A stretch of 42,511 bases of DNA from an uncultured bacterium (lineage in GTDB: Bacteria; Planctomycetota; UBA8108; UBA1146), in NCBI GenBank assembly GCA_913056395.1, contig CAJXMG010000024.1, positions 1 to 42,511 on the forward strand, read 5' to 3'. A model generated the notes under the pieces. That model saw only the letters and a list, made by a program, of their open reading frames with translations. It ran no database searches and had not been told where the DNA came from. A program made the position numbers and the translations under genes. Below are positions 1-42,511 of this stretch, in pieces. How positions within the stretch are numbered: position 1 is the stretch's first letter; each line of letters opens with the position of its first letter.

Positions 1-85
1 TGATTTCATCGAGAAATCGATCCCGGTCACTATCGTCGAAATCGAAGGCAATCGCATCGTTGTCCAAAGTGGAGAGGAGGCCTGA
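1..85 (+). CDS. NfeD family protein, C-terminal fragment (5' end outside window)
   Basis: The first 85 bases read open from the window edge to a TGA at 83-85. The last 27 residues include the string IVEIEGNRIVVQ. This is the terminal strand pattern of the OB-fold domain that ends NfeD proteins, and it resembles the end of the next gene (VVIQSDGNRIVVK). The stop lies one base before the ATG of that next NfeD gene, so the two are almost certainly co-transcribed. Long NfeD proteins often carry an N-terminal ClpP-like serine protease domain, but nothing upstream is visible here, so whether this copy is long or short cannot be told. Confidence 0.6.
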   Translation, partial: DFIEKSIPVTIVEIEGNRIVVQSGEEA

Positions 86-86
86 A

Positions 87-563
87 ATGGAATGGTGGCT
101 TCTTTCCATTCTCTGCCTCACAGGATTGATCCTCATCTTTCTGGAGGTGTTCATCCCCAGTGGCGGAGTCCTGGCCATCGCAGCGCTGCTCTGCATCGCC
201 TATTCGATCTGGGAACTCCACTTGCAGGGAGAAACCACACTCGCCATCGTCTGCGCAGTCCTGACGGCAGCATGGATCGCACTCCTCTTCCGTTTCTGGC
301 TCAATCGGGTCGGGCTCAAGGCTGACCTTGGAAACGCAGATTCAGTCGGAGATGACGTCAGAAACTCCAGAGAAATGGTCGGCGAAAGAGGTCTCGTCAT
401 GTCGGACCTGCGCCCTGCAGGGATCGCCCTGATCGCAGGCAAGCGCCTGGACGTCGTCGCCCTCCAGGGATACATCAACAAAGGAGATTCGGTCGTCGTG
501 ATTCAATCGGACGGAAACCGAATCGTTGTCAAAAAAGCGGAATCGGAAGAGTCTGAATCCTGA
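87..563 (+). CDS. NfeD family membrane protein (short form, OB-fold C-terminus)
   Basis: A 158-residue protein with three closely packed hydrophobic segments (about residues 3-23, 28-42 and 50-70), then a soluble C-terminal domain of about 65 residues. That domain has the NfeD OB-fold signature: GERGLVMSDLRPAGIALI, then the GKRLDVVALQGYINKGD stretch. Short NfeD proteins are membrane partners of flotillin-like scaffolds; the next gene is floA, which fits. The ATG at 87 is preferred to an in-frame start at 60 because GGAGAGGAGG at 71-80 is an excellent ribosome site for it and the upstream NfeD gene ends at 85. The family call is firm; the exact role in membrane microdomains is inferred from family and neighbour. 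Confidence 0.88.
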   Translation: MEWWLLSILCLTGLILIFLEVFIPSGGVLAIAALLCIAYSIWELHLQGETTLAIVCAVLTAAWIALLFRFWLNRVGLKADLGNADSVGDDVRNSREMVGERGLVMSDLRPAGIALIAGKRLDVVALQGYINKGDSVVVIQSDGNRIVVKKAESEESES

Positions 564-603
564 TCGTAGGCTTCACCTCTTCGTTCATGAGAATTGAGGA
601 ATA

Positions 604-1626
604 ATGGGTAACCTTCCAACACCAGTCTTCATCGCCCTGCTCTTTGTGGTGGGAGTCTTGCTGCTGGTTCTTTTCATTGCCTTCATCACCTTTGGCCGGC
701 TCTACATCCAGGCACTCTCATCCGGTGTCAGGATCAGCGTCTTTGCCTTCATCGGCATGTGGCTGCGAAAAGTCAATCCGCGCATCATCGTCGACAGCCT
801 GATCATGGCCAACAAGGCCGGACTCAGTGATGTCCACAGCAACAAACTGGAAGCCCACTTCATGGCCCGGGGCAATGTCCAACGGGTGACCCAGGCACTC
901 GTGGCCGCCAGCAAGGCCCACATCAATCTCAACTTTGACCAGGCTGCAGCCATCGACCTCGCCGGTCGTGACGTGCTCGACGCTGTGCGTACCAGCGTGC
1001 AGCCAAAGGTGATCGATGCTCCTTCACGGGATCAGGCCAGAACCACCGTCGATGCCGTTGCCGGAGACGGTATCCAATTGCGCGCCCGCGCCCGGGTAAC
1101 CGTTCGAACCAATCTGGCTCGACTGGTCGGTGGTGCCACAGAAGAGACGATCATCGCCCGTGTCGGTGAGGGTATCGTGACCACCATCGGTTCCGCCTCC
1201 AATCACAAGGAAGTTCTCGCTAACCCGGACCTGATGTCGAAGACCGTTCTCGACAAGGGCCTGGACTCGGGAACCGCTTTCGAAATCCTTTCCATCGACA
1301 TCGCCGACGTGGACGTCGGTGAAAACATCGGTGCGAAGCTTCAGGCAGAACAGGCAGAAGCAGACAAGCGAGTGGCTCAGGCAATGGCTGAGAAACGGCG
1401 TGCGCTGGCGGTTGCCAAGGAGCAGGAAGAAGTTGCTGCCATCGCGGCCAACAAGGCTGTCCTCGTCCTCGCTGAGGCAGAAGTCCCGAAAGCGATCGCC
1501 GATGCATTCCGCTCCGGTAATCTGGGCGTGATGGATTACTACCGCCTGAAAAACCTTCAGGCAGATACTTCCATGCGTGAATCTCTGGGACACGACGAAG
1601 ACTCTGGCACTGACGAACAAGTTTAA
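604..1626 (+). CDS. floA: Flotillin-like protein FloA
   Basis: A 340-residue protein with one N-terminal hydrophobic hairpin (about residues 8-32), followed by an SPFH/PHB-like region and a long alanine/glutamate-rich stretch (about 235-290) typical of flotillins. Family strings include [33 protein letters not shown] and [12 protein letters not shown], matching the FloA/UPF0365 group. FloA proteins oligomerise in the inner membrane and organise functional microdomains. A GAGGAAT ribosome site precedes the ATG. Two NfeD genes upstream and the small membrane protein downstream form the usual NfeD-FloA neighbourhood. Length is normal for the family (about 330-340) and no key region is missing. 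Confidence 0.93.
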
Positions 1627-1644
1627 GGCTGAGGGACCGAATCG

Positions 1645-2295
1645 ATGGATTCCTGGATCTACATCATCATTTTCGTTGTCGTCCCGATCATCAATCGATT
1701 GATCGAGATGAACAAGGCTCGTGCCGAGAAGGCCGCAGCTGAAACGAAACGCATGATGCGCAAGGAGATGCGAAAAGCGCGCAAGGAGAAGTCCTCCAGG
1801 CAGATCCAGGTCGACACCGATCCGGCCCCACCGGTTGTCGCGGAGGATCAGGGCTGGCAAACCGTGGAAGCCCCCCTCCCCGTCGCACCCGACCCGAGCC
1901 CCGAGGAATCGTTGCCTGAACTCGATGAGGGCGGAATGTGGACACCCGGCGGTTGGGTGGAAATCCCGGATGGGCAGATCGATCCGCGAACCGGACTCCC
2001 CCTCCCTGTTGGTTCAGAGATCACCGGAAGAGAATCGGTACCTGGGCTGGAGATCTTTGCCCTGCCTGAAGTCGAAGAGGATTCAGCCCCTGAGCCAGCG
2101 GAGTCTCCCGGTTCTTTCGATCTGGACTCCAGCAAGGCGACTTCTGCGTACAAAAGGGATGACATCGTAGATGGGATCGTCACGTCTCCCACCTCGAGAA
2201 AACGTCGCCGCCTGTCCAAAGCACAGCTTCGGGACCGGTTGATCTGGCGTGAAATTCTCGGTCCCCCCCTCAGCATGCGGGAAGAGGAGATTTGA
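1645..2295 (+). CDS. Single-pass membrane protein of unknown function linked to floA
   Basis: A 216-residue protein starting 18 bases after floA. It has an N-terminal hydrophobic segment (about residues 4-17). A strongly basic, probably helical stretch follows (about 23-52, rich in K, R, E and A), then a long acidic proline-rich linker. A short basic C-terminal segment ends with WREILGPPLSMREEEI. The ILGPP-type tail looks like a short conserved peptide on a disordered tether, which would suit recruitment of a cytosolic partner to FloA/NfeD membrane sites; that is inference. No enzymatic motif is visible. Position and strand suggest it is the last gene of the NfeD-floA transcription unit. Confidence 0.7.
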   Translation: MDSWIYIIIFVVVPIINRLIEMNKARAEKAAAETKRMMRKEMRKARKEKSSRQIQVDTDPAPPVVAEDQGWQTVEAPLPVAPDPSPEESLPELDEGGMWTPGGWVEIPDGQIDPRTGLPLPVGSEITGRESVPGLEIFALPEVEEDSAPEPAESPGSFDLDSSKATSAYKRDDIVDGIVTSPTSRKRRRLSKAQLRDRLIWREILGPPLSMREEEI

Positions 2296-2321
2296 GGCTG
2301 ACCAAGACTTCTTGAGTTCGG

Positions 2322-2350
2322 ATGACGGCGAGTGGTAAAAGGTCTACGAT
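2322..2350 (+). promoter_or_regulatory. Candidate sigma-70 promoter for tRNA-Leu
   Basis: ATGACG at 2322-2327 (four of six matches to TTGACA) is separated by 17 bases from TACGAT at 2345-2350. Transcription would start about 7-14 bases before the mature tRNA at 2371. The same TACGAT -10 hexamer occurs in the stronger promoter upstream of rplM. The call rests on spacing and position only. Confidence 0.4.
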
Positions 2351-2370
2351 ACCACCGTCAGTGACCAAAA

Positions 2371-2457
2371 GCCGGAGTGGCGGAACTGGCAGACGCGGCG
2401 GATTCAAAATCCGCTGACCTTCGGGTCTTGTGGGTTCGAGTCCCACCTCCGGTACCA
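2371..2457 (+). tRNA. tRNA-Leu, anticodon CAA
   Basis: A class II cloverleaf can be folded by hand. The acceptor GCCGGAG pairs with CTCCGGT with a G-T first pair, and the D-arm region is GCGGAACTGGCAGACGC. The anticodon stem GCGGA/TCCGC (2398-2402 and 2410-2414) encloses the loop TTCAAAA, with CAA at 2405-2407. A long variable arm TGACCTTCGGGTCTT follows, then the T arm GTGGG-TTCGAGT-CCCAC. The CCA end is encoded at 2455-2457. CAA reads the UUG leucine codon. The gene stands alone after the floA unit. The open frame through it (starting MAELADAADSKS) is the familiar artefact of tRNA-Leu genes. Confidence 0.96.
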
Positions 2458-2465
2458 GTTAAAGA

Positions 2466-2535
2466 TTTCGAATCACGATCCTCATTTCGAATCACGATTT
2501 CGAATCACGCCCCCCCCCGAATCACAATCCTCATT
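2466..2535. repeat. Clustered direct repeats with a C9 tract downstream of tRNA-Leu
   Basis: TTTCGAATCACGA occurs at 2466-2478 and 2485-2497 and, with the last base changed, at 2498-2510. A longer unit CGAATCACGATCCTCATT (2469-2486) returns with one change at 2518-2535. Each unit contains the small palindrome-like GATTTCGAATC. Between the third and fourth copies lies an uninterrupted run of nine C (2510-2518). No coding potential is seen here. The stretch from 2458 to 2705 holds only this cluster and unremarkable sequence. Confidence 0.8.
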
Positions 2536-2705
2536 GCAAGCAATGCAGCGATTGATGAGGCAATCCTGGAGTCACAAATAAAAACGGTCTATCCACTGCC
2601 ACTGCCTACCCTGCGATCCAAGAAGTACTTCACCCAACCAGAGCTGATATTCGGCCTTGCCATAACACCAAATAATGAACTCGTTGTGACTTTCACCTGA
2701 AGTCC

Positions 2706-2738
2706 AAAAAAAAAGGGGGCCACCAAAGTGGACCCCTT
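2706..2738 (-). terminator. Intrinsic terminator after rpsI
   Basis: On the minus strand a 9-bp stem with one internal mismatch (plus-strand arms 2715-2723 and 2728-2736, loop CAAA) is followed by nine T residues (plus-strand A run 2706-2714). It lies about 30 bases after the rpsI stop, the expected place to end the rplM-rpsI transcript, and also faces the convergent tRNA-Leu. Confidence 0.9.
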
Positions 2739-2767
2739 CGAATTCTCTGATTTTGACAGTCCGAACC

Positions 2768-3166
2768 TTAGCGTTTGGAGAACTGGAAAGAACGGCGTGC
2801 TTTCTTGCGGCCCGGCTTCTTTCTCTCAACCATTCGCGAGTCACGGGTGAGGAAGGTTCCCTTGCGAAGGGACTGCTCATTCTCCTCATTAAGGCGGGCG
2901 AGAGCCCTGGCAAGTCCCATGACGATGGCACCGACCTGACCGGTCGTTCCACCGCCCTGAACGTTGGCCCAGACATCGAAGTTGCCCTCGGCCTGAACGG
3001 CACGCAACGGCTCGAAGATGCGGTCCTGATCAGGAGACAGACGGAAGTAATCCGTGTGCTCCTTGCCATTGATGTTCATTTTTCCGCTGCCTTCGCGGAT
3101 GCGGACACGGGCGACAGCAGTCTTGCGTCGTCCAACTCCCCAGGTGTAGTCATTGGGCTTGGCCAA
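2768..3166 (-). CDS. rpsI: 30S ribosomal protein S9
   Basis: A 132-residue protein with the S9 hallmarks: the N-terminal GVGRRKTAVARVRI, the central VQGGGTTGQVGAI, and the basic C-terminal tail ERKKPGRKKARRSFQFSKR. The tail reaches the ribosomal P site through its final KR. Length is normal for bacterial S9 (about 130). The start is a TTG at 3164-3166, preceded by AAAGGAG with a five-base spacer, and the next residues (AKPNDYTWGVGRRKT) match a typical S9 beginning. It follows rplM by 42 bases in the standard rplM-rpsI operon and is closed by the terminator at 2706-2738. Confidence 0.97.
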   Translation of the reverse strand: MAKPNDYTWGVGRRKTAVARVRIREGSGKMNINGKEHTDYFRLSPDQDRIFEPLRAVQAEGNFDVWANVQGGGTTGQVGAIVMGLARALARLNEENEQSLRKGTFLTRDSRMVERKKPGRKKARRSFQFSKR

Positions 3167-3208
3167 TTGTTCTCCTTTTGATCACCCGGAGGTGATCTTC
3201 CTCAATCT

Positions 3209-3670
3209 CTACTTGTCTGTAATACGGATCTGCTCGAAGTGAGATGCCTGTGCACCCATGTCATGCTCGGCACCGGGGAAAACCTTCAGCTTGGTCAGCA
3301 TCTTCTTTCCCAGACGACTTTTTGGCAACATGCGACGCACGGCCAAACGCACCACTTCCTCGGGCTTGTTTTCGATCATCCACTCCATGGTGTTTGAACG
3401 AAGTCCACCCATGTATCCGGTATGGTAATGGTAAAGGGTTTTCTCACGCTTGGAGCCGGTGGTTTTCACCAGGCTGGCGTTGGTCACCACCACGTAGTCA
3501 CCCCCATCGACATGGGGTGTGTAGGTGGGCTTGTTCTTGCCCATGAGAATGTTGGCGATTCCCGCTGCCATGCGACCGAGGATCTCCTCGGAGGCATCCA
3601 CGTGATACCAGCCACGGACGACGTCCTCCTTGTTTTGGACGAAGCTCTTTTGAGGGCTGTAGTTCTGCAT
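3209..3670 (-). CDS. rplM: 50S ribosomal protein L13
   Basis: A 153-residue protein with the L13 pattern: WYHVDASEEILGRMAA near the N-terminus, the NKPTYTPHVDGGDYVVVTNA core, HTGYMGG, and LAVRRMLPKSRLGKKML in the second half. L13 is an early-assembly protein of the large subunit. An upstream in-frame GTG at 3677-3679 exists, but it lies inside AAGGTG, which itself serves as a ribosome site six bases before the ATG at 3668-3670; the ATG is therefore chosen. The gene is preceded by a strong promoter (3832-3860) and a leader of roughly 155 bases. Confidence 0.96.
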   Translation of the reverse strand: MQNYSPQKSFVQNKEDVVRGWYHVDASEEILGRMAAGIANILMGKNKPTYTPHVDGGDYVVVTNASLVKTTGSKREKTLYHYHTGYMGGLRSNTMEWMIENKPEEVVRLAVRRMLPKSRLGKKMLTKLKVFPGAEHDMGAQASHFEQIRITDK

Positions 3671-3831
3671 TCTGTTCACCTTGATCTGTCCCCCGTTTCG
3701 GGATCGTCGAAACCAACCGCTTCCACACGATCGGAATCCAATCTAAAAGGTCTCTTGGACATCGACCCGGCACGGGCGTCAGTCGACGGGAGTCCTTCCT
3801 GCACGTCCGGGGGTCCGAAGTGCAAGCCCGG

Positions 3832-3860
3832 ATCGTATTTGTATCGCCGGGAACTGTCAA
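3832..3860 (-). promoter_or_regulatory. Sigma-70 promoter of rplM-rpsI
   Basis: On the minus strand TTGACA (plus 3855-3860) is followed after exactly 17 bases by TACGAT (plus 3832-3837). This is a perfect -35 box and a good -10 box with optimal spacing. Transcription should begin near 3825, leaving about 155 bases of untranslated leader before rplM. The remaining sequence between the stop at 3906 and rplM holds no gene. Confidence 0.85.
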
Positions 3861-3905
3861 CGGACATCCGCTATTCTGAGCCGAATTTCACGGATGAAAG
3901 GGAAA

Positions 3906-6233
3906 TTAACGCTCTTCCGGCTCCCCGGAGGAGGGCTTGTCCGGGCCACCCTGTTGACCAGCGGATCGGTCCCTTCGACGGACCTCATCGAGGGAAGCGA
4001 GCAAATTTCGGGAGAGATCCATGCCCGCCTCCTCCCTGAGAGGCAAGAGGTACTCCAAACGGGCCCTGAGACGCGTCAAATCGCCTCCTCCTGCTGTTTC
4101 GAGCCATGCCGCCACGTCCGCATCGTCGAGCCAGGGCTGCGCAGGAAAATCGACCCCCAGCACCCTCTCCCACGCCCGCAATACCGATTCCTCAGGGGCG
4201 GAAGGGGTTTTCACGTCACCGGCGACGAGAAGAATCTCTCCGGTTCCGGGGGGATACCAGATCTGCACCTCCCCCAGAGCCTCGCGGAAAGAGTGCAGAA
4301 TTGCGGCGAACTCGGGGATATCGATGCGATACAGCTGCAACCACTGAATCACGACGCCACCGGGAGCCCTGCGCTCCGCCAGCAAACGGTGAAAATCAGG
4401 GGTAAACAGGGGAGTCGACCAAGGCAACCACGGTTCGGAAGGCTGGACGACGATGGCGTCCCAGAGCCGATTGTTCTGAACCAGATAGGATCGGGCATCC
4501 TCCAACACCAATTGGGGGGCACCACGCCCCCTGAGAGCTTCATTTTCAACTGGAAATGTTTCGGCCCCCTGCTCAGAAAGAAGCGCTGTCTTGACCGCCG
4601 GTTCTATCTCGAGGACGACCATCTCTCCATCCCAGGTCTTGACTGCGGAAGCCACTGTTGTCCCGCCACCAAGGCCCACAACCAGAAGCCTACCCTGACC
4701 GGGCCCGGCATGAGTCGGAAGAACTCCGAGTAGAACTTCCGTAGGAAGGTCTGCAAGGCTCGGCTGAGTGGGATTGATAGCCACACTGCCTTCTATCCGG
4801 CCTCCCACTCTCAGATAAGCCGTGTTTTGAGCAGGGTCTTTTTCGATCAACACATTGCCGAACTGGCCCGGGAAAATTCCGACGACCTCTCTGGCTTGCC
4901 ATGCCGGCAATGCTTCTCCTCTGGTGATCTCACCCCGATCCCATTGAAAAACACCGGAAGCCATCAGTGCATCGTCCCAGTACTTGCTCGCAGCTGCGAG
5001 AAGCAGGCCCCCACATAGAAATGCGCCGGCGGTCGTACCGTGAGAGCTTTTCCGCAGCAGCGGTACTCCTCCGGCAAAGGTCAGGAAACCACAGGTCACA
5101 AAGAGGCCCAGTGTTCCATACTCCGGAAGAATCCAACTGGCAGCCAACCATAAACCTGCGATACCGCCGACCAGCTGAGCTCCCTGCAGAACTCCTGCTC
5201 CCCGATCCAATCGACCACTTTCTCCATGGTTCAACATCAGGGCTGGAACGATGATGCCCACACAGAAGGAAGGCAAACCAACAACAGCCAGGATCATCAG
5301 GGCTTCACCCCAGCGAACTCCGGAGACCCCTTCGCCACTGAACCACTGGACCATGGCCAAAAAGACAAACGGAGAAACGGAAAGGAGAAGCAGTGAAAAA
5401 CCCTGTGCGATCAACCAGAGTCCCCAGGCAAATCGCTTCACCCGCTGGGCACCCAGTTTAAGGCGCATGGCAGGCATCGCCTGAGCACCGGCCGCACCAC
5501 CCAGTAGGATAGCTGCCGTCGTCAATCCAAAGATGGTCAAGGTCGATCCAAAAACCTCGCCGAGTGCTCGGATCCAGCCCAACTGCAAAGCCATGGTGGT
5601 CAATCCGATCCACACCGTTATGAGAACATCTCCGCGTTGGACTGGGGAATCTTCTTCTACCAACTCAGAGGGCGCCCGACCCTCGGCCTCTTCTTGACGA
5701 CAGCACCAAAGCAGTAAAAGGAGAGCGATGGCCAATGAGCCGACTTCCCCCAACTCGGGCAATAGCAGAAGCGGAGTGATCACAGCCCCCACAGCACTGC
5801 CCAGATCGAGGGCGCTGACACCATGGGAGGTTCTCTGCTGAACCTGTTCTCTGGAAGCGTTGAAGGCGGCGGTGATCGCTGCACCCAACGGAATCGCTCC
5901 GCAAAGGAGGGGTAACGACAACAGTAATCGTAAGGGTGCTGAACTGTAGAGCCGGCTGCCATCGATCAGGATCGGCAAGAGATAGACGGTCCATAAACCT
6001 GCAGGAATCATTCCCAGCAAGGCGATCCGACACCAATGGGAAGAACCGGAGCGACGTTCCTGCTGAACCGTCACCAGAATCAGTCCTGCTGCCAGACCCA
6101 GCAATCCCAGATTCATGGCGAGGGTGACACCATTCAGGGTATTGCCAAAGACTGTCGCCAGCTCTCTCGCCACCAACACCTGAAACATCATCAGGGCAGC
6201 ACCGATCATCGCCAGTCGATGGATCTGGCTCAC
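3906..6233 (-). CDS. Fused membrane / spermidine synthase-like protein
   Basis: A 775-residue protein. The first two thirds are a polytopic membrane region of roughly 12-14 hydrophobic segments, beginning with MSQIHRLAMIGAALMMFQVLVARE-type sequence. A soluble Rossmann methyltransferase-like domain of the spermidine synthase family follows, with the nucleotide-binding glycine loop VVGLGGGTTVASAV, the acidic strand end VVLEIEPAV, and the string PSEPWLPWSTPLFTPDF. Such fusions are widespread and mostly uncharacterised; polyamine synthesis is not proven for them. The start is a GTG at 6231-6233 overlapping the upstream stop by four bases (GTGA). It is the last gene of the coupled run that begins with the HAD phosphatase. 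Confidence 0.8.
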   Translation of the reverse strand: MSQIHRLAMIGAALMMFQVLVARELATVFGNTLNGVTLAMNLGLLGLAAGLILVTVQQERRSGSSHWCRIALLGMIPAGLWTVYLLPILIDGSRLYSSAPLRLLLSLPLLCGAIPLGAAITAAFNASREQVQQRTSHGVSALDLGSAVGAVITPLLLLPELGEVGSLAIALLLLLWCCRQEEAEGRAPSELVEEDSPVQRGDVLITVWIGLTTMALQLGWIRALGEVFGSTLTIFGLTTAAILLGGAAGAQAMPAMRLKLGAQRVKRFAWGLWLIAQGFSLLLLSVSPFVFLAMVQWFSGEGVSGVRWGEALMILAVVGLPSFCVGIIVPALMLNHGESGRLDRGAGVLQGAQLVGGIAGLWLAASWILPEYGTLGLFVTCGFLTFAGGVPLLRKSSHGTTAGAFLCGGLLLAAASKYWDDALMASGVFQWDRGEITRGEALPAWQAREVVGIFPGQFGNVLIEKDPAQNTAYLRVGGRIEGSVAINPTQPSLADLPTEVLLGVLPTHAGPGQGRLLVVGLGGGTTVASAVKTWDGEMVVLEIEPAVKTALLSEQGAETFPVENEALRGRGAPQLVLEDARSYLVQNNRLWDAIVVQPSEPWLPWSTPLFTPDFHRLLAERRAPGGVVIQWLQLYRIDIPEFAAILHSFREALGEVQIWYPPGTGEILLVAGDVKTPSAPEESVLRAWERVLGVDFPAQPWLDDADVAAWLETAGGGDLTRLRARLEYLLPLREEAGMDLSRNLLASLDEVRRRDRSAGQQGGPDKPSSGEPEER

Positions 6234-8968
6234 GGGTCTCGACTCTCCGGCTGGGAGGCATTCCCTCCGGACTGCAAAATCAACACACGCTCCTCCAGCT
6301 GTTTTCGACGCTCAGGTGATAGAGGGTCGCCTTCCTTCAAAGCCCTGTTGTACCAGATGATGGCCTCATCCACCCTGCCCACCTGATCCGCCAATGCTCC
6401 CAGTTGGGACTTGAGGGCCGGATGGGTCACACCTTCTTCCTGCTGCCTCAACAGGAATTCAAAGGCACCCTCCGGACCTCCAGTTCGACGCAGGACTTCG
6501 ATGGCCTCGAGAATGAAAGCTCCACGGCCTTCAACCTCGACAAGGTCGATCAACCGACCGTAGCCTTCCCCCGCTCTGGGCCACTCCCGGAGGCGGGCAT
6601 CCAGACGGGCGATCCGCAGAATCAGGTCAAGACGGCGCTCTTTCTCTGCAGGCCCCTCTGCCTGTTTCTCCGCTTCGACCAACGCTTCACGAGCTTTGGA
6701 AAACTCTCCCTCTCTCTGAAGCTTTTCGGCCAGGAGAATCAGTGTGGAGATGCGCGTGGGATCGGGGAGTGCATCTCCGGCCCCCTCACTCAACCGCTTG
6801 CGAATTGCGATCTGCTGGAGACCGTTCAATGCCTGAGTGTTTTGCGGTGCGACAGCCAGAACTCTTTCAAAATGGAATTGTGCCTTTTCCTCTTCACCGG
6901 TCGACAGAAGAAGCTCCCCGAGGGAAAGGTGGGACGGGCGATGATCCGGTTCACCTTCGAGAACTCTCTCGAGCAATTTTTTCGCAACAGACGTCTTGCC
7001 CAACTTCATCTGGCATTCTGCCTGACGATAGAGAGCACTGCTTTGGCGACCGTCCGCTTCCAGCAATCTTTCTGACTCTTCGAAGGACAACAGGGCTTCC
7101 GCCGGTTGCTCTGCTTCCAACAAAAGCATGCCCCGTTGATAGGCCACCCGGGATGGTGCATTGCCACCCATGTCGGCGGAGAGTTGTGTTGCCTGATCCA
7201 GCCTCGATTCACGATCCTCCGAAGGACCGATCGTTGCGAGAATCAACAATGCCTCGAATTGCTGTTCTGGAAGTGCGGATTCCAATTCCAGGAGGCGACG
7301 GGCGCACTCGATGGCGGAATCATCATCCGAAAGTCTCAAATCGACTTTCATCTTTTCAAACCATGGCAGAGGCTGATCCGCCACCGGTGTGCCATCCGTA
7401 TCAAACTCCTTGAGCAGTTCCTGCCAATGGACACGGGAATCCTCGAGGGCTTTCGGCTGTGGCAGAGTCGAAAGCAAACCGGCCCGGATCTGCAGGGCCT
7501 GAAGGTACATTCCCTGCTGCAAGGCGTCCCTCTCCACCGGGAGAAGGATGGCGATGGTATTTCCCAGTCCCTCGATCGCCTCGAAGGACCAGCCCTTTTC
7601 ACGTGCGGCTTCTGCGAGCCCGAACCAGGCCCTGGCACATGCCGGTTGCGTCTCGACCGCACTCTTCCAAAGTGGATAGGGCCCCTCCCAGTCACGTAGG
7701 CGGGCGCGGGTGATCAAAGCCAAAACCACCAACAGAACCGGGATCAGGATCTGCCTCCAACCCGGATACTCCCTTTCCAACATACGCCACAAGCCGACGA
7801 GAAGAAGCATCGGGGCGAGCATGGGAAGGTACAGAAATCTCTCTGCGAAACGCTCGGGGTGTGGAATCCACTGTAAGACCGGACTCAAAAGGATCAGAAA
7901 TAGCGGCCACCCGAGGATCGACCAGGCGGAACTTCTACGGCGCCAACAAATCCACGAAATGCCGATCAACAACAAGAAACAGAGGAGGGAACTCAGCGGC
8001 TGAAGAGGACCGGAAGAAGGTACAAATGCCGCATGGGAGTAATCCACCGTCAAGCCTACGGGTGCGACCACCAACTTCATGTACTCAACCAACGCCCGGG
8101 TGTCGGTCCAGAATGTTGCCCAGAGACTCCCCCCCCAACGGGTCGCTCCCGATCCGGGGTTGTTCTCGGTCAACAACTGCCAAGCCATGAAGCTGACGAC
8201 TCCTGTCAGCGGAACCCATGCAGGATGGGCCTTCAACGCCCTGCGCAGACTGAATCGGGATGAACCGGAATCCGCTGTGGTGCCATTTTCGGTGGAAAAC
8301 CCGCAAAAGATGAGCGCGACCAACGGCAATGTTGCGGACATTTCCTTCGTCGCCATCGCCATGGCAGCCAGCACCGCTCCACCGATCCCTCTGACCCAGC
8401 CTGCTCGTCCCACCATTTTTTCCAGGGGACGACCGGAGACTCCCAGCAGCACCCAGAGATAGAAGAGGGAGAAGAGAACGTCCCGTCGTCCGGAAACCCA
8501 GGCAACCGCCTCGGTTTGAACAGGATGGACGAGAAAGGTCAGGGCAACGGCAAGGTGAATGCCATTGCGAGTCCATGGGAAGAGACGCCCGACAATCGAT
8601 GATAACATCCATGCACACAGGACATGAAGCAGCAAATTGTGTACATGAAACGGGATCGGTGCCGAAGGGTGTTCAGGGGAATCGATACCGAAAGCATTCA
8701 GGATCAGAACATCGATTCGATAGGAAAAGAACCGAATGGGACGGAAGCCGGTTCGCACCTCATCCGCCTGACGGGGACCTGCGGCGAGAACATCGCCCCA
8801 TTCCCCGATTTCATCAGCCAGTCCCGTCGCATCGCGCCAAAGCCAGTCATGGCCACTCACCAGACGCTCGTCATCAAAAACCCACTGGCCGTCGAACACC
8901 GGTGCGTAAAGGGCGAGCCCGGCGAAAAGAAGAATCAGGAATCGCAGAACAGGAATATCCAGATTCAA
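6230..8968 (-). CDS. TMTC-like membrane glycosyltransferase (GT-C fold) with TPR domain
   Basis: A 912-residue protein with an N-terminal membrane half (about residues 1-400, ten or so hydrophobic segments). Its first loop carries GQWVFDDERLV, the acidic pair expected in the first extracytoplasmic loop of GT-C sugar transferases. The C-terminal half is a helical TPR array (for example SALYRQAECQMKLGKTSVA and PSHLSLGELLLSTGEEEKA). This architecture matches the TMTC-like family, which uses lipid-linked sugar to modify exported proteins. Start choice: the TTG at 8966-8968 has a perfect AGGAGG seven bases upstream and overlaps the previous stop as TTGA; a TTG six bases earlier is too close to that site. 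Substrate and sugar are unknown. Confidence 0.75.
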   Translation of the reverse strand: MNLDIPVLRFLILLFAGLALYAPVFDGQWVFDDERLVSGHDWLWRDATGLADEIGEWGDVLAAGPRQADEVRTGFRPIRFFSYRIDVLILNAFGIDSPEHPSAPIPFHVHNLLLHVLCAWMLSSIVGRLFPWTRNGIHLAVALTFLVHPVQTEAVAWVSGRRDVLFSLFYLWVLLGVSGRPLEKMVGRAGWVRGIGGAVLAAMAMATKEMSATLPLVALIFCGFSTENGTTADSGSSRFSLRRALKAHPAWVPLTGVVSFMAWQLLTENNPGSGATRWGGSLWATFWTDTRALVEYMKLVVAPVGLTVDYSHAAFVPSSGPLQPLSSLLCFLLLIGISWICWRRRSSAWSILGWPLFLILLSPVLQWIPHPERFAERFLYLPMLAPMLLLVGLWRMLEREYPGWRQILIPVLLVVLALITRARLRDWEGPYPLWKSAVETQPACARAWFGLAEAAREKGWSFEAIEGLGNTIAILLPVERDALQQGMYLQALQIRAGLLSTLPQPKALEDSRVHWQELLKEFDTDGTPVADQPLPWFEKMKVDLRLSDDDSAIECARRLLELESALPEQQFEALLILATIGPSEDRESRLDQATQLSADMGGNAPSRVAYQRGMLLLEAEQPAEALLSFEESERLLEADGRQSSALYRQAECQMKLGKTSVAKKLLERVLEGEPDHRPSHLSLGELLLSTGEEEKAQFHFERVLAVAPQNTQALNGLQQIAIRKRLSEGAGDALPDPTRISTLILLAEKLQREGEFSKAREALVEAEKQAEGPAEKERRLDLILRIARLDARLREWPRAGEGYGRLIDLVEVEGRGAFILEAIEVLRRTGGPEGAFEFLLRQQEEGVTHPALKSQLGALADQVGRVDEAIIWYNRALKEGDPLSPERRKQLEERVLILQSGGNASQPESRDP

Positions 8969-10098
8969 GAACAAACCTCCTGAAGTATTTCCGCAAGACG
9001 GCGACTGGTATCCCGGCGAAAAAGAACTGGAACCACAGGGTCTTTGAGTTGTATGCGCTTTTCCTTAATTTCCTGAGGATTCTGATTCAACCGAATCAAC
9101 AGGTCACAGATTTCTGATTCCACAACTTCATCGCAGTCCGGTGTCAGTGGAAACCAGCCCTGCTCCCCATGATAGAGATCCGGAATTCCACCGACCTTAG
9201 TGGCCGCTACTGGCAACTGACGAGCTTTCGCCTCCTGAACCACGAGAGGAGTCCCCTCTCCATGACTGGGCAATAACAGCATATCCGCCCGATCCATCGC
9301 CTCCCGAACACCTCTAGGGTCTTTCGACCCGGACAACTGGGGAGTGTAACCGTTCACACCGGTCATGGGACCATCGCCGATGACCTCGAGAGTCAATACG
9401 ACTCCACGATCGATGGCTTTCTGAACCCCGCGTAGGGCGCGACCATACCCTTTCGACTCAATGCGCTCCCCCACCCACAACAGTCTCAGTCCGACTCCAT
9501 CTCGACTCACACTGGCTGGACCTCGAAAAGCTTCGTCAATCCCTACCGGTAAAACTTCCACTTCCCGGATGCCATGCTGCTGTTTCAACTCCCGGGCCAT
9601 CTCTTCACTCGCCGCTAGAATTTTATGTGCGCCCGACAGTCCCTTTTTCAAGAGCCAGGAACCGGGGAATCGGCGACCGTGGTGGTGAACGTCACTTCCA
9701 TGGCACCAGACCACCAATGGATTCTTCCTTGCATGACAGTAGGAAGCGGCGAGATAAGCCCCCGGAACGCCCCAGTGAACCAGAGAGACTACATGATCGG
9801 GAGCATGCCTCCAGTTTTGCAGAGCCTTCCTTGCCGCCAGTAACCACGAAAGGGCGGTCAGATAGCCGATTCCTCCCTGACGGGGAGCCTTTCCTCCGGA
9901 CTTGTATCGAAAACGGCGAACCAAAAGTCCCTGGTCCTTCTCTTCGAGGGGATCATCGGGGTGTATGGCTGGAGCAATCACGTCCGTCTCAAACTCATCG
10001 GAGAGATCCTGATGAAGATCACGGATGAACCGTGCACGCCAGGGTTCGACCCTACCGGGCCAGGAAGCGGAAAAGACTCTGAGTGAGGAAACCGGCAT
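8965..10098 (-). CDS. GT4 family glycosyltransferase (GT-B fold)
   Basis: A 377-residue protein with an N-terminal acceptor domain containing LVVWCHGSDVHHHG and a C-terminal nucleotide-sugar domain. The C-terminal domain shows LLWVGERIESKGYGRA and the GT4 E-x7-E motif in HGEGTPLVVQEAKARQ. The arginine/glutamate layout fits retaining family-4 enzymes that act at the cytoplasmic membrane face. The ATG at 10096-10098 overlaps the GT2 stop by one base (TAATG). No membrane segment is seen. It probably extends a lipid-linked or cell-surface glycan begun by its neighbours; donor and acceptor cannot be told from sequence. Confidence 0.88.
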   Translation of the reverse strand: MPVSSLRVFSASWPGRVEPWRARFIRDLHQDLSDEFETDVIAPAIHPDDPLEEKDQGLLVRRFRYKSGGKAPRQGGIGYLTALSWLLAARKALQNWRHAPDHVVSLVHWGVPGAYLAASYCHARKNPLVVWCHGSDVHHHGRRFPGSWLLKKGLSGAHKILAASEEMARELKQQHGIREVEVLPVGIDEAFRGPASVSRDGVGLRLLWVGERIESKGYGRALRGVQKAIDRGVVLTLEVIGDGPMTGVNGYTPQLSGSKDPRGVREAMDRADMLLLPSHGEGTPLVVQEAKARQLPVAATKVGGIPDLYHGEQGWFPLTPDCDEVVESEICDLLIRLNQNPQEIKEKRIQLKDPVVPVLFRRDTSRRLAEILQEVCS

Positions 10099-11057
10099 TA
10101 CGGCAGTCGCTCACGCTCTCGCAAGGGAGGACTGACAGACCGGCGAGAAAGAGCGGCCGTCGACTTTCCCGAAAACCATTCCGCGAGGCACCCAAAAAGG
10201 ACCAACTGAAGTCCTGCCAGGGTCAGCAATGCTCCCAAAACCAACAGAGGATAGCGATAGTGGATCGTTCCATCCGCCAATCTCAGATAGGCGATAAAGG
10301 CGAGAATCGCCACTCCGGGAAGACCGGTGAGGATTCCCCAACGGAGGAGACTTCTGCCGGGGCGATCCTGACCTCGCAGGTAGACCATGACCGTCACCAG
10401 ATCGATTGCCGCCGAGAAAGCACGGCTGAAACCGAAGTGGGATGACCCGGTTTGACGAGGTCGGTGGGAAACCGCCACCTCTTCCACCCGATACCCCCAA
10501 TGGGAGGCCACCAGATGCATGAATCGAAATCGCCCCGCAGCCAAGGGTAACGACAAGGCCAAATCCCGTGATAGAACCTTGAAACCACAGTTACCATCGT
10601 GAAGAGGAGGACCACCCACCCAACGAACCACAAGGTTGTAGAGCCAGGAAGAGAGTCTTCGACTCCAGCGATCGGTTCTTTTGTGGCGCCACCCGGTCAC
10701 GAGGTCCGCTCCCGAACGTGCTACCTCAAGCAAACGGGACAACTCTTCAGGAGATTCCTGTAGATCAGCATCGATCATGGCGATCCATTGCCCGTTACTG
10801 GCTTCAAACCCTGCAGCCAGGGCGTCCCCTTTTCCAAGGTTGCGTGGCAATCGAATCACCCTGCAGCGGGATTCCTCCAGGATCAACCACTCAAGCCGAT
10901 CAGCAGTACCGTCCCGGGACCCGTCATCCACAAAGATCACTTCGAAACTCTCGACGTCCAGATGACTGAGAGCGGCGACGACCCGGGTCACCAGAGAATC
11001 GACCGCATCGATCTCATCCCGGACAGGGATCACCATGCTCAACTCAACTGAAGCCAT
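10098..11057 (-). CDS. GT2 family glycosyltransferase, polyprenyl-phosphate sugar synthase-like
   Basis: A 319-residue protein. The first 230 residues form a GT-A domain with VIPVRDE, VIFVDDGSRDGTADRL, NLGKGDALAAGFEAS and the metal-binding IDADLQESPEEL. The arrangement resembles dolichyl/polyprenyl-phosphate mannose or glucose synthases. Two C-terminal hydrophobic helices (about 245-268 and 275-298) would anchor it in the inner membrane, as in DPM-type and GtrB-type enzymes. Making a polyprenyl-linked monosaccharide would supply the GT-C/TPR protein two genes downstream. The start overlaps the HAD stop by one base (TAATG). Confidence 0.87.
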   Translation of the reverse strand: MASVELSMVIPVRDEIDAVDSLVTRVVAALSHLDVESFEVIFVDDGSRDGTADRLEWLILEESRCRVIRLPRNLGKGDALAAGFEASNGQWIAMIDADLQESPEELSRLLEVARSGADLVTGWRHKRTDRWSRRLSSWLYNLVVRWVGGPPLHDGNCGFKVLSRDLALSLPLAAGRFRFMHLVASHWGYRVEEVAVSHRPRQTGSSHFGFSRAFSAAIDLVTVMVYLRGQDRPGRSLLRWGILTGLPGVAILAFIAYLRLADGTIHYRYPLLVLGALLTLAGLQLVLFGCLAEWFSGKSTAALSRRSVSPPLRERERLP

Positions 11058-11788
11058 TAGAGGACCTCCGGAACACTGACACCCTGTTCCCGTAGAATTT
11101 CAGACAGATCCCAAAAGTTCTGAATCACATGATTGGGTTCCGTTTTCCCTGACACTAAACGGAATCGGTCCTCCCTGCTGACCAATACTGTCACCATTCC
11201 AATCTCATTGGCGGGATCGATGTCCAGCATAGGATTATCCCCTACGTAGAGGCATTCGGAGGGACGCAGGTTCAAGTCTGTACAGGCTCTCTGATACAGC
11301 TTTGGATTCGGCTTGGAGATCCCTACCTGGTGTGAAATAAAGATCGCCTTGTGATCAAAATAATCGAGCAATCGCAGTCGGATCAATTTCTCAGACTGTT
11401 TGATTTCCAAACCTTCGGTGATGATCCCCAGCCTGAGGTCAGTCTTCGCCAATCGCCGGAGCACTTCGCTGGCATCCTCGAAGGGCTCAAGAAAACGGGT
11501 TTTGGTATCGTGATAGGCAACGATTCCTGCAGAAATGACAACTGCAGGATTCAACCCCTTGAGGGTTCTCCTCGGAAGACGCAGGAGCAGCTTGTCGAAG
11601 TGCCCTTCATAGTTGGAAGAGAACTCTTTGACGACTTCGAGCAATTCTTCAAGAAGCGATTCCTCATCCATGTTGAGACCCGCTTTGATCATCGCCTTGA
11701 CACTTGCCCGACGGGCTTGCGCTGCAAACTCCATCGTCGAGAACAGGGTCCCGTCGATATCGAAAAATATGGCTTTGATCTGACTCAT
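11057..11788 (-). CDS. HAD-superfamily hydrolase (subfamily IA, TIGR02253-like)
   Basis: A 243-residue protein with all four HAD motifs: FFDIDGTLFST (nucleophile and acid Asp), LGIITEG (Thr), ISKPNPKLYQ (Lys), and YVGDNPMLDIDPANEIG (acidic pair). The cap sequence AQARRASVKAMIKAGL resembles the TIGR02253 group, common in archaea and scattered in bacteria. It is a small-molecule phosphatase candidate; the substrate is unknown, and a sugar phosphate would fit the glycosyltransferases that follow. The ATG at 11786-11788 has GAGGGTGAG upstream. It begins a run of five genes with 1-4 base overlaps and sits about 80 bases after the lipoprotein secretin, with a strong hairpin between. Confidence 0.88.
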   Translation of the reverse strand: MSQIKAIFFDIDGTLFSTMEFAAQARRASVKAMIKAGLNMDEESLLEELLEVVKEFSSNYEGHFDKLLLRLPRRTLKGLNPAVVISAGIVAYHDTKTRFLEPFEDASEVLRRLAKTDLRLGIITEGLEIKQSEKLIRLRLLDYFDHKAIFISHQVGISKPNPKLYQRACTDLNLRPSECLYVGDNPMLDIDPANEIGMVTVLVSREDRFRLVSGKTEPNHVIQNFWDLSEILREQGVSVPEVL

Positions 11789-11811
11789 TACTCACCCTCG
11801 ATCAAGAATGA

Positions 11812-11844
11812 GGGTCGCCACCGGGAAAATCCCGGTGGCGACCC
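11812..11844 (-). terminator. Perfect 14-bp hairpin after the lipoprotein secretin gene
   Basis: GGGTCGCCACCGGG (11812-11825) and CCCGGTGGCGACCC (11831-11844) form a perfect 14-bp stem with a five-base loop. It lies 24 bases after the secretin stop and just upstream of the HAD ribosome site. There is no clear T run on the minus strand, so it may be a weak terminator, an attenuator or an mRNA-end stabiliser rather than a full stop. Confidence 0.6.
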
Positions 11845-11867
11845 CCAATACCAAACCTGAAACAGGA

Positions 11868-14540
11868 TCAGTTGAACAGTTTCTGTTCCTCTGCTCGCAG
11901 GTCAACAATCTTGGCGGTCACCAGGATGTAGAGACTGCGTTTCTCATTCAGGTTCGCCTTGCGACGGAAAGCGTTCTTGAGAATCGGAAGATTTCCAAGA
12001 ATCGGCACCGTCGACTCGTAATTGAGTTCGTTCAACGAGCGGAAACCACCCAGAAGAACCGTACCACCGTCAGGTACCGTCACAGAGGTAAAGGCCTGCT
12101 GAAGAGAAATCTCCGGCAGGTCAATCTCCACGAGACTGGCCGCACTGGACAGGGTACCCAAACTGATCGTCACAGTGGAAATCACCCCGTTGATCAGACT
12201 TGCGAGAGTCGGACGCACGTCGACGGTGATGTAACGACGATCGGCGGAGATGACCGGACGCACGTCAAGAACGACACCGTCCTGGAAGGTGTCGATCACC
12301 GGGTCTGCCACCTCGGACACGACCAGTCCGGTACCACCGGAAACCAGTTCGTAGTCCTGAACGTAAGAGCGCTGGGTGATCACGGACACGTGAACCCGCT
12401 GACCATTGGAGGCGGTCACCTTGGGTGCGGTCACAATTCGGGCAGCTCTCTCTTCCTGACTGGCGCGAATGATGGCGTTGATCTGGAAAGGATCGAGCCA
12501 GGTCACCTGCATCGTCAGACCACGAAGAGTCGAGTTCAGTCGGCTACCTGCTGCTCCCCCGACAAATCCGTCGAGGATGTTTTGCATGCGACCGGCAGTC
12601 CTGTTCTGACCCATGACCAGAAGCGGATCAGCGGGGTCACCAAGGTTGTTGAAACCGATGTCGGTTCCACCGGTGCCGGAGCTGTTGAGACTTCCGTATG
12701 CAGTACCGAATCCCTGTCCTGGAGGCTGTCCCAAGTTGCGGGAGTCGACTCCGATGTCTTCAAGGAAATCATCAACCATGTCGATGAAGCGGGCTTCAAC
12801 GACCACGAAAACGTCACTGTTCGCACGGAGGTTGCTCAGGAAGTCCTGAATAGAGAGGTGCAACTCACGAGTGGCAGTCACGAGAATCTGTCCCTTGTGA
12901 CCACTGATCGTCGAGTTGGATTCATCCCAGGCATCCGCACCACCGGTGGATTCCTGAATCAACTCAACCAGATCGTCGGGAGTCAGCTCCGCGTCCTCTT
13001 CCTCATCAAAACCGCCGAAGTCGAAGGGGTTGTCTCCTCCACCACCTTCACCCTCGTCGTTACTGGAAACACGGATCGCCGGTCCAGGGAAGTCGCGAAT
13101 CTTGTTGAGGATATCGGTCACGTTGTAGATGTCGAAGATCAGGTCACCGAATGCATTTTCGGGCTCGGTGATGAAGAGGATGTTCTCCCTGAAAGTGTAG
13201 GCCTTGCCGGTAGCCTTCATGATCAGGTCGAGAGCCTCACCCAACTTGACGCCCTCAAGAGAGAGGTTGACGGAAACGTCGGAGGCATCGATCTCGGGAT
13301 CGATGGTAATGTTGAGATCACTGACCGAGCGCAGGAACTCCACTACCTCGCCCAGATTGGCGTCCGGGAAGTCGAAGGAGGTGGTTCCGGTGGCAAGGGT
13401 CCGACGAATCTTGCGAATCTCTGGGGACTCTTCCAAGTTGGCACTGGAGAGGTCTTTCAGGCGCTGCTGAACCTCACCCTGCCAGAACCCACGATCATCC
13501 GGGAAACGGAAAGGATCCTCGTAAGGGATCGCACTCGCTTCCAGATCTTCCCACACGCGAGTGGTCTGCTCCTTCTCGCGACCGAGGTAACTCACGTAAC
13601 GGAAGGAACGCAGGAACTCATTGGCACGATCCTGAAGACGACGTGCTGCCAGATTTTCCGGGTCGATTCCCAGAATCGTCTGCGAAAGCTGAATCGCCTC
13701 ACGGAAGTCTTCGCGGACCATTGCATCCTCGATGCGATCCATGAGAGTGGCGATGCGCTCAAGGCGACGCTTCTCTGCTTCGCGAGTCAAACGCTCTGCC
13801 TCTTCGATGGCGAGGGCTTCCTTCTGCTCTCTGGAACGCTTGTCCATGTCGATCTTGAGACCGCGGGCAGTATCGTAAAGCTTCTGGGCTTCAGCCTGCA
13901 TGTCGGTCACATCGACTCCGTAATCGAACCAGATCAGTCGCTCACGGGCACGCTGAAGCAATCCCAGAGCTTCATCCACGTCTCCTGCATCCAGTGCGGC
14001 TTTGCCGTCGGAAAGGAAACGGGTCGCCTCACTGAGGCGCTGCTCTTCCAACACCCGGACTTCTTCACCGAACTGCTGAAGAATCGTGCGGATCTCTCCG
14101 TCCCGGCGGCCGAGGAACATCAGGCAGCGAGACAATTTCTCTTTCGCTTCCTGAAGGGTCGGGTCGGCATCGAGCGCACGACGGTAGGCCCGCTCGGCCG
14201 CAGCATAGTTCGCTTCGGCGAACAGCTTGTTGGCCTGCTCCAGAAGCCAGTTCGCCGTGGCGCGGTCTGCCTGCTTGGCGAGGTTGACCTCGTCAGCAAC
14301 AGCACGCACCGAACGATCACCGGGATCCTGGGTACGGTTGAAAAGATCCTGTCCTTCCGCTGGTGCTTCCGTCTTTGGCGGCTCGAAAGCGACCTCATTC
14401 GGACGCGGATCTGCAGATCCGCTACAGCCGGAGAACAGAAGCACGATGATTCCAAGGCAGACGAAACTGCCAGGAAGCATGGAGGTTCCGCGAGAGACGG
14501 TGGGGACAACACCGTTCTGGGATTTCTGGGTCTCAATCAC
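11868..14540 (-). CDS. Secretin, probable outer-membrane lipoprotein (secretin A of a pair)
   Basis: An 890-residue protein. A hydrophobic signal ends in a lipobox-like LLFSGC with Cys at residue 39. A TPR/coiled-coil region follows (about 80-370), then an STN-like domain (FDFPDANLGEVVEFLRSVSD) and secretin N-domains. The C-terminal secretin domain carries VTVPDGGTVLLGGF and VPILGNLPILKNAFRR. Secretins form 12-15-fold outer-membrane channels for type II/III secretion and type IV pili. The GTG at 14538-14540 is chosen because AAAGGG lies about seven bases upstream; a longer frame from 14630 lacks such a site and runs towards the exbD gene. Lipoprotein secretins are a minority (BfpB and TcpC are known examples). 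It is the last gene of the pilM-N/exb block. Confidence 0.88.
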   Translation of the reverse strand: MIETQKSQNGVVPTVSRGTSMLPGSFVCLGIIVLLFSGCSGSADPRPNEVAFEPPKTEAPAEGQDLFNRTQDPGDRSVRAVADEVNLAKQADRATANWLLEQANKLFAEANYAAAERAYRRALDADPTLQEAKEKLSRCLMFLGRRDGEIRTILQQFGEEVRVLEEQRLSEATRFLSDGKAALDAGDVDEALGLLQRARERLIWFDYGVDVTDMQAEAQKLYDTARGLKIDMDKRSREQKEALAIEEAERLTREAEKRRLERIATLMDRIEDAMVREDFREAIQLSQTILGIDPENLAARRLQDRANEFLRSFRYVSYLGREKEQTTRVWEDLEASAIPYEDPFRFPDDRGFWQGEVQQRLKDLSSANLEESPEIRKIRRTLATGTTSFDFPDANLGEVVEFLRSVSDLNITIDPEIDASDVSVNLSLEGVKLGEALDLIMKATGKAYTFRENILFITEPENAFGDLIFDIYNVTDILNKIRDFPGPAIRVSSNDEGEGGGGDNPFDFGGFDEEEDAELTPDDLVELIQESTGGADAWDESNSTISGHKGQILVTATRELHLSIQDFLSNLRANSDVFVVVEARFIDMVDDFLEDIGVDSRNLGQPPGQGFGTAYGSLNSSGTGGTDIGFNNLGDPADPLLVMGQNRTAGRMQNILDGFVGGAAGSRLNSTLRGLTMQVTWLDPFQINAIIRASQEERAARIVTAPKVTASNGQRVHVSVITQRSYVQDYELVSGGTGLVVSEVADPVIDTFQDGVVLDVRPVISADRRYITVDVRPTLASLINGVISTVTISLGTLSSAASLVEIDLPEISLQQAFTSVTVPDGGTVLLGGFRSLNELNYESTVPILGNLPILKNAFRRKANLNEKRSLYILVTAKIVDLRAEEQKLFN

Positions 14541-14560
14541 GAGAGCACCCTTTCTTCTTT

Positions 14561-14642
14561 CGCCCGCCCCTCCAAGGGACAACGGGCGAGATCGGCAAAT
14601 TGCAAACAACACACTCGACGTCGGAAGCACTCAAACTTCCGA
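14561..14642 (-). other. Two hairpins between exbD and the lipoprotein secretin gene
   Basis: TCGGAAG (14621-14627) pairs with CTTCCGA (14636-14642), a 7-bp stem starting about ten bases after the exbD stop. CGCCCG (14561-14566) pairs with CGGGCG (14583-14588), with CCCT/AGGG able to pair inside. Neither has a following T run. They could be RNA-processing or attenuation elements that set secretin levels separately from the motor genes. Confidence 0.35.
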
Positions 14643-14651
14643 AACGCCACC

Positions 14652-15164
14652 TCAGTCCATCGGGGTTTCCGGTTGGGCAAAGGCAATGTTTTCAATCTCT
14701 AACTTGGCACAAATGTTCAAAACGTCGATCACGTACTTGTATGGAACTTTCTCAGCAAAATCGATGACCACCGGCAGGGTTGCGGTGTCACCGAGAGCCA
14801 CATATGTATCACGACGGCGCAGAATATGCTGCTCGATGAAATCGAGATTCGGCCCCGGTATTCCTGTATGCAACTCGTAATCTGTATCCAACACATCACT
14901 GGTCGGAACCTGCGCCTGATCAGCGTAGGCCACGACCTGATCACCCTGGTAAAGCAGGGTCACACGACAATTCTCCGACAGCATCGGACGGCTGTTCGAC
15001 TCTCCCCGGTTCTTCGGGAGATAGGATCGAAGCGTGCCCTCCGGCATCTTGAACTTGGTCGCCAGCATAAAGAAGATCAATAGCAGGAATACCACGTCGA
15101 TCATCGGCGTCATGTCCGCTTCGGCTTTGTTACCGTCCGGATCAACAACCTTTTTTCTCGCCAT
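14652..15164 (-). CDS. exbD: ExbD/TolR-family biopolymer transport protein (second copy)
   Basis: A 170-residue protein with the ExbD layout: a short basic cytoplasmic start, one membrane helix (about residues 22-40) with the family motif ADMTPMIDVVFLLLIFF, and a periplasmic domain. Asp23 in the motif is the expected proton-carrying residue of ExbD/TolR/MotB-type stators. The C-terminal region (YVALGDTATLPVVIDFAEKV and following) fits the periplasmic fold that engages the load protein. It follows another exbD by 53 bases and precedes the lipoprotein secretin, so the two ExbD proteins may form a heteromeric plug in one ExbB ring. Confidence 0.9.
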   Translation of the reverse strand: MARKKVVDPDGNKAEADMTPMIDVVFLLLIFFMLATKFKMPEGTLRSYLPKNRGESNSRPMLSENCRVTLLYQGDQVVAYADQAQVPTSDVLDTDYELHTGIPGPNLDFIEQHILRRRDTYVALGDTATLPVVIDFAEKVPYKYVIDVLNICAKLEIENIAFAQPETPMD

Positions 15165-15217
15165 GATTCCTCCTTTCCTCTTCTTTCATTTCAAAACAGA
15201 CCAAAAACTGTCGCACA

Positions 15218-15727
15218 CTATTCAACTTTGTAGGGATCCTCAAATCGCTCTCCGATGGCCGCGCAACGGACCTTGTAGATCCGGGCTTTCTGACAGGCTC
15301 CAAAGACCTTGTGAATATTTCCGGCTTCGGCTCCCTGGTCACAGCGAATCGTCACTTCCAGCCTGGACAAACGGGCCGCAGGATCCGGGTTTGCCGGATT
15401 GTCTTCCCAGAGGTCGTAAGCTTCCGCTTCCTGCCGCAAGGCAAGAGTCAACTGCTCTGCTGTCATCGCCGGACCATTCATCAGCTGAACGATCTCTTTA
15501 CCCTCCGAATCGAAGGACACGTTGACGAACAGGATTCGACTTCCTGGCTGCGGCTCTTCCACCGTGGCTTCTGAAGCCACCGGTAAAATCACTTCAGCCT
15601 GCTGCACAGTCAGCTCGGTGACCACCATGAAGAAGACGATCAGCAGGAACACGATGTCAATCATGGGCGTCATGTCCATGTCGACACCTTTCCTAGCCAG
15701 AACGATTTTTCTTTTCTTCTTGGCCAT
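15218..15727 (-). CDS. exbD: ExbD/TolR-family biopolymer transport protein (first copy)
   Basis: A 169-residue protein: basic N-terminus (MAKKKRKIVLARKG), then MDMTPMIDIVFLLIVFFMVV, a single helix with the conserved proton-path Asp24. The periplasmic domain ends in CQKARIYKVRCAAIGER. It is clearly diverged from the neighbouring ExbD outside the helix, so the copies are probably not redundant. It starts 17 bases after exbB with GGAGCAGG as ribosome site. Known ExbD dimers convert proton flow through ExbB into motion of a periplasmic or outer-membrane partner; here the obvious candidates are the TPR proteins and secretins of the same block. Confidence 0.91.
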   Translation of the reverse strand: MAKKKRKIVLARKGVDMDMTPMIDIVFLLIVFFMVVTELTVQQAEVILPVASEATVEEPQPGSRILFVNVSFDSEGKEIVQLMNGPAMTAEQLTLALRQEAEAYDLWEDNPANPDPAARLSRLEVTIRCDQGAEAGNIHKVFGACQKARIYKVRCAAIGERFEDPYKVE

Positions 15728-15744
15728 ACCTGCTCCATCCAGCC

Positions 15745-16509
15745 TTAAGCGCCGGCTCCGTCATCGAAACGGGACATCAGCTCAGAGGCGATACTGCTCA
15801 CCTCAACCGAAGCACCGTCGATGATGGTTTTCAAAATGAAGTATGAAATCGTCATCGGAATCGCCACGATCAACCCCATCATGGTGGTCATCAGAGCTTC
15901 CGAAATACCCGACGCCAGATCCTTCGGTTTCGGTGAGGTTTTGCTGGTCGCAATCACGTTGAACGCCCCGACCATTCCCATCACCGTTCCCAAAAGACCC
16001 AACATGGGTGAGATCGCCGCAATCAGGGAGATGTAACTGATCTTCCTGTGAAGCTCGGAAGATTCCATCTCGCCGGCTTCCTCCATTGCCTCTTCAATGT
16101 CTTCGTAAGGGCGATCAATTTTCGGCAGTCCGGCTGCAAGAACACTGGAAAGAAAGCTGGGCTGCTGCTCGCATGCGTCCAGGGCGCCCTCGTAATCGTC
16201 GGTCTCAAAAAGGGATTCGACGTGATCCAGAAGATCAGGGGGAACGAGAACGTCACGACGAAGTTGCATTCCATGCATCAGCGTCAGAGCCATTCCTGCA
16301 CCGGAGAGCAGAATCAGGATCACACCCACCGCACCAGCGGCTTTAATATTATCGAGTACGGAAACCGTCTCGACGGGCGCATCACCCTCGGCCTGGGCAT
16401 AGGCCACGACACTGGTTCCCAAAACAAGGGTCACAGTGAAGATGGTCAGGAGAAGAACGCGGGCTGCCGAAACACCCCGAATCTTGCTCATGAAACCTGT
16501 CAACTTCAT
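15745..16509 (-). CDS. exbB: ExbB/TolQ/MotA-family proton channel protein
   Basis: A 254-residue protein. A signal-like N-terminal helix (residues 17-38, ending VAYAQA) is followed by three membrane segments (about 57-80, 160-183 and 204-228). The family hallmarks ISPMLGLLGTVMGMVGAF (166-183) and GISEALMTTMMGLIVAIP (201-218) are present, with TDYEGALD-like cytosolic helices between. This is a stator ring subunit that uses the proton gradient. The start is the ATG at 16507-16509 after GAGAGGAAAG; a start six codons earlier would bury that site. It lies between the TPR genes and two exbD genes, the same order as many Tol/Exb operons with a TPR partner. Confidence 0.92.
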   Translation of the reverse strand: MKLTGFMSKIRGVSAARVLLLTIFTVTLVLGTSVVAYAQAEGDAPVETVSVLDNIKAAGAVGVILILLSGAGMALTLMHGMQLRRDVLVPPDLLDHVESLFETDDYEGALDACEQQPSFLSSVLAAGLPKIDRPYEDIEEAMEEAGEMESSELHRKISYISLIAAISPMLGLLGTVMGMVGAFNVIATSKTSPKPKDLASGISEALMTTMMGLIVAIPMTISYFILKTIIDGASVEVSSIASELMSRFDDGAGA

Positions 16510-16548
16510 TTTTCTTTCCTCTCTCACCTGTTTGTAGAGGTGATTCGA

Positions 16549-17634
16549 TTACTTGTTCCAGCGGGAGTCCGGGGCGACCTGCTTCAGTCTTTGGGTCAAA
16601 CTTTCCGCCCTATCCGTATCTCCCTGTTTTTTGGCCAATTCCTTGGCTCGATACAACGCTTCAGCGAGCACTTCGCCATTCCCGGTCGAAGCCATGACGG
16701 CAGCCCGGAGATAACGGATCATGGCCCACTGTAACTCACCGGCATCTCCACCGGCCTGTTCTTCAGTGGAACGCCCCCAGACCAGCCAGCCATGGGCACG
16801 GGCCGCAGTGTTGCCAAGGACATCCTTGTTTCGTGTCTCGAGGATCTGCTGACGCACCGTATCGGCGGCCTGCTTCCACTGCTTCTGTCCCTGCTGTGCA
16901 CTGGCATAACCAATCCACGCCTGACAGATCTGATCCGTCGATGCATTGGAGTCATTGGACACAGAGGAGAACTCTTCACGACAAGCGCCCCAGTTCTCCT
17001 GGGCCAACAGGCTTTGTGCCTTGCCCAATCGTGCCCCGACCACCCAACGACGTCCCATGTTTCCGGAAGCAAGACTGGAGAGTGCGCTCTCCGCTTCCGA
17101 ATAGTTTCCGGATTTGCGATGGGCTTCGGAGATCGCCATGCGTGCATGGGGAACGTAGAAATCCTTCTTGCTTTCAAACTCGTTCAAGTAGGCCTCTAAT
17201 GCGGAGACCGCTTCCTTGTACTTCGTCGCATCGGAATCACCCCAGCGAAGCAGGGACAATCCGTGCATGTACATGGCACTCGATTTTTTCAGGGCGTCCC
17301 CCATGCTGGTCGCCGACTTGAAACTGCTGGCGGCAGTTTCCCAGTCACCGTTCTCAAAGGCTCCTCGCCCACGGGCCAAGCTGGAAGATTCTCTGGAGAA
17401 AACCAGTCGCTCCACTTTGTCTGCATCGACTTTTTGCGCAGTACTGACTCCCGGCAATTTGAACTGGACCTGCTCGTAAGTGGCTCCAGTAATCGTCACG
17501 TCTTCATAGTTCCTGCCACCAGAGACAATAATCTGGTCCGCAAGGAGTCCGTTTCCGGCAAACGGAAGCAACATTCCGAAAGTCAGAAGAAAGAGCACAG
17601 AGTAGCGCTGCATGGTTGGCGTTCTTTCCATCAT
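16549..17634 (-). CDS. Exported TPR-repeat protein preceding exbB
   Basis: A 361-residue protein with a signal peptide (about residues 1-30, ending LLADQ). A short beta-rich domain follows (about 33-80: GGRNYEDVTITGATYEQVQF, then KVDADKVERLVF), and then helical TPR-like repeats to the end. The domain pair resembles TPR proteins that sit beside exbB operons and could play a CpoB-like role between motor and envelope; that is inference. The ATG at 17632-17634 overlaps the preceding stop as ATGA and has GAGGAA eight bases upstream. ATG codons at 17640 and 17631 are also possible. No catalytic motif is visible. Confidence 0.78.
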   Translation of the reverse strand: MMERTPTMQRYSVLFLLTFGMLLPFAGNGLLADQIIVSGGRNYEDVTITGATYEQVQFKLPGVSTAQKVDADKVERLVFSRESSSLARGRGAFENGDWETAASSFKSATSMGDALKKSSAMYMHGLSLLRWGDSDATKYKEAVSALEAYLNEFESKKDFYVPHARMAISEAHRKSGNYSEAESALSSLASGNMGRRWVVGARLGKAQSLLAQENWGACREEFSSVSNDSNASTDQICQAWIGYASAQQGQKQWKQAADTVRQQILETRNKDVLGNTAARAHGWLVWGRSTEEQAGGDAGELQWAMIRYLRAAVMASTGNGEVLAEALYRAKELAKKQGDTDRAESLTQRLKQVAPDSRWNK

Positions 17635-20465
17635 TTGCATTCTTCCTCCAGACGATCAAAGCGAGCCTGGAGTCCTTCCGGGGCAAAATCTTTACCGTCC
17701 CCGGCCATCAACTTGCGACTGCGAATCAACTGAATGACATCTTCACAACGGCCCTGGGCTTTCAGTACTTCCATGTACTGCAACCATGCGGACCAGTAAT
17801 CACGCTCGAAGACAGGGTTGGTTCCGCCAGAGAAGAGCAGCGACTTGCGACGCTGATCGAGAATGGCGATGGCTGCCTGAAGATCCTCGGACATCGACTT
17901 GAGACGGCTCGCCGAGCGATCGGACTGGTAGAGCCCCATTTCGGCAGAGGCCCTCTGAATCAGCACGAAAGGAGCTTCGTTGTAGGAACCGCTGTAAGTG
18001 TTGTCTTCGTAGTTCTCGATGATGGCATTGAGACTGTCGAGGGCTTCCTTGTTCCTGCCAGCGGCATTGGCAGCTTTTGCAAGGAAGTAGGAAACACCGA
18101 TCACCAGTGATTCCTCACCGGATTCCAACGCCTCTTCCTGAGCTTTCGACAGCATCTCCGCAGCCTCTGCAGAGAAACCTCCATCGATCAGGATCGATGC
18201 CAGACCCAGTCGGACTCCCGGTCCCGATTCTTCGAAGCCGGATCCCGGCAGACGGATCCAATCCAGGACCAACTCTCCTGCCCTGCGCTGGTTCTCCGGG
18301 GTGGAGGAAGCAGCATAGGCTTCGATCAGGTAGTAGGTACCGGCAACGAGAGTCTGACTGTCGGGCCAAACCTTGCGCAGTTCAGCCAACACTTTTTCCG
18401 ATTCAGCGGTCTTGCCGTCCGCTGCAAGAACTTCGAGCATGAAGAGCAACGCACCTTCGCGGTAGACGTTGTTGCCGCCGATCTCATTCAAAACAGGCTG
18501 CAAATACTTGAGTGCTTCCGCAGAGTCCTTGCCGCGGTCACCCCAGTAGATCTTTGCCAACTCGTAACGAAGAACCGATTCCCCACCGACACTACGGGCT
18601 TCACGTGCTTGGGAAAGCAACGGAAGAATTTCTCCACTCGCATCCTTTTGTGCCTGCTCCGTATCACTACTGGACCGGAAAAGGCAACGGGCAGCACCCG
18701 CACGGGCCCTGAAGAAGAAGGGCACCTGCTTCTCTTCTTCGCCGTCGTTATAGGTTCTGGAAATCCTGCGGAACAATTCACGGGCCTTGCGGTAATCTCC
18801 TTCGAGTTCCGCCTCAACAGCCTGTTGAAGTTTCAACTGCTCGCTGCCCAAACCCTGAGAATTGTCAGCGAACAATTTCTCTGCAACAACCAACAGTTCG
18901 CCCCAAGGCCCGTCAGCACCGCTACCGGCGAAATCACCGGCGATGGCAAAGAAGTTCTGTGCGGCCATCGCCACCATCCGTGAATCGGGGTAGTTCTCTG
19001 CCAACTCCTGATAAGCGAGGGCCGCCTCAATCGATCGGCCGAGTGCATCGCTGGACTCACCGATCTCGTAGAGCGCCTCGGCTCGCCATGTGGCGGCTTC
19101 CTTGCTGTCATCGGAAGCGTAAAGAGCCAACTTTGCAGTTTCGATCGACTTCTCCGGCAATCCGCGATCACGGAATCCCAAAGCGGCCCGTGCATAATAT
19201 TCTGCGGGGAGATTACCCGCTCCCAACTCCTGAAGCCTGCTTAATCCGCGATTGAGACCGGTGACCACTTCCCGGGCCTGACCGGGATCTGTGGAATAAG
19301 CTTCCGGGTTATCGAAGCGATCGATCACCGCGTTGATCAACTGGAATCCACCGGGGCGATCACCGCTGGCGAGCCGGGTTACCCCCTCTTCCACATCCAG
19401 AAGTGCGACGAGTGTCGCCAACTCCGGGTCCTCCGGGGTTTTTCTGTAGGGGAAATCAGGTTGTTCCTCTTCGTAGAGGAAATCGAGAAGGTCGAGTCCG
19501 TCCTGTGGCTGACCTGAGCGATTGTAGGCACGCAGGGAACCAGTCAGGGCTTCGACCCTCATTTGACGGATGAAGTAGATGACGTCATCGCTGTAGGGAG
19601 GATCTGCACTGGGTTCGATGTCGACCAGCAGCTCCAGGGCACCGGCCGCTTCTTCAGCCTGCCCCGCTGCCGAAAGCGCCTGACCATAGATCAACTGCGC
19701 CTCATAGCGACGGCCAAAGTTTTCGTAACGGGAGTTGACGAACTCGTCGGCAAAGGTGGCAAGGGCCATGTACTTGGCCTGGGCCGCCTCACTGCCATCC
19801 GGCAACATCGCGGCATAAACCTTGTAAGAATTCAGTCGATTGAACTCCCAAAGATCACGGATACGAGTTTCCTCAGCCAGTTTCCCCGCCAGTTCATCCC
19901 GATCGGAATCACTGGCCCGCATGACCTTGTCCTCGCTGCGCGAGACCTCGTCATTCAGGCGGCGAATGTTTTCATTCAGAACCTTGTCGATCTCTTCATT
20001 CCAGATGCGATCGCGAAGATCCATCGCCTGTTGACGCTGGGAAGGACTGGTTGCAAAAATCATTTCGGTGTTGGCATCGGAAAGCCTCAGCAGTGCGGCC
20101 AGCACCGACTCCAACTGGGCTCCCTTCGAACGGGGATGATTCGGGTACTTTTTGGCGAGCTTTTGAATCTCGGCCTCATACCCGTCCACATCCCCCTCGA
20201 TACGCATGGCGTCCGCCAGAGCAAACTCGAGGCTCGCTCTGCCACCGGAATCAGCCGTCTTGATCCGGGACTGAATCCAGACCCGGGCAAGATCAGGGCT
20301 GCCATAGGTTCCGAGCAGTTCACTGACGAAAACGGTTTCCTCCATAGTCAACGGCCCCCTGCCCAATGACTGGGCGGGCGCGATTGCCGGTACAAGCAGT
20401 ACCGCCAAGAGAGCCAGACCAGGGACGAATGACGTCCGGAGGGTATGAGAGAATCCGTTGAACAT
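17631..20465 (-). CDS. Large exported TPR-repeat protein
   Basis: A 944-residue protein with a cleavable signal peptide (about residues 1-32, ending AIAPAQ). The rest is almost wholly helical repeats of about 34-40 residues, for example AALAYQELAENYPDSRMVAM and GEYRKARELF-like units. A coiled-coil-like stretch at about 150-200 is rich in D, E and R. It should be periplasmic. It lies 39 bases after secretin B and overlaps the next TPR gene by four bases, so it is made with the secretin and motor. A scaffold or pilotin-like role is plausible but unproven. AAGG six bases before the ATG supports the start. Confidence 0.78.
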   Translation of the reverse strand: MFNGFSHTLRTSFVPGLALLAVLLVPAIAPAQSLGRGPLTMEETVFVSELLGTYGSPDLARVWIQSRIKTADSGGRASLEFALADAMRIEGDVDGYEAEIQKLAKKYPNHPRSKGAQLESVLAALLRLSDANTEMIFATSPSQRQQAMDLRDRIWNEEIDKVLNENIRRLNDEVSRSEDKVMRASDSDRDELAGKLAEETRIRDLWEFNRLNSYKVYAAMLPDGSEAAQAKYMALATFADEFVNSRYENFGRRYEAQLIYGQALSAAGQAEEAAGALELLVDIEPSADPPYSDDVIYFIRQMRVEALTGSLRAYNRSGQPQDGLDLLDFLYEEEQPDFPYRKTPEDPELATLVALLDVEEGVTRLASGDRPGGFQLINAVIDRFDNPEAYSTDPGQAREVVTGLNRGLSRLQELGAGNLPAEYYARAALGFRDRGLPEKSIETAKLALYASDDSKEAATWRAEALYEIGESSDALGRSIEAALAYQELAENYPDSRMVAMAAQNFFAIAGDFAGSGADGPWGELLVVAEKLFADNSQGLGSEQLKLQQAVEAELEGDYRKARELFRRISRTYNDGEEEKQVPFFFRARAGAARCLFRSSSDTEQAQKDASGEILPLLSQAREARSVGGESVLRYELAKIYWGDRGKDSAEALKYLQPVLNEIGGNNVYREGALLFMLEVLAADGKTAESEKVLAELRKVWPDSQTLVAGTYYLIEAYAASSTPENQRRAGELVLDWIRLPGSGFEESGPGVRLGLASILIDGGFSAEAAEMLSKAQEEALESGEESLVIGVSYFLAKAANAAGRNKEALDSLNAIIENYEDNTYSGSYNEAPFVLIQRASAEMGLYQSDRSASRLKSMSEDLQAAIAILDQRRKSLLFSGGTNPVFERDYWSAWLQYMEVLKAQGRCEDVIQLIRSRKLMAGDGKDFAPEGLQARFDRLEEECK

Positions 20466-20504
20466 GAAAACCTTCTATCTGAACTGCGTCAGATTTCCTT
20501 GTGA

Positions 20505-23021
20505 CTAGTTAAAGCGCTTCTCTTCCTCATCACGGATCACCGTGATTTTGGCACTGATCAGCACGAACAGATTGGACTGCATTCGGGAATTCCCCTTACG
20601 TCCAGCCAAGAGATCCAGAATCGGCAATCGCGAGAAGACAGGAATACCGGCACGAGACTCCTGAGTAATCGTTCTCTTCAGACCACCCACCAGAACAGTT
20701 CCACCATCGGGAATCGTTACCGTAGTCTTGATGTTGGTCACTGAAAGAACCGGGAATTCCACGTTCAGGTTTGTCAGTCCCAGAGTCAGGGTCTTGAATC
20801 TGGAGGGCAACTGCACTGCCAAAGTCGGCTCGATCTCGAGGATCACGTATTTGCGATCGTGACTCACTGTCGGACGTACCTGAAGGATCGATCCACTGTT
20901 GAGGATTCCGATCACTGGGTTGATCACAGGAACCACACCGGTCTGGTTGACCTCGGCGTCCTCGATGTAGGCGCTTTGATCCACAACCAGAGAGTGAGAG
21001 ATCTGGGTGTTGAAGGCCGTCACACGCGGGGCATCCAGCTTCTTGGTGCGCTGGATTTTCTGGTTAGCTTCCAGAATCGCCTCGAGGGCGTAACTGTCGA
21101 GAACGTTGTACTGCAGTGCAAAACCACCGGTGTCAGAAAGGTTGAAGGGAGACACCGAAGAACCCAGTGGCAGAGAGAAAGCGTTGTAGACCGCTGCACG
21201 GACGTCAATCTCTCCCTGAGCGTCGACGATCTCGAAACCGGAAGCAATCTGCGTTCCTGCTCCGTCGATGTCATTGATCGGGTTCGGAAGGTTCGAGTTG
21301 AACGGGTTTCCGTAATCGACGCCGATGGACTCAAGGAAGTTATCCTGAAGATCAATGAAGCGGCTTTCCACCGTCACCATCACACCTGTGGACTTACGCA
21401 GAGCCTTGAGCAACTGAACCAGTTTGCGGTGATTGGCGAGGGTGGTGTTGGCCACGAGACGACCATTCTGGATCTTGACCGATTCGCCATCCGGCTCGCC
21501 TTCGTCGCCGAAGAGCGCATTGATAACGAGCTCGACAAGAATGTCGGAATCAAGAGTGGTCTCCTGGGAATCCTCTTCACCACCGATGTCGAAGAGTCCA
21601 CCGGCACCGCCGTCATCGCCATCCTGACTCGACTCGAGGGCGAGTCGGGGAGCACGGAAGTCAGGCTTGTCCTTGGTGATATCGGAAACTTCGTAGAACT
21701 CCAGGAACACATCGTTGCGGACCGAGTCGGAGGGTCCAATCAGGACCGCTCCCGAACGGATGACGTAAGTGAAGGGAGGATCATTCCCCTGAAGGACCAG
21801 GTTGAGCACGTTCTCCAGCGGCAGGTCTGTCACTTCCGCAAGACGGACGGTTCCATCTCCACCCTCGAGAGCCTCGGAGGCCTCTTTCGTCAGCACAAAG
21901 TTGATACCGGAGAGCTCTCTCAGGAACTGAATCACCTGCTCAAAAGGCTCATCCTCGAACTCAACACTGGCAACACGAACCTTCAGGCGCGAACGGATGG
22001 TTTTGACCTGCTGGCTCTCGACTGCCTGAAGACGATCTTCGAGGGACTGCTCCTGACGGCTGATGCGCAACCACTCTTCGCGAGTCGGGAAGTTGAAGAT
22101 GTCCGTGTAGGGAATCTCCGACTCCAACTGGCTCAGGAAGGTACGGTCCCACTCCAACTGGGTCTGAAGGCTGGTATCCAGTACTTCGTAAAGGTGGCGA
22201 AGCTCGGCCGCCTCACGACGCAGTGCGCGGACATCCTTTCTGGAAGGATCGAGCAACAGCACTTCATCGCAAAGGGCAATCACACGCTCGTAATCACGCT
22301 CGGAGAAGAGCCTGCGTGCCTGGCGAAGGATCTCGTCGATACGATTCTGAATGAAGGAGACGGAGCGGGCCATCTCAGACTCCGCTTCAGCAAGGATACG
22401 CATCTCACGTTCACGCTTCTCAGTTGCCGCGAACTCATTCTGAAGACGGATCGACTCCTCTTTCGACTGACGGGCACGATTCTGTTGATCGCTCAGGTCG
22501 TAATCGAAGGGGAACCAGCGGATGCGCTCAAGGATCTGATCGAAGACGGTGATCGCCTTGTCGTAACTGCCTTCGTCCATGGCTCTGCGTCCGTCGAGGT
22601 AGAGACGCTCAAGCTCAAAGACGTCCTGCTGAAGGCGAACCTTCTTCTCGTCGACCATTCGACGCTGAAGATCACGGATGTCTCCGCTGCGGTCACTCAG
22701 CAGCATCAAAACTGTATCGAGAAGCTCACGGGCATTCTCATTGCCCGGATCAAGGCGTACTGCCTCCTGCAACTTCTCTTCGGCTTCGATATAGCGCAGT
22801 TCGTTGATCAACTTCTCTGCTGCGTTGACTGCTTGAATGGCAGCCCCGGCACGGGCCTGATTCTCCAGGTTCACATCGCGAATCAGTCCGTCCACGCCCC
22901 CATCTTGGGCCACGACCGGTTGAGCAGCGAAGCTGAGGAGCAACAGGGCCAGAGCGATCACTGAGAAAACGCTTCTCGCCGCAGCAATTCTGAAGTTGGG
23001 CTCCCGGAGGCTTATCGACAT
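20505..23021 (-). CDS. Secretin with signal peptide I (secretin B of a pair, PilQ/GspD-like)
   Basis: An 838-residue protein. It has a signal peptide (about residues 8-38, ending VVAQDG) and N-terminal TPR plus long coiled-coil helices (about 55-330). An STN-like domain (VEFEDEPFEQVIQFLRELSG) and secretin N-domains follow. The C-terminal secretin domain carries VTIPDGGTVLVGGLKR and IPVFSRLPILDLLAG. The ATG at 23019-23021 is chosen for AAGGAGAGATCG just upstream; a longer frame from 23090 would not use it. The domain order, an IPYTDIFNFP string before the STN domain and the final EEEKRFN closely parallel secretin A, so the two are paralogues. Directly preceded by pilM-N, pilO and pilP-position genes, it is the likely PilQ of that platform. 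Confidence 0.9.
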   Translation of the reverse strand: MSISLREPNFRIAAARSVFSVIALALLLLSFAAQPVVAQDGGVDGLIRDVNLENQARAGAAIQAVNAAEKLINELRYIEAEEKLQEAVRLDPGNENARELLDTVLMLLSDRSGDIRDLQRRMVDEKKVRLQQDVFELERLYLDGRRAMDEGSYDKAITVFDQILERIRWFPFDYDLSDQQNRARQSKEESIRLQNEFAATEKREREMRILAEAESEMARSVSFIQNRIDEILRQARRLFSERDYERVIALCDEVLLLDPSRKDVRALRREAAELRHLYEVLDTSLQTQLEWDRTFLSQLESEIPYTDIFNFPTREEWLRISRQEQSLEDRLQAVESQQVKTIRSRLKVRVASVEFEDEPFEQVIQFLRELSGINFVLTKEASEALEGGDGTVRLAEVTDLPLENVLNLVLQGNDPPFTYVIRSGAVLIGPSDSVRNDVFLEFYEVSDITKDKPDFRAPRLALESSQDGDDGGAGGLFDIGGEEDSQETTLDSDILVELVINALFGDEGEPDGESVKIQNGRLVANTTLANHRKLVQLLKALRKSTGVMVTVESRFIDLQDNFLESIGVDYGNPFNSNLPNPINDIDGAGTQIASGFEIVDAQGEIDVRAAVYNAFSLPLGSSVSPFNLSDTGGFALQYNVLDSYALEAILEANQKIQRTKKLDAPRVTAFNTQISHSLVVDQSAYIEDAEVNQTGVVPVINPVIGILNSGSILQVRPTVSHDRKYVILEIEPTLAVQLPSRFKTLTLGLTNLNVEFPVLSVTNIKTTVTIPDGGTVLVGGLKRTITQESRAGIPVFSRLPILDLLAGRKGNSRMQSNLFVLISAKITVIRDEEEKRFN

Positions 23022-23186
23022 CGATCTCTCCTTGCTTTGAAGTATTTGCTTACGAATCCACATTCGCTCGCAACTTTTCCGGACCAACACTGTTGGCCAT
23101 TTTTTGCAGTTTCAATTCGCACCATAGAGCCAACGCTCTTATGGGGTGCTGGCCAAATCGCCCCGTGGCGCAGTGGCCCGTACAGT

Positions 23187-24290
23187 CTAGTCGTCACCGC
23201 CAAAGAGGCCCCCACCTGAGGGTCGGGTTCTCTTGGGCTTTTCCACTTCGACTTCATCCGCGACTTCGTTGTCAGCGGAATCGGTCTCTTCGTCATCCCC
23301 ACCTGATTCGGCGGGATCACTGTCAAAGTTGTCCCAACCGCTGGGTGTCAGCGACAGGGGGTCGTCATTGTTTTTAAGGTACGCTCTTTTTCCGCTGGCA
23401 TTTTTCAGGACGACCACTCGACCGTCAGCCGTATCCTGAATGCGCTCAAGTCGGAACCCGGTTCCGAACAACTCGGCAGACTCGGCTCCCGCCTTTGGCT
23501 CTGTTACTACTTTGGCTGACTTCTTGGCAGAGTCGGAGTCCCAGTCCCAGCGGGAGTACTGAATCGTCGCCCTGCCCGGCATGAAGTTTCCGGAACTGTC
23601 GAGTCTTCCAACCTGTGCACCGCTGACTTTCCAGGCGTCATTCGCTGGCATCAGCACCGCTCCAGATTCGCCGGATACCACAGAATTTGAACCATCCCGC
23701 GGGAACTGCATGCTGCCGGGAAGTCCCGCAGCACTGGCCGCAATCCGATAGCGGTAACTGCGACCGGCTTCTAGGGGGCCAGATTGGATGGAGAAAGCCT
23801 GACCAGAAGCAAATCCACTGACCTGCTGAAGCTTGGTCCAGTCTCCATCCCCCTCCTGCATCTCTATAACACAGGAAGTGATTTCCGCATTTGAATAGAG
23901 TGCATGACGTCCAGAGACCTCGTGATAGGTACTCTGGTCAGAGGAATCACGAACCACTTTGACGGAAGCGATGTATGGAGCATCCAGAGTTGGTGCGACC
24001 AGAATGATGCGCTCCTTGACGTCCAGTCTTGCCGGCTTGCGGTAGAAGGCCCACTCAGGGATCGCCTTTTCAGAGTCAACCTCGTAGGCCAGGCGCACCT
24101 TTTCCAATACTTCAGGAACACTTTGATCTCCCAAATCCTGGGAAGCCATGTTCTCTTCGATCTTGTCATTGGCCTCACTGATTTTGCTGGAATATTCACT
24201 TCCAGGATCACTGATCAAGAAAGGGTAGCCAAATCCAACAACCAGGAGCAGAGCAACGACTGCGATGGTGATCTTGTCGATATTTTGCAT
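23187..24290 (-). CDS. Single-pass periplasmic protein in the pilP position
   Basis: A 367-residue protein. One membrane helix (about residues 5-23: KITIAVVALLLVVGFGYPF) is followed by a helical stretch and a beta-rich region. Part of that region resembles a fibronectin-type fold (LEAGRSYRYRIAASAAG at about 185-201). The tail is acidic, then basic (EKPKRTRPSGGGLFGGDD). Position between pilO and the secretin matches PilP or the Amuc_1099 slot, but no PilP motif is recognised, so the assignment is by context. The ATG at 24288-24290 has AAAGGAG at good spacing; an earlier start would overlap pilO. The 165 bases to the secretin start hold no gene. Confidence 0.68.
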   Translation of the reverse strand: MQNIDKITIAVVALLLVVGFGYPFLISDPGSEYSSKISEANDKIEENMASQDLGDQSVPEVLEKVRLAYEVDSEKAIPEWAFYRKPARLDVKERIILVAPTLDAPYIASVKVVRDSSDQSTYHEVSGRHALYSNAEITSCVIEMQEGDGDWTKLQQVSGFASGQAFSIQSGPLEAGRSYRYRIAASAAGLPGSMQFPRDGSNSVVSGESGAVLMPANDAWKVSGAQVGRLDSSGNFMPGRATIQYSRWDWDSDSAKKSAKVVTEPKAGAESAELFGTGFRLERIQDTADGRVVVLKNASGKRAYLKNNDDPLSLTPSGWDNFDSDPAESGGDDEETDSADNEVADEVEVEKPKRTRPSGGGLFGGDD

Positions 24291-24294
24291 TCGA

Positions 24295-25122
24295 TCAGCT
24301 CCTTTCCGATTCAGAGGAGGCAATCACAGCGCCCTCGTGGACCTGCATTTCCAGAAGAAGTAGTACATTGGGCTCGCCCATGTCCCCATCTTCCGGTGAC
24401 ACCTCATTAACGACGTCATAGAGGAGATTTTGACGATCCTTGCTGACCGCCACTTTCTCCACCGAATAATCGATGAAGGGATGCTTCATGATTTGACCCA
24501 AAAACTCGGACACCCGATTACCCGGAATCGTCATTTTGAGGGAAACCGGGAAGCGACTGGGACCTTCATCAGCAGAGCGACTTCCACGAGTGGTTTTGCG
24601 ATCGATCACCAGCTCGAGAATTTCAGAGCCGCGATTGTCGAGGGCCAGGTTGACCAAATGGCTCTGCACTTTCCAGCGACGCTCGTAGTCGACGATCTTG
24701 GTCACGTCAGCCAGGTCGTCCTGAATCGAGAAGGGCAACTCGGCATCCGCAGCAAGCCCTGTACTCGAACGGTAACGCTTGGCCAGAAGTTCAAAGCCGT
24801 CGCGATAACCGGCAGTCCACCCACTCAGGTCGCTGCTCGCACCCTCTTCAAAGCGGCTGACCCGACTCGAGAAAAACTCTTCGGCCCGGTCCAGTTGCTT
24901 ACTCCAACTGTTGTTAAATTTTTCTTCTGCCTCCAGAAGGTCTTTCGTTGGCAAATCACGATCCACCTTCTTGGAGTACTCGCGCAAGCTTGACTGCTGT
25001 TTTCTCAGCTTGCCAGTCACCGAGTCGTACTCGGACATCTTGGGCATGACCAAGAGCACGAAGAGTACGATCCAGACGACCACTTCCGCACCAAGAATAC
25101 TCCAGAATACTTTGTCACTCAT
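24295..25122 (-). CDS. PilO/GspM-like inner-membrane platform protein
   Basis: A 275-residue protein with a short cytoplasmic start and one membrane helix (about residues 6-27: WSILGAEVVVWIVLFVLLV). A coiled coil follows (about 30-85), then an alpha/beta periplasmic domain with VSLKMTIPGNRVSEFLGQI and FIDYSVEKVAV, the pattern of PilO/GspM ferredoxin-like domains. PilO dimerises with PilN and links the inner-membrane platform to the secretin through PilP. In Akkermansia the comparable gene is Amuc_1100. It starts nine bases after pilM-N with a G-rich ribosome site. The fold is inferred from pattern and context rather than from strong identity. Confidence 0.72.
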   Translation of the reverse strand: MSDKVFWSILGAEVVVWIVLFVLLVMPKMSEYDSVTGKLRKQQSSLREYSKKVDRDLPTKDLLEAEEKFNNSWSKQLDRAEEFFSSRVSRFEEGASSDLSGWTAGYRDGFELLAKRYRSSTGLAADAELPFSIQDDLADVTKIVDYERRWKVQSHLVNLALDNRGSEILELVIDRKTTRGSRSADEGPSRFPVSLKMTIPGNRVSEFLGQIMKHPFIDYSVEKVAVSKDRQNLLYDVVNEVSPEDGDMGEPNVLLLLEMQVHEGAVIASSESERS

Positions 25123-25131
25123 GGTGCCCCC

Positions 25132-26997
25132 CTATTCTTCTTCGCCAGTGGATTCCCCGGGCAAGGGCGGGTAAATCCAACGGATGGTCCAAGGGTAAAG
25201 CGGAGTGCCGTGATCCTTGGCAGCGTCGTCACTGCCTCCGCGGGTACGTCCCATTTTGAAGTTGTCGTCCTGCGCCCACATCAGCATCGTTTCCATGCCA
25301 ACTTCGCGGGACACCCTCTCGCGACCATAATCCGCTTCCCCAAAAGAAGCCTTCAATGAAGCCTCGATCGGATCTGCAACCATTGCCTTGAGTTGATTAT
25401 TGTTGGTCGTGGCGTCTCCCTGATCGTAGCGGAAGCCACGAACGGTCACCTGATAACGATCGTTGTAAACGACGTCTTCGGAATCAGCCTTTGCCCCCTT
25501 GTCGAGGATTGTTCCATCTTCGCGCACACGAACCTTGCGGATTTCAAACCCAGAGAGCCAGGTCTTCCGCGTGTTCAGAGATTCCTGTTCTGCTTCTACA
25601 GATCCACGGGTGCTGTCCTTGTCGGGGCCATCTTCCACCTCGATACGCACCGATTCAGAAACCAGTTCCGAATTGGGAATGCTGGCAATCAAAGCCATCA
25701 CTTCAGTGGGAGCCAGACGTCCGGCACCGTGCGCGAGAAGAAGGTTTTGTCTGGCTTCGAGGTTGGATCGTCCCTCTTCCTGAAGCTCTGTGAGTTTCTT
25801 TTCGTTCGCTTTCAGTTCGTTGACAAGCTTCGCCTCCTGCAAAACCGCATTGGCGTCGTCAATCTTGCCTCCGAAAATCAGGATGAAGAAAACGATCAAC
25901 AGGTAGAGGGAAGCGGTCGCCCCCAGTACCAGTTTTTGTTTCTTCTTGAACTCTGCGGCCTCTTGCTGCTCCTGCGGCAACAAGTTCAGTTGAACGTCAC
26001 CGAGGCCAAGAGCCTGCAATCCTGCACCGATACATGAGGTAAAGGACTGGAGGTCCTGCTGGACCACGTTTGCCTCGGGGCGAATCCGGACTCTCTGAAG
26101 GGATTTGAAGATCTGCACCCGAATTCGCAGGTTGTCCTCAAGGAACTTGCGCAATCCAACAACCTTGCCACTGCCACCGAAGAGGAAAAGATCCTCAATC
26201 TTCAATTCCCCGGCCCGTGACTTGTAGTAACCGATCGAGCGGTTGATCTCACTGACCAGATCGCGAAGCAATGGCTGCAAAACTTCGAAAATCTTGGCGG
26301 CATGATCAGACTTGGCGGCCGTCACTTTCAGGTTCTCGGCTTCCTCTTCGGAGCAGTTGAAACGCTCCTGTAGTGCATTCGTGAAATCCTTGCCGGAGAC
26401 AGGAATGGAACGGAACCAATAACGGGACTCATTGACGATGACGAGGTCGGTGTGCTGTGCACCGATCTCGAGGGCAACCATGGGACGCTTCGGACGAAGG
26501 TCGAAGCGGATCAGATTCAAAAGACCCACATTGCCCAGAGTAAGAACATCGACACCGAGGTTGTCGGAATCGAGATCCTCCAGAAGGTCGGAAACCTCTT
26601 CCTGACGAACCGCAAAGATTCCGATCTCCTTTTCGCCGTCATCGGTATCGCCACAAACATGGCTGTCCCAAATGACGTCTTCCATCGGCAGGGGAATATT
26701 TTGTTGCGCTTCGTAACCGATCAGCTCTTCCAGCTTTTTTCCATCCACTGGGGGAACCGTGATGAAACTGGTCAAAGCAGAACGACTGGGAAGAGCAATC
26801 GCCAGAGGTCCGTTTACAGAATGCTGCGATGCCAATGTCGAAATGGCAGCAGCATTGGCCTCCGGGCCAGCCCCTGAGGGGTGCTCTATCTTTTCAGCGG
26901 CAACGATTTCAGCACCATTGCCGGATCGCTGGATCTTGATCGCCTTGAGGGAACTCTTTCCCCCGTCGATACACCAGACTTCGTCGAAGTCAGCCAT
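25132..26997 (-). CDS. pilM: PilM-PilN fusion protein of a type IV pilus-like platform
   Basis: A 621-residue protein. Residues 1-330 form an actin-like ATPase domain of the PilM type: CIDGGKSSLKAIKI (phosphate loop 1), SFITVPPVDGKKLEELIGYE, MVALEIGAQHTDLVIV (phosphate loop 2) and DLFLFGGSGKVVGLRKFL. Then QLNLLPQ (about 336-342) appears, the short INLLP motif by which PilN normally docks on PilM, followed by a membrane helix (about 356-376), a coiled coil and a periplasmic domain as in PilN. The two proteins are thus joined in one chain. The ATG at 26995-26997 follows GAGAGGTAGC. It is the first gene of the machine block. A pilus role is not proven because pilins are absent here. Confidence 0.85.
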   Translation of the reverse strand: MADFDEVWCIDGGKSSLKAIKIQRSGNGAEIVAAEKIEHPSGAGPEANAAAISTLASQHSVNGPLAIALPSRSALTSFITVPPVDGKKLEELIGYEAQQNIPLPMEDVIWDSHVCGDTDDGEKEIGIFAVRQEEVSDLLEDLDSDNLGVDVLTLGNVGLLNLIRFDLRPKRPMVALEIGAQHTDLVIVNESRYWFRSIPVSGKDFTNALQERFNCSEEEAENLKVTAAKSDHAAKIFEVLQPLLRDLVSEINRSIGYYKSRAGELKIEDLFLFGGSGKVVGLRKFLEDNLRIRVQIFKSLQRVRIRPEANVVQQDLQSFTSCIGAGLQALGLGDVQLNLLPQEQQEAAEFKKKQKLVLGATASLYLLIVFFILIFGGKIDDANAVLQEAKLVNELKANEKKLTELQEEGRSNLEARQNLLLAHGAGRLAPTEVMALIASIPNSELVSESVRIEVEDGPDKDSTRGSVEAEQESLNTRKTWLSGFEIRKVRVREDGTILDKGAKADSEDVVYNDRYQVTVRGFRYDQGDATTNNNQLKAMVADPIEASLKASFGEADYGRERVSREVGMETMLMWAQDDNFKMGRTRGGSDDAAKDHGTPLYPWTIRWIYPPLPGESTGEEE

Positions 26998-27041
26998 GCT
27001 ACCTCTCTCCACCTTCTGACCCCTCTCTGGGAGCCGTCAGG

Positions 27042-27062
27042 GATCTGCCCTGCAGGCAGATC
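27042..27062. promoter_or_regulatory. Palindrome upstream of pilM-N (candidate operator or leader hairpin)
   Basis: GATCTGCC (27042-27049) and GGCAGATC (27055-27062) are perfect inverted arms around CTGCA, 45-65 bases upstream of the pilM-N ATG. As DNA it could bind a dimeric regulator; as RNA it would form an 8-bp leader hairpin. No T run follows. Confidence 0.5.
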
Positions 27063-27093
27063 GAATGGTACAAATCATCACTTCAACAATTTC

Positions 27094-27106
27094 ACTTCAG
27101 TGAAGT
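27094..27106. promoter_or_regulatory. Second palindrome upstream of pilM-N
   Basis: ACTTCA-G-TGAAGT (27094-27106) is a perfect 6+1+6 palindrome about 100 bases upstream of pilM-N. Its ACTTCAG half is the same string that starts each unit of the 16-base tandem repeat at 27259-27306, which suggests a shared binding motif. Function is inferred. Confidence 0.4.
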
Positions 27107-27218
27107 AGTGAGCAGAAGAACCGGGCGAAACAAATCCGCCGAAAAAGCCGGGAACGGTTTCAGCCCTGAAGGCGTTCTTCATTCCGGACTCTTGCACGAC
27201 ACTTCCACTGCAATGAAC

Positions 27219-27242
27219 ACCGTAGCGAAAACCGTAGCGAAC
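27219..27242. repeat. Two tandem copies of a 12-base unit
   Basis: ACCGTAGCGAAA (27219-27230) is followed directly by ACCGTAGCGAAC (27231-27242), 11 of 12 bases identical. It lies 16 bases before the 16-base tandem array, so the same short segment has duplicated twice over in different registers. Confidence 0.8.
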
Positions 27243-27258
27243 ACTGCAACATTCCCGC

Positions 27259-27306
27259 ACTTCAGCATTCACACACTTCAGCATTCACACACTTCAGCAT
27301 TCACAC
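27259..27306. repeat. Three perfect tandem copies of a 16-base unit
   Basis: ACTTCAGCATTCACAC is repeated exactly at 27259-27274, 27275-27290 and 27291-27306. There are no spacers, so it is not a CRISPR array. The period is not a multiple of three, so it does not encode a peptide repeat. It resembles an iteron-like or variable-number array about 260-310 bases upstream of pilM-N. Confidence 0.92.
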
Positions 27307-27911
27307 TGGCTGAAGACCGAATGTCACCGCTACCCTGCTTCACACTTCTCTCGTCAATACAAACTCGGGAATCAATGAAATGGAATGAGTGCTCTTCACC
27401 TTCCGACCCCACTTCACAAAGAAGCTGGAACCTTGCGGAACCGCCTCAGGGAAGCGTGACTGAAACCGCGACCGCACCTGGTGAAATCCCCGACGCAATC
27501 GTGCTCTCTGTCGAAGGCCAACCGGCATCCGATGCAGACCACTTCGCTATCCATAGAGGAGAAGAGACTTTGGAATCCTTTGCAGATTCCGGACTTCCGT
27601 AACTCCCCGATGGCCGAAGTTTTAATCGGCCTGCAACCCGCAACCGGATGCATTCGGTTCATCGAAAATCGATTTCCGAATACAGACGATTCGCCGGTCT
27701 GCACTGCACACCATTCCGGTGGTCCACGTCTCCGTTTCCCACCGAAACCCACAAACTTGTATCCACTCAAAATCCGAAGAGCTCATCAGAAAGTTGACGC
27801 AATCTTTACTCACGCAAAGGAGGCGCAGACAAGTCAGAAACGGTCTCTTCGGTTCATTCTTTCCTTCCCCATATGCAGGATCTGCCCTCCCGGACCCGTG
27901 GGCCCGGGATG

Positions 27912-27936
27912 AAAAATCCCTCTTGGGGAAGAGGGA
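27912..27936 (-). terminator. Intrinsic terminator of the coaD-to-UDG gene run
   Basis: On the minus strand TCCCTCTT-CCCC-AAGAGGGA, a perfect 8-bp stem with a four-base loop (plus 27917-27936), is followed by five T residues (plus A run 27912-27916). It lies about 100 bases after the DNA-glycosylase stop. A second hairpin, TCCCGGACCCGTGGGCCCGGGA at 27888-27909, follows immediately. Confidence 0.85.
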
Positions 27937-28034
27937 AGTATAGATGCCTGATAACCGGAGTCAACGCCCCGAAACCGTCTCATTTGCCAAAATTCGATCG
28001 TCCTGAGGAGTTGAAGAGAAGTCGGAACCAGCCC

Positions 28035-28838
28035 TTAGCGGGGCAGGTCCAAAGCGGTGATCACCTGCTGGAGATCTCGCCAGCACTCCGCCTTGAACTG
28101 GGGCTGACGAAGCAGGAAAGCGGGGTGATAGGTCACCACCACGGGAATGCCTTTGTAAAGGTGAGATTGGCCCCTGAGGCGCTTCAGGGAAGTCTCCTCC
28201 CCTGTCAAAAAGGCGGCTGCAGGTTTGCCGAGAGCGACGATCATCTCGGGGCTAACCAGCTCTATCTGCTTCTCAAGGAAGCCTTTGCACGATTGGACCT
28301 CCTCAGGACGGGGGTCCCGATTCTCGGGAGGGCGACACTTCAGTACATTGGCGATGTAAACCTGGTCACGGGTTAACTTCAGGCCCTGAGTAATGATCCG
28401 GTCCAGAAGTTGACCAGCCCGGCCCACGAAGGGCTCACCACGCCGATCTTCTTCTGCCCCGGGAGCCTCACCGACAAACATCAGCCTTGCCTCGGGATCA
28501 CCGCAGCCAAAGACCGTTTGGGTGCGGGTTTGACTCAGAGAGCATTCTTCACAACCGGAGACCTTTCGGGCGAGCCCTACGAGATCAGCCGGGAGGTCAG
28601 AACTCTTAACCTCGACTGCACTTACAGCATTCTTTACGGGACTCTCAACAACACTGACCGGGTTCTCCTCCACCCTGGAGCCGGTTTCGACCGGAGGATC
28701 CTCGGGTGGAATGCTATCCGTTGTGGGAGAATCGGCGACCAGGTCCCCCCGTCGTCGGCGGACACCCCAACCCGCCAGAGCACGATCATGAAATTGAGCC
28801 GGAAAGTGCAGGCTCCCGGATAGTGGGAGATCAGACAT
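28035..28838 (-). CDS. Uracil-DNA glycosylase, family 4 (iron-sulfur type)
   Basis: A 267-residue protein. The first 85 or so residues are a basic then proline/serine/glutamate-rich extension; the rest is a family-4 uracil-DNA glycosylase. Visible motifs are [30 protein letters not shown] (active-site loop), [21 protein letters not shown] and [11 protein letters not shown]. The four cysteines (C-x2-C, then C and C) are the 4Fe-4S ligands. It removes uracil from DNA to start base-excision repair. The ATG at 28836-28838 has GGGAGG six bases upstream and overlaps the mtaB stop by eight bases (ATGTCTGA); longer frames run inside mtaB and are rejected. Confidence 0.93.
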
Positions 28839-30135
28839 GGGGAGCCTCCCGGACCGGATGTCGAGCCAGGAACTTGTCCCCCTCAACAGATTCCAGCAAT
28901 AAAGGGATTTCCTGACCCCGAACCGCTTCCCCTTCGCGGACCCTGACTCGCAGCCCCTCTCGGGACATCCCCTCGCCACCGCCGTCGGGATCTGTTTTTT
29001 CGATCAGGACATGTGCGACCTGACCCAATCTCTTTTCCGCAACCTGGAGCTGGACTCTTTCACAAAATTCCCTAGCGCGAACCATGCGGTCATGTCGGAT
29101 CTCCGGTGAAACGTGATCGGGCAATCGTGCGGCTCGGGTACGTGGACGTGGACTGTAGGGAAAAAGATGAACCTTGGCGAAGCCGATCTCTTCCACTCTT
29201 CGCATCGACTCCTGAAAGTCATCTTCTGTCTCACCGGGAAAACCGATGATCAGATCGGTCGCAAGGGTGGCATCCGGCAAACGCTGTCTGGTTCGTTCCA
29301 TCGCCTCCGTAAAATCTTTCAGTGAATAGTCCCTGCCCATGGCTTCAAGAATCCGTGCGCTGCCACTTTGCAAAGGCACATGAAAGAAGCGGCACAATCC
29401 TTCGTCATTTTCAAAAGCCTGAAGAAATCGGTCGGTAAAGGCACCCTCGCCGATGGACGATAGACGAATTCGGTCAATACCGGGGATCTGTCGCAGCTCC
29501 GTCAGCAATCGCCCCAGACCATCTTCAATCCCCAGATCCCGTCCCCATTGACGCAGGTGAATCCCCGTCAGCACCAACTCTGAAAAACCGGCCTCTGCCA
29601 GCCTCTTCGCTTCATCCAATACCGGTTGATGATCCCTGCTGCGTGACCCCCCTCGCATGTAGGGGATGATGCAATAACTGCAGAAAGAATCGCAGCCGTC
29701 CTGAATCTTCAGGAATGCTCTCGTGCGTCCCTCAAAACCGGAAATCTTCAAACCAAAAATTTCCCGGGACTTTCTTTTCACAGGGCCTGTCGACAATTCC
29801 GCACCGTTAACGATTTCAGCAATTCGATGCTTCTCTTCATTCCCTACCAGATGGGTCACTCCCGGAATCTCTGCCAACCGCTCGCGATCATCTTCAGAGA
29901 TACATCCGGTGACGATGACATCCGCGGATGGATTTTTCCGGGTCAGGGATTTGATGCGTTCTTCAACCTTGATACCCGCCCGCTCGGTGACCGTGCAAGA
30001 GTTGACGACGACCAGGTCGACCCCTTCCGCCTTGGCAACCTCCTGATAGCCCAGGTCGAGAATCTCTTCCCGGATCGCCTGGGTATCGTATTGGTTGATC
30101 TTGCAACCAAAGGTGATGAAGGCGCACTCGGGCAT
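28831..30135 (-). CDS. mtaB: tRNA t6A37 methylthiotransferase MtaB (MiaB-like radical SAM)
   Basis: A 434-residue protein with the three-domain methylthiotransferase layout. The N-terminal domain has three cluster cysteines (TFGCKINQ, VNSCTVTE, VTGCISED). The radical SAM core carries C-x3-C-x2-C in DGCDSFCSYCIIPYMRGGSRS, with GFPGETEDDF and HLFPYSPRPRTRA further on. A C-terminal TRAM-like domain ends the protein. FGCKINQYDT and the core sequence fit the MtaB/YqeV branch, which makes ms2t6A at position 37 of tRNAs reading ANN codons. The ATG at 30133-30135 follows CAGGGATT. It starts 27 bases after oppF and overlaps the glycosylase gene. Confidence 0.92.
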   Translation of the reverse strand: MPECAFITFGCKINQYDTQAIREEILDLGYQEVAKAEGVDLVVVNSCTVTERAGIKVEERIKSLTRKNPSADVIVTGCISEDDRERLAEIPGVTHLVGNEEKHRIAEIVNGAELSTGPVKRKSREIFGLKISGFEGRTRAFLKIQDGCDSFCSYCIIPYMRGGSRSRDHQPVLDEAKRLAEAGFSELVLTGIHLRQWGRDLGIEDGLGRLLTELRQIPGIDRIRLSSIGEGAFTDRFLQAFENDEGLCRFFHVPLQSGSARILEAMGRDYSLKDFTEAMERTRQRLPDATLATDLIIGFPGETEDDFQESMRRVEEIGFAKVHLFPYSPRPRTRAARLPDHVSPEIRHDRMVRAREFCERVQLQVAEKRLGQVAHVLIEKTDPDGGGEGMSREGLRVRVREGEAVRGQEIPLLLESVEGDKFLARHPVREAPHV

Positions 30136-30162
30136 AATCCCTGACTCTCTACTAATCCGCAT

Positions 30163-31170
30163 TCAGGCGGACTTGTCACCGATTCCCACAGGACTGTCGA
30201 GCCAACAATAACTCTGATGTCCTTCGGCCACCGCGATTCCTCCGGGAACCTCCACAGAGCAACGGGGCCCAGCTTCGGGGCAACGAGTGTGGAAGGGACA
30301 ACCGGGAGGCGGGTTGATGGGAGAAGGAACATCACCGGCGAGGAGAATGCGGTTCTTCTTGCGCTTCGGATCCGGCTCCGGAACCGCAGACAAGAGGGCT
30401 CGGGTATAAGGATGACACGGATTGGAATACAGATCTTTTGATTCCGCTTCCTCGACGATCTTTCCAAGATACATCACAGCCACGCGGTCACTGATGTGCT
30501 CGACCACAGCGAGGTCATGGGCGATGAAGAGATAGGAGAGATCAAACTCATCCTGAAGATCGAGAAGAAGGTTAATGATCTGTGCCTGAATCGAAACATC
30601 GAGAGCGCTGACCGCCTCGTCACACACGATGAACTCAGGCTCCACAGAGAGAGCCCTGGCGATGCCGACACGCTGCCTCTGTCCCCCTGAGAACTCATGG
30701 GGATAGCGATTGATGTGATTGATCGGATCGAGACCACAACGGTCCATCAAGTGCTGGACTTTTTCACGGATCTCGGACTCGGAGCCCATGCCGTGAATAT
30801 GCGGGCCTTCACTGAGAATGGCCCCCACCGTCATTCGCGGATTGAGCGATCCATACGGATCCTGAAAGATGATCTGCATTCTTTTGCGCAACGCCCGAAG
30901 AGCATCTCCCTGAGTGTTTCGAACATCGATTCCGTCAAAGCGAACGGCCCCCTCAGTGGGCTCGACCAGCCTCAGGATCGAACGACCCACTGTGGTCTTG
31001 CCACAACCGGATTCACCCACCAAACCGAGAGTTTGTTTGCGCCCGAGGGTGAAGCTGACTCCGTCAACGGCCTTGACGTGACCCGTGACTTTCGAAAAAA
31101 CACCGGAGCGGATGGGAAACCAGGTCCGCAGACCTTCGACCTCCAGCAATGGGGTTTCTTTCTCTGACAT
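30163..31170 (-). CDS. oppF: Oligopeptide/dipeptide ABC transporter ATPase (OppF/DppF type)
   Basis: A 335-residue ABC ATPase: Walker [15 protein letters not shown]-loop [16 protein letters not shown], signature [15 protein letters not shown], Walker [14 protein letters not shown] and switch His in [11 protein letters not shown]. The C-terminal oligopeptide-transporter domain has [15 protein letters not shown] and a cysteine-bearing [15 protein letters not shown] segment. In Opp/Dpp importers, OppF pairs with OppD beneath two permeases. Walker B has DEA where DEP is usual, which should not abolish activity. The ATG at 31168-31170 overlaps the oppD stop by one base (TGATG). No permease or binding protein gene is nearby. 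Confidence 0.93.
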
Positions 31171-32177
31171 CAAACGGCTCCATTCCCTGAAGCCTTGAAG
31201 ACTTCCTCCCAGTGGTGACAAGCCACCTGGTGCTTCGGGTCAATCTGATTCAGATCCGGTTCTGTTGCAGCACACGTCTCTGATGCATGGGGACAACGGG
31301 GGCGGAACTTGCAACCGCTGGGGAACTGGAGCGGATTGGGAACATTACCCTCGATCACCTCGAGGCGATCATTTTCCTGTTCCAATCGGGGCAGGGAGCG
31401 GAAGAGTCCAACGGTGTAAGGATGCTTGGGATTTTCGAAAAGTTCCTCCACAGGAGCACTCTCCACCACCTTACCGGCATACATCACCACCACGTGGTCC
31501 GCATTTTCAGCGACGACTCCGAGATCGTGGGTGATCATCAGGATCGCCATTCCCTTTTTCCTTTGGAGATCCCTGAGCAACTCCAGTATCTGTGCCTGAA
31601 TGGTGACATCCAGAGCGGTGGTCGGTTCGTCTGCGATCAGCAGAGAGGGGTTACAAGCGAGGGCGATGGCAATCATCACCCGCTGCTTCATCCCCCCCGA
31701 AAGTTGATGGGGATATTCATCGATCCGTTGCTCCGGAGAAGGAATCCCCACCTGTTTCAGAAGCTCAATGCTTCGCTCTCGGGCTTCCGCTTTGGTCATC
31801 CCCTCATGCAATCGCAGGGATTCCCCGATCTGATCCCCCACCCTGAACACCGGATTCAGGCTGGTCATCGGTTCCTGGAAGATGACCGAGATCTCCTTGC
31901 CCCGTATTTTGCGCATCTCCGCTTCAGACTTTTCGAGGAGGTTCTCTCCCTTGAAAAGAATCTCGCCACCGACGTATTTTCCGGGTGGAGTCGGGACCAG
32001 TTGAAGGACACTCATGGCTGTGACGGACTTACCACAGCCCGACTCCCCAACGACACCGAGAGTTTCCCCTGGGCGGATCGCATAACTGACACCGTCGACC
32101 GCGCGGGCGATGCCGTCATCGGTATAGAACCAGGTCTTCAGGTCTTCGATGGAGAGCAACGGGTTTTCAGAGCTCAA
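31170..32177 (-). CDS. oppD: Oligopeptide/dipeptide ABC transporter ATPase (OppD/DppD type)
   Basis: A 335-residue ABC ATPase: Walker [15 protein letters not shown]-loop [16 protein letters not shown], signature [15 protein letters not shown], Walker [15 protein letters not shown] and [12 protein letters not shown]-terminal oligopeptide-transporter domain carries [14 protein letters not shown], the four-cysteine pattern seen in some DppD proteins. The start is a TTG at 32175-32177, overlapping the ridA stop as TTGA, with GGAAGAGAG upstream. It forms the ATPase pair with oppF. The permeases must be encoded elsewhere, or this pair serves another transporter. Confidence 0.93.
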
Positions 32178-32572
32178 CGATTCTCTCTCTTCCGGGCAAC
32201 AGCGTCGACTTCCACATCGACCCCCTTTGGCAATGCCGCCGCCTGAATACAGGCCCGCGCCGGAAACGGATCAGTGAAAAATTCAGCATAAACCCTGTTT
32301 ACCGCCTCAAAGTCGGACATGTCGGAAAGGTATACCTGGGTCTTGACCACATCCCCAAAGCCACATCCTGCGGCTTTCAGGACCTCCCCAAGATTTTTCA
32401 GAGCCTGATGGGCCTGATTCTCAATTCCATGGGCGATGGATCCATCTTCAGGAACGATGGGAATCTGACCTGAGCAGTAGACCCATCCATCCACCTCCAT
32501 CGCCTGCGAATAGGGTCCGATGGCTTTCGGAGCCTGGTCAGTATGGATCGCTTTTCGCAGTGAATCGGACAT
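32174..32572 (-). CDS. ridA: RidA family reactive enamine/imine deaminase
   Basis: A 132-residue protein, the usual Rid length, with [34 protein letters not shown] and [15 protein letters not shown]. The arginine in PARAC is the substrate-carboxylate binding residue of active RidA proteins. It hydrolyses 2-aminoacrylate and related reactive intermediates from PLP enzymes, as a cytosolic trimer. CGGAAGG precedes the ATG at 32570-32572. It lies 51 bases after coaD and is coupled to oppD by a four-base overlap; the link to peptide transport is unclear. Confidence 0.94.
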
Positions 32573-32623
32573 GGGGGTTCCTTCCGGGATCGATTCCAGC
32601 GGAAGAGTCTACCTTTGGGGGGG

Positions 32624-33136
32624 TCAGTTTTCCAGCGACCCGGGCTTCAAGCGCAGTTTCAGTTCCTCCACAACACCTCCTGCGATAGTTACTGGAAGGG
32701 AATCGTGGACATCCCCGCCAAAAGCGGCGATCTCCTTGATATGGCGGCTGGAGAGATGGGAAAACTCCAGACTCGGCAGAACAAAGACCGTTTCCGCTTC
32801 AACATCTGCGGAGATCGATCGGTTGGTCAGAGCCATCGTGTATTCCGCCTCAAAATCGGCGAAGGTGCGAATTCCACGCAGCAGGATTCGGCAAGATTCT
32901 TTCTTCAGCAGGTCCACAACCAGACCATCGAACGCCTGAACCTGCACGCCGGGTATCCCCTCGGTGCAGGCCTTGAGCCATTCCACCCGCTCCTCAGGGG
33001 TAAACAGGGATGACTTCTGGCGATTGACGGCCACTGCAACGATCAGCTCGTCAAACATGCGGGATCCGCGCTGGATCAAATCCAGATGCCCTTTGTGGGG
33101 TGGATCAAAAGTACCGGGGTAAACCGCTTTGCTCAT
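32624..33136 (-). CDS. coaD: Phosphopantetheine adenylyltransferase
   Basis: A 170-residue protein with the CoaD nucleotidyltransferase motifs: YPGTFDPPHKGHLDLI (the H-x-G-H-type motif), NRQKSSLFTPEERVEWL, RGIRTFADFEAEYTMALTNR and FSHLSSRHIKEIA, equivalent to the ISSTxVR motif. It makes dephospho-CoA from 4'-phosphopantetheine and ATP. The length is slightly above the common 160. The ATG at 33134-33136 gives the canonical MSKAVYPG start and has GAAAGGG upstream; an ATG nine bases earlier is too close to that site. It may head the run that ends with the DNA glycosylase. Confidence 0.96.
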   Translation of the reverse strand: MSKAVYPGTFDPPHKGHLDLIQRGSRMFDELIVAVAVNRQKSSLFTPEERVEWLKACTEGIPGVQVQAFDGLVVDLLKKESCRILLRGIRTFADFEAEYTMALTNRSISADVEAETVFVLPSLEFSHLSSRHIKEIAAFGGDVHDSLPVTIAGGVVEELKLRLKPGSLEN

Positions 33137-33160
33137 CGGTTGCATTCCCTTTCAGGAACC

Positions 33161-33176
33161 GGGGTGGGAGCACCCC
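33161..33176 (-). other. Short hairpin upstream of coaD
   Basis: GGGGTG-GGAG-CACCCC forms a 6-bp stem about 25 bases before the coaD start, in the 147-base gap after the LptD-like gene. There is no T run on the minus strand. It may be a weak transcriptional or translational element, or chance. Confidence 0.25.
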
Positions 33177-33283
33177 TTCGAAGACATGATGCCCTCAGGA
33201 GAACCCGGCCGAAACCCCTGGCAACAGAACAAAGATGACAAAATGAAGGCCAAGCCCCGGAAGATCAGGACGCAAGAAAGCAA

Positions 33284-35719
33284 TTACCAGCCGGATCTGC
33301 GCCCCCTGAAGCCGCGCTGATCCAAGGCACCCAGCCATTCCCGCAAGCCGATATCGACGCGGAAGGTGGTGTCGTCATTCAGGCCGGCATCGACGTCGAG
33401 GGCAAAACCGAGGCGGAAAGTCCGGAAGTTTCGTCCCAACTCCCACCACTGACCGAGAACCTCTTCCCCATCGAGATCATATTCGACAAAGAGGCCCAGA
33501 TCCCAGCGGGGAGAAGCAACAAAACGCCCTCCAGCCAACAGGGTTTCCTGGTATTCAGGCCGGTTTCTCCACGACAACTCAAAGAGCCCCTGATCTGCCT
33601 CGAGCCAGCGCAAACCAAAGTTTTTCCCCCGATTTTCTCCCAAACCGAGATGGTGACGACTCTCGCCAAAGACACTCCAACCTCCCGAAGCATGGAGAAC
33701 CAACTCCGAATAGAGGTCTCCCCATTCCTCACCGGAATTATCTCTTGCTGCTTCCGGGTAGTAGAGGGCGTCGACGCGCATCTCCGCCACCGTCCGTGCA
33801 CCCAATCGATAGAGGCGTTCACGATCGCTCGTGGATTGACGGGTCTGCAAGCGGTGGCCCATGGACAGGGTCACCACTTCCCGATCACCCAGCCCGTCGG
33901 TGGCATCGAGAGAGAGGGGAACATCTGCCGGATCGAGGGAAGAATCAAACAAGCCTGAGTAATCGCCCCTCAAATCCACCACATGACGCAAGCCATCGAT
34001 GGCGAATGCATCACTTTTGACGTCGAAGACACGCGAGAAGCGTGTCGCGGCTTCAATTCCAGCAGACAGAATCGATCGATCCTCCTCGTCCAGATTGGAA
34101 GAGGTCCAGCGGGTCCAGCGGACTCCCGCATTGGGAATCACATTCAGCCAGCGACTGGCAACCAATGGCCGGGAAATCTCACTTCGAACGTCTAGTCGCC
34201 GTGTCTCGCCACCCACCGCTGCCGACGATTCCCCCGGAACCAATTCCAGGTCAGCAAATACCAGATCCGAGTCGACACGCAAACCCGCGGGAAGTTCCAT
34301 GTCGAGAGCACGGAATGCCAATTCAGGAGACCGCTCGATCTGGTCATCAAAGTCTTCATAGCCCCCATCAAAACGAAGGCTACCGACGAGGCTCTCACTC
34401 AATTCCTGGCGAATGGAGAAAAAGTTCTCGGGGCGCTTCACAGTCCTCGCCTCTGTCCGGAAAAACTCATCGACGAATCCCGCATCGCTGGCCGACGACC
34501 ATTCTGCGTCGAGCCAGGTACTGGAAGTGACTCTGGCCTGTACAAAGGCGCGGCCGCGATAGCGATCCTCTTCGCTGACCGGATCGCCATTGCTGTCTTC
34601 AGTCGCCTCATCACTGATCTGCCAAAAAGAACCGTAACCGTATAGATCGAGGCGGCCATCCGGGTCTGCAGACCAGCGCAGGGGGTCCCGCCCCCATTCA
34701 AAGTCGAGACCATACCCGGTTCCCCTTTTGGAGAGAGTATCGATGCGCGGAGACAGATCGATCTCGTCCTCGAATCTTTCGGGAAGCAGGAAATCACCAT
34801 TCCAACGGGTATCAACGCGGGACCCGAAGCGGGAAGAATCGGAAATCCTCAGGTCACGGAGGGGAAAGGAGCGTCCCCAACGACTGTCCCATTGGGTCGA
34901 GGGGAAGTAGGCCACTGGCCAGCCCCCCAACTCGAGACGGGCTCCCTTCATCGACACCAGGTGTCCTCCGGGGCCAGACTCGTTAGCCCGTTGACCCGCT
35001 TCTTCCCTCGGAGTCGCAGAGCCTGCATCCGCGACCAACGCCCATTCCGGATCATCGAACAAATCAGTAGTGAAGACGATGTCCGCCCCCTTTACACCAC
35101 TGAAATCATCCACCTCCAACAAGCGAGCCGCGATTCCCATGGAGGAAAGAGCCGCCTCTGATGTGTTCAGGTCGGAGACTCCACCCACCCAGGATTCGGC
35201 CATACTGCGAGCTCGGCGGGGGTCGTCTTTCGGAAGGGTACGCAGCATCTCCACGAGTTCGGAAGTGATGCGGATTCGGGCGTCCGTCAAAACCATGCGT
35301 CGGGCATCGACCTCATAAAAAACGGATTCCGCCTGAAAGGTTTGCCCCGCACGGTCGAGCAAGACTCCACCCAAGGCCAGAACCCTAGGGCGAATCGGTC
35401 CATTCTGGGGGTCAACACCATCGACGTAGACGCCTACCGCATCCGCACGCAGCGAAAAGCCGCGCCCCTCGAGCAGGACATTTCCCAAAACCACCAGCGA
35501 GCGGCCACCGCCGTCGGTGGAGATATCCGCTTCCAGTCGGTCATAGAAAATTTTCAGGTCTTCGTCTGTCCCCAAAAGACCCAGAGTAGTCTGGGCAGAG
35601 ATGACGGGCGCGAAGACTGTCAGCAGGAAAAGGATCAGGGCAAGCCGAGGGAACAGAACTGAAAGCCGGGCAAACCCGGAACCTTCGATTTGATTCACAG
35701 ATGTCTCAGAGAATTGCAC
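33284..35719 (-). CDS. lptD: LptD/OstA-like outer-membrane beta-barrel protein
   Basis: An 811-residue protein. It has a signal peptide (about residues 19-43, ending VISAQTT) and an LptA/OstA-like beta-jellyroll region (about 50-160: SLVVLGNVLLEGRGFSLRAD, FQAESVFYEVDARRMVLTDA). LELGGWPVAYFPSTQWDS, the PxxYxP-type entry to the LptD barrel, follows. The rest has long alternating strands and ends with an aromatic residue (RRSGW). LptD inserts lipopolysaccharide into the outer leaflet. No cysteine was seen in the whole chain, so it cannot use the disulfides of E. coli LptD. A GTG start at 35717-35719 is supported by GGGGGAAG upstream. Another OstA-domain barrel family remains possible. Confidence 0.65.
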   Translation of the reverse strand: MQFSETSVNQIEGSGFARLSVLFPRLALILFLLTVFAPVISAQTTLGLLGTDEDLKIFYDRLEADISTDGGGRSLVVLGNVLLEGRGFSLRADAVGVYVDGVDPQNGPIRPRVLALGGVLLDRAGQTFQAESVFYEVDARRMVLTDARIRITSELVEMLRTLPKDDPRRARSMAESWVGGVSDLNTSEAALSSMGIAARLLEVDDFSGVKGADIVFTTDLFDDPEWALVADAGSATPREEAGQRANESGPGGHLVSMKGARLELGGWPVAYFPSTQWDSRWGRSFPLRDLRISDSSRFGSRVDTRWNGDFLLPERFEDEIDLSPRIDTLSKRGTGYGLDFEWGRDPLRWSADPDGRLDLYGYGSFWQISDEATEDSNGDPVSEEDRYRGRAFVQARVTSSTWLDAEWSSASDAGFVDEFFRTEARTVKRPENFFSIRQELSESLVGSLRFDGGYEDFDDQIERSPELAFRALDMELPAGLRVDSDLVFADLELVPGESSAAVGGETRRLDVRSEISRPLVASRWLNVIPNAGVRWTRWTSSNLDEEDRSILSAGIEAATRFSRVFDVKSDAFAIDGLRHVVDLRGDYSGLFDSSLDPADVPLSLDATDGLGDREVVTLSMGHRLQTRQSTSDRERLYRLGARTVAEMRVDALYYPEAARDNSGEEWGDLYSELVLHASGGWSVFGESRHHLGLGENRGKNFGLRWLEADQGLFELSWRNRPEYQETLLAGGRFVASPRWDLGLFVEYDLDGEEVLGQWWELGRNFRTFRLGFALDVDAGLNDDTTFRVDIGLREWLGALDQRGFRGRRSGW

Positions 35720-35890
35720 CGGAATCTTCCCCCATCTACCGAGTCGAACCGGAGAGGTTCCGGCTTCCCCTGCCGGTCATGAACCAGGGACTGCTGCCCA
35801 GCGATCCACGAACCCTCTCTCTTTACGCCACGGTAGTCTGTCTCCGCAGGACCATCCACAACTTCCACCATGCCAGAATTGAAGCAGACC

Positions 35891-37717
35891 TCAGTTGCCC
35901 GCCCGAATCCGCACCTGCAACAGGAAGTTGATCAGCAGATTTTCGATGGTCGCCTCGTTGTCGGAGCTGCTCTGCTCACCAAAATGGGACAACACGTGAA
36001 TGACGCGCCCCTTCTTGACGGTGAAAGTCACGGCGACCGCTCCCTCTCCGCACTCTTTTCGCAGATCTTCACTGTCGATCAGGACTTGCACCTTCTTCGA
36101 CCGGATATCCAGCGAAGGACTCTCCTTGTCGATCTTCCACTGGTGCTTGACCAGCCGAATGTCGGGATCTTCGATCTCTCCGGGGGCGTCCAGATCACTG
36201 TTGCCGACACCGGTTTTTCCCCGGTCGCCATCGACATCTCCTGGATCGTCTTCGGAGGAGGGGTCGTACTCCGCGTCCTCATCATCGTCTTCATCGTCGA
36301 GTCCGTAGGCTCTCCTGCGCAAGGCATCCATATCGACGGGAGGAACGAAGACTCCCCTCAGCAGCGGGTGGGAAGTCATCCCCTTTTCGGGAGATATACC
36401 AAAGTTCCCTCCCTCCAGAGCAGTACCGGAGCGGAGATATTTGTTGAACCCCACTTCCAGCACCTCGATCAGACACCAGTCCTCGGTGAAGAGGTAACCG
36501 CCCTTTTCGACAAAACGCACGATTTTGTCGACGGCGTCCTTGTTCATTTTGAATTGAACCTCGTCATGGGCACCTTCCCCAACACAACGGTGCATGCGGT
36601 TGCCGGTGTACTCACCCGCCTTGTGATTGGGGTTCTGGCAAAACTTATGGATATGACTGCAGTTGATAAAGACCGCCGCCACGTCCTTGAAACTGAAGGA
36701 GGATTTTTCAACCTCCCCTTTTTCGATGACGGTATGCGGAATGGAAATTCTTTCGAGGACATGCTCGATGTGATCATAGTTGGTATCAAAACCGTTTTTG
36801 GCAGTCGGCCCCTTGATGACCAACACCTTGCCAGGGGGCAGATCTTCGAGTCCCAGAAACTGTCGGGCTCGGACCGGATCGAGGGGACGAGCCAAACCGG
36901 TGGTGGACTCGTGGTTTTCAGCCTCTTCGCGGATCACCTTGAGACCGCGACTGCGCTCCCTTTCCCACCACCCTTGCCAGTTGATCAGACTGTTTCCCAG
37001 CTGCTGCATTGTCAGCGCTTCCATGGCAGAGATCAGCGACCTCTTCAGCTCCGTCGGTGGCCGCTTGCCGTCTTTTTCCTTGGCGCATTCACGGGCAAGA
37101 ATCGGCATCAGCACATCCACCGTCCGGCGAACCGGAATCTCTGCAGCGATATCGACCGCCATCATTTGCATGTCGATGGGACAGTATTCCATCACCCGGC
37201 GAATTACCCGGTTGGCGTACTTGCTGCGTGTTTTCCGCAAGGCATTCAGGAGATCTCTGGCTATCGGCTTGGACTTGTACCGAACGACAAACTCCCCCAT
37301 CTCTGTAAAGGCGTCCGCCCCCTTGAACCCGGCAACGCCCTGGAGAAGAAACCAGTAAATGTCATCGGCAGTACTGCGGGAGAGACTGTTGGCGGTACTG
37401 AGAATTGCAGCGGTGGCGTTTCTGCCTGGCATGCGACCCATGGTGCGCAAGACTTCTGCCAGAGCGGATGCGTCTCCTGACATCGCCGCTTGCTGAACCA
37501 GCTTGCGCAGTTCTTTGGCAGACGGCCCTTCCTTCTCATCCCCATCTTCCAACACATGAGTGAAAAGTGGTGTCATCTCTCTCGGTTCGAACTGCAGGCT
37601 TTGTGTAAAACTCTGCTGGGCATTCAAAGGCGCAAAAACAGCGCACAGAAAAAACCACAGACCAAGAAAAATCGATGCAGTGAAAAAGATTCTTGAAGAG
37701 AAGGGCATCTTCTTCAT
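35891..37717 (-). CDS. Exported HEAT-like repeat protein with GATase-like (DUF4159-type) domain
   Basis: A 608-residue protein. It has a signal peptide (about residues 5-33, ending PLNAQQ) and a helical HEAT-like region (about 60-260). A class-I glutamine-amidotransferase-like fold follows, with FDTNYDHIEHVLE, VAAVFINCSH and VDKIVRFVEKGGYLFTEDW, the layout seen in DUF4159-type proteins. A very acidic insertion (about 465-515, GLDDEDDDEDAEYDPSSEDD and following) interrupts the last part. The end returns to VAVTFTVKKGRVIHVLSHFG, a usual closing strand of the fold. No catalytic triad was identified, so a binding rather than enzymatic role is likely. The ATG at 37715-37717 follows TAGGA. Confidence 0.6.
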   Translation of the reverse strand: MKKMPFSSRIFFTASIFLGLWFFLCAVFAPLNAQQSFTQSLQFEPREMTPLFTHVLEDGDEKEGPSAKELRKLVQQAAMSGDASALAEVLRTMGRMPGRNATAAILSTANSLSRSTADDIYWFLLQGVAGFKGADAFTEMGEFVVRYKSKPIARDLLNALRKTRSKYANRVIRRVMEYCPIDMQMMAVDIAAEIPVRRTVDVLMPILARECAKEKDGKRPPTELKRSLISAMEALTMQQLGNSLINWQGWWERERSRGLKVIREEAENHESTTGLARPLDPVRARQFLGLEDLPPGKVLVIKGPTAKNGFDTNYDHIEHVLERISIPHTVIEKGEVEKSSFSFKDVAAVFINCSHIHKFCQNPNHKAGEYTGNRMHRCVGEGAHDEVQFKMNKDAVDKIVRFVEKGGYLFTEDWCLIEVLEVGFNKYLRSGTALEGGNFGISPEKGMTSHPLLRGVFVPPVDMDALRRRAYGLDDEDDDEDAEYDPSSEDDPGDVDGDRGKTGVGNSDLDAPGEIEDPDIRLVKHQWKIDKESPSLDIRSKKVQVLIDSEDLRKECGEGAVAVTFTVKKGRVIHVLSHFGEQSSSDNEATIENLLINFLLQVRIRAGN

Positions 37718-37934
37718 TCCATTCCTATCGACACTGCCTGAACAGCGTCCGCGATTGTCGAAAAGGTCCAGGAAGAAACGGTCGGAATGGGACGGGCCGA
37801 TCCACAATGCGCTCACTTGCGCACTCTTCCGTGGGACGCTCCCATTCTAGCGAATGAAATCGGATACGGCAGTACCTAGTCGGCAACTCGGGCGAGCGGC
37901 TGAACGGGTCAAGACATGACGCTACATCTTGGAA

Positions 37935-39545
37935 TCAGGGACTTTCAGCGAGCAGTCTCAGGGCTACCTGTGAAATGATGGAATCATCCCTGAATGTCGG
38001 ATCGAGCTTGTACCAGGCCAGGTTTCCGTTGCGATCCACTGCAACCATCGTCGCTCCACCCACTGGACAGTTGTATTGTCCAAAGTTGGGTGATCCGTCC
38101 TCCAGATCGAGACCGGCGGGGAACGCCAGCCCCATACGCGCACACTGCCCCGTCAGTTTGTCCAACTGCTCCTGGGCAGGAGCCTTGCCCTTGCTCGAAG
38201 CGATCCAGGCCACCCGCAGTCCGTCATTCCCGTGGGTCATGTACAGTTTCTGCAGGTTTTCCAGAGTTTCGAAGTAGCGCGGATTTTCATAAGGAGCAAA
38301 AAGCATCAGCAAGACGTTCCCTTGCTCCTGGGCCGGATCAAAATTGACACCACCCATCCAATTTTCTCCCAGTGAAATTGGCGGAGTCGGTTTTCCTGCG
38401 AATCGAAGCAGACTTTCGAGAACCCTTTCGGTTCTCTTGGCATAAATCTGTCCGACCTGAGAAGCGGTCTGTGCATTGATCAGCTCTGTGAGAATTTCCA
38501 TCTCACGGGTAAAACTGGCGGACGCCGATTTGTAGTTCCCCAGAGCAAACTCCAGAAAACCGATGGCGAAGTTCACCTCTTCGTAGTAACGCTGAAAATC
38601 CTTGCGACACCGGTCACTGATCTCGACCGTCTTGTCACCGAACACCAGAGGATCTCCCCTGTGGGCGTTCTCGATGATGCCTTCGATGGACTTCCACCAG
38701 CGCAGACAGTCGACGAGGCGCCCCGCCTCCTGCAGTGCTTTCGCTTTCAATCGCAAGACGTGGGGAAGAAGGTCGGAATCGGTGTGATTCTCAAGAAATT
38801 TATCTGCAGTCGCGGCGGCACCCTTGTGGTCACGATCTCGGATCTGGGCATTCAGCAAAGCAGTCAAGACCACGTCGAGATCCTCAGCCTCCGGACAACC
38901 ATCAAGAACCCGCTTGTACTCATTGATGCAACGGGGGTATTGCTGGCCATGCCAATAGGCATCCGCTTTCAGGCGAATCAACTCACAGGGCGGACCGTCC
39001 TCAGCCTGAACCTTGGCCAGTTCACCATCGAGGAGCTCGTGGATCCGATCGAAGTAACCCTGCTTCAGGGCTGCGGTCCATGCGGCCGGAGCATCCTGGC
39101 CATTTCGTTCCTTGTAGAGCCTGCCGCTGTCGATGAAGTGACGATTGCAGTTCATCAGGTAGATACGACACACCGCAGGAGTCACCTTGGAAATACTTTT
39201 ACCCGAAGGGTAACTGCGGAAGTAGTTTTCACCCCGTAACAGAATTTCATCGGTGAGTTTCTGGATTTCGCCAATCGTCATCCCTTTGGGTTCCCGCACG
39301 TCTTCGGGCATGCGCGAGACCGCATCAAGAATCCACTGAGATTCTTTTTCTTCCTGAAGACGGCGCGTCAACTCATCCTTGACGTCCGACCCATCCTGAC
39401 TGGCATTCCAACCCAGTGCGGCTGCACCCTGTTGACCGATGTAGAGATGGATTCCCGCAGTTCCCATAAACAGGAAAAGACCCAGAAGGGTTCGCAGAAA
39501 AAATCGGGTGCGGCTCTGGTGGCTCTCCCAGGATCGTTGGCTCAT
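37935..39545 (-). CDS. TPR protein with C-terminal thioredoxin-like domain lacking CxxC
   Basis: A 536-residue protein with one N-terminal hydrophobic segment (about residues 15-38). It has helical TPR-like repeats (about 60-380) and a C-terminal TlpA/AhpC-like thioredoxin fold (about 400-530: NVLLMLFAPYENPRYFETLE, GLRVAWIASSKGKAP, GGATMVAVDRNGNLAW). Where active members have WCxxC, this has APYENPR, so it should not be an oxidoreductase. The ATG at 39543-39545 has GAGAGG somewhat far upstream; an earlier ATG at 39569 has no site. Just upstream GGGCGTCAAA occurs twice (39590-39599 and 39605-39614), 15 bases apart. A possible promoter is TTGGCA / GATATT within 39648-39675. Confidence 0.68.
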   Translation of the reverse strand: MSQRSWESHQSRTRFFLRTLLGLFLFMGTAGIHLYIGQQGAAALGWNASQDGSDVKDELTRRLQEEKESQWILDAVSRMPEDVREPKGMTIGEIQKLTDEILLRGENYFRSYPSGKSISKVTPAVCRIYLMNCNRHFIDSGRLYKERNGQDAPAAWTAALKQGYFDRIHELLDGELAKVQAEDGPPCELIRLKADAYWHGQQYPRCINEYKRVLDGCPEAEDLDVVLTALLNAQIRDRDHKGAAATADKFLENHTDSDLLPHVLRLKAKALQEAGRLVDCLRWWKSIEGIIENAHRGDPLVFGDKTVEISDRCRKDFQRYYEEVNFAIGFLEFALGNYKSASASFTREMEILTELINAQTASQVGQIYAKRTERVLESLLRFAGKPTPPISLGENWMGGVNFDPAQEQGNVLLMLFAPYENPRYFETLENLQKLYMTHGNDGLRVAWIASSKGKAPAQEQLDKLTGQCARMGLAFPAGLDLEDGSPNFGQYNCPVGGATMVAVDRNGNLAWYKLDPTFRDDSIISQVALRLLAESP

Positions 39546-39661
39546 CGGTTCGGCAACCTCTCTGGTCATGATCGGCGAAACGGTTCAAAGGGCGTCAAAT
39601 CGAGGGGCGTCAAAGGTCCAAAAACCTCTCATGAGCCCCAATAGGAGAATATCCAGATTTG

Positions 39662-39702
39662 AAAAAAAGTGCCAATCACCCTCCCAGTACCGGCAAGGGT
39701 GA
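39662..39702 (-). terminator. Probable intrinsic terminator after the large repeat protein
   Basis: On the minus strand TCACCCT and AGGGTGA (plus 39676-39682 and 39696-39702) form a 7-bp stem with a 13-base loop. Seven T residues (plus A run 39662-39668) come seven bases after the stem. The gap before the T run weakens the call. It lies about 50 bases after the stop at 39755. Confidence 0.5.
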
Positions 39703-39754
39703 CCTGTTCGGAAGGAATATTCCCGGACCATAAGCAGTTCAGGAGAGGGTTTGC

Positions 39755-42511
39755 CTACTGGGGAAACACCTGAAGATCGATCTCGACATCCTCAGGAGCC
39801 ATGAGTTGGACCGAGACGGGTGCTCCATTGGACAATTGTCGAATCCCCAAGCCGGATGAGGCTCCCCCGTCACCCGCGGGGATACCAATAATGAAATCAC
39901 CGGTCGGGAAGGGTCCAAAACGGAAGTATCCCTCCCGATTCGTCGACAGTGTTTCCTCGTACTCCATGCCCGTGTCATCGACGCCGGTACAGATCATTTT
40001 CTGACGGGAGGCGACTTCTCCGTCGGTCAGGTAAACCGTTCCTTTGATATATCCGCCCCGGGTCAACACATACCGCTGCACTTCGGATCTCGTTGGGATC
40101 CCCACATCCACCACTTCACGCTTTGACAGGTATCCATATTTCGAAAGACGCAATCTGTGAGGCCCCTCTTGCAAACCACCGATGGACAACTCGCCATTGG
40201 AATCGGTCTCCAATCGTCCCGCTGTCGGAAGGCTGACCCACTCCCCACGGTTTCGTTGTCGATCCTTGCGAACATCCGGTCTCACCCGAACCCCGTCGAG
40301 AGGAAGGCCGTTTTCATTGGTGACCTGAAGGTAGATTCGCTCCCCTCTTTGAAGAGGGAATTCCACCACTTCCGGAACGGTGGGAACGGACAAGATCTGT
40401 TCCAAGGGAAGGTGATCTGAGGAAGTGATCTGGACCTTGTAGAACCCTGGACGCAAATCGGGTGAAACGAAAACGCCTTCTTCATCCGACCTTCGGGAAC
40501 GAATGCGTCGTCCTCCACGAATCGATTGTCCGGATTCATTGACGGCGGTCACCCTGACCAAAGCATTGGGGACCGGTTCACGGGAAGCCCCATCAAAGAG
40601 GTATCCCTTCAAGTCATGGGTTTTTTCGACTGTGATCGTCAGGGGGCTCTCACGGGGATCTACGCCTTCGACTCGCCGAAACTGATAACCATCCGCACGA
40701 ACATCCACCCTGAGCGCTCCAGCAGCCAGGGACTCCACCCGAAACTCTCCACGGGAATCGGTGATCCCCTGACGTTCCGTTCTGGAAATGTCGCGGATAG
40801 AAACGACCGCTCCGGCAACCGGAATCCCCTCGCACAAAACCCAACCAGAAAAGGAAATCGGTGGATCCAGTGATACTTCGACCCGGTGCTCGCCACCTTT
40901 CAGGAGCTCCACCCCGGTCAGCGCAGATCCAAACCCTGACTTGGCCACCTTGATCGAAAGGTCAGACTCTTTGAGACCGGAGAAATTACACCGTCCACCT
41001 TCGTCGGTGACTCCCACCTTGCGTATAAAATCCCAACCACGATTTCGGGACAGTTCGACGGTTGCCCCCTGAACCGGTTTTCCGGCACTGGTGACCACCA
41101 CCTCAAGACTGGCCCCTTTCGTCAACACGACATCGATCGGGATGCTGCGCCCCGCTTCACCGGCAGGGATTTCTATCGGCTCGGAAGCAGTGAAATCCGG
41201 ATGATCTGCCGCCAAAGTCCAGCTTCGACTGGAGACGGGCAGGTGGAACTCATAAAAGCCCTCACTGTCAGAGAAACTCTGTCGCTTCATATTGCCTGTG
41301 GGATCCCACTCGGGGCGTTCTCCCGAAGTGAATTCCAAAGCCACGCCTGCCAGAGGTGTGCCATCCGGTGCTCGAGTGATTCCGAAAACTCGAGAAGCCG
41401 GGGACAATACCAGATCGCCCACTTCCCCCAGTCCCTGCTGAAGATCGAGGACCAGTTTTTCGTGTGCAGGAGGGAAAGCGAAGAGCACCAGAGGGGTTTC
41501 CGAATCGGAGACCACCTCAGAGCAAACGGAAAAGGTCCCGTCGAGCCCCGAGACGGCGCTCGAGTACTGGCCCCGAACCTCGGATCGGGCCCTGTCGGAG
41601 ACTTGCACTTTCACACCGGGGACAGGGGTACCCTGGGAATCGACAAATCGACCGGAGACCACTCCCCCATCCTCGACCACGATGACGAGGGGTTCCGCAT
41701 CGACGGGGGTTTCAGTCGAAGAACGAAGAACACATGGGCTCTCCACGAGGACACGGTAGGTTCGGGGGTCAAGTGTGTCGAACTCGAATCGCCCCTCAAG
41801 GTCGGTGGGGACAGCGGGCCCACGATCGGGTCTCAACCGAACGTCCACCCCGACTACAGGATCACCGAGAGGGTCCACAACCTTTCCCGAGATCCGGTGG
41901 CCTTTCAGGAGCAGCACCTCCTCAAAAAGTTCCTGTGCCGGATTGACGATCAGGTCGTCAAGGCGGCGGGTCTGATAGCCGGATAGCCCCACCTTCATTT
42001 CGTAGGTTCCCGGTTTCAGATCGGTAAAGGTAAAGGAGCCATCCTCCGCGGAAACACCCTCCACACCGGGAACAAAGTATTCGGTATTGATAATTCCATC
42101 GTAGGACAACTCGATTTCGGCACCGGCAACGACCTGATCATCGTACCCCATGACGATTCCCGAAACGGTTCCCCCCTGGATCAACTCAACCCTTTGAAGG
42201 CGGGAGTCCTCCCGAGAGGTATGGGATTCACCGGTTCCCACCCCATCCTTGCGAGCAAAGATCAGATAGGGAATTGCGGGCAGAACCGGGAACGAGACGA
42301 GCCCCTTGGAATCGGTTCTGGCAGACAAGAAGGGATCATTGAGCAGATAGAGCCAGACCTCTTCTACTGGAAGATTCAGACTGTCTGGAAGAGCGGCCCG
42401 ATCGACGATTTCACCGCGAAGACCCACCCAGGCATCCGCCACCGCACGGCCGTCACTCAGTACCTGAACCGTCACCGATCGGGTCGGTTGAAGAGGGATT
42501 TCACATTCAGA
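39755..42511 (-). CDS. Large protein of serial carboxypeptidase-regulatory-like (Cna B-type) domains, 5' end cut by window
   Basis: At least 919 residues; the frame stays open to the window edge, and the GTG at 42473-42475 is not a natural start because codons upstream are also coding-like. It is built of about nine or ten beta-sandwich repeats of 80-90 residues, each with a pattern like SGKVVDPLGDPVVGVDVRLR, then DLEGRFEFDTLDPRTYRVLV. Examples include SGRFVDSQGTPVPGVKVQVS and KGYLFDGASREPVPNALVRV. Such CarboxypepD_reg-like repeats are stalk or adhesion modules in exported proteins. No catalytic domain and no membrane anchor is visible in the part present, and the C-terminus (EDVEIDLQVFPQ) lacks a sorting signal. 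Confidence 0.82.
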   Translation of the reverse strand, partial: SECEIPLQPTRSVTVQVLSDGRAVADAWVGLRGEIVDRAALPDSLNLPVEEVWLYLLNDPFLSARTDSKGLVSFPVLPAIPYLIFARKDGVGTGESHTSREDSRLQRVELIQGGTVSGIVMGYDDQVVAGAEIELSYDGIINTEYFVPGVEGVSAEDGSFTFTDLKPGTYEMKVGLSGYQTRRLDDLIVNPAQELFEEVLLLKGHRISGKVVDPLGDPVVGVDVRLRPDRGPAVPTDLEGRFEFDTLDPRTYRVLVESPCVLRSSTETPVDAEPLVIVVEDGGVVSGRFVDSQGTPVPGVKVQVSDRARSEVRGQYSSAVSGLDGTFSVCSEVVSDSETPLVLFAFPPAHEKLVLDLQQGLGEVGDLVLSPASRVFGITRAPDGTPLAGVALEFTSGERPEWDPTGNMKRQSFSDSEGFYEFHLPVSSRSWTLAADHPDFTASEPIEIPAGEAGRSIPIDVVLTKGASLEVVVTSAGKPVQGATVELSRNRGWDFIRKVGVTDEGGRCNFSGLKESDLSIKVAKSGFGSALTGVELLKGGEHRVEVSLDPPISFSGWVLCEGIPVAGAVVSIRDISRTERQGITDSRGEFRVESLAAGALRVDVRADGYQFRRVEGVDPRESPLTITVEKTHDLKGYLFDGASREPVPNALVRVTAVNESGQSIRGGRRIRSRRSDEEGVFVSPDLRPGFYKVQITSSDHLPLEQILSVPTVPEVVEFPLQRGERIYLQVTNENGLPLDGVRVRPDVRKDRQRNRGEWVSLPTAGRLETDSNGELSIGGLQEGPHRLRLSKYGYLSKREVVDVGIPTRSEVQRYVLTRGGYIKGTVYLTDGEVASRQKMICTGVDDTGMEYEETLSTNREGYFRFGPFPTGDFIIGIPAGDGGASSGLGIRQLSNGAPVSVQLMAPEDVEIDLQVFPQ

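Follow-up and report, generated by a model that had tools for sequence, protein, structure and literature searches.

A putative long, folded 5′ leader of the PilM/secretin operon in a lineage of Planctomycetota

The interval between a uracil-DNA glycosylase (UDG) superfamily gene and pilM in an uncultured marine planctomycete is best read as the transcribed, untranslated 5′ leader of the PilM/secretin operon, folded and present class-wide, with control after transcription initiation as its likeliest job. We assign this reading a probability of roughly 60%. A conserved promoter, non-coding status, a conserved position, excess folding and a compensated hairpin are its sequence-based supports; the transcription start, the read-through to pilM and every functional step we infer. 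The interval is probably not a switchboard of DNA sites. The comparisons that follow cover 15 members of the family or order, the genome of the window (the whole 42,511-nucleotide stretch analysed) being counted among them, with one genome per species. The close relatives, TMED53 and UBA1146 among them, are Planctomycetota metagenome-assembled genomes, a number of which are marine.

Extent, neighbours and promoter of the interval

The first-pass annotation had described 0.9 kb without a gene at positions 26998–27911. With the pilM ATG at 26997 and the UDG gene at 28035–28979, the gap occupies 26998–28034 and measures 1,037 bp rather than 914. Its non-coding nature and unusual size stand, and its length was understated. 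For spacer statistics, a gene caller based on hexamers was run over a 442-kb sample of this genome (assembly size 2.77 Mb), from which the genome-wide controls were also drawn. The gap is the longest non-rRNA spacer among 236, the median being 80 bp. It is single-copy in the genome, which rules out a mobile element or repeat family. The coordinates of the gap features and of the flanking genes are collected in Table 1.

Table 1 Features of the UDG–pilM interval and its flanking genes (window coordinates).
Feature	Position	Strand	Remarks
PilM-like gene, first in the secretin operon	25132..26997	-	Pfam PilM_2 E 6.6e-28; TIGR01175 137.7 bits
pilM-operon 5′ leader RNA (predicted), ~933 nt	26998..27930	-	Start placed 7 nt past the -10 hexamer
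pilM Shine-Dalgarno GGAGAGAGG	27002..27010	-	Invariant in genus alignment
Hairpin H2 (CTGAC...GTCAG)	27016..27040	-	Between H1 and ribosome-binding site
Hairpin H1, GATCTGCC-TGCAG-GGCAGATC	27042..27062	-	44-65 nt before pilM ATG
Palindrome ACTTCAGTGAAGT (ACTTCA-G-TGAAGT)	27094..27106		Not conserved; altered in G004 and G002
12-bp tandem repeat	27215..27241	-	TRF score 47
16-bp tandem array, transcript-strand unit GTGTGAATGCTGAAGT	27241..27306	-	TRF 4.1 copies, score 104
Internal block GTGGATACAAG...GTGTGCAGTG, genus-conserved in an otherwise divergent leader	27701..27766	-	Genus alignment
Motif GGGGAAGGAAAGAATG, 3′ arm of the 5′ hairpin, Shine-Dalgarno-like	27855..27870	-	Family form GGGAAGGAATG
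Long 5′-terminal hairpin burying the predicted RNA 5′ end	27863..27932	-	Arms 27932-27924 / 27871-27863
Conserved sigma70-type promoter TTGACT-N16-TATACT	27964-27937	-	15/15 relatives
Block GGCAAATGAGACnnTTTCGGGrCG abutting the -35 on its upstream side	27966..27988	-	Genus alignment
UDG superfamily gene, conserved upstream neighbour	28035..28979	-	Pfam UDG E 5.7e-39

The order UDG–gap–pilM was scored in relatives that carry both genes on one contig. It is kept in the family, in a member of another family (G016) and in most of the class, which is probably GTDB UBA1135, and can be traced into other planctomycete classes. The gap keeps to 695–1,059 bp throughout family f1 and in G016 despite sequence divergence beyond alignment, its sequence being poorly conserved between genera, and predicted leaders or gaps of same-class relatives range from ~275 nt to 1.5 kb. 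Because this order and the intervening promoter are conserved in the class and beyond it, the region almost certainly serves the pilM/secretin operon, to which it had been assigned from the start. The PilM-like protein scores above the curated cut-off of 133 bits for type IV pilus PilM (TIGR01175). The cluster downstream of pilM (window 11868–23090) encodes two secretins with TPR proteins, one ExbB and two ExbD between them; pilus-type secretins together with a proton-channel energiser are an unusual pairing.

The most conserved feature of the gap is the sigma70-type promoter, which is sited immediately past the UDG gene and was missed in the first pass because it lies outside the interval then considered. 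The form TTGAC-N17-TATACT is found in 15 of 15 relatives with a spacer of invariably 16 bp, and TTGACT-16-TATACT matches 10 of the 12 consensus positions (TTGACA and TATAAT hexamers at 16–18 bp spacing). TTGACT-N16-TATACT occurs once per genome, at this locus only, in the eight genomes searched. Spacers in the 442-kb sample hold five promoter-like sites that match at least 10 of 12 positions; the other four have leaders of 22–157 nt, leaving the pilM-gap promoter as the sole such site with a leader longer than 160 nt. Other Planctomycetota classes carry a near-consensus promoter at the same place with a leader of only about 80–220 nt, which indicates that the promoter belongs to pilM and that it is the leader that is long in this class. 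Abutting the -35 hexamer is a block (27966–27988) that is near-identical in G000, G006, G005 and G001 with divergent flanks and is missing from the sister genera; it is the best candidate for a control site at the DNA level. The only other 10/12 promoter-like site in a window spacer, TTGACA-N17-TACGAT, lies at 3832–3860 on the minus strand, ~154 nt before rplM (L13)–rpsI (S9).

Conserved blocks were also observed in other same-class relatives. At loci L165–L172 the first ~60 nt past the UDG-proximal promoter are conserved (in family f5, CCGTAAGAGTTTTAAAGCAAGyAACTTTCAGAGACGTTGAG), with AGCAAGTAAC common to f5 and family f3. Five f5 species (L166–L170) share a very strongly conserved block of ~185 nt that lies ~210–395 nt before pilM; within it, a further promoter-like sequence (TTGACT-N18-TACGAT) precedes foldable RNA with no Rfam match. 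This block is possibly a separate undescribed RNA; its promoter part is also present in L161, L164 and L165.

Folding of the predicted leader

The predicted pilM leader measures 590–950 nt across the family and is never shorter than 590 nt. Whole leaders were folded and compared with composition-matched dinucleotide shuffles. The stability of the window leader corresponds to z scores of -4.0 and -4.5 in two runs, and the sense leader RNA is more stable than its shuffles in all 15 species (z -1.4 to -6.3; second run -1.8 to -7.6). The mean z over the 15 species is -3.84 for the sense and -2.25 for the antisense strand (Wilcoxon P 0.01), compared with -0.81 for 14 coding control segments (versus leaders, Mann-Whitney P 4e-5), both P values overstating independence because the species are related. 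Four other long spacers yield z scores of -0.4 to -3.7. Among further class members, G018 reaches a single-sequence z of -8.25 over its 1.5-kb interval and L161, L165 and L170 exhibit no excess folding.

Consensus folding, which is optimised on the same data that score the fold, resulted in z scores of -7.2 (G000/G004/G002), -4.9 (G009/G011/G014), -4.3 (G005/G001) and -5.2 (with G015), and of -3.1 and -1.1 for pilM coding controls. Family f5 of the same class yields -5.65 for the sense and -1.25 for the antisense strand. Column shuffles give more broken pairs or fewer compatible ones than these consensus folds. The G000/G004/G002 fold has 12 broken pairs versus 21 +/- 3.4 in column shuffles, and its columns vary at 0.070 when paired versus 0.151 when unpaired (shuffles, 0.087 versus 0.120). 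With G006 (~70% identity) added to form a four-species alignment, antisense scores like sense (z -4.6 versus -4.1) and compensated pairs are in modest excess (44 versus 32.5 +/- 4.7), structure-based alignments being unreliable beyond 90% identity. No single architecture common to all families could be drawn.

The predicted structure opens with the long 5′-terminal hairpin, the outer stem of which appears in the minimum-energy fold of nine of 12 family members. Taken alone, this hairpin does not stand out clearly from its shuffles in stability (z about -1), and the automatic RNAalifold consensus of 12 sequences did not recover it because its inner loops are unalignable. Genera g1, g3 and g4 carry the 3′-arm motif GGGAAGGAATG in all of their 12 members, with GGGGGAGG as the one variant. 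A terminator-like hairpin is absent from the leader body in each of the 15 relatives. In three close species, one that is followed by a T-run extends across the predicted start; a 5′-terminal terminator/antiterminator switch was considered and rejected, as the feature is restricted to these three species and its upstream arm would precede the start site.

Two hairpins adjoin the pilM ribosome-binding site. In five of six genus members exactly 44 nt separate the 3′ arm of H1 from the pilM ATG; in the sixth the distance is 52 nt. Between species several pairs of H1 change on both sides, from U-A to C-G, from G-C to A-U and from C-G to U-A, with pairing retained, and G005 has one G-G mismatch. 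These compensatory changes are clear by inspection; the excess over the whole leader is modest and alignments beyond the genus are unreliable. An operator would keep its letters whereas H1 keeps its pairing, thus H1 behaves as RNA, and the earlier view of the GATCTGCC/GGCAGATC palindrome as a protein-binding DNA site loses its footing. In the sister genera a different hairpin, AACGGyG/CrCCGUU, ends 14 nt before the pilM ATG. In the four-species alignment, two pairs of the H2 helix are compensated and none is broken. The first bases of the leader, CCTCT (27930–27934), are complementary to AGAGG (27002–27006) of the pilM Shine-Dalgarno, so that the message could occlude its own start site with its 5′ end; this complementarity is kept in the genus and absent from the sister genera.

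In the mechanism that we propose, the one conserved promoter downstream of the UDG gene would start a transcript that folds into a large, strand-biased structure, opening with the hairpin that buries its 5′ end and closing, beside the ribosome-binding site of pilM, with one or two hairpins. The most economical proposals are that the first hairpin would protect the 5′ end of the mRNA and that H1 and H2 would regulate how accessible the start of pilM is, with a ligand or an RNA-binding protein as a possible cue.

The main rival to a leader is a stand-alone gene for a large structured non-coding RNA. Its transcript would begin at the conserved promoter and be cleaved or terminated ahead of pilM, which would itself be expressed by partial read-through or from a weak, unrecognised promoter. 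A near-consensus promoter where such promoters are rare, excess folding over the whole length, and the conserved blocks that directly follow the promoter in family f5 would all suit such a gene. However, no 3′ terminator was found, and a second promoter stronger than chance is absent from the last 260 nt of the leader in all but one of the 15 relatives (the exception, G009, is borderline, P 0.05). Moreover, the structured hairpins run on to the pilM ribosome-binding site, and in other classes the promoter at the same position lies ~80–220 nt before pilM, mostly too close for such a gene. We therefore consider an independent RNA unlikely.

Less probable still is an idle spacer, in which an old promoter has been stranded upstream, the DNA changes by slippage and the folding is a by-product of G/T-rich composition. 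The poor conservation between genera, the varying leader length and the tandem duplications, which account for 5.9% of gap bases over 15 species versus 1.2–1.5% in other spacers and 0.6% in coding sequence, agree with such drift. It does not explain why z is strongly negative in most species although dinucleotide shuffles preserve composition, why substitutions in paired columns run at about half the rate of those in unpaired columns, or why the length in the family does not fall towards the 80-bp median of other spacers.

Repeats, palindromes and coding potential

The three perfect 16-mers (27259–27306), the 12-mers and both palindromes are all present where the first-pass annotation had placed them, and the 16-bp array is far beyond chance. 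The annotation interpreted them as a regulatory landing zone with a possibly variable number of repeats. The repeat number indeed differs between species, as judged from one genome per species: G004, which has a related 12-mer repeat, retains a shorter and degraded form of the 16-mer array, and in G002 it is deleted, so that the array is gained or lost between species, although the gap is otherwise about 93% identical in these two nearest species. Arrays of 10–16-bp units occur in most relatives at differing positions and with differing units, and tandem duplications are about five-fold enriched in the gap and lineage-specific. A genome search for repeat arrays, which the annotation had suggested, found no other copy of the 16-mer at 0–1 mismatch, thus there are no such arrays elsewhere in the genome.

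Repeats of other kinds were encountered in passing. Matches to the 16-mer array in G039 (L008–L011), a planctomycete of another family, proved to be arrays of the 8-bp unit GAAGTGCT, of which this genome has many, and were dismissed as chance resemblance. At 2484–2509 of the window, a perfect 13-bp tandem duplication occupies the spacer immediately after tRNA-Leu.

For a DNA landing zone, in which a regulator binds the 16-bp repeats and palindromes and the copy number tunes the secretin operon, it can be said that these elements are real, that the 16-mers and the ACTTCA palindrome share a half-site and that their number differs between species. Nevertheless, neither the array nor the ACTTCA palindrome is conserved in the relatives with ~93% identical gaps, an outcome that the first-pass annotation had itself named as refuting its reading and that undoes their interpretation as regulator sites, and a palindrome with 6-bp arms and a 1-nt spacer arises in 19.5% of shuffles, making ACTTCAGTGAAGT chance-like. 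With the promoter at 27937–27964, the repeats lie ~620–720 nt and the two palindromes ~820–890 nt downstream of the predicted start, hence within the predicted ~930-nt leader; the repeats and the ACTTCA palindrome are ~620–840 nt downstream of the only conserved promoter. The other palindrome, H1, preserves pairing rather than sequence. A landing zone is thus very improbable. In the leader reading, the tandem repeats would be expansions by slippage, particular to each lineage, at a part of the RNA that tolerates them.

The non-coding character of the region, asserted in the first pass, was borne out. A Pfam search of the gap gave no match, and no known RNA family, tRNA or rRNA was found in it. 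Coding-model scores of the longest ORFs run from about -20 to -42. A sense ORF of 68 amino acids (27078–27284) scores 11.1, marginally under the cut-off of 12, and its substitutions between relatives are spread evenly over codon positions (4/8/7 and 6/9/5). Several indels of 1–2 bases occur in the gap outside the repeat region in three close species. A leader peptide after GGAAGGAA(AGA)ATG was also considered and rejected, because the short ORFs vary in length and sequence among relatives. An overlooked protein-coding gene, to which the stop-free stretches beyond shuffles in G000 and G005 and the marginal score of the 68-residue ORF might point, is hardly credible given these scores, the even substitutions, the lack of a Pfam match and the inconsistent places and sizes of ORFs among relatives.

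Relation to known RNAs and significance

Some Gram-negative mRNAs, for example those of rpoS and ompA, have long or structured untranslated leaders that govern translation or shield the 5′ end; these do not precede pilus operons, and we know of no sequence relation between them and the leader described here. A search of the window and its relatives against Rfam 15 gave no match at the gathering threshold, and GEMM-I, GEMM-II, OLE, ROOL and GOLLD were absent from the permissive matches. The literature yielded nothing on a pilM leader in Planctomycetota. The leader is therefore described as a structured leader RNA of a general kind, and membership in any named family is not claimed.

In position, the closest precedent is the GEMM-I (c-di-GMP-I class) riboswitch before pilM in Geobacter metallireducens, an RNA of ~100 nt that binds c-GAMP and acts through a terminator switch (PMC9262584). 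Both are structured RNAs in the leader of a pilM operon; however, the leaders here measure 590–950 nt, have no Rfam GEMM match and lack a terminator-like hairpin near pilM. The type IV pilus cluster of Clostridioides difficile carries a c-di-GMP-II riboswitch (PMC11477304), which is a small aptamer of known fold, whereas the present leader has no Rfam match. OLE, ROOL and GOLLD are large structured bacterial RNAs (PMC12286853, PMC9723947) and resemble the leader in size range and in folding over their whole length within an intergenic region. In contrast to them, the leader has no Rfam match, lacks long blocks shared across genera, being fast-evolving, and appears joined to the downstream gene. 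At the protein level, the operon resembles the PVC-type pilus operon (Amuc_1101 PilM-like and Amuc_1098 secretin; NCBIfam) in combining a PilM-like protein and a secretin, but the window matches are far under the Amuc equivalog cut-offs (191 versus 650 bits; 74 and 115 versus 750 bits).

More tentatively, the UDG–pilM interval of the class (probably GTDB UBA1135) might represent an undescribed class of giant structured RNA, 0.6–1.5 kb in length, that by sensing a signal or binding a protein controls the pilus/secretin machine and that has expanded from an ancestral leader of ~90 nt.

Folded leaders of 600–950 nt with sequence turnover are rare in bacteria, and the one predicted here sits on the pilus/secretin operon of a class for which metagenome assemblies are the main source of knowledge. 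If the reading is true, the RNA would be among the larger bacterial leader RNAs. The contrast with the leaders of ~80–220 nt behind the equivalent promoter in other Planctomycetota would make its origin and purpose directly testable.
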